This document shows positions 1-40,805 of a stretch of DNA of 40,805 nt, piece after piece. The position numbers and the translations under genes were made by a program. The notes under the pieces were generated by a model. That model saw only the letters and a program-made list of their open reading frames with translations. It made no database searches and had not been told where the DNA came from. Numbering within the stretch: the first letter of the stretch is position 1; every line of letters begins with the position of its first letter. Source of the DNA: Halobacteriovorax sp. (GTDB taxonomy: Bacteria; Bdellovibrionota; Bacteriovoracia; Bacteriovoracales; Bacteriovoracaceae); assembly GCA_002720865.1 (NCBI GenBank), contig PBIO01000026.1, positions 1 to 40,805 on the forward strand, in the 5' to 3' direction.

Positions 1-1
1 A

Positions 2-103
2 GCTACGATTCACGAGGGTAAATCTAAGCAAAAGCTGTACCAGTTAAACGAGGCTAGTCTTGGGAGTAAAGTTCATCACCACGGTAGTAGGTCAGTTTTT
101 TAG
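2..103 (+). CDS. 3' end of an unidentified gene (partial)
   Basis: The second reading frame is open from the window edge to a TAG at 101-103, giving 33 codons that end in H-H-H-G-S-R-S-V-F. Its stop overlaps the stop of the convergent gene at 100-624 by three bases, the tight convergent packing seen elsewhere in this window (for example at 14366-14369). Codon choice looks coding-like, but the fragment is too short to identify a family. The last 30 bases resemble a sequence at the other end of the window (see findings). The main doubt is that a 33-codon open stretch can arise by chance. Confidence 0.45.
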   Translation, partial: ATIHEGKSKQKLYQLNEASLGSKVHHHGSRSVF

Positions 104-624
104 CTATTAGGTCTTGTTTTTATTCTTAATGGCGTTTTACAGTTAAAACTTCTTTTCTTTGATTTACAGTCCATAGTATCAATGACTAGCGAATCCCAAT
201 CAACGGCCTTTGGATCTATTTTGTTTTTCTTTAAAACAGCGATAAGCTCTTCCTTGTAAATGGCCAGAAATTTAGTTTCGTCATTCTTTAATGCAACTTG
301 ATAACGCTTTCCTTTCTTTCTTATATAGGGGAATTCTTTAACTTTGTAAGAGGTGACCCCTTGTTCTACCACTGGTTGGATTAAAACCATTTTTCCATTT
401 TTTAACATCATATTCGCCGCTAGATTATTGCGAACAGATTTAGACCTTTTCTTTTTAATACTTGTTTTCAAGCTAGTTTGACCATAGGTGCCCCAGATCT
501 CCCTACTCCTTTGGTATTGATTTTCTATGACGATTCGCCATTCACGTTCTCCAGGAGCGCAGTTTCCAAGGGTGGGAATAATAAGCAGGATAGGGACTAT
601 TAATATATTGAGCAATTTCATCAA
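100..624 (-). CDS. Small exported protein of unknown function
   Basis: A 174-residue protein that begins with a clear Sec signal peptide: M-M-K-L-L, a hydrophobic run of about 15 residues and a likely cleavage near N-C-A-P. The mature part is basic, rich in Lys and Arg, with two more cysteines close to the C-terminus (around C-K-S-K-K-R-S-F-N-C), which could form a disulphide in the periplasm. I recognise no family. Either of two adjacent ATG codons could be the start, and no strong ribosome-binding site is visible. It is divergent from the glycosyltransferase at 796 across a region that holds a 12-bp palindrome. Confidence 0.75.
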   Translation of the reverse strand: MMKLLNILIVPILLIIPTLGNCAPGEREWRIVIENQYQRSREIWGTYGQTSLKTSIKKKRSKSVRNNLAANMMLKNGKMVLIQPVVEQGVTSYKVKEFPYIRKKGKRYQVALKNDETKFLAIYKEELIAVLKKNKIDPKAVDWDSLVIDTMDCKSKKRSFNCKTPLRIKTRPNS

Positions 625-660
625 TTACTTTATTGCGAATATTAGGCCATCTCTAAGAAG

Positions 661-672
661 TTAAGTACTTAA
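661..672. promoter_or_regulatory. 12-bp palindrome between divergent genes
   Basis: TTAAGTACTTAA is a perfect palindrome in the 171-bp gap between the minus-strand exported protein (starts 624) and the glycosyltransferase (starts 796). Its position would suit a dimeric repressor acting on either promoter. AT-rich palindromes of this length do occur by chance. Confidence 0.3.
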
Positions 673-795
673 TATTAGGATATAAGTTTAAGTTAAATTG
701 ACCAAAACTTTAACACTTGATTGTCATATTCTTAGTCAAAATTCCGATACGTTATTTAAGCGAAATGAGGCTAATTTTGGCCTTGGAGGTATAAG

Positions 796-1953
796 CTGAA
801 GATTCTGCATATTGGAAAATATTATTATCCCTATCATGGTGGAATGGAGTCTGTAGTTCAAGACCTATGCGAAGGACTCGTAAAAGAAAACGTTGATGTA
901 GAAGTTCTTTGTAGTCATACCAAGGCTGTGGGAAGCTCTTCAGTTATAAACGGTGTAAAAGTAAGTAAGCTTTTTCGCTTAGGGACTTTATTTTCTCAAA
1001 GCATAAATCCAAGCTTGATATTTAGATTATTTTTTAAATCAAAAGATTATGATCTTATTCATTTACATTACCCAAATCCACTAGCCGAGTTTGCTTCTCT
1101 TTTTTTACCAAAAGAAAAACCGCTAGTAATAACTTATCATTCTGATATTATCAGACAAAAATCTCTTCTTAGGTTTTATAAACCTTTGCAAAGAAGAATT
1201 TTAGAAAGAGCTCAGAAAATACTCGTTCCTACTAAAAATCATATTGACTGCTCACCGGTGCTCCTTGAATTTAAAGATAAATGTGAAATTATTCCTTTTG
1301 GGATAAATATTAAAGACGCAATCACTCCGTTAGAAGAAAAAGTTAATGCTTTAAAAAAAGAGCATGGAAGATTTGCTCTTTTTGTGGGCAGGCTTGTTGG
1401 ATATAAGGGTTTAAATATTCTTATTGAGGCCAGTAAAGATATTGACCAAAAGATTTTAATTGTGGGCCAAGGGCCAGAGAATGAGAGGTTAAGAGAACAG
1501 GTTAAAAAATTAGGCCTAAGTAATAAAGTAAAGCTCCTAGGAAGAGTTGAAGATTTAAATGAATTTTGGGCCTACTATGAGGCTTGTGAATTTTTTGTTC
1601 TTCCTTCTATTACGAGTAATGAGAACTTTGGCATCGTTCAATTAGAGGCCATGTATCGCTCTAAGGCCGTTATTACCACCGATTTGAAGTCAGGCGTACC
1701 TCTCGTAGGAGAAAAAGGTAAAACTAGCTTAGTGGTAAAGCCTAATGATAGTGAACAGTTAGCAAAGGCTATACAGTTCCTTTTCAATAACCCAGAAAAA
1801 ACCGTTGAAATGGGAAAGGCCGGAAGAGAACGGTTCGATAAACTTTATACTTTAGACAAAATGATTTCTTCTCATATCAATTCCTATAGAGAGCTTTTAG
1901 GTCAGGACTTGCGCGAAGCAAAAGACTTAGATAGATTTTCAAAGGTATCCTAA
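796..1953 (+). CDS. GT4-family glycosyltransferase, probable CTG start
   Basis: A GT-B fold glycosyltransferase of family GT4 that would transfer a sugar from a nucleotide-sugar donor, probably in surface polysaccharide or glycolipid synthesis at the cytoplasmic membrane. The first ATG (844) falls inside the family's conserved N-terminus. The frame continues upstream through K-I-L-H-I-G-K-Y-Y-Y-P-Y-H-G-G to a CTG at 796, preceded by GGAGGT at 785-790 with five bases of spacing. An in-frame TAA at 772-774 closes the frame, and no ATG, GTG or TTG lies between. The protein would be 385 aa, the usual family length. The donor-site E-x7-E motif is intact (E-N-F-G-I-V-Q-L-E, about residues 276-284), as is G-R-L-V-G-Y-K-G-L. 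The next gene begins 29 bases downstream and is probably co-transcribed. The sugar substrate cannot be predicted. Confidence 0.9.
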   Translation: MKILHIGKYYYPYHGGMESVVQDLCEGLVKENVDVEVLCSHTKAVGSSSVINGVKVSKLFRLGTLFSQSINPSLIFRLFFKSKDYDLIHLHYPNPLAEFASLFLPKEKPLVITYHSDIIRQKSLLRFYKPLQRRILERAQKILVPTKNHIDCSPVLLEFKDKCEIIPFGINIKDAITPLEEKVNALKKEHGRFALFVGRLVGYKGLNILIEASKDIDQKILIVGQGPENERLREQVKKLGLSNKVKLLGRVEDLNEFWAYYEACEFFVLPSITSNENFGIVQLEAMYRSKAVITTDLKSGVPLVGEKGKTSLVVKPNDSEQLAKAIQFLFNNPEKTVEMGKAGRERFDKLYTLDKMISSHINSYRELLGQDLREAKDLDRFSKVS

Positions 1954-1982
1954 AAACCTAGATTTTGTTATCATATTTACTT

Positions 1983-2699
1983 ATGAGTGACAGTGCTAAC
2001 GATATTAAAAAACAAGCATTAGAAATTTCTATGCTTTATAATATTTCTGAATTGGCCCAATCAGTGGCCTATGAAATTAATAACCCATTGATGATTATTT
2101 CTGGCTACTCAAAAAAAATTAGAAAGAATAATGGCAGTGAAGATTATAACGATCTTGAAAAAGATCTTTTAGCAATTGAAAAATCTAGCGATCGAATTAG
2201 TGAAATTATTCAAAATTTATTGGCATACTCAAAACAATCTTTAGAGCTTCCACTTTCAAAGAGTCCATTTCAAAAGTTGGTTGAAGATTCAATTCAGCTT
2301 TACCGTGACACCTCAAATACCGAGGATCTAGCTATAGAGTTTGAAAATAAAACTGAGTCTAATATTCTTGTAAACCCTATCCTTTGTGTCCAATGTATAG
2401 TTAATGTTTTTAGGTTTTCAGTAGGGCATTCTAAGGTTACTGGTCAGCCTAAATTGCAGCTTAGCTTTCGAGAGCGCAAAGATAGAATCGAACTTGTTAT
2501 AAAAGATAATGCTGAAAAACTTGCAGAGGAAGTACAGGCTAAAATGTTTTATCAAACTTTCTCAACTGAAACTGGTGAAGGCTCAGTTGGGATGGGGATG
2601 AACTCGAGCTTTAATATCGCAAAGAAGTTTAAAGGTGATCTTTATTTTGATAATAGTTATCCGGAAAATGCTTTTATTTTAAGCTTCACCCAATCTTAA
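1983..2699 (+). CDS. Histidine-kinase-like protein lacking the phospho-acceptor histidine
   Basis: A soluble 238-aa protein with the layout of a HisKA plus HATPase_c kinase core and no sensor or membrane segment. The H-box reads S-V-A-Y-E-I-N-N-P-L, so the invariant histidine of the usual A-H-E-I-N-N-P-L is tyrosine (residue 30, codon 2070-2072). The ATP-binding domain is also worn: the N-box region lacks the usual Asn-rich pattern, the G1 box reads D-N-A-E-K-L instead of D-N-G-x-G, and the Gly-rich lid reads G-E-G-S-V-G-M-G-M. It is therefore probably a pseudokinase or a binding scaffold. I place the start at ATG 1983; an in-frame TTG at 1965 is possible, and neither has a good ribosome-binding site. 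Its stop overlaps that of the convergent TSUP gene by four bases. Confidence 0.8.
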   Translation: MSDSANDIKKQALEISMLYNISELAQSVAYEINNPLMIISGYSKKIRKNNGSEDYNDLEKDLLAIEKSSDRISEIIQNLLAYSKQSLELPLSKSPFQKLVEDSIQLYRDTSNTEDLAIEFENKTESNILVNPILCVQCIVNVFRFSVGHSKVTGQPKLQLSFRERKDRIELVIKDNAEKLAEEVQAKMFYQTFSTETGEGSVGMGMNSSFNIAKKFKGDLYFDNSYPENAFILSFTQS

Positions 2700-3433
2700 G
2701 AAAATGCCTTATACAAAATCCTACATCCAGCTATAAAAAGAGCAGACTTAAAGATTATTTTAAACATCTTTTCGTCGACTCTATTTAATAGTAGGACACC
2801 TAGCTTTGTTCCAATAACAGCACAAATAGTTAGTCCCGTGATGGGAGCGATATGACCAATATAATCAAACCCTAAATAAATAAAAGTAGGAAGTTTAATT
2901 AAGTGCCCCATTACTTGAACACTGCTTTTTGAAGCAATGATTTGTTCTTTGTTAAAATCTGGCCTTAAAAAAAATGGAGCAATAAAAGGACCTGTCGCTC
3001 CAACCAATGGACCTAATAAACCGACACCAAAGCCTACAAATATAAACCCCTTATAGGGAAGAACAATGGCCGGTAATTTTTTAGGCTTAAAAATAGAATA
3101 GAAAATTAGTGCTGCGATCAACAATAGGGGAATAGTATTTGAATCTAAACTCTTAATTATAGTAACCGCGACAAATGCACCAAAAGGTAATCCAACACAA
3201 AACCATCTAAAAAGAGGCCAATTTATATTCGACCTAAGGAACCATGTCCTCGTTGAGTTACTTATAAGCTGAACTAGGCCATGAATGGGGATAAGCACAT
3301 GAAAAGGTAGAAACAAGGTCATGATGGAGAGGAGGACGATACCTCCGGCCATTCCAACGACAGCGGAGATAATACTTGTTATGACGGCGCTAGTTCCTAG
3401 GATAATCCAAGAAAGGAGAGTAATATCTTCCAA
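2696..3433 (-). CDS. TSUP (TauE/SafE, DUF81) family membrane transporter
   Basis: A 245-aa integral membrane protein with about seven or eight hydrophobic helices and two similar halves, each opening with the Gly-rich segment typical of TauE/SafE transporters (G-M-A-G-G-I near residue 28; G-P-L-V-G-A-T-G-P near residue 140). Family members are proposed to move sulfite, sulfoacetate or other organosulfur anions across the inner membrane; the substrate here is unknown. The start codon is TTG, supported by GGAGG just upstream. It is the last gene of a minus-strand operon, 14 bases after the RlmK-type methyltransferase, with no obvious functional link to it. Confidence 0.88.
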   Translation of the reverse strand: MEDITLLSWIILGTSAVITSIISAVVGMAGGIVLLSIMTLFLPFHVLIPIHGLVQLISNSTRTWFLRSNINWPLFRWFCVGLPFGAFVAVTIIKSLDSNTIPLLLIAALIFYSIFKPKKLPAIVLPYKGFIFVGFGVGLLGPLVGATGPFIAPFFLRPDFNKEQIIASKSSVQVMGHLIKLPTFIYLGFDYIGHIAPITGLTICAVIGTKLGVLLLNRVDEKMFKIIFKSALFIAGCRILYKAFS

Positions 3434-3447
3434 ATTTACCTCCGTGT

Positions 3448-4365
3448 TTACTTCCTTTTAATAAAAAAGGTTTGATGTATCTTCTTGTCTCTAAAGTCAT
3501 CTGGAATAGTCGTGCCCTTAAGGTCATCGACAATATATTCTTCTAGTTCACTATGATTGATTTTAAAGTCTCTTCTGTTATTGCTAAAGATAATCATTCC
3601 ACCTGGTCTTAAGCAATTAGCCACTTTTCTTATGAGCCAACCGTGATCTTTTTGAACTTCCCAATCTTGTTCCATTTTCTTTGAATTACTAAAAGTTGGT
3701 GGGTCTAAAATTATTAGATCATAGGTTTCAGGATGCGATTTTATAAACTCTAAAATGTCCGCCTCGATAAAGCTGTGATGAAAAGTATTGAGACCATTTA
3801 ACTTATAGTTTTCTTTTCCCCAGTCCAAATACTTACCTGAAAGGTCAACATTTGTTGTATTGGCGCCGGCGAAAGCTGCGGCAACACCCAAAGAACAGGT
3901 ATAGCTAAAAAGATTTAGGACTTTCATGCCTTCTTCTAATTCTAAAAGTTTTGACCTAAGTGGCCTATGGTCTAGAAAGAGACCAGTATCTAAAAAATCG
4001 AATAGATTCACTCTAAACTTTAGGGGGCCTTCTTCAACTATTTCTGTTTGTCCTGTTGCTTGAACCTTTACGTACTGGATTTTTCCTTTTTGCTTGAATC
4101 TTTCTTTATGAATCTGTTTTGGTAGGGGATAACCCAGCTCAGTTAAAGCATCTTTTAGCTCAAGGGAGTGATCTGCTTTTTTAGGGTCTGAGTCGATTTC
4201 CTTTAGACGATGCCAAATCACAACTTTGTCATTGTATTTATCTATAATAAAGGGATAGTCAGGGATATCTTTGTCATAAAGCCTAAAGGCGCCAAGGTTT
4301 TGCTTCTTGGCCCACTTTGTAAGATGCTTATGATTTTTTCTTAATCTGCCTGCAATCGCAGACAT
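3448..4365 (-). CDS. rlmK: Stand-alone RlmK-type 23S rRNA methyltransferase
   Basis: A 305-aa class I SAM-dependent methyltransferase that matches the C-terminal half of E. coli RlmKL, the part that makes m7G2069 in 23S rRNA. The N-terminus (N-R-L-R-K-N-like, R-L-Y-D-K-D-I-P-D-Y-P) is followed by D-T-G-L-F-L-D-H-R-P, the SAM-binding motif V-L-N-L-F-S-Y-T, and the catalytic-region motif D-P-P-T-F-S-N-S-K, then F-S-N-N-R-R. The RlmL half and THUMP domain are absent, so here the activity is encoded separately. The ATG lies directly after the stop of the exported papain-like gene. Its AAGGA ribosome-binding site sits inside the end of that gene, suggesting translational coupling. Confidence 0.87.
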   Translation of the reverse strand: MSAIAGRLRKNHKHLTKWAKKQNLGAFRLYDKDIPDYPFIIDKYNDKVVIWHRLKEIDSDPKKADHSLELKDALTELGYPLPKQIHKERFKQKGKIQYVKVQATGQTEIVEEGPLKFRVNLFDFLDTGLFLDHRPLRSKLLELEEGMKVLNLFSYTCSLGVAAAFAGANTTNVDLSGKYLDWGKENYKLNGLNTFHHSFIEADILEFIKSHPETYDLIILDPPTFSNSKKMEQDWEVQKDHGWLIRKVANCLRPGGMIIFSNNRRDFKINHSELEEYIVDDLKGTTIPDDFRDKKIHQTFFIKRK

Positions 4366-5490
4366 CTATTTAATCCTTATAAGGACAGCGTGGTTAGATA
4401 ATTGTTCTGCCCAAGCATAAGACCTTAGGATAACTGGCGCATTCAAGTGTTCTTCTTCACCTTCATTATTTAAATCAAAGTCATAAAGAGGCTGCTCTTC
4501 ATTAGGGTAGATACTATCTCTAACGTAAAAGACGCCAGACTTTTTACAGCCGCCATCATTAATGAAAGAGGTTTGAACCGCATTCCCACGCTTTCTAAAT
4601 TTAGCAGCTTTTCTTAATAACTTCTTCTTTATAGATGCATCTTCTGTTTCATCAGCTTCTTTAACAATTTCATCTGCACGTTTATTCATTTTTTCATCGT
4701 ACTGACTTACAAAAGGACAACCCTCAGTGGATGCATAGTCATTAAATCCAACAACCAATGTGGCATGCCAGAATCCAACATGATTATAGATAACTACGAC
4801 AGGTGCTTTATTCTTTCTGATAGCATTTTTAATACGAGTGGCGATATCTTTTGGTGCTGTACCAACATTCCATTGATTTTCACTGGGGTCAGCAAAGATG
4901 ACTTCTCTTTTAAATTTCGGAAGAGTGATTTTAGGCGTTTTTGAAAGGCTACCTAAGTCAGTAATCCAATTGTACTTTGTTCCGTAAAAGGCACCTTCTT
5001 CTTCAGCTTCTGCTGGAACTCTTTTACCATTAACTGTTTTATACCAACCTTTTGTAAAACGAAATCTCTTGTTCAGATAGGTCTTTCCAGTTTTGTTTAA
5101 ACGATAAATCGTATCTGTTCTCCAGTTGGAGATAAGATCATCGCCAACACCAAGCTTTTGAAGGTTCATAAAATAGCGCTCAGATAAATTTAGCTTTGTG
5201 TTTCGTGTGCGGTTCTTTTTTTGATTCATTAGAACTTCAAGGGCGCCTGTGTGACTCATAAATAAGCAAGAACCAGCATTATCTTGGTAGGGAGCAGGTA
5301 CCACATATGGAAGGAGTTCGTTATATCCACCCAAATAACTATCATTAGTAGGTAATAAGGCCTTAGTAAGAACGGATTCATTCTTATCTTGGGAATACTT
5401 AATACCTTCAACTAGTTTTGACTCTGTTTCAAAAGCATGAAGATAATTAGACAGTAAAAAAGCAGTAATAAAGAGGGTGATTCCTTTCAC
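4366..5490 (-). CDS. Exported papain-like (C1-type) cysteine peptidase homologue
   Basis: A 374-aa protein with a signal peptide (M-K-G-I-T-L-F-I-T-A-F-L-L-S, cleavage near L-H-A-F) and a papain-like core. The oxyanion Gln and nucleophile lie in Q-D-N-A-G-S-C-L-F (Q69, C75; codon 5266-5268), and the catalytic His in V-G-F-W-H-A-T-L-V-V-G (H242). At the third position papain has Asn in K-N-S-W-G, but this protein reads V-R-D-S-I (D325), so the triad is altered. An insertion of about 60 charged residues follows the His block. No long propeptide is visible. It begins with GTG after AAGGA and is the first gene of an operon with rlmK and a TSUP transporter. It is divergent from the amidoligase operon. 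Confidence 0.8.
   Translation of the reverse strand: MKGITLFITAFLLSNYLHAFETESKLVEGIKYSQDKNESVLTKALLPTNDSYLGGYNELLPYVVPAPYQDNAGSCLFMSHTGALEVLMNQKKNRTRNTKLNLSERYFMNLQKLGVGDDLISNWRTDTIYRLNKTGKTYLNKRFRFTKGWYKTVNGKRVPAEAEEEGAFYGTKYNWITDLGSLSKTPKITLPKFKREVIFADPSENQWNVGTAPKDIATRIKNAIRKNKAPVVVIYNHVGFWHATLVVGFNDYASTEGCPFVSQYDEKMNKRADEIVKEADETEDASIKKKLLRKAAKFRKRGNAVQTSFINDGGCKKSGVFYVRDSIYPNEEQPLYDFDLNNEGEEEHLNAPVILRSYAWAEQLSNHAVLIRIK
4374..4385. promoter_or_regulatory. Palindrome over the rlmK ribosome-binding site
   Basis: TCCTTATAAGGA is a perfect 12-bp palindrome at the end of the papain-like gene. Its minus-strand AAGGA is the only good ribosome-binding site for rlmK (ATG at 4365). If it pairs as RNA, it could hide that site until upstream translation opens it. 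With no loop, intramolecular pairing would be strained, so an operator or chance are alternatives. Confidence 0.25.
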
Positions 5491-5551
5491 AAATGATCCT
5501 TCGAAAAATTAGGTCATTAGGAGACCAAATGATGCGGGTAATTGTCACGAT

Positions 5552-5563
5552 TTAACGCGTTAA
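5552..5563. promoter_or_regulatory. 12-bp palindrome in the divergent intergenic region
   Basis: TTAACGCGTTAA is a perfect palindrome between the papain-like gene (starts 5490, minus) and the 323-aa/amidoligase operon (starts 5695, plus). It lies five bases upstream of the proposed -35 element of the plus-strand promoter. A shared operator for both transcripts is plausible. Confidence 0.35.
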
Positions 5564-5567
5564 CTTG

Positions 5568-5595
5568 TTGATTTCACTTTAAAACCAATTAAAAT
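5568..5595 (+). promoter_or_regulatory. Candidate promoter of the 323-aa/amidoligase operon
   Basis: TTGATT at 5568-5573 and TAAAAT at 5590-5595 are separated by 16 bases, matching four of six and five of six bases of the sigma-70 consensus. Transcription would begin near 5602, leaving a leader of about 90 bases. Confidence 0.4.
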
Positions 5596-5596
5596 A

Positions 5597-5648
5597 CTCA
5601 AGATTTAATCCTAAATCCCGATGAGAAGACGAGTACCCTCATTTTGAG
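5597..5648 (+). other. Possible three-way-junction RNA leader
   Basis: Three stems abut almost without gaps. The outer stem is CTCAA (5597-5601) with TTGAG (5644-5648). Hairpin 1 is GATTTA/TAAATC (5602-5617) with loop ATCC. Hairpin 2 is GATGAG/CTCATT (5620-5643, one G-U pair) with a 12-base loop. It sits between the proposed promoter and the ATG at 5695. If transcription starts near 5602, the 5' strand of the outer stem would be missing. I match it to no known riboswitch. Confidence 0.35.
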
Positions 5649-5694
5649 AAACGTTAACCAGGTTTGTGAGAGAACCTACAAAAAAGGACGTAGT

Positions 5695-6666
5695 ATGAGA
5701 AAACATTTGGCGATATTCGCCTTATGGGGATTAATAGTCTCCTCGGTTTCCGCCTATGCTGATGATCAAGATCGGAACAAAAGCATAGGGTCAGGGGCCA
5801 AGCATCTCGTTGACATGCTTATTAGTGATGCTGGTGTCGCATCCGCTCTAGGAAAGAGTGGGATTCGTGGACAAGCTGCAACACATGTCAAACGATCCGT
5901 TAAGAATTCACTTGTCGCGCTTTATGGCGGTAATGGTGTTCCTTCTAAACGACAATTGGCCCGGGCCCTGCAAGGTCTTCCATCTAAAGGTAAGGATGGA
6001 CGAATTGTACGTGAGCTTAAAGTCCTTCTTAACAAAAAAGAAGCGGACTTAACAAAAGGGGATTTTGTAGATGCTGTAAATAACCTCATCTATTTAGCCA
6101 ACCGATATGGTTTAAAATCAACTTCAGTTTTAGCTTGTGCTCAATGTGTTAGTGATTCCTTAGCAAAGAGTGGATTTAAGTTCACTATGGAGCTGGTTGA
6201 AAATAAGCAATCACAGAAAGTTTTAACAAGTGTTCTACCTCAAAACCCAAGAGACCTTAGAAATTATATCTCTAAAGAAATGAAAGGTTTTGGTGGTTCA
6301 GGAAAGGATTTTGATAAGTTGGTAGGAGCTGAAGAAGAAAGGGCCCTTGCTCTTTTTCTTGGTCTTAATAAATACGGATCAAAATCACAAAAAGCATTTA
6401 TTGAAGCTGTTAAAGAAGTTTCTGGTGGAAAGCTAGTTGATAGCAAAAACCCCCATAAGCTTTGGAAGCTTTTTGCAGATGACGCTTCAAGTGCAGAACT
6501 AGAGGGGTGGACGAAACTTCTAAAAGAAGTAAATGCAGAAGCCAAGGCCAGTAAAATCTCTAAGAAAGATGCATTTTACAAAGTATTAACCAAAAAAGCA
6601 GGCGACGACGCTAATATGACATCGAGAATCGATACATTAAAAGCAAAACGTTGCTTCTTTCAATAA
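5695..6666 (+). CDS. Exported protein of unknown function, first gene of the amidoligase operon
   Basis: A 323-aa protein with a signal peptide (M-R-K-H-L-A-I-F, cleavage near A-Y-A-D-D). I chose ATG 5695 because AAGGA at 5684-5688 lies six bases upstream and the signal peptide starts there; the frame runs on to an unlikely TTG at 5644. The mature protein looks mainly helical and Lys/Ser-rich, with a C-A-Q-C pair in the middle and one cysteine near the end. No family is recognised. The amidoligase-like lipoprotein starts 13 bases downstream, so the two are almost certainly co-expressed and may act together in the envelope. Confidence 0.85.
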   Translation: MRKHLAIFALWGLIVSSVSAYADDQDRNKSIGSGAKHLVDMLISDAGVASALGKSGIRGQAATHVKRSVKNSLVALYGGNGVPSKRQLARALQGLPSKGKDGRIVRELKVLLNKKEADLTKGDFVDAVNNLIYLANRYGLKSTSVLACAQCVSDSLAKSGFKFTMELVENKQSQKVLTSVLPQNPRDLRNYISKEMKGFGGSGKDFDKLVGAEEERALALFLGLNKYGSKSQKAFIEAVKEVSGGKLVDSKNPHKLWKLFADDASSAELEGWTKLLKEVNAEAKASKISKKDAFYKVLTKKAGDDANMTSRIDTLKAKRCFFQ

Positions 6667-6679
6667 GAGGAGGTGAGTT

Positions 6680-9600
6680 ATGAAAAAGACAATTTTTCAA
6701 AAGTACTTTAATTCAAAAACTTTTATCGCCTCTGCAATTGCACTGGCCTTAATTACGGGTTGTTCTTACCAAGGTAAAAGAAATATTGCTGAAGATGGAT
6801 CAGGGGCTCAATCCGCTTTTGATATCTATTCACAGCTACAAGAATCTGCTACCAGCTTTAACACTAAGGCCGTTATGGTCAACGGTGATATGGCCATTGA
6901 TGGAATGGAAGCAGGTGTAACTTGGGGTGCTGAAAAGGAAGCTTCCTCCGCTCTTATTACAAGAGTCATGGGACCTCCTGATTCAAGTTTTGCCAGTATG
7001 GTAAGCGGCCTAAGTGAAGAAAATAGAAAGGCTTTTCTTTCAGATTTTCTTCATAATTACACTAAGAACGCAAACGCCTATAGAACCTTTAAAACTGAAC
7101 AAGGTGTAAGAGTTGATCTTGCTACTGATGTAACTGATTTTGAAGGTAATGCGAAGTTAATCGACATGGATCAGCTCCGTGGAATTGATTATCAAACGGC
7201 GGACCTTTCAGTCTTAGAGGAAAAGTGGGCAAAATGGCTTGAGATGACACAGGGTAAACCAATGTCTTTTGTTAAGCCTTCAGTTCAATCTAAGCTTTTC
7301 AAGGGACAGCTTCCAGGTCTTGATAGCAATAATAATATCAAGAAAGCGGCTAGTTATACTAACTGGGTTCCAAATTTTGGACCTGCTGAAAAGTATGTAC
7401 GTGATTCACACGGTCATGGTGGTGGTGTTGGAGGTGGTTGGGAAATCAACTTTAAGCCAATGCAGACTTACGGTGAATTTGAAGAAATGGTTGCCTGGTT
7501 TAGAACAACCCTTAAAAACACAGGGAAGTTATTCCAAGCACCAGGTCACCAGCGTATGGTTTTTGTTAAACATCCAAACCTTGATGAAGCTAAACTTTCA
7601 GAAGTTTATAAGGCCATTCAAGCTTTGATTGTTGTTGACGGTATTCAGGGTAAAACCGGGATTGAAAAAGCTAACTATAAGCAAGTTCAATCTGACAGTG
7701 GTCTTGCCAGTCTTTATACAAGTCGTGGTGTTATTAGACTTGAAAAAGATCGTTGGGCTTCCAATACTCACGCCGTTGAATTTCGTGCTGGTACAAAAGA
7801 TATTCGTGCCGCTCGTTTTTATCAAACGGTTCTAGCTTCTCGAGTCGCTACAAATGACTTTAGTGGGATTGCGGATGTTGGAGATTGGACTCTTAACGAT
7901 GGTCAAGGCTATAACGCTCAGAAACTAGCACAAAAGTTTGATGTCTCTGAAGAAGTAGCTCAAAGGGCAATTGATAATATCTCAACTGCTAATATTAAGC
8001 CTACTTTTGTTCTTCCGTTTTGGAACTGGACTGATGAGAACAATCCTTTCCTAGGAACTCCAAAGAGAAAATTTCTTAAGTCTTTGACTAAAGATTTTAT
8101 TCTTCAAATGGCTGAGGTTGATGGGAATCATGAAGTTGTTGGTCGTGAGTTAATGAGAAGATGGACAAAGTCTTCTAATTTAGGACAAGAGCTTCGTCAG
8201 TACCTAAAACCAAAGCGTGGTATGGAAATGACAGAAGACCTTCTTCATTTTAATCCACCAAGTGGAAGAGCTTTAGTCGCCAATGCTGTCGATGTTAATA
8301 ATATCGATTTAGGTATTGAGTATTCAGGTAGATTACCACTTAGGTTAGATGCCAATTTTACTCAGGAAAGATTGGCCGACGGTCAAAAGGCATGGCTTTC
8401 AACTAATATCGATATTAACCCAACAGAAAGAGAGTCTCTTATCCGTCAGGTTGCTAAAGATTTAGGTGAGGAACTTGGTTCAAATGCTGAGCCCGTAAAA
8501 ATCACAGATGCTGATGGACACGGTCATGGTTTAGAACTTGCCTATGAAGTTCGAGATTCACAAAATAGAAAGTGGATCGTTGAATGGGATGGTATTGGTA
8601 GATCTTATGACAGTAACGGAGACGTTATTGAGGGATCAGCGCGTGCCGGTTCAATTGAAATTCCTACTCCTAAGTTTGTTCCAGAACCTCAAGAGATGGA
8701 CGCCGTTTTTAAGGCCATGGCAAAAAATAATGTTATGCCTAACCTTATGAGTGGTGGTGGTCACATCAATATTGACCTTGCGGCCTTCGAAGGGAAGCCT
8801 AAGCAATTAGCCCGGTTTATGTCTATTTTTCATGAGCATAGAGGTGTTATTGCCCTAATGTTCCAACACGTAAATAGATCAAAAGCTGGTGAGCCAATTG
8901 ATATCAGTCCAAACCTTTCTCAAAAGCTTAAAAACTTTGAGGGAACAGAAGAAGAACTTAAAAAACTTCTTTATAACGAGCAGTATTTTAATACTCGTTA
9001 TGGACGTAAATCTAGGTATATTCAATTAGAGATGTCATCTTATTTTCAAGATGTAATCCCTGAAGAATTTATTACTGAGGATTTTGATATCAAATCGCCT
9101 ACAGATCCGTGGCGTAGACAATTTAGAGTCGATCCTAATATTAGAAAGGCCGAGTTTAGAATGTTTAACGCTCCAAGAGATGCAGCAGAATCAGCACTAC
9201 AGATTCGACTTGTTAAGGCCATGCTTTCAAAAGCTCTTAATGAGGATGGTGCACTTTCTGGGACTGTTCAAAAAGTTGATCACCTTGCCTATCTTAATGA
9301 TACGGACAAGGCGTACTCTGATCTTCAAAAAATGTGTGATGACTTAGGTCTTAATATTGATGATTACCGCCCGGCCGTTGCTGAGGGTATTTCTGATACA
9401 GATCTTGCTTCACGTTCAATCTTTTTTGAAACACTTGAGCAAAAGCTAACAATGCATCCAAAGCAACCCGCCTGGGGTCAAGCTGTTGATGCTCGTTCCG
9501 CTGATAATGCTATTGGTTCAGAGGGTCGTCACTGGGAAGCTGGACCAGCTGACCAACAAAATACTATGACTCATGCTGAAAGGATTAGGGCCATCGAGCA

Positions 9601-9700
9601 GGCCGATGCTGCTAGAGATGCCATTGTTCCTGATAGAGTATTGCCGGGTCAATTTAGAAGAACAGATTCCTGCTTAGATGCAGTAGGACCTTTTATTTAG
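6680..9700 (+). CDS. Lipoprotein with two tandem amidoligase-like domains
   Basis: A 1006-aa protein with a lipoprotein signal (lipobox L-I-T-G-C, Cys28) after a strong AGGAGGT ribosome-binding site. Residues 530-850 resemble the amidoligase family (Pfam Amidoligase_2; COOH-NH2 ligases of the glutamine-synthetase fold): S-I-E-I-P-T-P (E660), S-G-G-G-H-I-N-I-D (H695) and K-A-E-F-R-M-F-N (E825, R827). Residues 240-390 carry the same order: W-E-I-N-F-K-P (E255), A-P-G-H-Q-R-M-V-F (H290) and A-V-E-F-R-A-G-T-K-D (E367, R369). The E-to-H distance is 35 residues in both, which points to an internal duplication. Known family members use ATP to join carboxyl and amine groups. Export as a lipoprotein would put this one where free ATP is scarce, so its reaction is uncertain. 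A terminator follows the gene. Confidence 0.75.
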   Translation: MKKTIFQKYFNSKTFIASAIALALITGCSYQGKRNIAEDGSGAQSAFDIYSQLQESATSFNTKAVMVNGDMAIDGMEAGVTWGAEKEASSALITRVMGPPDSSFASMVSGLSEENRKAFLSDFLHNYTKNANAYRTFKTEQGVRVDLATDVTDFEGNAKLIDMDQLRGIDYQTADLSVLEEKWAKWLEMTQGKPMSFVKPSVQSKLFKGQLPGLDSNNNIKKAASYTNWVPNFGPAEKYVRDSHGHGGGVGGGWEINFKPMQTYGEFEEMVAWFRTTLKNTGKLFQAPGHQRMVFVKHPNLDEAKLSEVYKAIQALIVVDGIQGKTGIEKANYKQVQSDSGLASLYTSRGVIRLEKDRWASNTHAVEFRAGTKDIRAARFYQTVLASRVATNDFSGIADVGDWTLNDGQGYNAQKLAQKFDVSEEVAQRAIDNISTANIKPTFVLPFWNWTDENNPFLGTPKRKFLKSLTKDFILQMAEVDGNHEVVGRELMRRWTKSSNLGQELRQYLKPKRGMEMTEDLLHFNPPSGRALVANAVDVNNIDLGIEYSGRLPLRLDANFTQERLADGQKAWLSTNIDINPTERESLIRQVAKDLGEELGSNAEPVKITDADGHGHGLELAYEVRDSQNRKWIVEWDGIGRSYDSNGDVIEGSARAGSIEIPTPKFVPEPQEMDAVFKAMAKNNVMPNLMSGGGHINIDLAAFEGKPKQLARFMSIFHEHRGVIALMFQHVNRSKAGEPIDISPNLSQKLKNFEGTEEELKKLLYNEQYFNTRYGRKSRYIQLEMSSYFQDVIPEEFITEDFDIKSPTDPWRRQFRVDPNIRKAEFRMFNAPRDAAESALQIRLVKAMLSKALNEDGALSGTVQKVDHLAYLNDTDKAYSDLQKMCDDLGLNIDDYRPAVAEGISDTDLASRSIFFETLEQKLTMHPKQPAWGQAVDARSADNAIGSEGRHWEAGPADQQNTMTHAERIRAIEQADAARDAIVPDRVLPGQFRRTDSCLDAVGPFI

Positions 9701-9717
9701 AATTTATTTTTAGTTAC

Positions 9718-9747
9718 TGACCCCTCCTATTCTGGAGGGGTCATTTT
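9718..9747 (+). terminator. Rho-independent terminator after the amidoligase-like gene
   Basis: A perfect 10-bp stem, TGACCCCTCC (9718-9727) with GGAGGGGTCA (9734-9743), has a 6-base loop TATTCT and is followed by TTTT. It lies 17 bases after the stop codon and separates the operon from the DUF3095 gene. Confidence 0.9.
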
Positions 9748-9763
9748 CAAACTGGTGAATAAT

Positions 9764-10942
9764 ATGAGTGATGATCGTTTTTATGAAAAATTAAAGTGTT
9801 TTAAGAATTTTCAGGAAATCATTGATGATTCTTATTATTCAGTTATGCCAGATGATTGGAAGATTATTATCACAGACGTGGTTGGGTCTACAAAGGCCAT
9901 CGAGGCCGGAGCCTACAAAGACGTTAACACAATCGGAGCAGCTACTATTGTCTCTGTGAGTAAGGGCTATGGAAGTATGGAGTTCCCCTTTGTCTTTGGT
10001 GGTGATGGGGCCACAGTAGCTGTCCCAAGCTCAAAAGTAGATGCCGTCTTAAAAGAACTTACGGCCCTTCAAAGTCTATCAAAAGCAAATTTCGGACTAG
10101 ATCTTCGTGTTGGCATGGTAGGTGTTCATCAAGTTAAAGAGCGGGGGCAGGAGATTTATATTGCTAAATATGAACTTGTGAAGGGAAAGGCCATAGCCAT
10201 GTTTAAAGGTGGTGGAGTTTCTCTTGCCGACAAAATGATCAAAGACGAAGAAGAAAAATTTGGAGTTAAAAGCCAAGAAGTAAAAGAGGCTGACTTAAGT
10301 GGCCTTTCATGTCGTTGGAATCCAATTCCTAATAAACATGGACAGGTTCTTTCTTTATTAGTTGAGGCCCGAGGAGATAACGAAGAAGAAATCCTATCAG
10401 GTCTTTTTAAGCAGATGGATAATATTTTTAGTGGAAATGTTGAAAATCATAATCCCGTCAATATTGATAAAGCCAGTTATAAAACAATTAAAGAATGTAT
10501 TGATTTTGAAAAAAGATATCATGATTCAAAAATTAGTTTTGCCTTTGTTTTTAGAGCACTTGAAATAGTTCTAGCCGTTCTTATTTTTAAATTTGGTTTT
10601 AAACCAATGGTTTTTGATCCGAAAAAATATGCTAATTCCATGAGAACACATTCTGATTATAGAAAGTTTGATGATTTATTAAGAATGATAATTGATTGTA
10701 ATGATATCCAAGCAAAAAAACTTGAAGATTATTTAGAAGCAGAATATCAAAAAGGACATCTCTTTTATGGTATCCATAAATCTGAAGAATCTTTAATGAC
10801 TTGTTATGTGGATGATTTAGATGAAGGTAACCATATTCATTTTATAGACGGTGGTAATGGTGGTTATGCTATGGCAGCTAAAGGATTTAAAGAGCAGATT
10901 AAATTAGCCAATGAAGCTGTAAAAATAAAGAAGGCTCCCTAA
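9764..10942 (+). CDS. DUF3095-family protein, nucleotidyl-cyclase-like
   Basis: A cytoplasmic protein of 392 aa that fits DUF3095 in length and motifs. The N-terminal 200 residues look like a class III cyclase fold: I-I-T-D-V-V-G-S-T-K-A (metal-binding Asp and the G-S-T turn), then F-G-G-D-G-A-T-V-A-V-P (second acidic position), then a repeated strand-helix pattern. In true cyclases these two sites hold the metal ions. Whether this one makes a cyclic nucleotide or only binds a nucleotide is unknown. The C-terminal half contains a hydrophobic helix (about residues 260-285) and ends with a G-G-N-G-G-Y segment. ATG 9764 is chosen because GGTGA lies five bases upstream; GTG 9755 is an alternative. 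Its stop codon lies in the loop of the minus-strand terminator of rplY. Confidence 0.8.
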   Translation: MSDDRFYEKLKCFKNFQEIIDDSYYSVMPDDWKIIITDVVGSTKAIEAGAYKDVNTIGAATIVSVSKGYGSMEFPFVFGGDGATVAVPSSKVDAVLKELTALQSLSKANFGLDLRVGMVGVHQVKERGQEIYIAKYELVKGKAIAMFKGGGVSLADKMIKDEEEKFGVKSQEVKEADLSGLSCRWNPIPNKHGQVLSLLVEARGDNEEEILSGLFKQMDNIFSGNVENHNPVNIDKASYKTIKECIDFEKRYHDSKISFAFVFRALEIVLAVLIFKFGFKPMVFDPKKYANSMRTHSDYRKFDDLLRMIIDCNDIQAKKLEDYLEAEYQKGHLFYGIHKSEESLMTCYVDDLDEGNHIHFIDGGNGGYAMAAKGFKEQIKLANEAVKIKKAP

Positions 10943-10948
10943 GGAGCC
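10933..10948 (-). terminator. Terminator of rplY, overlapping the DUF3095 stop codon
   Basis: GGCTCC (10933-10938) pairs with GGAGCC (10943-10948) across a 4-base loop CTAA. Read on the minus strand, the stem is followed by a T-rich tract (TTCTTTATTTTT), the form of an intrinsic terminator for rplY. The plus-strand flank is not T-rich, though the hairpin might also slow transcription of the DUF3095 gene. Confidence 0.7.
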
Positions 10949-10976
10949 CACTTCATAAGTATTGTATCCGATTGGA

Positions 10977-11609
10977 TTAAGATGCTTCTTTAATCTCTTC
11001 TTCAGTTTCACCTGTAGATTCTTCACCTACAATTTCAGGTTCCACGTCCTCAGTTGACTCTTCTACGATCTTAGGAGCGTGACAGCTAACTAAGTTAGTT
11101 TCCCCATCAATTTTCCATGAACATCCCTTAGGAGGAGTTACAGAACTTAGATGAAAAGACTCGTTAATTTCAATTGATGATAGATCAACTTCAACAAACT
11201 CTGGAATATCTTTAGGTAGACCTTCAACATCGAGATGATCAACCATTAGATTTAGTACGCCACCAGCTTTTACACCAGGAGCTTCACCAACATAGTGAAT
11301 AGGAACTGATACAGTTGTCTTTTGACCAGCTTTTAGCTTGTGAAAAGAAACATGCATTGTTGTTTTTCCTAGTGGATCTTTTTGAATATGATCCAGGTTA
11401 CAAAGATGTTTTGTTCCACCGATTTCAACTTCAAAAACAGATCCTGATTGGTGGAGAAATTTCCGTAGAACTGTTTCTTTAACTTGCATGGAAACCGACT
11501 TAATCTCCTTCCCAAAGATGACACCTGGAACCCAACCTTCTTTACGAAGTGTCTTCGGCTTGGCCTGGTCACGGTGTTGTCGATTTTCTACTTTAAGGCA
11601 TTGATACAT
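10977..11609 (-). CDS. rplY: 50S ribosomal protein L25, long (Ctc/TL5) form
   Basis: Binds 5S rRNA in the large ribosomal subunit. The 210-aa protein has the L25 N-terminal domain (R-K-E-G-W-V-P-G-V-I-F-G-K, then H-L-C-N-L-D-H-I-Q-K-D-P) followed by the all-beta C-terminal domain of the Ctc/TL5 form (P-I-H-Y-V-G-E-A-P-G-V-K-A-G-G-V-L, then G-L-P-K-D-I-P). It ends in an acidic tail of about 30 residues rich in Glu, common in long L25 proteins. AAGGA lies before the ATG. A TATAAT box about 35 bases upstream and a terminator downstream suggest a single-gene transcript; the usual pth neighbour is not present. Confidence 0.95.
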   Translation of the reverse strand: MYQCLKVENRQHRDQAKPKTLRKEGWVPGVIFGKEIKSVSMQVKETVLRKFLHQSGSVFEVEIGGTKHLCNLDHIQKDPLGKTTMHVSFHKLKAGQKTTVSVPIHYVGEAPGVKAGGVLNLMVDHLDVEGLPKDIPEFVEVDLSSIEINESFHLSSVTPPKGCSWKIDGETNLVSCHAPKIVEESTEDVEPEIVGEESTGETEEEIKEAS

Positions 11610-11642
11610 AAACTTTCCTTAGTTTGAGTAGCATTGGTTAAT

Positions 11643-11648
11643 ATTATA
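11643..11648 (-). promoter_or_regulatory. Candidate -10 box of rplY
   Basis: On the minus strand this is a perfect TATAAT, 34 bases upstream of the rplY ATG. The expected -35 position shows no good match (a run of T residues fills the spacer), so the promoter is supported by the -10 element alone. Confidence 0.45.
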
Positions 11649-11762
11649 GCGCATAACAAAAAAATCTGCTGCTTTACGCAAATAACATTGTATAACAGGG
11701 CTTAAACGCTCGGAATTAAGCAAAGTTTGCCACAGAGACCGACCAATTGAGTCGTGCAAATT

Positions 11763-11788
11763 AAGGAGAGTTAAGTTCCAATAACTCT
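11763..11788 (+). promoter_or_regulatory. Hairpin between ribosome-binding site and start codon
   Basis: AAGGAG (11763-11768) is 20 bases from the ATG at 11789, too far for normal initiation. The intervening bases form a stem AGAGTTA (11767-11773) with TAACTCT (11782-11788), loop of eight. When folded it would place the ribosome-binding site next to the ATG, or compete with ribosome binding because it shares two bases with AAGGAG. No alternative in-frame start codon lies in the interval. Confidence 0.5.
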
Positions 11789-12805
11789 ATGAAATTTCTT
11801 ATACTTACACTTTTAATTTTCACTAATATTTCTGTTGAAGCAAAGCTTCCTCCACGAAATGATACCGAACAAATTATTTCTTATATGACTCCGGTAAAAT
11901 CTCAAAAGAGCCGTGGTACTTGTACAATCTTCTCAACAACTGGTTTGTTTGAAGCCCTGCTTATTAAAAAGGGATGGGCCAAACACGATATTGATTTGTC
12001 TGAGGAATGGATGGAGTACCTGGCCATGACCAGACAAACCGATGAAGGCTCCACTGTTAATCGAAATATTAAAAAGCTTAGATTTTTTGGAACTATTAAA
12101 GAAAGCACCTGGCCTTACCTTGGTGTTAAGTGGCCTGACCTAGATGCTCATCCTCTTGCAAGACCAAGATGTGGCCATTTAGAAGGGGATAACCTATTGG
12201 CCTGTTTATGGGGCCATAGAGACCCAACTCTCTTAAGGGCATCGGATGCGATTGTACTCAGTAAAGATGAAGAGTTTTATCATATGCGTGAAGAGGCTAG
12301 GTCCTTTATGGAAACTTATGATCTTCGAAAAAATATAATTAAATTAAAATCCTATGAGATAGACAAAGATAATGCCAAAAAACTTCTGTCCGAAGGCACT
12401 CCGGTTATCGCTGGATTAAAGCTTTATTATGGCTCTTGGAACCACTCAAAAACTGAAAAATTTAATATTCAACCAAGAGAAAAGCAACTTTGGTATAAAG
12501 GCATTGTAGGCTTTCCCCTTGAAGGTTCTAAAGATAGAAAAATATGTGATGAAAGAGGGGGCGGTCACTCTATAATCCTTGTAGGTTATGACGATAAAGT
12601 GGTTATAAAAACTCGGTTACTCATGGAAAATGGTAAATGGAAAGAAGTCTCTCATAGAGGAGTCTATTATTTTAAGAACTCTTGGGGAGTTAGAGGCTTT
12701 GGGCGAGATTTTGAGTTAAATGGTCAGAAGCTTCCAGGCTACGGGATGATTACTCAAAAATACCTTGATGAATTAGGGCGCTTTTATCATCTTCCAATGA
12801 ATTAA
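11789..12805 (+). CDS. Exported papain-like (C1-type) cysteine peptidase
   Basis: A 338-aa protein with a short signal peptide (M-K-F-L-I-L-T-L-L-I-F, cleavage near V-E-A-K) and all the papain-family catalytic elements. They are the oxyanion Gln and nucleophile in Q-K-S-R-G-T-C-T-I-F-S (Q39, C45; codon 11921-11923), the catalytic His in G-G-G-H-S-I-I-L-V-G-Y (H260), and the Asn in Y-F-K-N-S-W-G (N297). Only about 20 residues separate the signal peptide from the core, so there is no inhibitory propeptide of the usual size. It is likely active in the periplasm or outside the cell. A lipoprotein gene follows 34 bases downstream and may be its partner. Unlike the homologue at 4366-5490, its triad is intact. 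Confidence 0.88.
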   Translation: MKFLILTLLIFTNISVEAKLPPRNDTEQIISYMTPVKSQKSRGTCTIFSTTGLFEALLIKKGWAKHDIDLSEEWMEYLAMTRQTDEGSTVNRNIKKLRFFGTIKESTWPYLGVKWPDLDAHPLARPRCGHLEGDNLLACLWGHRDPTLLRASDAIVLSKDEEFYHMREEARSFMETYDLRKNIIKLKSYEIDKDNAKKLLSEGTPVIAGLKLYYGSWNHSKTEKFNIQPREKQLWYKGIVGFPLEGSKDRKICDERGGGHSIILVGYDDKVVIKTRLLMENGKWKEVSHRGVYYFKNSWGVRGFGRDFELNGQKLPGYGMITQKYLDELGRFYHLPMN

Positions 12806-12814
12806 TCCGATAAG

Positions 12815-12838
12815 TTAAATGCCTTGGAGGGCATTTAA
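12815..12838 (+). promoter_or_regulatory. Hairpin presenting the lipoprotein gene's ribosome-binding site
   Basis: TTAAATGCC (12815-12823) and GGCATTTAA (12830-12838) form a perfect 9-bp stem around the loop TTGGAG. The ribosome-binding site GGAGG (12826-12830) is in the loop, nine bases from the GTG at 12840. It may control translation or act as a weak attenuator after the peptidase gene. No T-tract follows, so it is not a standard terminator. Confidence 0.55.
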
Positions 12839-12839
12839 C

Positions 12840-14369
12840 GTGAGAGCTTTGTTTTTATTCATCATCTTTTTATTGAGCTCTTGCTCTAGTAAGCAATCTG
12901 TAGAACTACACCCCTCACGTTTTCCGGCCGGTTTAAAAAAAGAGGCCTGGAGAGTTAAAGTTAGTGATTGCTTTTCGGTCGCAAGAAAATCATGTTCTGA
13001 TAAATTTCCTTATACAAAAATAAAAAAGAAATGGTCTGAGTTTGAATATCAATATTTAAACAGAAAAAATAAAGTACATATTCTTTATAACGATTGTATT
13101 TCTAAGGAAAGCCTTAGGTGTACAAAACTTTATGGGAATAAAGAATCTATCGAAAGATTTAGCCGGCTAAATGAAAGTTTAAATACGGAGGAGCAGTTAG
13201 CAGAAGTTAGTGGAAATACTTTTTGGGGAAATATAAAAATTCCTTTTATGAATTTAGGTCCTGAAGAAATAAAAAGAGTCTGGCAAACGGTTCACTTGAT
13301 AAAAAAAACCTATGTTAAGGCCAGAGATAATGTTTTTTATGGCATTGGGTTTGCTAAAGATAAATCATTAGATAGTATGCATGGCTTTGGTGTATCAGCT
13401 TCTGGAACCGCTCTCGTTGGAGTGGGCGGGACCCTTCAGTATGAGGCCGTGGTTCACAATAGAAAAATGGCCCTCTTTTGCGCACCTGGAATTACCGCAC
13501 AGTCAGATATTGGAATAAGCGCAGACATAGGTGTTTTTAAAACACTTGGCTGTAGTGATAACGATGACTACAGAGGGAAGTTCTTAACTTTTTCAGCAGG
13601 AGTGAGTAGTGAGGCAATTGGTTTACCTTTTAATGTAGGAGCAAATTATTCACTTGGTTTAGGGGTTAGTGAGTTTTTAAAGGCCCTAGCTGAAGCAAAA
13701 TCTAATGGAAGATTAAGTTTAAGAAATTTAGCAAGTGAGACTGCAGAGTTTGGAGTAAAAGCAGCTCTTCTAATGAAAGAACTTAAACTTACTCATGAAA
13801 CAAGATTCTCATATCTTGTTTTATCGAAGATGATAGCTCTTAGCCTTGGCGAAAAAGAGGTTTTGAGTGAATTTAATAGTGAGCTTGAAGATGTTGAAGA
13901 GTTTGTTAAAAACGATGGAATAGATAAAGTTTGGAAAATTAAACCACTGGCCCATCATATAAAAGCATACCTTAAGTTTATTTTATTGGCTGAGGAAGTA
14001 TATGGTCTCAACCTTCCAAATTTTAAATTAGTTATTTCTGAATTAGCTAAGTCCATTTCTAGCTGTGATGCTATAGGGTTAACAGGTGGACTTAGCTTAA
14101 CACTTTCTCCTGTTAATATTGGAGCCATATTATACCAATACACCATGCTAACAGAGGTAAACTTGGATGATGTCTTTTACTTAGCCGGATTTGCGCCAAG
14201 AACTCTATTAACTCTTGAGCTAAATGGAAAACAAAGGGAGCGCTTTATGAATGCTGTCGCGGGAATTCTAAAAATCGTTCCTGATTTATGGAGTAATCAA
14301 TGTGCTACTGAAGCCGTTGATAAATTTCATGGAGATGGAGTTAATCTTTGGAAGTTGCTTTCGAATTAA
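12840..14369 (+). CDS. Lipoprotein of unknown function
   Basis: A 509-aa protein starting at GTG 12840 (GGAGG nine bases upstream), which gives a compact lipoprotein signal M-R-A-L-F-L-F-I-I-F with lipobox L-L-S-S-C. An in-frame ATG at 12819 lies inside the hairpin stem and would add seven residues; I consider it less likely. The middle (about residues 175-270) is rich in Gly with alternating hydrophobic residues (G-T-A-L-V-G-V-G-G, D-I-G-I-S-A-D-I-G-V), suggesting beta-structure. The C-terminal 200 residues look helical, and five or six cysteines are spread through the protein. It follows the papain-like peptidase and is likely co-transcribed. Its stop overlaps the convergent prfC stop by four bases. 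No family is recognised. Confidence 0.82.
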   Translation: MRALFLFIIFLLSSCSSKQSVELHPSRFPAGLKKEAWRVKVSDCFSVARKSCSDKFPYTKIKKKWSEFEYQYLNRKNKVHILYNDCISKESLRCTKLYGNKESIERFSRLNESLNTEEQLAEVSGNTFWGNIKIPFMNLGPEEIKRVWQTVHLIKKTYVKARDNVFYGIGFAKDKSLDSMHGFGVSASGTALVGVGGTLQYEAVVHNRKMALFCAPGITAQSDIGISADIGVFKTLGCSDNDDYRGKFLTFSAGVSSEAIGLPFNVGANYSLGLGVSEFLKALAEAKSNGRLSLRNLASETAEFGVKAALLMKELKLTHETRFSYLVLSKMIALSLGEKEVLSEFNSELEDVEEFVKNDGIDKVWKIKPLAHHIKAYLKFILLAEEVYGLNLPNFKLVISELAKSISSCDAIGLTGGLSLTLSPVNIGAILYQYTMLTEVNLDDVFYLAGFAPRTLLTLELNGKQRERFMNAVAGILKIVPDLWSNQCATEAVDKFHGDGVNLWKLLSN

Positions 14370-15967
14370 TCTCTATAGTCAGAGTTTTTATAAAATTTCA
14401 CTTCTTCATTTTTTTCCATTGCTAACTTTAAATCCCAATCACTTTTTACTGAAAAACAAACTCTTCCTTTTCCATCATAACAAATATTAGAAGCGTTCTT
14501 AGTAATAAAGTCGTCTTTTTGTTTATCATTGGTGAATTTAAGCCAGCGGACTCCTGCAAAGGGATAGGATTCATAAGCACCTTGAACATTGTACTCATCT
14601 TCTAGTCTTGCCTTAACAACTTCGAACTGAAGCATTCCAACGGCTCCAAGAATTTTTTCATTAATAGTATGCCTAGTGAAAAGCTGAACGGTTCCTTCTT
14701 CAGAGAGCTGTTGAAGGCCTTTGTCGAGTTGCTTGCCCTTCATTGGGTCTTTGAGAATGACTTTATTAAAAATCTCTGGGGCAAATGAGGGGATCCCAGT
14801 TATTTGAATTTTTTCACCTTCGGTAAAGGTATCCCCAATTTGGAACTTACCAGTATCATGAAGACCAATTATATCTCCGGGGAGAGCATACTCTGTTATT
14901 TCTCGATCTTGGGCCTGAAACATTAGGGGGCTAGGGATCTTTATATCTTTGCCTGATCTTACGTGATGAATTTTTTGCCCTCTCTCAAATCGTCCTGAAC
15001 AAACTCTCATAAAAGCAACACGGTCTCTATGCCTCTTATCCATATTGGCCTGAATCTTAAAAATAAAGCCGCTAAACTTCTTCTCAGAAGGCTCAACGAT
15101 TCTAGTCTCGGCCGATTCATCGTAAGGGGGTAATTTAACCTCTTTAGAAAGTGGTCCCGGAGCATGGCCTGCGATCATGTCGAGGACTTCTTTAACTCCA
15201 AAGTTATTAAGGGCCGACCCAAAGTAGACAGGTGTCATTATCCCAGCTAAGAATTCCTCTTCATCAAAAGCTGGCATGAGTTCTTTAACCATCTCTAAGT
15301 CATTCTTTAATTTTTCTTGAAGGGTATCACCGATATAAGCCAATACTTCATCAGAATCTAAGTTACTGGCATCCATTATCTTGGGTTTATTAGGATCATT
15401 TTTATCTTCAAAAACCTGAATAGTTTTATTTTGAATATCATAAACGCCCTTGAAGTCGACACCATCTCCGATAGGCCAAGTCATAGGGACACATTGAATA
15501 GAGCAGATCTCTTCTACATTATCTATCAATTCAAATGGATCTAGGGCGTCCCGATCAAATTTATTCATAAACGTGACAATTGGAGTGTCTCTCATTCGGC
15601 AGACCTCCATTAACTTCTTTGTCTGCTCCTCAACACCTTTGGCAGAGTCGATCATCATTAGTACTGACTCAACTGCAGTTAGAGTTCTATAAGTATCTTC
15701 GGAAAAATCTTTATGCCCAGGAGTATCAAGTAAATGCATGGCCCTTTTTGAATAGGGAAAGCTCATTACAGAGGAAGTAATTGAGATACCACGCTCTTTT
15801 TCCATCTCCATCCAATCAGACTTTGCATAGTTTCCTTGCTTAGACTTTACCATCCCAGCTTCTCGTATAACGCGACCAAACCAAAGTAGTTTTTCAGTCA
15901 TGGTTGTTTTACCAGCATCGGGGTGAGAAATAATTGCGAAGGTGGCTCGCTTTGCGTTGTGATCCAT
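14366..15967 (-). CDS. prfC: Peptide chain release factor 3
   Basis: A GTPase that removes RF1 and RF2 from the ribosome after termination. The 533-aa length matches E. coli RF3 (529). The translational GTPase domain is complete: G1 in S-H-P-D-A-G-K-T-T, G2 in R-G-I-S-I-T, G3 D-T-P-G-H-K-D-F-S-E-D-T-Y-R (the RF3-type continuation) and G4 N-K-F-D. The RF3 C-terminal domain follows with the characteristic G-M-L-Q-F-E-V-V and a W-L-K-F segment. AGGAAG precedes the ATG, and a good promoter lies 28-56 bases upstream. It is transcribed alone. Confidence 0.97.
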   Translation of the reverse strand: MDHNAKRATFAIISHPDAGKTTMTEKLLWFGRVIREAGMVKSKQGNYAKSDWMEMEKERGISITSSVMSFPYSKRAMHLLDTPGHKDFSEDTYRTLTAVESVLMMIDSAKGVEEQTKKLMEVCRMRDTPIVTFMNKFDRDALDPFELIDNVEEICSIQCVPMTWPIGDGVDFKGVYDIQNKTIQVFEDKNDPNKPKIMDASNLDSDEVLAYIGDTLQEKLKNDLEMVKELMPAFDEEEFLAGIMTPVYFGSALNNFGVKEVLDMIAGHAPGPLSKEVKLPPYDESAETRIVEPSEKKFSGFIFKIQANMDKRHRDRVAFMRVCSGRFERGQKIHHVRSGKDIKIPSPLMFQAQDREITEYALPGDIIGLHDTGKFQIGDTFTEGEKIQITGIPSFAPEIFNKVILKDPMKGKQLDKGLQQLSEEGTVQLFTRHTINEKILGAVGMLQFEVVKARLEDEYNVQGAYESYPFAGVRWLKFTNDKQKDDFITKNASNICYDGKGRVCFSVKSDWDLKLAMEKNEEVKFYKNSDYRD

Positions 15968-15994
15968 ATGTCTTCCTAAAAAATAAGATAAGTA

Positions 15995-16023
15995 TGTATA
16001 ACCTAAGGCCTAGCTCTCGTAAA
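15995..16023 (-). promoter_or_regulatory. Candidate sigma-70 promoter of prfC
   Basis: On the minus strand, TTTACG (16018-16023) is the -35 element and TATACA (15995-16000) the -10, with a 17-base spacer. The start of transcription would be about 20 bases before the prfC ATG. Confidence 0.6.
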
Positions 16024-16105
16024 TTTCTTTGTCGTGGGGTGAATAGATAAGCATAAATGCCTCATATTTATGGCTTTAAAACCGATAAGAAATAAGTCTA
16101 AGTGC

Positions 16106-16117
16106 ACGTAAATACGT
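16106..16117. promoter_or_regulatory. Inverted repeat between divergent genes
   Basis: ACGTA and TACGT flank two A residues in the gap between prfC (minus) and the exported protein at 16200 (plus). It lies 45 bases upstream of a TATACT box at 16162-16167 that could be the -10 of the plus-strand gene. It may be an operator or a chance palindrome. Confidence 0.3.
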
Positions 16118-16199
16118 AGGGGAATGATACCTCTAAGGGAAAGTAAGTCTCCGTATTATTATATACTTAGAAAAATAAACAAGTTGAAAGGGAGTTGGT

Positions 16200-17345
16200 G
16201 TGAAGTCTTTAGTCTGCATTATATTTATCCTACTGATGAATAGTGCAGCGGCCTTTACTATAGGGGAAAAGAAAAGCTCACTAACCCCAAGCTATAATTC
16301 TCAACAGGCCTTTGAAGAGGCAAATATCTCTAATTTTAATTCAACTATCGATTTTTATAATTCTAATCGAAATGGACAACGCAAAATTTTGAATAGTATC
16401 AAAGATAAAAAAGACAAAGCTGTCTTTAGAGAATATTTGATTCGTAATCGGATAGTAAAACTTCCAAAAATAAACAAATTAAAAGGTAAGGCGTACTTAA
16501 AGTTCAGAGATAATCTTATCGTTTTTTCACTTTCTTCTTTAGCTAAAGGTGAGCTACTTGTGAATGATAAGCTGGTGAGGTTAACTGGAAACAGCATGTC
16601 GAGTAAGTATCTTCAATATAAAAAAGAATTAAAGAGCGTTCCTAAATTTTCATTTTTATCCCTTTTTATTAACGACGCTTTTGCTATAGGTCCTTCACCA
16701 AAGCTAGATAAGCTTCTTGTTGCGACAATGATGAAGCTAACAACCGACTTCGAAGATCGTGGCCTATGTGCCATGTGCGATGATGAAAACGAAGAACAAA
16801 TGGCTTCGAACTTTAAGAAAGTCGTCAGGAAAATGGAAGAGATGGCCAATAAATGTGAAAGCGGAAGTTATGCAAAATTCACAGACGAAAGTGAAGTAGG
16901 AAGACTGGCATATTCATTAGATCAGCTACAGCAGTACAAGCCTAATATCTCAGACGATTATGAACTAAGTGAGCTCTTAGATAAAAAATTCAAAATGTTA
17001 GAGAACGAGACTTATAAGGAAAATATAACCTGTGGGCAATTGGCCTATTTAGCAAATAAAACAGAGGTTCATAAAAAATTTAGACATCTTTCTAATAGAA
17101 GTAATAATCCAATAGCTGGATATCTTGGATCTACAAGTGCTGGAGTTCAAGAAGATGGTGATGAGTTTGAACGTTATATAGGGGAGAAGTGTGAATCCCA
17201 TGCGAGATTGATGGCATGCCTTTCCACTAGAACGGATTATGGTAAGTCTGTTTATAACAGGGATGCCGGGCGCAATGAATACAAAAGAATTAAAGTTGGT
17301 AGAGACGTAAGTGATTCCTATAAACACCACTTGATTTTAAAATAA
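16200..17345 (+). CDS. Exported protein of unknown function with an internal A-F-A segment
   Basis: A 381-aa protein starting at GTG with AAAGGGAG about six bases upstream and a signal peptide M-K-S-L-V-C-I-I-F-I-L-L, cleavage near A-A-A-F. Residues 150-162 form a short hydrophobic segment ending in I-N-D-A-F-A, which looks like a second signal-peptidase site inside the mature protein. Similar segments occur in the exported proteins at 24721 and 26707. A C-A-M-C pair and five further cysteines lie in the C-terminal half. A TATACT box at 16162-16167 may be its -10. Its end is three bases from the convergent cysteine-repeat gene. No family is recognised. Confidence 0.82.
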   Translation: MKSLVCIIFILLMNSAAAFTIGEKKSSLTPSYNSQQAFEEANISNFNSTIDFYNSNRNGQRKILNSIKDKKDKAVFREYLIRNRIVKLPKINKLKGKAYLKFRDNLIVFSLSSLAKGELLVNDKLVRLTGNSMSSKYLQYKKELKSVPKFSFLSLFINDAFAIGPSPKLDKLLVATMMKLTTDFEDRGLCAMCDDENEEQMASNFKKVVRKMEEMANKCESGSYAKFTDESEVGRLAYSLDQLQQYKPNISDDYELSELLDKKFKMLENETYKENITCGQLAYLANKTEVHKKFRHLSNRSNNPIAGYLGSTSAGVQEDGDEFERYIGEKCESHARLMACLSTRTDYGKSVYNRDAGRNEYKRIKVGRDVSDSYKHHLILK

Positions 17346-17348
17346 GAT

Positions 17349-18161
17349 CTAGTCTTTACACTCCTCAGCTGGAACTTGCTTGATGTAATTATCACCTTTA
17401 GTTTCAGAGTCAACTTCATAACATTTGCCTGTAATTTGATTAGGTTCTTTATAAAAATAGAAGTCTGTTTTATTAGGTCTGCAATTTTTAACCTTTACCG
17501 ATTGAGAGTATTTATTATTAGGATTTGTACTCATTTCTAAGCAATAGCCTTTAAAGGAGCTAGTCCTAATGAAGCGGTAAATAGGCTTTTCGGGTCTGCA
17601 AAAACTTTTTTTAACTGAGAGCTTTTTAGTTCCATCTGCGCTCACGTTATAACAAGTTCCACTCATTTCGGAGGAGGGGATCCAGACTAAATTGGAATCT
17701 TCATCGAGGCAATCAGAGGACTTTGTCTTTCGGTAATAGTCTGCTCCTTCTGTTTTTAAATCGATTTCATAGCACCCAAACTTTCCATTTATATTAAGCT
17801 GCCTATAACCGGTTTTTTCGGTTTTACATTTTTTTATATCGACGTAGGAGAAATATTTCATCCCTCCAGTCTTGGTATCTCCTTGTAAGCATCGACCAGA
17901 TTTTGGCATAAAAAAATAAGAGAGTAGTTTATCGTCAGGCTTACATTTTTTGGAGGGGACTTTTTTAGAGTAATCAAATTGAGCTTTTTTAAACAAGTCT
18001 TTCGAATCGGCCTTACTATTAGTCTCTACACAGATCCCTGATTCAACCTCTCCTGCGCTTTTTAGAACCCAAGTGTAACGGATATTGGCAAAAGACAAGT
18101 TTTGCCCGATAAGAAATGTTTGAAGTGCAATGATAAAACAAAAACGATACTTAAGTGTCAT
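17349..18161 (-). CDS. Exported protein with six cysteine-pair repeats
   Basis: A 270-aa protein with a signal peptide (hydrophobic to about residue 20, cleavage near S-F-A-N). The mature part consists of about six modules of 35-50 residues, each opening with G-x-C-[YLV] and closing with [KS]-x-x-C-[KRL]-x-[DE/N]. Examples are G-R-C-L-Q-G, F-G-C-Y-E-I, G-T-C-Y-N-V, G-Y-C-L-E-M and G-K-C-Y-E-V. This gives twelve cysteines, probably one disulphide per module. Aromatic residues recur before each G-x-C. No known repeat family is recognised; an adhesive or ligand-binding role is only a guess. It lies 29 bases after the 1220-aa kinase-like gene on the same strand and is likely co-transcribed. A hairpin encloses its start codon. 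Confidence 0.85.
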   Translation of the reverse strand: MTLKYRFCFIIALQTFLIGQNLSFANIRYTWVLKSAGEVESGICVETNSKADSKDLFKKAQFDYSKKVPSKKCKPDDKLLSYFFMPKSGRCLQGDTKTGGMKYFSYVDIKKCKTEKTGYRQLNINGKFGCYEIDLKTEGADYYRKTKSSDCLDEDSNLVWIPSSEMSGTCYNVSADGTKKLSVKKSFCRPEKPIYRFIRTSSFKGYCLEMSTNPNNKYSQSVKVKNCRPNKTDFYFYKEPNQITGKCYEVDSETKGDNYIKQVPAEECKD

Positions 18162-18182
18162 TACTGATATAATAACACTTAA
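18151..18182 (-). promoter_or_regulatory. Inverted repeat enclosing the start codon of the cysteine-repeat gene
   Basis: TTAAGTGT (18151-18158) and ACACTTAA (18175-18182) are perfect complements eight bases long. In the minus-strand mRNA the ATG lies in the 16-base loop, touching the stem. There is no recognisable ribosome-binding site. Folding could restrict initiation and make expression depend on ribosomes arriving from the upstream gene. Confidence 0.45.
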
Positions 18183-18190
18183 GCTTATTT

Positions 18191-21100
18191 TTAGAAAGGT
18201 CTAGGGGCCTTCACTTCAGGAGGTTTCCCAAAGAGTAGGTCAATAAGGCTACTGTTACTATTAGCGTGAATAGAAACCGGAGTAAAATCATTCTCTTTTA
18301 AGAACTTTCTAATAGGTGGAGTATATTTATAACTTCCCCAGCTATGCCCAGCAAACCTTCTACCGGCCACTGCCTCTTGCTGTTGCATTGTTGAAAAGCT
18401 TGGGAGAATACCGTGAATCTCTCCCATAACAAATATAGACTTTGGTCCAAGAACTGTTCTAAGTAGGTCTAATCCATATTTTTGAACTTTAAAAAAGTAT
18501 AAGAGCTTAGCAAAGTTTGTAGTAAGTTTCTTTGGGTTATCTTGATTCTCAAGTATATCTTTTCTAATTGACAAAAAGCGCTCAAGATAAGGATTCTCTT
18601 TACATAAACCAATTCTTCTTTGCGTTAAACATCTTCTCTCAAATTTTCTAAAATAACTTAGAAGTTCTTTTTTTCTTAGTGTTTTTAAGCGCTCAGCTAG
18701 CTTTTTACCTTTTACAAATATTCGCATTCGGGCATGAAGCTTTCTGTAGTGTGGGACTTCATCTTTTGAGGGAAGAACATAGTCTCTAAAGAAAGGCTTT
18801 TCTTTGGTTTTAGAAAACTTGCTGTTAAGTCTATTAATAAACTTTAAAAGCTTCTTCTTTTTAAGCTTTCTTTTATAAAAAGCAAACTCTAGCATTCCGG
18901 TCATACGGTCTAAATCTTCAGCATCAGTTTCAACCCAGACACTCGTTGTGTCTTCGCTAATTACTGAAGTATGAGAAAGATCACTGATAATATTAATTCT
19001 TTCTACTCCTCCAAGGAGGCTAGATTCCCTAAAGGCTCTATAGAACTTTCTTTTTACGCCGTTTCTAAGGGTTACATCAACCTCAGACTCACCGCTACTC
19101 ATATTGCTACCAAACAAAAATAGAAATTTTGAATATAGTCTCTTTACCTTGGCTTTTCCAACCATCGAAAATCTTCTTCTGGCCATGGCAGGAAGTGAAT
19201 CACTACCATCTTTCATGAGTTCTCTAAAGGCGGCTAGTTCATTGACTCTATTGTCTGCGTACTTATTGCCTTGAAGTTCATACACGGGAAGATCAAACTC
19301 AAAAAACTCTGATTCATATGTATAATTATTAAAAGAGATATTTAGATCTAAGATAGGAGCTTTAAAGAGAATAAAATCAGATAGACCATAGTTTACACCG
19401 GCTGAGATCCCTCTACTTCTTATCTTCTCTTGTAGGACATAAAGCTGTCCGAAAGAATCTCTTCCAAAATATACAGGGTTTGATTTTTGCCAGGAATAAT
19501 GAATTGAAGCGTTTAAAGTTAGTCCATTAATAATTTGGCTACCACCAGCTCCTATACTAAATCCATAAGCATCACTGACTTTAAAGACTTCACCTTTTTT
19601 AAGTAAGTTTGGTACCTCTTTTTTATAGCGAGTAAAATATTTAAAAATCTTAAATGGCTTCAAAAAACCATCTTTCCAGCTGTTGGCAAAATGAATGTAC
19701 TCAAAATCTCTTTGCCAGATTTTTAGTCCTGCACCAACACTTACTGGGAAGTCTTTCATAACTTTACTTAAAAACCCAGTTCCAACACCGATCTTTATTG
19801 AAAGAACATCTCTTACAACCCAAGTCTGGTTTTCTCCAGGGCCATAGTTTACAGCTTGTCCATTTTTAGAAAGACTTCTGTTAAAACTAATTCCAAAATT
19901 ATTCATGATCTTATTAAAATTAAAGTTCTTGGTATTCTTCCCATCCCATAGAGCATTTTCATCTGAGGCACCAAGTTCTATTCGGCTAGAGATCCTGGCC
20001 ATTAACTTCTCGCCTATGAGTTCTGTTTTGAGAAAACTGCTGATTCCATCGAGAATAAACCCAAGAACGCCGATATGTGAGGCATTATTGTTTGTATAGC
20101 CTTGAAAATTATCAACTATGATCTCACCATCTTCAATCGTACCTTCTTCATTATAGGTGTCGATATTGGGTATTTTGATTATTGGATATTCGTCTTTAAG
20201 TTTAAAGGCCTCAACAATTTCATTCCTTCTGTGAATAAGCTTTAGGATGTACATCGTTTCAACTGGCTGAGGGTAATCAGCTTTTTTCACAGCGTTTTCT
20301 ATGTCTTTTCTAGATAGGTTAGCAATTCTTCGTGCCATCCATTTCACATCTGACCAAGTGGTACCAACAAATTTTTTCTGATCTTGCATCACATCTGCCC
20401 ACCAAATATGAACACCGCCATCGTCTTTCATGTGAAGCATTGATTTATTAAAACTATTTACGCCGTATCGTAGAGCTCCCTTTGCTGTATCGATGGGTTT
20501 AGATAAATTAAAACCACCGTGAAGGGAGTAACCTACATCTTGCATTGAATAAAGTACTTTAGGGTTTTTATCGATATTATCCACTAGGACTTTATGATTC
20601 CCTGCTTTTGTATCAAAGAGGTTTATAAAGCCGTACCAAAGAACAAGTGATCTATGCTCTCTTCTGTTAAAGTGATCCCAACCTTCAGGGTGGTAGCCCT
20701 CTAGTCTTTCCATACCTTCATAGCGACTCTCAATTGAGACATCTCTTAGAACAACCCATTGCTCCTTTTCATCAGGAGAACTTTTAGAGTCAATGTAGTT
20801 GGCCATATCTCTATTATCTTTTCGATATTTTCTTTTCCATTTTGTGGCAAAGGCCTCAAAAGAGTTTTTCCCAAGATACAGTTTTACTTTACGTCTAGGC
20901 ATGATTGGGTCTTGATGCATTCCTAAGCTTTTAGCGAGTTCAGAAGCTAAAATCTCACTATGGACTTCAAATCCCATTTTAATTTTCACTTTATATTTCT
21001 TCCCATTTCTTTCAAAAGAGGCCTGTAATTTCGGGCTTCCTGAACTCCCATATTTCATTTTTCTGAAGGTTAGTTTTTCACTTTCCTCTGGAAAGATAAC

Positions 21101-21853
21101 TTTATTAACTTTTTCAGGAGAAGGTACTATGTCAATAAGCGGATTAGTAACTGGATTTAGCCTTGAGATATCAAAATCACAACCTTTAAGCTCTCTTAAC
21201 TCTTCTTCCGTTAAAATTTGATCAAGTGTTTTATCTTCTTTTAAGCAGGAATTGATTTGTTCAATATATTCTTCTTCTACAATTAAATTATTTGCTTCAA
21301 CCTTTACTTCTTTTTCTGGTGAATAACCATAACCAAAGATCCCGAGAACTCTTCTAATTGGGCTGATGTCGTGATGCCAGATATTTCGAATAGCTCCCGG
21401 CAGATAATACATTTTATAAAGCTCGATAAATTCGTCGAGTACTCCATCAATCATTTCTTGTGGAGAATTTGATTTTAATAAATTTATGGCCATCTTAATT
21501 TTTGGTATCAGATATAGGTTATAACCTTTTAAGAGTCCGCTTTTCTTTTCATCAAGCTCTTTCAAGGCTGCCTTTTTCGCATCCTTAAAGCCCTCTAGTT
21601 CAAGCTCCAATTTTTCTATCAGTTTTGTCTCGTAGGCATCGCTGGCTAAATGCTTTTTTTCTTTATGTAGCCTTTTAAGAAAGCTTTCAAATTTTTGAGG
21701 ATTATACTCACCATCTTCTGATTTAAAGTTTGTTTGAATAAACTTTTCTGCAATTTGAATATGATTTTTATGAAGAGGAGCGTGGTTTGTATAAGAAAAC
21801 CCTGCAAAACTCCAAATAATGGCCGTTAAAACCAAAAGATTAGTAATTCTCAT
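18191..21853 (-). CDS. Large exported protein with a protein-kinase-like core
   Basis: A 1220-aa protein with a signal peptide (M-R-I-T-N-L-L-V-L-T-A-I-I-W, cleavage near G-F-S-Y). Residues about 265-545 carry the ordered motifs of a kinase-like fold: a beta-strand Lys in Y-K-V-K-I-K (K288-K292), a helix Glu in H-S-E-I-L-A-S-E-L-A-K-S-L-G (E300), a catalytic-loop-like F-D-T-K-A-G-N (D414, K416, N419, matching D-x-K-x-x-N) and a D-x-G as M-Q-D-V-G (D439). The Glu context also recalls HipA- and CotH-type kinases. Residues 640-870 are rich in Gly and alternating residues (beta-rich), and the last 250 residues are basic and helical. Substrate and activity are unknown, and an exported kinase would need a periplasmic phosphate donor. 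The cysteine-repeat gene follows. Confidence 0.75.
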   Translation of the reverse strand: MRITNLLVLTAIIWSFAGFSYTNHAPLHKNHIQIAEKFIQTNFKSEDGEYNPQKFESFLKRLHKEKKHLASDAYETKLIEKLELELEGFKDAKKAALKELDEKKSGLLKGYNLYLIPKIKMAINLLKSNSPQEMIDGVLDEFIELYKMYYLPGAIRNIWHHDISPIRRVLGIFGYGYSPEKEVKVEANNLIVEEEYIEQINSCLKEDKTLDQILTEEELRELKGCDFDISRLNPVTNPLIDIVPSPEKVNKVIFPEESEKLTFRKMKYGSSGSPKLQASFERNGKKYKVKIKMGFEVHSEILASELAKSLGMHQDPIMPRRKVKLYLGKNSFEAFATKWKRKYRKDNRDMANYIDSKSSPDEKEQWVVLRDVSIESRYEGMERLEGYHPEGWDHFNRREHRSLVLWYGFINLFDTKAGNHKVLVDNIDKNPKVLYSMQDVGYSLHGGFNLSKPIDTAKGALRYGVNSFNKSMLHMKDDGGVHIWWADVMQDQKKFVGTTWSDVKWMARRIANLSRKDIENAVKKADYPQPVETMYILKLIHRRNEIVEAFKLKDEYPIIKIPNIDTYNEEGTIEDGEIIVDNFQGYTNNNASHIGVLGFILDGISSFLKTELIGEKLMARISSRIELGASDENALWDGKNTKNFNFNKIMNNFGISFNRSLSKNGQAVNYGPGENQTWVVRDVLSIKIGVGTGFLSKVMKDFPVSVGAGLKIWQRDFEYIHFANSWKDGFLKPFKIFKYFTRYKKEVPNLLKKGEVFKVSDAYGFSIGAGGSQIINGLTLNASIHYSWQKSNPVYFGRDSFGQLYVLQEKIRSRGISAGVNYGLSDFILFKAPILDLNISFNNYTYESEFFEFDLPVYELQGNKYADNRVNELAAFRELMKDGSDSLPAMARRRFSMVGKAKVKRLYSKFLFLFGSNMSSGESEVDVTLRNGVKRKFYRAFRESSLLGGVERINIISDLSHTSVISEDTTSVWVETDAEDLDRMTGMLEFAFYKRKLKKKKLLKFINRLNSKFSKTKEKPFFRDYVLPSKDEVPHYRKLHARMRIFVKGKKLAERLKTLRKKELLSYFRKFERRCLTQRRIGLCKENPYLERFLSIRKDILENQDNPKKLTTNFAKLLYFFKVQKYGLDLLRTVLGPKSIFVMGEIHGILPSFSTMQQQEAVAGRRFAGHSWGSYKYTPPIRKFLKENDFTPVSIHANSNSSLIDLLFGKPPEVKAPRPF

Positions 21854-21885
21854 CCCACAACCCGTTAAATTAATAAGCCGTGACC

Positions 21886-21902
21886 ATACCCGATATGGGT
21901 AT
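21886..21902. promoter_or_regulatory. Inverted repeat between divergent genes
   Basis: ATACCC (21886-21891) and GGGTAT (21897-21902) surround GATAT, 33 bases upstream of the 1220-aa gene's start. The position suits an operator for that gene or for the divergent membrane-protein gene. Confidence 0.35.
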
Positions 21903-21960
21903 TGAAATATATTAAGACCTTCAAATCTTGTAATATTTATAGTTTAGGAAGGAAGGGTAA

Positions 21961-21999
21961 GTGTTTGAAAATATTGCCAATAAAAGGGGAGTAAGCTAA
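21961..21999 (+). CDS. Possible 12-codon leader ORF upstream of the membrane protein
   Basis: GTG at 21961 is preceded by AGGAAGGAAGGG and opens a frame M-F-E-N-I-A-N-K-R-G-V-S ending in TAA at 21997-21999. It is in frame with, and nine bases short of, the ATG at 22009. The main gene has no ribosome-binding site at normal distance (GGGGAG lies 18 bases away inside this ORF), so re-initiation after the leader is plausible. The evidence is limited to the strong Shine-Dalgarno run. Confidence 0.3.
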   Translation: MFENIANKRGVS

Positions 22000-22008
22000 G
22001 TTATTTAT

Positions 22009-22989
22009 ATGATATCAAAAATTAAAAAAGAAGACATCTACTACTATCTGATGCTGGCAATGGGCTGTGCTCTGTTTTCTGGATACCGCTTCACAAATAT
22101 AATGCTCGATTGGATCGGTTTTGAGAAAATTCTTAATTTTGATTACCACAGACCTTTTGTAGGAAGAGTCCTAATTCCATCAATCGCTAAATTAATTAAT
22201 AGTTTTGGATTATCACCTGAATTAACTTTTAACCTTTTAGAGGTCATTGGTTGTATTTTGGCGGTAGTTTTCTTTAAGAAATATTTAAACCTCTTTATCC
22301 AAAATGAAAGAACTTCACGTCTTCTCTCATACTCTCTACTTTTGGTTCTTCCATATCAGCTTCTGTTGCCTAGATTAATTAATACTTGGTACTGCTATGA
22401 TATATACTCAGTCTTTTTTGTCTCAGCACTTTTGTATTATTTAGTTCAAGAAAAATTTCTTTGGTTTTATTTACTATATATTTTAGCGGTTTTTAACCGA
22501 GAGACCCCAGCATTTATCTCTATATTGATGGCCATTACCTTTTTTAATAAAATGCCTTTGAAGAAGCTCGCTCTGCATGGCCTACTGCAAGTAAGTATCT
22601 TTTTTGCCGTAAGAGGAATAATAGAACATTTAATTTTAAAAGGGACACCTGGCGGTGTTTACGAAGATAATTTGGCCCATAATATTGGATTCTTTAAACA
22701 AACTTTTAATGGAATTTTTAATGGGCGTTTAAACAAGTCTCTATTTGATCTTCTCTACTTGCTAACAACATTTTGGGTACTACCTTACTTTGTCATTCCC
22801 TTTAGAAAGCATATTAAAAATGAATTTTTATCAAAGTCAATGTTGGTCTTTATTCCTTATGGGGTGATAGTTTTTTTCATAGGGATGATGCCAGAAATAC
22901 GCTTTTATTCTGAGATGACCCCTATTTTCTTAGCGCCTGCGCTTGTTATTATCGTAGATTTAATTCGAGAGAGTAAAAAAGAGGTCTAA
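22009..22989 (+). CDS. Polytopic membrane protein, possibly a GT-C-type glycosyltransferase
   Basis: A 326-aa inner-membrane protein with about eight hydrophobic helices. It contains F-D-Y-H-R-P-F-V-G-R-V-L-I-P in the first loop and V-F-N-R-E-T-P-A-F near residue 165. An N-R-E-T motif after a membrane helix also appears in some bacterial GT-C-like or polymerase-like membrane proteins, but I cannot place this one in a named family. Upstream in-frame TAA limits the start to ATG 22009. It converges with the sensor-kinase gene, four bases away. Role unknown. Confidence 0.78.
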   Translation: MISKIKKEDIYYYLMLAMGCALFSGYRFTNIMLDWIGFEKILNFDYHRPFVGRVLIPSIAKLINSFGLSPELTFNLLEVIGCILAVVFFKKYLNLFIQNERTSRLLSYSLLLVLPYQLLLPRLINTWYCYDIYSVFFVSALLYYLVQEKFLWFYLLYILAVFNRETPAFISILMAITFFNKMPLKKLALHGLLQVSIFFAVRGIIEHLILKGTPGGVYEDNLAHNIGFFKQTFNGIFNGRLNKSLFDLLYLLTTFWVLPYFVIPFRKHIKNEFLSKSMLVFIPYGVIVFFIGMMPEIRFYSEMTPIFLAPALVIIVDLIRESKKEV

Positions 22990-22993
22990 GAGT

Positions 22994-24505
22994 TTAGAAA
23001 GTTAAAACTGTGTAGACTTCTTTTTTCTTGGTGTCTTGGGTAATCTTAAGATCAAGCTCGAATTTTCTTGCAAGTATTTTTGCAATAAACATCCCTAGTC
23101 CGTGACCTTTGCCAATAATTCCTTCTGTCTTGCTCTCAGTTGGTTTTAATTCATTGATATCTTTTAAGACCTTGCTAGGAATGGGCTCACTTTTATTGGT
23201 AATTTTAATAAATTCATTACTCACTTCAATAATTATTTCACTTGATGCAAATGAAAACTTCAAAGCATTATTAAACAGGTTGTTAACAATTTCATTCTTA
23301 AAGAGCTCGTAAGGGACTCTTAGCTCTTTAGTGATATTTTCACTATTATTGATTTGAATATTTAGATTTTTCTTACTTATTAAATCTTTATTTAACAATA
23401 ATAAATTCTCAAAAAGCTCATTGATATTAAATTTAACTGGCTTTACTTCTTTGACCTCTCTGTTGAGGTAGTCAAGATGCCTTATTGAGGTAATGACTTC
23501 TGTCATTTGCTGAATCTTTATTAATTGCTTTGGTACCTCGGGGTCAGAGGGATATTTTTCTTGAAGTGATAGTGCGTAGAGCTGAACAATACTTAAGGGG
23601 TTCGTTAGATCATGAAATAGGATTCTCAATAGATTTCTTTCACTTTTGGTTGAGACAAAGCTTTCGATAATTTTCTCATTATTCTTAAAATAAAAATATA
23701 AAGTAATACAGAGGAGGATAATTAGGCACTGAATAAAGCCTAATTGCCTCCAGTGTCTCTCCTGTAAGTTTGAAACCTCAGTGCTTATATCATTTGAAAA
23801 TATAAGAACTCTGTTATGAAAGCGAAATTCCTTTTTTAAACTTAACTCCCCAACACTATTTTCGTTAAAGAGGTATCGCCTAGATTTTTTATCGATAATC
23901 GAGATATGAGAGTTTAACGGTGCGTTGACCTTGAGAAAGTTTTCAAAGGTTTTATCTATCTGAATAAGTATATTGAGCCAGCCATAACTACTGTCTTTAA
24001 AAATAACGGGGGCATAAAAAATTATGGCCCTATGACCTTGATAGAGGTCAACTGGTGGGGTTAAGGTAATTCGATCTTTATCTAAGCCTTTCAGAAAGAT
24101 GCTTTTAATCTCGCTATCAGGGTGGCTTGTTAAATCCTTTCCTAAGGCCATCCTATTTTTATGAAGAGGAAAGACTCTCGCAATTATATTTTCATTATTT
24201 ACGTAATTAAAAGCGAGGGCTGAAGGGTTTAAGGTTAAAAAGTTATTGGCTAAGGTATCAAAGTTTTTTTCATCAAAAGTATCCCAATTTCTAAACTTAG
24301 TTTGCATAAATTGAATCATATTCAAGATATTATCTAAGTGATTATAGATTCTTTCTTTTTGTAAGATGATTATATCGTTAGATTGGGCTTCAATAATGCT
24401 CTTATCTTTTTGATAAGTGGTGAAAACAAATATGGTTGAAATAAGCGTTAAAACACCAAAGATGACGAGGGAATTAATAAAAGATCTCTTATAATTTAGT
24501 CTCAT
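22994..24505 (-). CDS. Membrane sensor histidine kinase with CHASE-like domain
   Basis: A 503-aa sensor kinase: TM1 at about residues 10-30, a periplasmic region to about 250, TM2 at about 255-273, then a HisKA and HATPase_c core. The sensor region has features of the CHASE fold (L-N-P-S-A-L-A-F-N-Y, then I-T-L-T-P-P-V-D-L-Y-Q-G-H and F-Y-A-P-V-I). The H-box F-H-D-L-T-N-P-L-S-I keeps its histidine (H298), the N-box reads N-N-L-F-N-N-A-L-K-F and the lid G-K-G-H-G-L-G-M. The G1 box (I-T-N-K-S-E-P-I) lacks the usual D-x-G. No response regulator lies nearby, so it is an orphan kinase. The frame extends to a TTG at 24601; ATG 24505 puts the first membrane helix near the N-terminus. Confidence 0.85.
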   Translation of the reverse strand: MRLNYKRSFINSLVIFGVLTLISTIFVFTTYQKDKSIIEAQSNDIIILQKERIYNHLDNILNMIQFMQTKFRNWDTFDEKNFDTLANNFLTLNPSALAFNYVNNENIIARVFPLHKNRMALGKDLTSHPDSEIKSIFLKGLDKDRITLTPPVDLYQGHRAIIFYAPVIFKDSSYGWLNILIQIDKTFENFLKVNAPLNSHISIIDKKSRRYLFNENSVGELSLKKEFRFHNRVLIFSNDISTEVSNLQERHWRQLGFIQCLIILLCITLYFYFKNNEKIIESFVSTKSERNLLRILFHDLTNPLSIVQLYALSLQEKYPSDPEVPKQLIKIQQMTEVITSIRHLDYLNREVKEVKPVKFNINELFENLLLLNKDLISKKNLNIQINNSENITKELRVPYELFKNEIVNNLFNNALKFSFASSEIIIEVSNEFIKITNKSEPIPSKVLKDINELKPTESKTEGIIGKGHGLGMFIAKILARKFELDLKITQDTKKKEVYTVLTF

Positions 24506-24720
24506 ACTTATTGGATTTGCTAGTTTTAATTCTAAGTAAGTGCTTGATTTTAGGCTAATAATACTCCCTCTGCAAGTCTTCAGAATTACGTAATGTGCCA
24601 ATTATAATTTGTTTTCCTTCTATTGGGGTCCCTAAACAGCTCCTAAAGCTCATCTAACCAGTAGAATTAGGTAGATAGCAAGATATTAAGTTAAAATAGG
24701 TGAGTATCTTGGAGAATTTT

Positions 24721-26706
24721 ATGAAGCTGTCTATCTTATGCCTAAGCCTTGTCTCGTCTTTTTATCTTTATGCAACTGAAAACCAAAGTGAGCAAATCTT
24801 TAAAGAAGAAAAGAAAAGATATCTTCAAAAAAGTGAGGAGCTTAATAATCGGCTAAGTGAAAGACTGGCCTTAGCTTCGAATAGGTATTTAGAGGCTGTT
24901 AAGTATTACGGTAAGAAAGACTATTCTAAAGCTAGAAAAGAAGTCGATGGAAGCTATAAAAGTGCTTTTGCTGGTCTTCAAAAATATATGAATGGAGACA
25001 GTAATAATAAGGCAGTGCTTAACTCATTTGTAAAAAATATTATCGAGCAAGGAATGGCAAAGAAATCTTTCGACACTATGGTCTTAGCTATTTCAGGAAT
25101 TAATTCAGTAAACTCTTGCGAACTCGTCAAGGTAGCTCCGCCAAAAGATAGCTTTTTTAGTAAATTGCCTGGTCCTGAAAAATTTGTTGTTAATAAGTTA
25201 GTTGGTGTTAATGCCACAAATGGGTACGTTGAACCTTTCTCGCATGATTTTTTTAAAGCTGCTTCGGCTGTTTACCTTCTAGGCTTAGCCTCTTATCAAT
25301 CAGAGTATGAACAAAGAACCAACTGGTTAAAAGATATTTCTAAAAAGGTCGAACTTCCAAGTCAAAAAGAAGCTTTGGAGCTCAATGCCGATCTAACAAA
25401 AGTTTCAATCGATTACTTAGATAGACAAGTTGAGCTTAAAAAAGTTTATCGAGGAATGCTTTTTTCCGCAGCTAAAGCAGCAGGGGATGAGACCAATGTG
25501 AAAGCCTCTAGGATTTCCTATAGGGGAGATCGTAAAAATAAATCTAAAAAGGATTATGATAAAAAGAAAAAGCGGGCCGGCCTTAGTGATCACGCGGCCA
25601 GAGAAGCGGTTAAAGCTTACCAAAAATACAAAACAAGAAAGTATGAGTATGACCAATCGAGAGTTCATACACATATCAGCTGTGGTAGTTTAAGCGGTGC
25701 TCAAGCTTCAGTGAATTATAACTATAAGAAATATTTTTATGTGCTCTTGAACCTTGCTATTGGTGAGGCCATGGCAGAGGAAGAGAATCCACTTTATACA
25801 TTTTATTTAAAAGTCATAGAGGAACAAAAAGAAGCTACGAATAAGATTATGGAAAAACCTGAAAGCCGCTACCAGTTTCTAAACAAAGAGACTATGGACT
25901 TAGTAAAAAATGACATAGATGTGGTTAGTGATCAAGTTATGGAACTAAGAGATAATTTGGCTCAGATAGAAAATTTATATCAGCAGTATGTAGGAAGTTC
26001 TGATGCTGTTGTTTTAGAAGGTGGCGGGGGTGAAATTAGAAATGATCTTAAAAAGCCAGAGATTGTTGCCATAGGTTCAAGCATGGTAAACAACGGTGGT
26101 CCCTCTGGTGTCTCTTCTCTTTCGGGCGGTCTTAGCACTGGAACTCTTGCTGGCTCTGATCTCTTACAGAACGTTTCCGCCAGAATTAAAAAGGCTAATG
26201 CCGAGCTTAAGGAAGTCAAGTTCCAGGGGGCAGAAGGAACCAAGGGGATAGATCCAAAATCCTTTTTAGATAAGCCGGATTCTTTTTCATTAGAGCAGAT
26301 CAAAAAGGATTCACTTTCAAAGCTTACAGCTGCTCAGAAGGCCGGTTTAGAAGGAGCTTATAAAGGAAGATTTTCATCTAAGGTCAAAGCGGATTCTGTA
26401 GATATGATGAAAGATAAGGAAAAAGCTAAAGCAGCAGTTAAAGTAGCGATTAGTCCTAAAAGTAAAAAGTCCTTGAACTTGCCCGATATAGATGATGATC
26501 CGGCGTTAAAGCTATTAAGAAAAAAGCCCGTAAAAGAGAAAATGGTAAAAGATGAAGATGTGGAGCCGATTGATGAGGAAACCCTCGCTAAATTAAGAGA
26601 CGGAACGATAACCGATATTAATGACGATCGAACAGTTTCGATTTGGACTATTATCTCTAACCGCTATGTGAGAAGTGGATTTGAAAAACTAAAGGAAAGA
26701 AAATAA
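24721..26706 (+). CDS. Exported coiled-coil protein with I-I-x-N-R-Y C-terminus
   Basis: A 661-aa protein starting at ATG 24721 (GGAG six bases upstream); a GTG at 24700 would add seven residues before the signal peptide M-K-L-S-I-L-C-L-S-L. Charged helical and coiled-coil-like segments dominate. Residues 338-352 (Y-F-Y-V-L-L-N-L-A-I-G-E-A-M-A) form a short hydrophobic segment ending in a signal-peptidase-like A-M-A. A Gly/Ser-rich stretch lies near residue 450, and the last 21 residues include I-W-T-I-I-S-N-R-Y-V-R-S-G-F. The convergent neighbour at 26707 has the same two features, so the pair is probably related in function. The 14-bp palindrome AAAATAATTATTTT (26700-26713) covers both stop codons. 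Family unknown. Confidence 0.82.
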   Translation: MKLSILCLSLVSSFYLYATENQSEQIFKEEKKRYLQKSEELNNRLSERLALASNRYLEAVKYYGKKDYSKARKEVDGSYKSAFAGLQKYMNGDSNNKAVLNSFVKNIIEQGMAKKSFDTMVLAISGINSVNSCELVKVAPPKDSFFSKLPGPEKFVVNKLVGVNATNGYVEPFSHDFFKAASAVYLLGLASYQSEYEQRTNWLKDISKKVELPSQKEALELNADLTKVSIDYLDRQVELKKVYRGMLFSAAKAAGDETNVKASRISYRGDRKNKSKKDYDKKKKRAGLSDHAAREAVKAYQKYKTRKYEYDQSRVHTHISCGSLSGAQASVNYNYKKYFYVLLNLAIGEAMAEEENPLYTFYLKVIEEQKEATNKIMEKPESRYQFLNKETMDLVKNDIDVVSDQVMELRDNLAQIENLYQQYVGSSDAVVLEGGGGEIRNDLKKPEIVAIGSSMVNNGGPSGVSSLSGGLSTGTLAGSDLLQNVSARIKKANAELKEVKFQGAEGTKGIDPKSFLDKPDSFSLEQIKKDSLSKLTAAQKAGLEGAYKGRFSSKVKADSVDMMKDKEKAKAAVKVAISPKSKKSLNLPDIDDDPALKLLRKKPVKEKMVKDEDVEPIDEETLAKLRDGTITDINDDRTVSIWTIISNRYVRSGFEKLKERK

Positions 26707-28323
26707 TTATTTTTCTTCGTCAAAGAGTACAGGAAAAGCAGATTTAATATACCGATTGGTAATTATCTTAAAGATTGATTTTCTCTTATCCTTTTCTATT
26801 TCTTCATCATTGTCTTTGTATTTAGCTAGCTCAGTTGCCGTATCTAGTTTTTCTTGGTTCTCTGCTTCGACTAAGGCAAAGAAATCATCAATAGGTTTCT
26901 TGGAACCTTTTGATTTGAATTTGATAGGCTTAGAGAGGCTCCTAATTTGTTTCTTGATATTTTTATCTGATTTTTTATCTGATCCTTTCTTGCGGCTGGT
27001 CTTCGTAGTTGGGGTATTTCCAGCATTAGTTGCAAAAAGATCGAAAGCTTTTTGATTTAAATTTGATTTTACTAAGGCGATTATATTTTTGGCCATAATC
27101 TTTTCTTGTTCTTTAAAGTCGATAGGAGCCTGTCCATTTTTAACTAAGGACTTACTGGCTCCATCTTGTAATTTATTTTTCAGGTTTCTAAGAGCGTTTG
27201 AATTACTATTCAAGCTCGCTTGTGCGAGATCAGCTTCCGCGTTATTAGAGCGGTAGCCATTATCGGCCATAGTTGAAAAGCTTGTGATTGAATCCGTAAC
27301 AGGTTTTGGAGCATTAAAGCCACTATATTTGAGGTCGGGCATTGAAACCCTTTTACATGTTCCTGCTGCTCTACATTGGCAACTTGAATCCATAACAAAA
27401 CTATTGGTACCACGAGAGTTTGCGCAGTTAAATTTTTGAGTAGTAACTCGTTTTGCATCTATTTCACGTAACTCCCCAAGGGCCAAATTCATCTTATTAT
27501 ATTTTATATAACCAATTTTTGAGAGAGAGTTTAATAGCCTTTGTAGTTCCGCTTTATACTTATCAGCTTGTTTTTTATATTCATCGGCAGCGTCTTCAGT
27601 CATTTTGGCCACCTGACTGGCAATTAGTGCATAGGCACCGAAAAAGACTGCCCTAACACCACCGCTCGAGCGAGCTGCATTGATAGAGGTGTAGGCCGCG
27701 GATATGGCAGTTGTTAGTCTAATAATAGCCTCGGGCGAAACGATGCCCATGGCCCTGGCCTTGTTAGCGTCGGCCTGGGCAAAGGCTTCATTACCCATAA
27801 GGTTTAGAAGAGGCTTAAAAAGTTCAGGCCACTTATTTTCAATTTGGCAGGTGTCATCATAGGTATAAAAGCTTAAAACAAATTCAATAATCGCTATAAC
27901 TGCAGCCGCTGTAAAAATTGTGGCGGCGGGAGTAGCATTTTTTGCTCTTTCTCTGGCAGCATTTTCTGCTTTACGCGTCTGCTCTTCAGCTTTGCTAAGG
28001 GCCTCAACTTGAGCTTCAGTCTGCTCCTTATTTAGCATTTGATATCGTTTTACAACTTCGTCACTGGCCTTCTTAAAATTATTCCAATTTTTTATTTCTC
28101 CATAGACGTAATAAAGAGCTCCGGCCGCAAAGACGAGGGCCGATGGTTGACTGCAATCTTCAGCAAAACTTATTCCGGTATAAGCAGATGCAATGAGAAG
28201 TATTGTCGATTCTGTAACAGCTTTTTCTTCTTTTTTTTCTGCTTTTTCGTTGGCCATGGCATTCATAGGCAGAAAGAGCAGGTTGATTAGGGCCAGATAG
28301 GTGATTATTTTTTTATAGAACAT
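26707..28323 (-). CDS. Exported/membrane protein with I-I-x-N-R-Y C-terminus
   Basis: A 538-aa protein with a signal peptide (M-F-Y-K-K-I-I-T-Y-L-A-L-I-N, cleavage near N-A-M-A-N). It has two hydrophobic stretches (about residues 38-75 and 131-152), a coiled-coil-like stretch at 85-130, and the segment L-F-K-P-L-L-N-L-M-G-N-E-A-F-A (168-182). A Cys cluster C-Q-C-R-A-A-G-T-C follows in the middle. The C-terminal third is basic and low-complexity, and ends with I-F-K-I-I-T-N-R-Y-I-K-S-A-F. The E-A-F-A segment and the end match the convergent neighbour at 24721. It is divergent from imuA. No family is recognised. Confidence 0.82.
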   Translation of the reverse strand: MFYKKIITYLALINLLFLPMNAMANEKAEKKEEKAVTESTILLIASAYTGISFAEDCSQPSALVFAAGALYYVYGEIKNWNNFKKASDEVVKRYQMLNKEQTEAQVEALSKAEEQTRKAENAARERAKNATPAATIFTAAAVIAIIEFVLSFYTYDDTCQIENKWPELFKPLLNLMGNEAFAQADANKARAMGIVSPEAIIRLTTAISAAYTSINAARSSGGVRAVFFGAYALIASQVAKMTEDAADEYKKQADKYKAELQRLLNSLSKIGYIKYNKMNLALGELREIDAKRVTTQKFNCANSRGTNSFVMDSSCQCRAAGTCKRVSMPDLKYSGFNAPKPVTDSITSFSTMADNGYRSNNAEADLAQASLNSNSNALRNLKNKLQDGASKSLVKNGQAPIDFKEQEKIMAKNIIALVKSNLNQKAFDLFATNAGNTPTTKTSRKKGSDKKSDKNIKKQIRSLSKPIKFKSKGSKKPIDDFFALVEAENQEKLDTATELAKYKDNDEEIEKDKRKSIFKIITNRYIKSAFPVLFDEEK

Positions 28324-28394
28324 TTTAATGATTTTATCCGACGTTTAGTTAATAAGCCAGTATGGCCTATGCGCTCCGTCTTGCTTTTTATTTT

Positions 28395-28414
28395 AACTTA
28401 CGCAAAACTTACGC
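28395..28414 (+). repeat. Direct repeat upstream of the imuA operon
   Basis: AACTTACGC occurs twice, at 28395-28403 and 28406-28414, a period of 11 bases (one helical turn), just upstream of the candidate imuA promoter. It may be a regulator binding site for the mutagenesis operon or for the divergent 26707-28323 gene. Confidence 0.5.
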
Positions 28415-28424
28415 ATGGGCTTTT

Positions 28425-28450
28425 TTGAATATTAGGCCAATCTTTATACT
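28425..28450 (+). promoter_or_regulatory. Candidate promoter of the imuA-imuB-dnaE2 operon
   Basis: TATACT (28445-28450) is a good -10. TTGAAT (28425-28430) is the best -35 match but the spacer is only 14 bases, which fits a regulated or activator-dependent promoter. The leader would be about ten bases long with no ribosome-binding site before the ATG at 28468. Confidence 0.4.
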
Positions 28451-28467
28451 TATTCTCGGTCGTCGTC

Positions 28468-29091
28468 ATGGAACTGAACACGCAGGAAGAGGCCCTTTTA
28501 AAAGAGCATCTTCATAAGTTTTCCCTGGAGGAAAAGGGGCCTCCTATACGCTCAGGCCTAGATGAGCTGGATGCTTTTTTTTTAAAAAGAGGGGGAGTTC
28601 ATTATGGAAAGATCATTGAGTGGGGAGCCCCCGTAGGGCGTTGTGGGCGCTTTATGATCTTAAGGTTTTTAAGGGACTTGCATGAGTCGGTGGTTTGGAT
28701 TCATGGGCAAAAAGAGGAGCTTCAGGTGTATGCACCGGCCTGGGCCCAAAGAGGTATAGACCTTAGGCTTTTTTATTTTATTCGAAGCCGAAATCCACTA
28801 CCGGAGCTTAGGCCGCTTTTTTTAGAACCGGCCTTTAAGGTGATTGTGATGGACTGTCCGGAGCGTTTAAGCCCTGGGGACTGGAGTTTTATTTCTTCAA
28901 AGGTGCGAGAGAATAAACAGCTTCTTTTTGTTTTGCGGCCTTTTTTTCTATCAACGAAAAGAGGCAATCCACTGGTTAGCTGGAGAGTTAACTGTTGGTT
29001 AAGGCCTAAGGAAGGCAAGTATTGTTTGAATTTTTTAAAAGGAGGGGAAGGGAAAATTGAAATTCCTATGTCCCGAGTAAGAGATACATGA
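28468..29091 (+). CDS. imuA: ImuA-like RecA-related protein of the mutagenesis cassette
   Basis: A 207-aa RecA-fold protein, first gene of an imuA-imuB-dnaE2 cassette used for DNA-damage-induced translesion synthesis. The strand-loop before the first helix reads I-E-W-G-A-P-V-G-R-C-G-R, where RecA has the Walker A motif; the Lys-Thr pair is missing, as expected for ImuA-like proteins that do not hydrolyse ATP in the RecA manner. A Walker-B-like strand is present as K-V-I-V-M-D-C. Identification rests as much on gene order as on sequence. The stop overlaps the imuB start as ATGA (29088-29091), so translation is coupled. Confidence 0.8.
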   Translation: MELNTQEEALLKEHLHKFSLEEKGPPIRSGLDELDAFFLKRGGVHYGKIIEWGAPVGRCGRFMILRFLRDLHESVVWIHGQKEELQVYAPAWAQRGIDLRLFYFIRSRNPLPELRPLFLEPAFKVIVMDCPERLSPGDWSFISSKVRENKQLLFVLRPFFLSTKRGNPLVSWRVNCWLRPKEGKYCLNFLKGGEGKIEIPMSRVRDT

Positions 29092-30530
29092 GTGTTATAT
29101 CGCTAAAACATTATTTAAAAAGGGGACAGGCCCTCCCTAGCTATCTTGGGATTAAGGGAAGCCTTGAGCCTGATGAAGCTTTTGCCCTAGGGTCACGGGT
29201 TATGCAGTGGAGCGAAGAGATACTTCTGATTGATTTAAGTAATGTTTATAATTACTGGAAGTGGGCAGCACAGGGAGAGGAGCTGCTTCCTTTTTTTGAA
29301 AGAAAGCTTAAGGAGCTCTTTGGCGAAACTCAGCTTCAATTTTGTTTTGCCCATCATCCTTTTCAAGCGGTTCTTAATTTAAAACAGCAAGAGGAGAGTT
29401 TCACTTGTCTTGGGACTCCCCAAGGAGATCTTTATTTTAGGCAGCAAGACTTTAGGTACTGGGAGAGCGCACTTGAAGAGTTTGGAAAACATATCCCTAG
29501 TAAGGAGCTTGCTGAATTTAGAAAAAATATAGGCCGTTTTAATCGCTTTTTAGAAAGGATGAAAATCAATAGGCCTTTTGATATTCTTAATATTAAACAG
29601 GACTCCCTTGAGAGGCGTTTTGGAAAATGGCTCGGAAGGGTTTGGTCTTGGGTTTTTAAGGGCTTTGAAAAGGTAAAGCCTGAGCCACTGCAGGGTGATC
29701 TCTTTCAAACGAATTTTTCAAGTTTTGATATTAGCTTCCCCTGGCAGGGAACTCTTTTAAAGGAAATGCCCTTTATAAAGCGCTTTTTAGATCATCCTCT
29801 TATTGAGTGGGAACATATGTGTGAGCCTCTCGTAGAGGACATGAATAAGCTTTTAAAGGAGTATAGGGAGCTTAGGCAAGAACGGGTCACCCGTATTAAC
29901 TGGGTGGTGACTTTAGAAAGCTTAGAAGAGAAGTCTTGCTCTATTATTTTTAGAAACCCTCATTCACTTTTAGATGATGCCCCTAAATTTGAGACCTTTT
30001 TATTTCAGGCCTATTACTCTTATCTTTCAATGATGAAAGAGATTGAGGCTAGAGAGGATAACCTAGACTTTCCTATTCGTATGGCCACTGTAGGCTGGCG
30101 CCTTGAAGTACAGGAGTCTCTTAGAACGGCTCACCTTAATGAAGACCTTCTAAGTGGCAGCGTTAGCTCTAGTCGCATGGAAATGGAGAATAAGCTTCCT
30201 TTAAGTCTGCAAAGCTTTGGGCTTAGGCCAAGCTTTTTCCCCGAGGTTTCATTTGGACCTAGGGAGGACGAGTACTTGGGGGAGAAGCTTCCTTGGCTTG
30301 CGGCCTCAAAGAGAAAGCCTCTTTTTATTTTTAATAAGATTGAGCCCCTTGTCTTAGAGGGAAATTATAAAAAAACTTTTCTAGAGAGGGTTTCCACTAT
30401 TTGGTGGCATGGGGCAGAGCCCGAGCTAGGGGACCGTGATTATTATTTAATTGAGGATAATGAAGGGATCATGTGGTGGGCCTTTCAAGAGCCTACGGGA
30501 GGGTGGTTTAAGCATGGGCTATTCTCTTAG
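29088..30530 (+). CDS. imuB: ImuB-like Y-family polymerase homologue, divergent
   Basis: A 480-aa protein in the imuB position. A Y-family thumb signature remains (I-K-Q-D-S-L-E-R-R-F-G-K, the helix-hairpin-helix region), followed by a little-finger-like part starting near W-Q-G-T-L-L. The end W-F-K-H-G-L-F-S matches the W-F-x-H-G-L-F-A C-terminus of ImuB proteins. The N-terminal palm is very worn: I see L-L-I-D-L-S but no second acidic motif, so it should be catalytically dead, like other ImuB proteins, and act as an adaptor linking DnaE2 to the clamp. I do not see a clear clamp-binding motif. The dnaE2 start lies inside its 3' end. Confidence 0.75.
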   Translation: MSVISLKHYLKRGQALPSYLGIKGSLEPDEAFALGSRVMQWSEEILLIDLSNVYNYWKWAAQGEELLPFFERKLKELFGETQLQFCFAHHPFQAVLNLKQQEESFTCLGTPQGDLYFRQQDFRYWESALEEFGKHIPSKELAEFRKNIGRFNRFLERMKINRPFDILNIKQDSLERRFGKWLGRVWSWVFKGFEKVKPEPLQGDLFQTNFSSFDISFPWQGTLLKEMPFIKRFLDHPLIEWEHMCEPLVEDMNKLLKEYRELRQERVTRINWVVTLESLEEKSCSIIFRNPHSLLDDAPKFETFLFQAYYSYLSMMKEIEAREDNLDFPIRMATVGWRLEVQESLRTAHLNEDLLSGSVSSSRMEMENKLPLSLQSFGLRPSFFPEVSFGPREDEYLGEKLPWLAASKRKPLFIFNKIEPLVLEGNYKKTFLERVSTIWWHGAEPELGDRDYYLIEDNEGIMWWAFQEPTGGWFKHGLFS

Positions 30531-33500
30531 TAGTGTTGGTCATCACGAATGGCTAAGTAAAACCAATTTTAGTTTTTTAACCGGCGCTTCTCATCCTTTA
30601 GAGATGTTAGAAGAAGCTGACTATCATGGTTATAAGTCTCTAAGCATTAATGACTTTGACGGAGTTTATGGGCTGGCCAGGGCCCATTTAAATTTAAAGG
30701 AAAAACTTGAGGGCTCACGTTTAAAACTTAATTACAGTGCCGAGCTTCATCTTCAACAAGATCATGAGAGGCCTGTCTTATTACAAGAGACGGTGGCACT
30801 TTTGGCACTTAATCCTCATGGTTATATGAATCTCTGTAAAATTCTAAGCCGTGCCCATGTGGGCTCTAAGGACCAGGCCTTTTTAGGTCCTGAGGAGCTG
30901 GGCTCCATGGATACGCGGGGGCTCGTGGGGATTAAGCCCATGCGGGGAGGGATTAGGGAGGGTCTTGAGAATCATAATCTAAAATACTTAAAGGAAATCT
31001 TTCACGAGGGTTTTTACTTAGGTGTAAGTCGGCATCTTCACCCAGCTGAAGATTTATGGATAGGTGATACCTTGGAATATTCAAAGAGTTTGGAAATTCC
31101 TACGCTTTTAACTCAGGATGCTTTTTTTCATCGGCGAGAAAGAAAGAGCATGAGTGATGTTCTTCATGCGATTAGAACAAATCAGCCTGTTGGTTATTGC
31201 GATGAGCAGTTTTTTCCCAACGGGGAGAGGCATCTGCACTCTTTAAACGGTCTAGAATTCTTATATTCAAAACTTCCCATTTACGAGCGCTCCATTAGAG
31301 ATTCACTTTATTTATCTGAACGTATTAATTTTAGTTTTGATGAGCTTAAGTATAAGTACCCAGGGGAGATGATACCAGAGGGTTATAGCTCACAAGAGTT
31401 TTTAGAAAAGACAGTATTAGAAGGAATGCGCCGAAGGCTTGGTAGTGATTTTAATGAAGAGCTGCAAGGAAGAGTTTGGCATGAACTCAAGCTGGTCAGA
31501 AAACTTGAATTTGCGGATTATTTTTTAACTGTTTGGGATATTGTTCGCTGGGCACGATCTCAAGACATTCTATGCCAGGGTCGAGGATCTGCGGCCAATT
31601 CTATTATTTGTTTTGCCCTTGAGATTACTTCAATCAATCCGGGACAATTTGAAATGCTTTTAGAAAGATTTATTAGTGAGGAGCGCGGGGATCCTCCAGA
31701 TATTGATGTGGACTTTGAGCATGAGCGGCGAGAAGAAGTTATTCAGTATATTTACCAGCGCTATGGGAGAAAGCGGGCGGCCATGGTTGCCAATATTATA
31801 ACCTTTAGACAAAAGGGTTGTATGCGCGCGGTGGGGAAGGCCCTAGGTGTTCCGGAATTTGTTTTAAAGAAAGCCTCCGAACTGCAAAAGACCAGACTTT
31901 TTCGTGGCTCGAGTAATGACTTTCTTTTGCTAAAGCTAAAAAAAGAATGTGAAGAGCTGGAGCTGGCTCACTCCTGGGAGTCTTGGATTCATTTTAGTCA
32001 AGTCTTGAAAGGTTTCCCTCGTCATATGGGCATTCACTCAGGGGGCTTTGTTATTGCCGGAAAGGAGCTTGATCACCTAGTGCCTCAGGAGCCCGCCACT
32101 ATGGAGGGAAGAACAGTTATTCAGTGGAGTAAAGACGATATTGAAGGACTTGGTTTTTTTAAGATCGATATTCTTGCCCTTGGAATGCTTACGGCCATTA
32201 GAAAATCCTTTTCTTATGTTAAAGAGCATTACGGTAAACATTTTGGGCTTTACGATATTCCTGAAGGGGATAAGAAAACCTACGCCATGATTCAAAGAGC
32301 GGATACGGTGGGAGTCTTTCAGATCGAGTCTCGCGCCCAAATGACCATGCTCCCTCGCCTTAAACCTAAATGCTTTTATGACCTTGTGGTTGAGGTGGCC
32401 ATTATTAGACCGGGGCCAATTCAAGGAAAAGTTATTCATCCTTACCTTAGAAGAAGAGATGGTGTGGAGCCGGTGACTTACCCGGACCCCTGCCTTGAGC
32501 CTATTCTAAAAAGAACTTTAGGCATTGCTATTTTCCAAGAGCAGGCCATGCGAATTGCTGTGGAAGTAGGAGACTTTACTCCCGGGGAGGCCAATGAGCT
32601 TCGAAGAAATATCGGTGCCTGGAATATGCGGGATTTCGATCAAATGTTAGGGCCTTGGATGGAAAAGCTTAAGCAGGGTATGAAGCGAAAGGGTTTTGAT
32701 GATTATTTTGTGGAGCAGATCCTGGGACAAATGCGAGGCTTTGCCGATTACGGCTTTCCTGAATCCCATGCCATCTCTTTTGCCTTTATTGCCTATGCTT
32801 CTTGCTATTTAAAATGCCACTTTCCTGGGGCCTTCTTTACCTCTTTGTTAAATTCCCAGCCCATGGGGTTCTATTCACCTCATAATCTTATTCAAGCAGC
32901 TAAGAAGGATGGAGTGGAGGTGCTACCTCCTTGTGTGAATCATTCAGATTTTGATAGTAAGCTTGAAAAATACCATGGAAAACTCGCCATAAGGCTAGGT
33001 TTTCATATGGTTAATAAGCTTTCTAAGAATGGAGCAGAGGGGCTGGTTTTTCAAAGAGAGAAGTCAGGACCTTGGCATTCCTTTGATCGTTTTAGCCGGG
33101 ATACGGCCTTATTTCGTGATGATATTACGGCCCTAGCGGCGGCGGACTGTTTTAGAGACTTTAATCTTGATCGCTCAAATGCCCTCTGGATGAGTGAGGC
33201 CATACCCCATAAGCCTATGATTGACGGTGAGGAAAGAAAGATTGATTGGATGCAAGAAGGGAGAATGGAAAGGGTTATGAAGGATTTTAAGGCCTTTAAT
33301 ACCTCTCTTCATGATCACCCCGTTAAAATTATAAGAGAAGAAAGCTGGTGCTATCCTCTTAAGCTTAAAGACTTAACCCTCTCTGCAGGGCTTACTCAGA
33401 TAACAGAAAATAAGAATGTAAATGTTTTTGGAATGGTACGGGTAAAGCAATCTCCTCCCACGGCCAAAGGTATGGTTTTTATCACCATGGAAGATGAAAC

Positions 33501-33735
33501 CGGCTTTATCAACTTGGCCTTACATCCTTATAAGTATGCGGCCTTTGTAGAAACGGTGGAAAAGGAAAGTTTTCTTTGCGTCAATGGAGAGTTACAAATG
33601 GCCGGGGACTATCGCTCTATTCTGGTTAACTTTTTCTACCCCGTAAGAGAGCAACTCGCTGAAGTCTCTCGCCTCCAGGCCCAAAGGGTCCCCACTGTTG
33701 AGAGTAATCTTCTTGAATCTCGAGAGTACTATTGA
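30514..33735 (+). CDS. dnaE2: Error-prone DNA polymerase DnaE2 (ImuC)
   Basis: A 1073-aa C-family polymerase that carries out mutagenic translesion synthesis with ImuA and ImuB. The three catalytic acidic residues are present: P-D-I-D-V-D-F (D398, D400) and F-K-I-D-I-L (D552). Also present are G-R-G-S-A-A-N-S and the helix-hairpin-helix and OB regions (F-G-M-V-R-V-K-Q-S-P-P-T-A-K-G-M). The N-terminal PHP domain has lost metal ligands: the first motif reads E-W-L-S-K-T-N-F-S-F instead of one containing H-x-H, and the second N-D-F-D instead of T-D-H-D. No PHP nuclease activity is expected. Start ATG 30514 has GGGAGGG upstream and overlaps imuB by 17 bases. A terminator follows. Confidence 0.95.
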   Translation: MGYSLSSVGHHEWLSKTNFSFLTGASHPLEMLEEADYHGYKSLSINDFDGVYGLARAHLNLKEKLEGSRLKLNYSAELHLQQDHERPVLLQETVALLALNPHGYMNLCKILSRAHVGSKDQAFLGPEELGSMDTRGLVGIKPMRGGIREGLENHNLKYLKEIFHEGFYLGVSRHLHPAEDLWIGDTLEYSKSLEIPTLLTQDAFFHRRERKSMSDVLHAIRTNQPVGYCDEQFFPNGERHLHSLNGLEFLYSKLPIYERSIRDSLYLSERINFSFDELKYKYPGEMIPEGYSSQEFLEKTVLEGMRRRLGSDFNEELQGRVWHELKLVRKLEFADYFLTVWDIVRWARSQDILCQGRGSAANSIICFALEITSINPGQFEMLLERFISEERGDPPDIDVDFEHERREEVIQYIYQRYGRKRAAMVANIITFRQKGCMRAVGKALGVPEFVLKKASELQKTRLFRGSSNDFLLLKLKKECEELELAHSWESWIHFSQVLKGFPRHMGIHSGGFVIAGKELDHLVPQEPATMEGRTVIQWSKDDIEGLGFFKIDILALGMLTAIRKSFSYVKEHYGKHFGLYDIPEGDKKTYAMIQRADTVGVFQIESRAQMTMLPRLKPKCFYDLVVEVAIIRPGPIQGKVIHPYLRRRDGVEPVTYPDPCLEPILKRTLGIAIFQEQAMRIAVEVGDFTPGEANELRRNIGAWNMRDFDQMLGPWMEKLKQGMKRKGFDDYFVEQILGQMRGFADYGFPESHAISFAFIAYASCYLKCHFPGAFFTSLLNSQPMGFYSPHNLIQAAKKDGVEVLPPCVNHSDFDSKLEKYHGKLAIRLGFHMVNKLSKNGAEGLVFQREKSGPWHSFDRFSRDTALFRDDITALAAADCFRDFNLDRSNALWMSEAIPHKPMIDGEERKIDWMQEGRMERVMKDFKAFNTSLHDHPVKIIREESWCYPLKLKDLTLSAGLTQITENKNVNVFGMVRVKQSPPTAKGMVFITMEDETGFINLALHPYKYAAFVETVEKESFLCVNGELQMAGDYRSILVNFFYPVREQLAEVSRLQAQRVPTVESNLLESREYY

Positions 33736-33751
33736 AGAAGTGTTTCAGAGG

Positions 33752-33771
33752 GTGTACAACGGTACACTTTT
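33752..33771 (+). terminator. Rho-independent terminator of the imuA-imuB-dnaE2 operon
   Basis: GTGTAC (33752-33757) pairs with GTACAC (33762-33767) around the loop AACG, and TTTT follows. It lies 17 bases after the dnaE2 stop, in the short gap before the next gene. Confidence 0.75.
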
Positions 33772-33791
33772 AAAATTTAAGGATGCTAATA

Positions 33792-34307
33792 ATGAAGAAA
33801 TTTCTCGCTGCACTATGTGCCGCCCTCGTCTTTGTGCCCCAAATTTCCATGGGCTCAGAAACAATTATCCATGACGTAAAAAAAGATAAGCTTATTAAAA
33901 GTGGAACCATCCATATCAGCACTAAAAATATTGGTGCTGAGGTTTTTACGATGGAGCTTAAATATAAGATCGTGGCCAAGCTACTCTTTTGGGAGAGAGT
34001 TCTAGAGGGAGTAAAAGGTGTTGAGCTTCCAGTTAGATATCTATCAGCTTATGGCTATGAAGAGCTTGAAGAGCAAGGACAAATCACGGACGAAAAAATT
34101 ACTGTGATTCATATGGGTAGAAAGAACTTACCAAATCACTATGACTGTCATGTTATTAAAATTGTTCCAAAAAAAGAAACGAACTGGGACGGACTCTTTA
34201 CCTACTGTCAGGATATTCCCTCAATGGGTTTTGCTCGAGTTAAGTTAAATATGAGAGAAATTCCTTATGTGGGAGCTCATACGGTTTACTCTAGATTAAG
34301 AAAATAA
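33792..34307 (+). CDS. Small exported protein of unknown function
   Basis: A 171-aa protein with a signal peptide (M-K-K-F-L-A-A-L-C-A-A-L-V-F, cleavage near M-G-S-E). ATG 33792 is favoured because AAGGA lies eight bases upstream; an ATG at 33783 overlaps that site. The mature part alternates hydrophobic and polar residues, suggesting a beta-rich fold. Two cysteines (in Y-D-C-H and T-Y-C-Q) could pair. I recognise no family. It follows the dnaE2 terminator, so is probably transcribed separately, and its end is one base from the convergent CoA-transferase gene. Confidence 0.75.
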   Translation: MKKFLAALCAALVFVPQISMGSETIIHDVKKDKLIKSGTIHISTKNIGAEVFTMELKYKIVAKLLFWERVLEGVKGVELPVRYLSAYGYEELEEQGQITDEKITVIHMGRKNLPNHYDCHVIKIVPKKETNWDGLFTYCQDIPSMGFARVKLNMREIPYVGAHTVYSRLRK

Positions 34308-34308
34308 T

Positions 34309-36444
34309 TTAGAGATAGGTCACAAAGCCCTTAATAAGGAGCTTTTGATAAAGTTTTTGTTTAAGCCCCTTTGTTTTATGTAAATCCATTCGTTCTAGAA
34401 GTGGAATAAAACGAGGGGGGCAGGTTCCCGACCAAATGGCACTCCAGATAAATTTTGTGAATAAAATTTTCTTTTTGTTTAGAGACTTAATGGCCTTTAA
34501 GACCTTTCCAATCTTTAGCTCCTCTTCAGTAAAGTCGGAACCAAAGGGAAAGGCAGGAAAAAGCCCATCTTGCTTTAAAGTTTTCAATACTGCTGAATAG
34601 CTAGCGGGAAAATTACTTTTGAATCGATCGGGAAGTTTATAAGACGCTCTAATCTTTAATGCTTTTTTGGCCTTTGTAAGAAGTTCGTTTTGAAATCTCG
34701 AATCAGAAATTTTAATAAGCTCTATGGCCACCTCTTCATCTGTTTTCCCTCTTAAATCAGCGATTCCATATTCAGTTACAACGACATCTCGAAGATGTCT
34801 TGGGGTAGTGCAATTCCCATAGTTAAAAACAATATTTGAAATAGCTTTTCCTTTTTTATTATACCTCCAGCTTCTTAGCTGTAGGACTGAGCGAGCATCT
34901 GGCAATTCGTGTGCCATGGCCACAAAATTATATTGTCCACCGACTCCACTAACTTGACCTAGGTTCTCTAAGGCATCCGAGCTAGCAGCGCCATTAAGGC
35001 TTACGATCATGCAGGTATTAATAAAGCGTCCATTTTTCCTTTGAAGCCTATCAATCTCCTCATGCCCATAAAGCTGATTGATTTGTGAGATCTTTTTCAT
35101 GCGTATGAGTTTTCTTTCTTTTATAGGAAGATCTTTTAAGAACTGGTAAAAAGACCTAGGTCCCAAGAAAAAGCCAGCGTGGGCCACGGCCCCATTTCTA
35201 AGTTCATCTCCTAATGCCAAATGAATTTCTGGATCTTCTATATGGGCCTTTATTTGCTTACCATTGGGTAGAATCAATACTCCATCTTTAATTTCTATAG
35301 AGGGTTTAAAAATACCAAATTCTTTTAAAAATTGTACGTCTCCCTCTGTGAGGTTTTTTAAAATGGCATGTTCATGATTGAGTATTTTAAGAATATCCGA
35401 AGATACTTTTTCTTTGATCTGACCTTCGTTTAAAAGTCTTTGAAGAATAATATTATCATAACATTTTTTCTTTAAAATTTTTGCTTTATATAGTTCGGCA
35501 AAACTATCCACAAACATTTCGGTAGCTGCAAATAGACCTTTAGTAAAAACAGAGGTGCTGCCATCTTTTTCTATAATAGGAAATACATCTTTACTTATAT
35601 TAAAGGCACCAAGGACTTCACGGTATTTTTTATTTTGATTTTCTCTAAGACAAAGCGAATAAACGAGAGCATCACCTAAGGAGCCAATCCCAATTTGAAT
35701 TTCCCCATCATCTTTTACAAGAGTTGAAGCATGCACCCCAATCATATAGTCCGCGTCGCTAACGGACATCTTAGGTGGAGCAAAGACATCAAAGTATTGC
35801 TCCTCATCATCAAGAAGAATATCAAAGAACTCTTTCCCTACTATTGATTCGCCGTACATAAAGGGTAAGTCTGGATTTATCTGACCGACAACGCAGACCT
35901 TATCGCTCTTTGTTCTCATTTCTTTTGCTATATCTATAGTAATATCAGGGTTACAACTTAGGCTATACACCTGACTACCGTTTATTTCTCCGGAGCAGAC
36001 TTGCTGGCAAACGAGATTTACCCCGCGACTTAAAACATCTCGAGCTGCATGAGTGTAATTAGTAGATAAATAGTTTTGCTGAGCTTTTGAGTTGTTTAAG
36101 TATTTTCCCGGTGGAAAATAAAACTCGATAATTTCAATATTAGATGGGGTCTTTCCAGTTGTTCGATCTAGTTCATAATCTAGATCGGGATAATTTCCAA
36201 AAAGTCTTTTAACAAAAGGTCCTAAAAATCTCTTTTCAAGCTCAGAGCTCCCCTTTGGTTTTTCCAAAGTTAGGGCCGTTAAAATTGTTAATTTGATCTT
36301 CGCATTGGCCTTGGCTCTTCGGTAAATCTCGTTAATAAACCCATTGGCCTTACCTGCCCCAAGAGGTGTTCCGAGAACAATTTCATTTCCTAGAATTTTG
36401 AGGGCTTCATCAACGGCATCTTTAACTTTGTTTGATTTAATCAT
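34309..36444 (-). CDS. Acetyl-CoA hydrolase/CoA-transferase family protein
   Basis: A cytoplasmic 711-aa protein of the acetyl-CoA hydrolase/4-hydroxybutyrate CoA-transferase family. The two-domain core is recognisable: an N-terminal half with V-L-G-T-P-L-G-A-G-K and I-G-I-G-S-L-G-D-A, and a C-terminal AcetylCoA_hyd_C half with G-V-G-G-Q-Y-N-F-V-A-M-A, A-R-S-V-L-Q-L-R and V-V-T-E-Y-G-I-A-D-L-R-G. It is longer than typical members (about 430-550 aa). Extra length lies between the halves and at the C-terminus (about 100 residues after the core). The acyl-CoA used cannot be read from sequence; bacterial members move CoA between acetate and succinate, butyrate or propionate. It has no metabolic neighbours here. 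Confidence 0.85.
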   Translation of the reverse strand: MIKSNKVKDAVDEALKILGNEIVLGTPLGAGKANGFINEIYRRAKANAKIKLTILTALTLEKPKGSSELEKRFLGPFVKRLFGNYPDLDYELDRTTGKTPSNIEIIEFYFPPGKYLNNSKAQQNYLSTNYTHAARDVLSRGVNLVCQQVCSGEINGSQVYSLSCNPDITIDIAKEMRTKSDKVCVVGQINPDLPFMYGESIVGKEFFDILLDDEEQYFDVFAPPKMSVSDADYMIGVHASTLVKDDGEIQIGIGSLGDALVYSLCLRENQNKKYREVLGAFNISKDVFPIIEKDGSTSVFTKGLFAATEMFVDSFAELYKAKILKKKCYDNIILQRLLNEGQIKEKVSSDILKILNHEHAILKNLTEGDVQFLKEFGIFKPSIEIKDGVLILPNGKQIKAHIEDPEIHLALGDELRNGAVAHAGFFLGPRSFYQFLKDLPIKERKLIRMKKISQINQLYGHEEIDRLQRKNGRFINTCMIVSLNGAASSDALENLGQVSGVGGQYNFVAMAHELPDARSVLQLRSWRYNKKGKAISNIVFNYGNCTTPRHLRDVVVTEYGIADLRGKTDEEVAIELIKISDSRFQNELLTKAKKALKIRASYKLPDRFKSNFPASYSAVLKTLKQDGLFPAFPFGSDFTEEELKIGKVLKAIKSLNKKKILFTKFIWSAIWSGTCPPRFIPLLERMDLHKTKGLKQKLYQKLLIKGFVTYL

Positions 36445-36537
36445 ATGGAATTATAGGTCTATCTTACTGAAATTACTATGTGCTTAAAGCTGATATTTGC
36501 TAGATTTTGAAATAATTATCAGCCTATTTTTAAGCAG

Positions 36538-36564
36538 TTGCCATTGGATGATGCTGATTATAAT
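36538..36564 (+). promoter_or_regulatory. Candidate promoter of the first 5'-nucleotidase gene
   Basis: A perfect TATAAT (36559-36564) is preceded by TTGCCA (36538-36543) with a 15-base spacer. Transcription would begin near 36571, about 20-30 bases before the start codon. Confidence 0.5.
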
Positions 36565-36591
36565 CCTAGAATAATTTAATTCTTAGAATGC

Positions 36592-38313
36592 GTGGGGCAT
36601 ATCGTGGGTTTAGTTTTTAAGCTAATTTTATTAGTAACGGCCGTAATCTTTTTTGCGGAAAGAGCAGAAGCAAAAAAGCTTCTTATACTCCATACCAACG
36701 ACCTACACGCTTTTTTATCAGACTCCGTTCAAGATAAGTCTAAGGGCGGTTACGCTACCATTAAAACGATTATAGAAGAGCAACGAGCAGATGCCCTCGC
36801 TAAGGGAATGGAAGTTCTTGTTTTGGATGCAGGAGATTTTCTTGAGGGATCCCTTTATTATATGGCGGAAGATTCAAGAAGAACTTTTGATATCATGAAT
36901 AAGATGGGATACGACGCCATCGCGGTAGGGAATCATGATTGGCTTATGGGGACAAAAGAGCTGAATCAGCTATTGGTTGATAAACCCCCTCGCTTTAGTT
37001 ATCTCGGAGCAAACTTTAAAGTTAAGAAAAAAAATAAGCATAAGGCCATTCAGCATTATGTTAAAGAATACGTGGTAAAGAATATTCACGGAATGAAGGT
37101 GGCCATTATGGGAATGACCACTGACGAGCTTTTCTATTCTTGGCGTTTTTCAGATGGAAAGATTTATGATCCTGTGAAGACTAGCCATAAGGTCTCTAAA
37201 AAAATAAGAAAAAAAGAAAAAGCAGATTATATTATAAGCTTAAATCATACGGGACTTTGGAAGGATAAAAAAATAGCAAGAAAGACCTCGGAGATCGACT
37301 TGATTGTTGGTGGTCATAGCCATAGCTACCTAAAAAAAGTTCATATTGAAAAAAACAAGAATGGAAAACCCGTTGGTATTGTTCACGCTGGTGAGCATGG
37401 AAATGTCGTAGGAAGACTTGTGTTAGAGCTAGAAAAAGGGAAGCCTCTAAAGTTTTTAGAATATGATTTGATTCCGGTTATTAAAAAGAACTATCCAGAG
37501 AATCAGAGAATTCGTGACTATATTAAAACTACCGATAAAATTTTAGGGGATACTTATGGTCGTGATTGGCTAGATGAGATAATCGGTGAATCGCAAATTG
37601 ATCTAATCAGCGCCTCTGATAGATTGACCTATTGGACAGCTTTTATAGCCGATTCTATGCGAGAAGGAGTTAAGGCCGATGTAGCTGTTCATGTTCCTAA
37701 CTTAGCTGGAACGGGACTTGGAAAAGGTCTTATTTCTAGGGAGGATATGATCAATGCATACCCAAGGTTTTTTGATTTAGACGATAAAGATGGATGGAAT
37801 ATCTATACGGCGCAAATATATGGTGCCATGTTAAAAAGCATTATTAGGCTTTCTCTTGGGTTTCAAAGGGCCCTTGTGTTTAGTGGAACTACATTTGACC
37901 TCGTAGATAGAGATAATAATCCTTACGTTATTGATCTCAATTATATAGGTCATGATGTCGAAACTCCTATGACAGATGTAGATGATTGGCTTGATAATTT
38001 CCTAGGAGTTAGCTCTGAGGCCAGGATCACCAATATTCTAGTTAATGGAGAGCCTATTGTTGCTTCAAGAAAATACACCATCGCTCTACCGGAAGGATTT
38101 GTGGTTGGGGGTCTAGGAATCTCTGGCTCAGTTGATAATCTTTTAGGGAAAATGAAGAAAACAAAGACCACTATGTGGCATGCTCTAGAGTCAAAAATTA
38201 AGGCCACAGGAGTTTTAGGCACAGATCTCGGTCCATGGGGTCAAAAGCAAAATAAGGCACTTAGAGGGGAAGACTGGGGCCAAAACCACACCTTTATCCC
38301 AAGCCGGCTGTAA
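36592..38313 (+). CDS. Exported 5'-nucleotidase-family phosphoesterase (copy 1)
   Basis: A 573-aa exported member of the 5'-nucleotidase/UDP-sugar hydrolase family, which removes phosphate from extracellular nucleotides in the periplasm. A hydrophobic signal peptide ends near A-E-A-K. The metallophosphatase domain keeps its ligands: H-T-N-D-L-H, D-A-G-D-F-L-E-G, G-N-H-D-W, an S-L-N-H-T-G histidine and G-G-H-S-H. The C-terminal substrate-binding domain follows (W-T-A-F-I-A-D-S-M and P-E-G-F-V-V-G-G). The start is GTG; a second in-frame GTG at 36604 is equally good, and no strong ribosome-binding site decides between them. The next gene is a paralogue with the same domain order, a tandem duplication. 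It could salvage host nucleotides in a predatory or scavenging lifestyle (inference). Confidence 0.9.
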   Translation: MGHIVGLVFKLILLVTAVIFFAERAEAKKLLILHTNDLHAFLSDSVQDKSKGGYATIKTIIEEQRADALAKGMEVLVLDAGDFLEGSLYYMAEDSRRTFDIMNKMGYDAIAVGNHDWLMGTKELNQLLVDKPPRFSYLGANFKVKKKNKHKAIQHYVKEYVVKNIHGMKVAIMGMTTDELFYSWRFSDGKIYDPVKTSHKVSKKIRKKEKADYIISLNHTGLWKDKKIARKTSEIDLIVGGHSHSYLKKVHIEKNKNGKPVGIVHAGEHGNVVGRLVLELEKGKPLKFLEYDLIPVIKKNYPENQRIRDYIKTTDKILGDTYGRDWLDEIIGESQIDLISASDRLTYWTAFIADSMREGVKADVAVHVPNLAGTGLGKGLISREDMINAYPRFFDLDDKDGWNIYTAQIYGAMLKSIIRLSLGFQRALVFSGTTFDLVDRDNNPYVIDLNYIGHDVETPMTDVDDWLDNFLGVSSEARITNILVNGEPIVASRKYTIALPEGFVVGGLGISGSVDNLLGKMKKTKTTMWHALESKIKATGVLGTDLGPWGQKQNKALRGEDWGQNHTFIPSRL

Positions 38314-38376
38314 ATATTTCCACTTCTTCTAACATTAGCTGGAACCAAAAAGGTCAACAATGATATTGTCGATAAG

Positions 38377-38395
38377 CAGTTATAGGAAATAACTG
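38377..38395 (+). promoter_or_regulatory. Hairpin or operator between the two 5'-nucleotidase genes
   Basis: CAGTTAT (38377-38383) and ATAACTG (38389-38395) form a perfect 7-bp stem with loop AGGAA. There is no T-tract, so an operator or mRNA-processing hairpin is more likely than a terminator. The 117-base gap also holds two copies of GTCAAC. Confidence 0.4.
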
Positions 38396-38430
38396 TGACG
38401 TGAGAGTCAACCTTAGGAAGAGGGTAGCCA

Positions 38431-40017
38431 ATGAAAGGATTTCATTTCATCTTATTAGGATTTTTCGTCCTATTTTCAACAACAGTCCAAGCCAAGTTAG
38501 TTCAAATACTTCATACAAATGATATTCATTCCTATTTTGATCATGTTGAACATGACGAAGATTTAGGTGGTTATGCCAAATTAAAAACAATGATTGAGTT
38601 CTATAAAGCAGAAGCGGCAAAAAAGGGAATTGAAACAATTGTAGTGGATGCTGGTGACTTTATGGAGGGGCATTTTTTCTATATGGCCAAAAATGGTCGC
38701 CGCTCTTTTGAAATGCATAATAAAATTGGATACGACATCTCAGTAATTGGAAACCATGATTACCTTATGGGAACCGATGATATGGACGCTATTTTAAATG
38801 ATGTAAATCCAAAATTTAAATATCTTGGGGCTAATTTTTATGCGGACTCTAGATATAGAGGAATAAAGAAGCATGTTAAACCCTATCATGAGATGACCAT
38901 AGAGGGAGTTAAGGTTGCTTTTCTTGGCCTAACTACAGATGAAATCGTGTTTCGTTGGAGAGTTTATAATGGAGGTATTAGAAAACCTCTAAAAGATGGG
39001 GTTAAGTTCGATAAGATATTAAAAGAAAGAGGGAATGAAGTCATCATTGGCCTGACTCATATAGGTCTTAAGAAAGACAAAAAACTAGCTAAGAAAACTA
39101 AAAATATAGATCTTATCATTGGTGGTCATTCACACGACTTTCTATACAAACCTGAATATGAAAAGAATAAATCTGGTAAAAGGGTTCCCATTGTTCAGGC
39201 AGGTGCTCATGCTGCCGTATTAGGACGAATGATAATCGATATAGAGAAGTCAGGTTTTAAAGGAATAAAGGAATACGAACTTGTTCCTATAAGAAATGTG
39301 GCCGAAGATGAGCATATTGCAGATGCTGTTCAAGAAGCTAGGGAAGATTTAGAAAAGCAATATGGCAGCGATCATCTTTATGAAGAAGTTGGCTTTTCTC
39401 ATTTAGAGCCAGGAGATAGTTCTAAAATTTGGAATGCCTACACAACCGACGCGGTTATGGAGAGTACTGGATCTGATATTTCTGTTCATACACCGAGCAT
39501 GGGGGGACCATATTTCCCAATTGGTAGTGTGACTCGCTACGATCTTTATAATTCACATCCTAGATGGTTTGATTTTAGAGATGATAAAGGTTGGTTCGTC
39601 TACAGGGCCAAGGTTAGAGGATTTTGGATAAAGTGGATTTTTAGGGCCTGTATGAACTTAGGGATTCCCTTAACTTTTTCAGGCGTCGATTTTGAGTGGA
39701 AGAAAAATGTGCTTGGAAAATACACCGTTAGAAATCTAAGGATTAAAGGGAAAAAAATTAAAAGCTTTAAATACTATGAAATGGCCTTACCGGAAGGGAT
39801 TGTAAGAGGCGGCTTTAGAATTTCTCCTCTAGTTGGTATACTGTTAAAGAAAGCTCATAGGACCCCTTTAACTGTAATTGATGCTCTAGAAAAAAAGATG
39901 AAAACAGGAGAGCCAATTGATAAGTTCTATCTAGAAGAACCTAAATTTGAGCTATTTGGAAGAAAGTCTTCTAAAACAAAGAAGTCTCATGTTTTCTTTC
40001 CAGGAGTAGAAAGATAG
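38431..40017 (+). CDS. Exported 5'-nucleotidase-family phosphoesterase (copy 2)
   Basis: A 528-aa paralogue of the preceding gene with signal peptide M-K-G-F-H-F-I-L-L-G (cleavage near V-Q-A-K) and the same metal-ligand series: H-T-N-D-I-H, D-A-G-D-F-M-E-G, G-N-H-D-Y, L-T-H-I-G and G-G-H-S-H. The C-terminal binding domain is more diverged than the catalytic one (P-E-G-I-V-R-G-G-F is kept), suggesting the copies prefer different nucleotides or sugars. AGGAAGAGGG precedes the ATG. The small exported-protein gene starts directly after its stop (TAG then GTG), so the two are translationally coupled. Confidence 0.9.
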   Translation: MKGFHFILLGFFVLFSTTVQAKLVQILHTNDIHSYFDHVEHDEDLGGYAKLKTMIEFYKAEAAKKGIETIVVDAGDFMEGHFFYMAKNGRRSFEMHNKIGYDISVIGNHDYLMGTDDMDAILNDVNPKFKYLGANFYADSRYRGIKKHVKPYHEMTIEGVKVAFLGLTTDEIVFRWRVYNGGIRKPLKDGVKFDKILKERGNEVIIGLTHIGLKKDKKLAKKTKNIDLIIGGHSHDFLYKPEYEKNKSGKRVPIVQAGAHAAVLGRMIIDIEKSGFKGIKEYELVPIRNVAEDEHIADAVQEAREDLEKQYGSDHLYEEVGFSHLEPGDSSKIWNAYTTDAVMESTGSDISVHTPSMGGPYFPIGSVTRYDLYNSHPRWFDFRDDKGWFVYRAKVRGFWIKWIFRACMNLGIPLTFSGVDFEWKKNVLGKYTVRNLRIKGKKIKSFKYYEMALPEGIVRGGFRISPLVGILLKKAHRTPLTVIDALEKKMKTGEPIDKFYLEEPKFELFGRKSSKTKKSHVFFPGVER

Positions 40018-40701
40018 GTGAAATTACTATTAGCTCTTTTATTTGCAACCACTGTTCATGCTCACGAATACCCTTGGCATTTTGAGTTAACAGAGTCGGG
40101 GATTAATAATTTTACAGAAGAGTTGAGTTCAAGTCTAACTCCAAAGTATTTATGCCTCACCAATGAGAACACGGAAAAGAGTATTTTTTCACGTTACCCA
40201 GATGAAATTGCTAAAATTAGAGAGCTTTTAAAGGCCGATGATACTAATACTGTAAGGTATGAGCTTAAGAAATTTTCTTGCCATAATTTTTCAAAAAGAG
40301 TCTATCTTCAAAATAGCTCTCTTGTGAATAATTTAGAGGATTATCATATTGAAGATCTTGAAAAAGAATGGGGAGTTCCTATAGTTAGAGATGAGAGCAA
40401 GGAAAAAGTTCCCATGCACTATATAACACTGTCCTCAAAAGAAGAAGGGTACTTTCATGCAATAAATGCTGTATTGCTTGATAAGGATAACCCTGAAGAT
40501 ATTAATAGCTATGTATTTATAGAGCCTCAAACTGATGTTTTATATTCTGCCTCCGAACTAAAGAGTTTTAGTGAAAGACTAATGAAGAAAAAGTTTAATC
40601 ATTCGGTTGAAGTCGGAATAGGAACTTTTGATTCATTTAAGCATAACGGAAATATTTGGCAGTCTCATTCAAGTTATTCCCATAAAATGATAATTGATTA
40701 A
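40018..40701 (+). CDS. Small exported protein coupled to 5'-nucleotidase copy 2
   Basis: A 227-aa protein that begins with GTG immediately after the upstream TAG. The signal peptide is M-K-L-L-L-A-L-L-F-A-T-T (cleavage near V-H-A-H). The mature part is acidic with mixed strands and helices, and has two cysteines in the first third (Y-L-C-L and F-S-C-H). I recognise no family. Zero spacing to the phosphoesterase suggests a related envelope job such as an accessory or binding protein. An AT-rich hairpin follows. Confidence 0.8.
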   Translation: MKLLLALLFATTVHAHEYPWHFELTESGINNFTEELSSSLTPKYLCLTNENTEKSIFSRYPDEIAKIRELLKADDTNTVRYELKKFSCHNFSKRVYLQNSSLVNNLEDYHIEDLEKEWGVPIVRDESKEKVPMHYITLSSKEEGYFHAINAVLLDKDNPEDINSYVFIEPQTDVLYSASELKSFSERLMKKKFNHSVEVGIGTFDSFKHNGNIWQSHSSYSHKMIID

Positions 40702-40724
40702 AACTGACCTACTTGGGTGGTGAT

Positions 40725-40748
40725 AAAACTAAAACCATCCTAGTTTTT
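40725..40748 (+). terminator. Possible AT-rich terminator
   Basis: AAAACTA (40725-40731) pairs with TAGTTTT (40741-40747) around a 9-base loop, with one more T after it. It lies 24 bases after the stop of the last gene. The stem is weak and the U-tract is part of the stem, so termination would be inefficient. Confidence 0.4.
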
Positions 40749-40752
40749 AGAC

Positions 40753-40805
40753 ATTCAAAATTGATCCATCCTGGATCAACTTGCTTCGCAAGCTAGATTT
40801 TGAAT
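40753..40805. repeat. Compact three-way-junction (cruciform) sequence at the window edge
   Basis: The outer stem is ATTCAAAAT (40753-40761) with ATTTTGAAT (40797-40805). Inside are two hairpins: TGATCCA/TGGATCA (40762-40778, loop TCC) and CTTGC/GCAAG (40780-40792, loop TTC), then CTAG. All pairs are Watson-Crick. The outer stem may continue beyond the window. It could be an intergenic repeat element, a mobile-element end, an attC-like recombination site or an RNA structure; the sequence alone does not decide. Confidence 0.55.

Follow-up and report, generated by a model that had tools for sequence, protein, structure and literature searches.

The window analyzed here, a stretch of 40,805 nucleotides from Halobacteriovorax sp., carries a gene for a 1220-aa protein that we interpret, with a probability of about 0.6, as an atypical kinase that is exported and anchored to the outer membrane. 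The protein is predicted to join an exported kinase-fold domain to a beta-barrel of outer-membrane type and, on the tests made, it represents a new family and a new architecture within the kinase-fold superfamily, distinct from FAM20, CotH and HipA. A full-text search of the open-access literature, a collection with most subscription papers outside it, returned neither a fusion of a kinase with an outer-membrane barrel nor a description of such a family in Bdellovibrionota. The coordinates of the gene and of its features are given in Table 1.

Table 1. Features of the kinase-barrel gene. Positions refer to the window and residues to the 1220-aa protein; domain assignments are predictions.
Feature	Position	Strand	Basis
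Gene for the 1220-aa protein, putative exported kinase-barrel protein	18191..21853	(-)	Single ORF with ATG start; other genomes carry full-length homologues (30-76% identity)
Signal peptide, residues 1-20 (about)	21794..21853	(-)	Sequence; hydrophobic start in nearly every homologue
N-terminal region, mostly helical, residues 21-184	21302..21793	(-)	AF2 model of residues 21-1220
Kinase-fold domain, residues about 237-555	20189..21145	(-)	AF2 domain model and fold matches
Beta1-beta2 loop GSSGSPK, residues 269-275, P-loop equivalent	21029..21049	(-)	K275 in 52/57 homologues; hhalign to the aGaQ-K loop of HipA
K292, beta-3 lysine	20978..20980	(-)	Strand beta-3 of the model; hhalign to the beta-3 Lys of HipA
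E296 and E300, start of helix alpha-C	20954..20968	(-)	Model and conservation; E300 aligned to the 'NE' Glu of HipA
Catalytic loop D414-T-K-A-G-N419 (D-x-K-x-x-N)	20597..20614	(-)	Model, from helix alpha-E to strand beta-7; conservation
Putative metal-binding motif D439-V-G441 (D-x-G)	20531..20539	(-)	Model, directly after beta-8; G441 in 54/57 homologues
Segment missing in the pseudokinase branch, residues about 411-464	20462..20623	(-)	Alignments; gap in 28/29 non-catalytic homologues
Outer-membrane-type beta-barrel, residues about 644-1172	18338..19924	(-)	AF2 strands of 10-20 residues; outer-membrane barrel matches; in-out alternation

The protein begins with a signal peptide (MRITNLLVLTAIIWSFAGFSYTN), which the initial annotation had recognized and which is evident in the sequence; nearly all homologues start likewise, several of them with signal peptides of lipoprotein type. 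The same annotation had read an ordered series of kinase motifs from positions 20519-21001, which correspond to residues 285-445, and each of the strings is found at the residue numbers given for it (Y287-K-V-K-I-K292, H298-S-E300-ILASELA, F413-D414-T-K416-A-G-N419 and D439-V-G441). Conservation was computed from 86 de-duplicated homologues aligned over the kinase region, 57 of which keep the catalytic-loop segment and 29 of which do not. The series goes beyond chance, with K/R292, D414, N419 and G441 conserved among the 57 homologues. Position 292 is K or R in all of them (conservation rank 18 of 421 columns), D414 is D in 54 (rank 9 of 421), N419 is N in 52 (rank 13 of 421) and G441 is G in 54 (rank 8 of 421), and at position 416 there is K in 41/57 and R in 8/57. 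The 57-member class was picked on D439, so that the conservation of this residue is circular and is not counted as evidence. The complete set of K/R292, D414, N419, D439 and G441 is present in 49 of the 57. The alpha-C glutamate is the weaker point: E300 is present in the window protein, but it is not universal (E in 36/57, D in 7/57, rank 51) and is the least certain residue of the series. E296, which the initial annotation had not named, is E in 57/57 and is the invariant acid of the alpha-C region. The conserved residues suggest phosphotransfer.

Not every family member is expected to be catalytic, since one group of close paralogues carries N at position 414 and the Bdellovibrio copies (group f6) are degenerate, with K416 and N419 gone and G441 missing from most of them; the degenerate copy in the genomes of this group has F416, Q419 and S441. 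At one locus (L035, G000:C31:336500-346500) two kinase-barrel paralogues lie head to head in divergent orientation, a pair kept in genomes G001 and G002, and in one of them D414 is replaced by N.

The structure prediction and fold search that the initial annotation had proposed as a check returned a kinase fold, and the top PDB matches are all atypical kinases. Residues 185-575 modelled alone with AlphaFold2 (AF2) give a two-lobed kinase fold with a pLDDT of 81.7 and a pTM of 0.85, from alignments that were shallow (8-10 sequences). In this model the motif residues lie on the elements that they occupy in kinases, and their layout along these elements is that of a kinase: K275 opens beta-2 after a P-loop-like turn, K292 is in beta-3, E296 and E300 are within the first two turns of alpha-C, D414-N419 form the loop between alpha-E and beta-7, and D439 is right behind beta-8. 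Helicobacter pylori CtkA ranks first in a Foldseek search with the domain model (E 4.8e-5), and in VIA-align it reaches Z 12.2 with an rmsd of 4.0-4.3 over 208-218 residues. The FAM20 structures follow with Z 11.0-11.6, the best being zebrafish Fam20C1 (11.6, rmsd 4.5 over 250), together with PI4K-IIalpha (Z 11.1, rmsd 4.7 over 237 residues), actin-fragmin kinase (Z 10.0), HipA (Z 8.7-9.8, the highest value with an rmsd of 4.4 over 194 residues) and the Legionella lipid kinase MavQ (Z 9.1), and PI3K and VPS34 match lower (Z 5-7). A separate model of the full-length protein returns the same kinase classes in the fold search. In its predicted fold the domain is a member of the group shared by HipA, CtkA, FAM20 and PI4K. 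A search of viral structures gave predicted phage proteins that match the domain model at lower E-values than any solved structure (Myoviridae ctRci5, 273 aa, and Gordonia phage GodonK, 1479 aa).

The beta-rich C-terminal half that had been described from the sequence is borne out by the AF2 model, where strands of about 10-20 residues run from about 644 to 1149, and this half models as an outer-membrane beta-barrel, an assignment that the earlier reading had missed. The full-length model has a low global confidence (pLDDT 66.5, pTM 0.47), and with this pTM the closure of the barrel, the number of strands and the placement of the domains are tentative; a barrel of about 14-16 strands is likely. 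Its matches to outer-membrane barrels range from Z 8.6 to 12.9 and include CymA (12.9), FhuA (10.8), a Bdellovibrio OmpA pentamer (10.8), Omp32 (10.1), LptD (10.1), BamA (9.7) and AlgE (9.2). CymA, FhuA, Omp32, BamA, LptD and AlgE resemble the C-terminal half in predicted fold; in contrast to the window protein, the matched chains have no described kinase domain. Against shuffled controls, the barrel strands show a stronger alternation of hydrophobicity (p = 0.015 in the window protein), and the mean alternation of 19 homologues was reached by none of 2000 shuffles; the strands of the kinase domain show no excess in the same test (p = 0.1-0.2). The combination by which outer-membrane barrels are recognized, a Sec signal peptide with long, amphipathic and antiparallel barrel strands, is thus found here by prediction. 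In the model, helical C-terminal segments come after the barrel, which contains long insertions.

As the initial annotation had stated, the protein matches no named family: searches of Pfam, NCBIfam and PDB sequences gave no usable match, with chance-level rows only for the single sequence, no consistent Pfam or NCBIfam match among 26 homologues, and nothing up to E 10 when a profile of these 26 was compared with PDB sequences. A B-Raf match at residues 786-897 was discarded as spurious, given that it sits in the barrel half, and matches to PHROGs were scattered, single-member and attributable to chance. CtkA (PDB 3akj/3akk/3akl), a Ser/Thr kinase active in host cells, is the best fold match of the domain and, as is predicted for the window protein, a kinase of bacterial origin that works outside the cytoplasm of the bacterium, but its identity is 12-14% with no detectable sequence match, and it has no barrel (275-296 residues in the 3akk chain). 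The CtkA process of H. pylori requires the Tfs3 type IV secretion system (PMC5536186).

The FAM20 proteins (FAM20C, FAM20A and those of Hydra, worm and zebrafish) share with the window protein a signal peptide and a kinase fold that works, or here would work, outside the cytosol, whereas the window protein is in addition fused to a predicted barrel. The kinase domain of FAM20 contains conserved disulfides; residues 237-555 hold no Cys and therefore no disulfides of the FAM20 type. None of the 26 members matches FAM20 in Pfam at E <= 1, nor was a FAM20 match found among PDB sequences, and membership in FAM20 was rejected on the missing profile match and the absence of cysteines in the domain. 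CotH (PF08757), the other atypical kinase family named in the initial annotation, was also rejected: no Pfam match was obtained, the window's own genome has none, and hhalign against 7 CotH proteins gave E 0.69 over 30 columns, with no profile alignment. In the case of HipA, hhalign with the motif-bearing profile yields a weak match (probability 6.4%, score 32.7), which is collinear over the P-loop Lys, the beta-3 Lys, the alpha-C Glu and the D....N loop and exceeds the maximum of 24.6 reached by 40 block-shuffled controls. Pfam HipA_C (PF07804) has no match over the cut-off in the homologues and none in the window's own genome. A distant relationship to HipA is likely but falls short of proof. 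HipA is cytoplasmic with HipB as its partner, in contrast to the exported, barrel-fused window protein, and membership in the HipA toxin-antitoxin systems was rejected because of the signal peptide and the lack of an HTH neighbour.

The flanking genes at 17349-18161 and 22009-22989 encode an exported Cys-repeat protein and a membrane protein, and neither an HTH match nor a HipB-like gene was found among them. The former is a 270-aa exported protein on the minus strand whose 13 cysteines, spaced by ~20 residues, are repeat-like, and which has no credible Pfam match; coupling of this downstream gene with the kinase-barrel gene was considered and rejected, given that it is absent beside the homologues and that a 16-bp terminator-like stem separates both. 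Elsewhere in the window, on the plus strand, 6680-9700 encodes a 1006-aa protein with a borderline match to Amidoligase_2 (22.1 bits against a cut-off of 22), and 36592-38313 and 38431-40017 encode two related 5'-nucleotidase-like proteins, the Pfam search covering the first of them. Homologues of these proteins lie ~1.4 kb from the kinase-barrel gene at another locus (L081), compared with 15 kb here.

Five homologues align with the window protein along about 1200 residues, with identities of 30-76%. Among named relatives that have the gene, an uncultured Halobacteriovorax is the closest, with 72% identity in the kinase region, and the others carry the labels Bdellovibrionales, Pseudobdellovibrio, Oligoflexia and Bacteriovoracaceae; the family was not found in the plasmid collection searched. 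It occurs in three forms: kinase and barrel, kinase only, and a barrel with a kinase scaffold that lacks the catalytic segment. A barrel profile built from motif-bearing members matches 36 of the 57 homologues with the motif segment, among them the window protein, and 25 of the 29 without it. The kinase-only form comprises the remaining 21 motif-bearing proteins, mostly of 510-790 aa, in which no barrel was detected by this profile; some of the barrel-less proteins have lipoprotein-type signal peptides, such as L101-L104 (572-628 aa), which group with L098 on a branch of their own in the tree.

The architecture without the catalytic segment is the commonest in the family. Residues about 411-464 are missing in 28/29 of its members and K292 and E296 are also lost, with R398, D502, W505, P528, K538 and R542 kept in 29/29. 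In a tree built without the catalytic segment, its members fall into a single branch (SH-aLRT 100), except for a degenerate protein (L075), and two changes suffice to explain the label 'with/without catalytic motif'. Across the 369 genomes of the phylum Bdellovibrionota the profile of the segment-less form has matches in 218 and that of the motif-bearing form in 221, counts that overlap since the forms are homologous; the segment-less form mostly gives one match per genome with its own profile. In the genome of the window itself, the motif segment is present in four copies, two of which form a divergent pair, and missing from a fifth. Another genome (G102) has 14 family matches of several lengths, a strong expansion of paralogues.

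In the scheme that we infer from these data, Sec would export the protein and the C-terminal half would insert as a beta-barrel, from which the N-terminal kinase domain would hang, most probably in the periplasm, since an outer-membrane barrel usually has both its ends there. The nucleotide phosphates would be positioned by K292 together with E300 and/or E296; D439 and N419 would serve as metal ligands and D414 as the catalytic base. When nucleotide is present, a phosphate, or part of the nucleotide, would be transferred to a molecule of the envelope or of the prey. The related barrels that lack the catalytic segment may be non-catalytic partners or scaffolds. To our knowledge the periplasm lacks ATP, and a periplasmic kinase would therefore need an unusual nucleotide source; our guess is that prey nucleotides are available to a predator growing inside its prey.

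That the motif series is a coincidence in an unrelated fold would agree with the complete lack of a sequence-family match, but the domain model, which speaks strongly against it, the fold search and the family-wide conservation of the motifs make this extremely improbable. A more serious competitor is a kinase-fold domain that is not an enzyme but a ligand-binding or structural plug of the barrel, with the motifs surviving for nucleotide or metal binding only. The prevalence of the segment-less architecture, the losses in the Bdellovibrio copies and the ATP-poor periplasm expected by us all fit such a plug; the complete residue sets of 49 of the 57 homologues, however, come from many families of the phylum, with and without barrel, and are hard to explain without selection for catalysis, so that we consider it quite unlikely.

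Other readings retain catalysis and change its place or its substrate. The kinase domain may be displayed on the cell surface, threaded outward by a type V (autotransporter-like) barrel onto prey or extracellular molecules. The order of signal peptide, passenger and C-terminal barrel is that of an autotransporter, the homologues belong to a phylum with many predators, and paralogue sets as large as that of G102 would suit a variable surface repertoire; yet the helical C-terminal segments and the long barrel insertions are unlike a compact 12-strand translocator, and our literature search retrieved no kinase autotransporter. We regard surface display as unlikely. The substrate could also be a lipid or a glycan of the outer membrane or of the prey, modified by a small-molecule, sugar or lipid kinase of PI4K/PI3K type or by a nucleotidyl transferase. 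PI4K-IIalpha, PI3K/VPS34 and MavQ are among the fold matches and anchoring in the membrane suits a lipid substrate, but CtkA and FAM20C at the top, as well as HipA, are protein kinases, which leaves this reading on the unlikely side, with some weight.

The preferred reading, an exported kinase anchored in the outer membrane, bears on a reaction that, as far as we know, is not expected in Gram-negative bacteria, namely ATP-dependent phosphorylation outside the inner membrane. The occurrence of intact catalytic residues beside a predicted outer-membrane barrel in a phylum noted for predators raises the questions of whether nucleotide, for example from the prey, is present at the outer membrane, and of what is modified there. 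More tentatively, and with slightly less than even confidence, we propose that active kinases built into the outer membrane occur throughout the phylum and phosphorylate envelope or prey molecules extracytoplasmically, and that most genomes of the phylum also have a barrel-linked pseudokinase. Most genomes of the phylum retain a relative without the catalytic loop, and the family offers a natural contrast between the branches that keep the catalytic segment and the one branch that lost it, by which the role of catalysis would be testable genetically.
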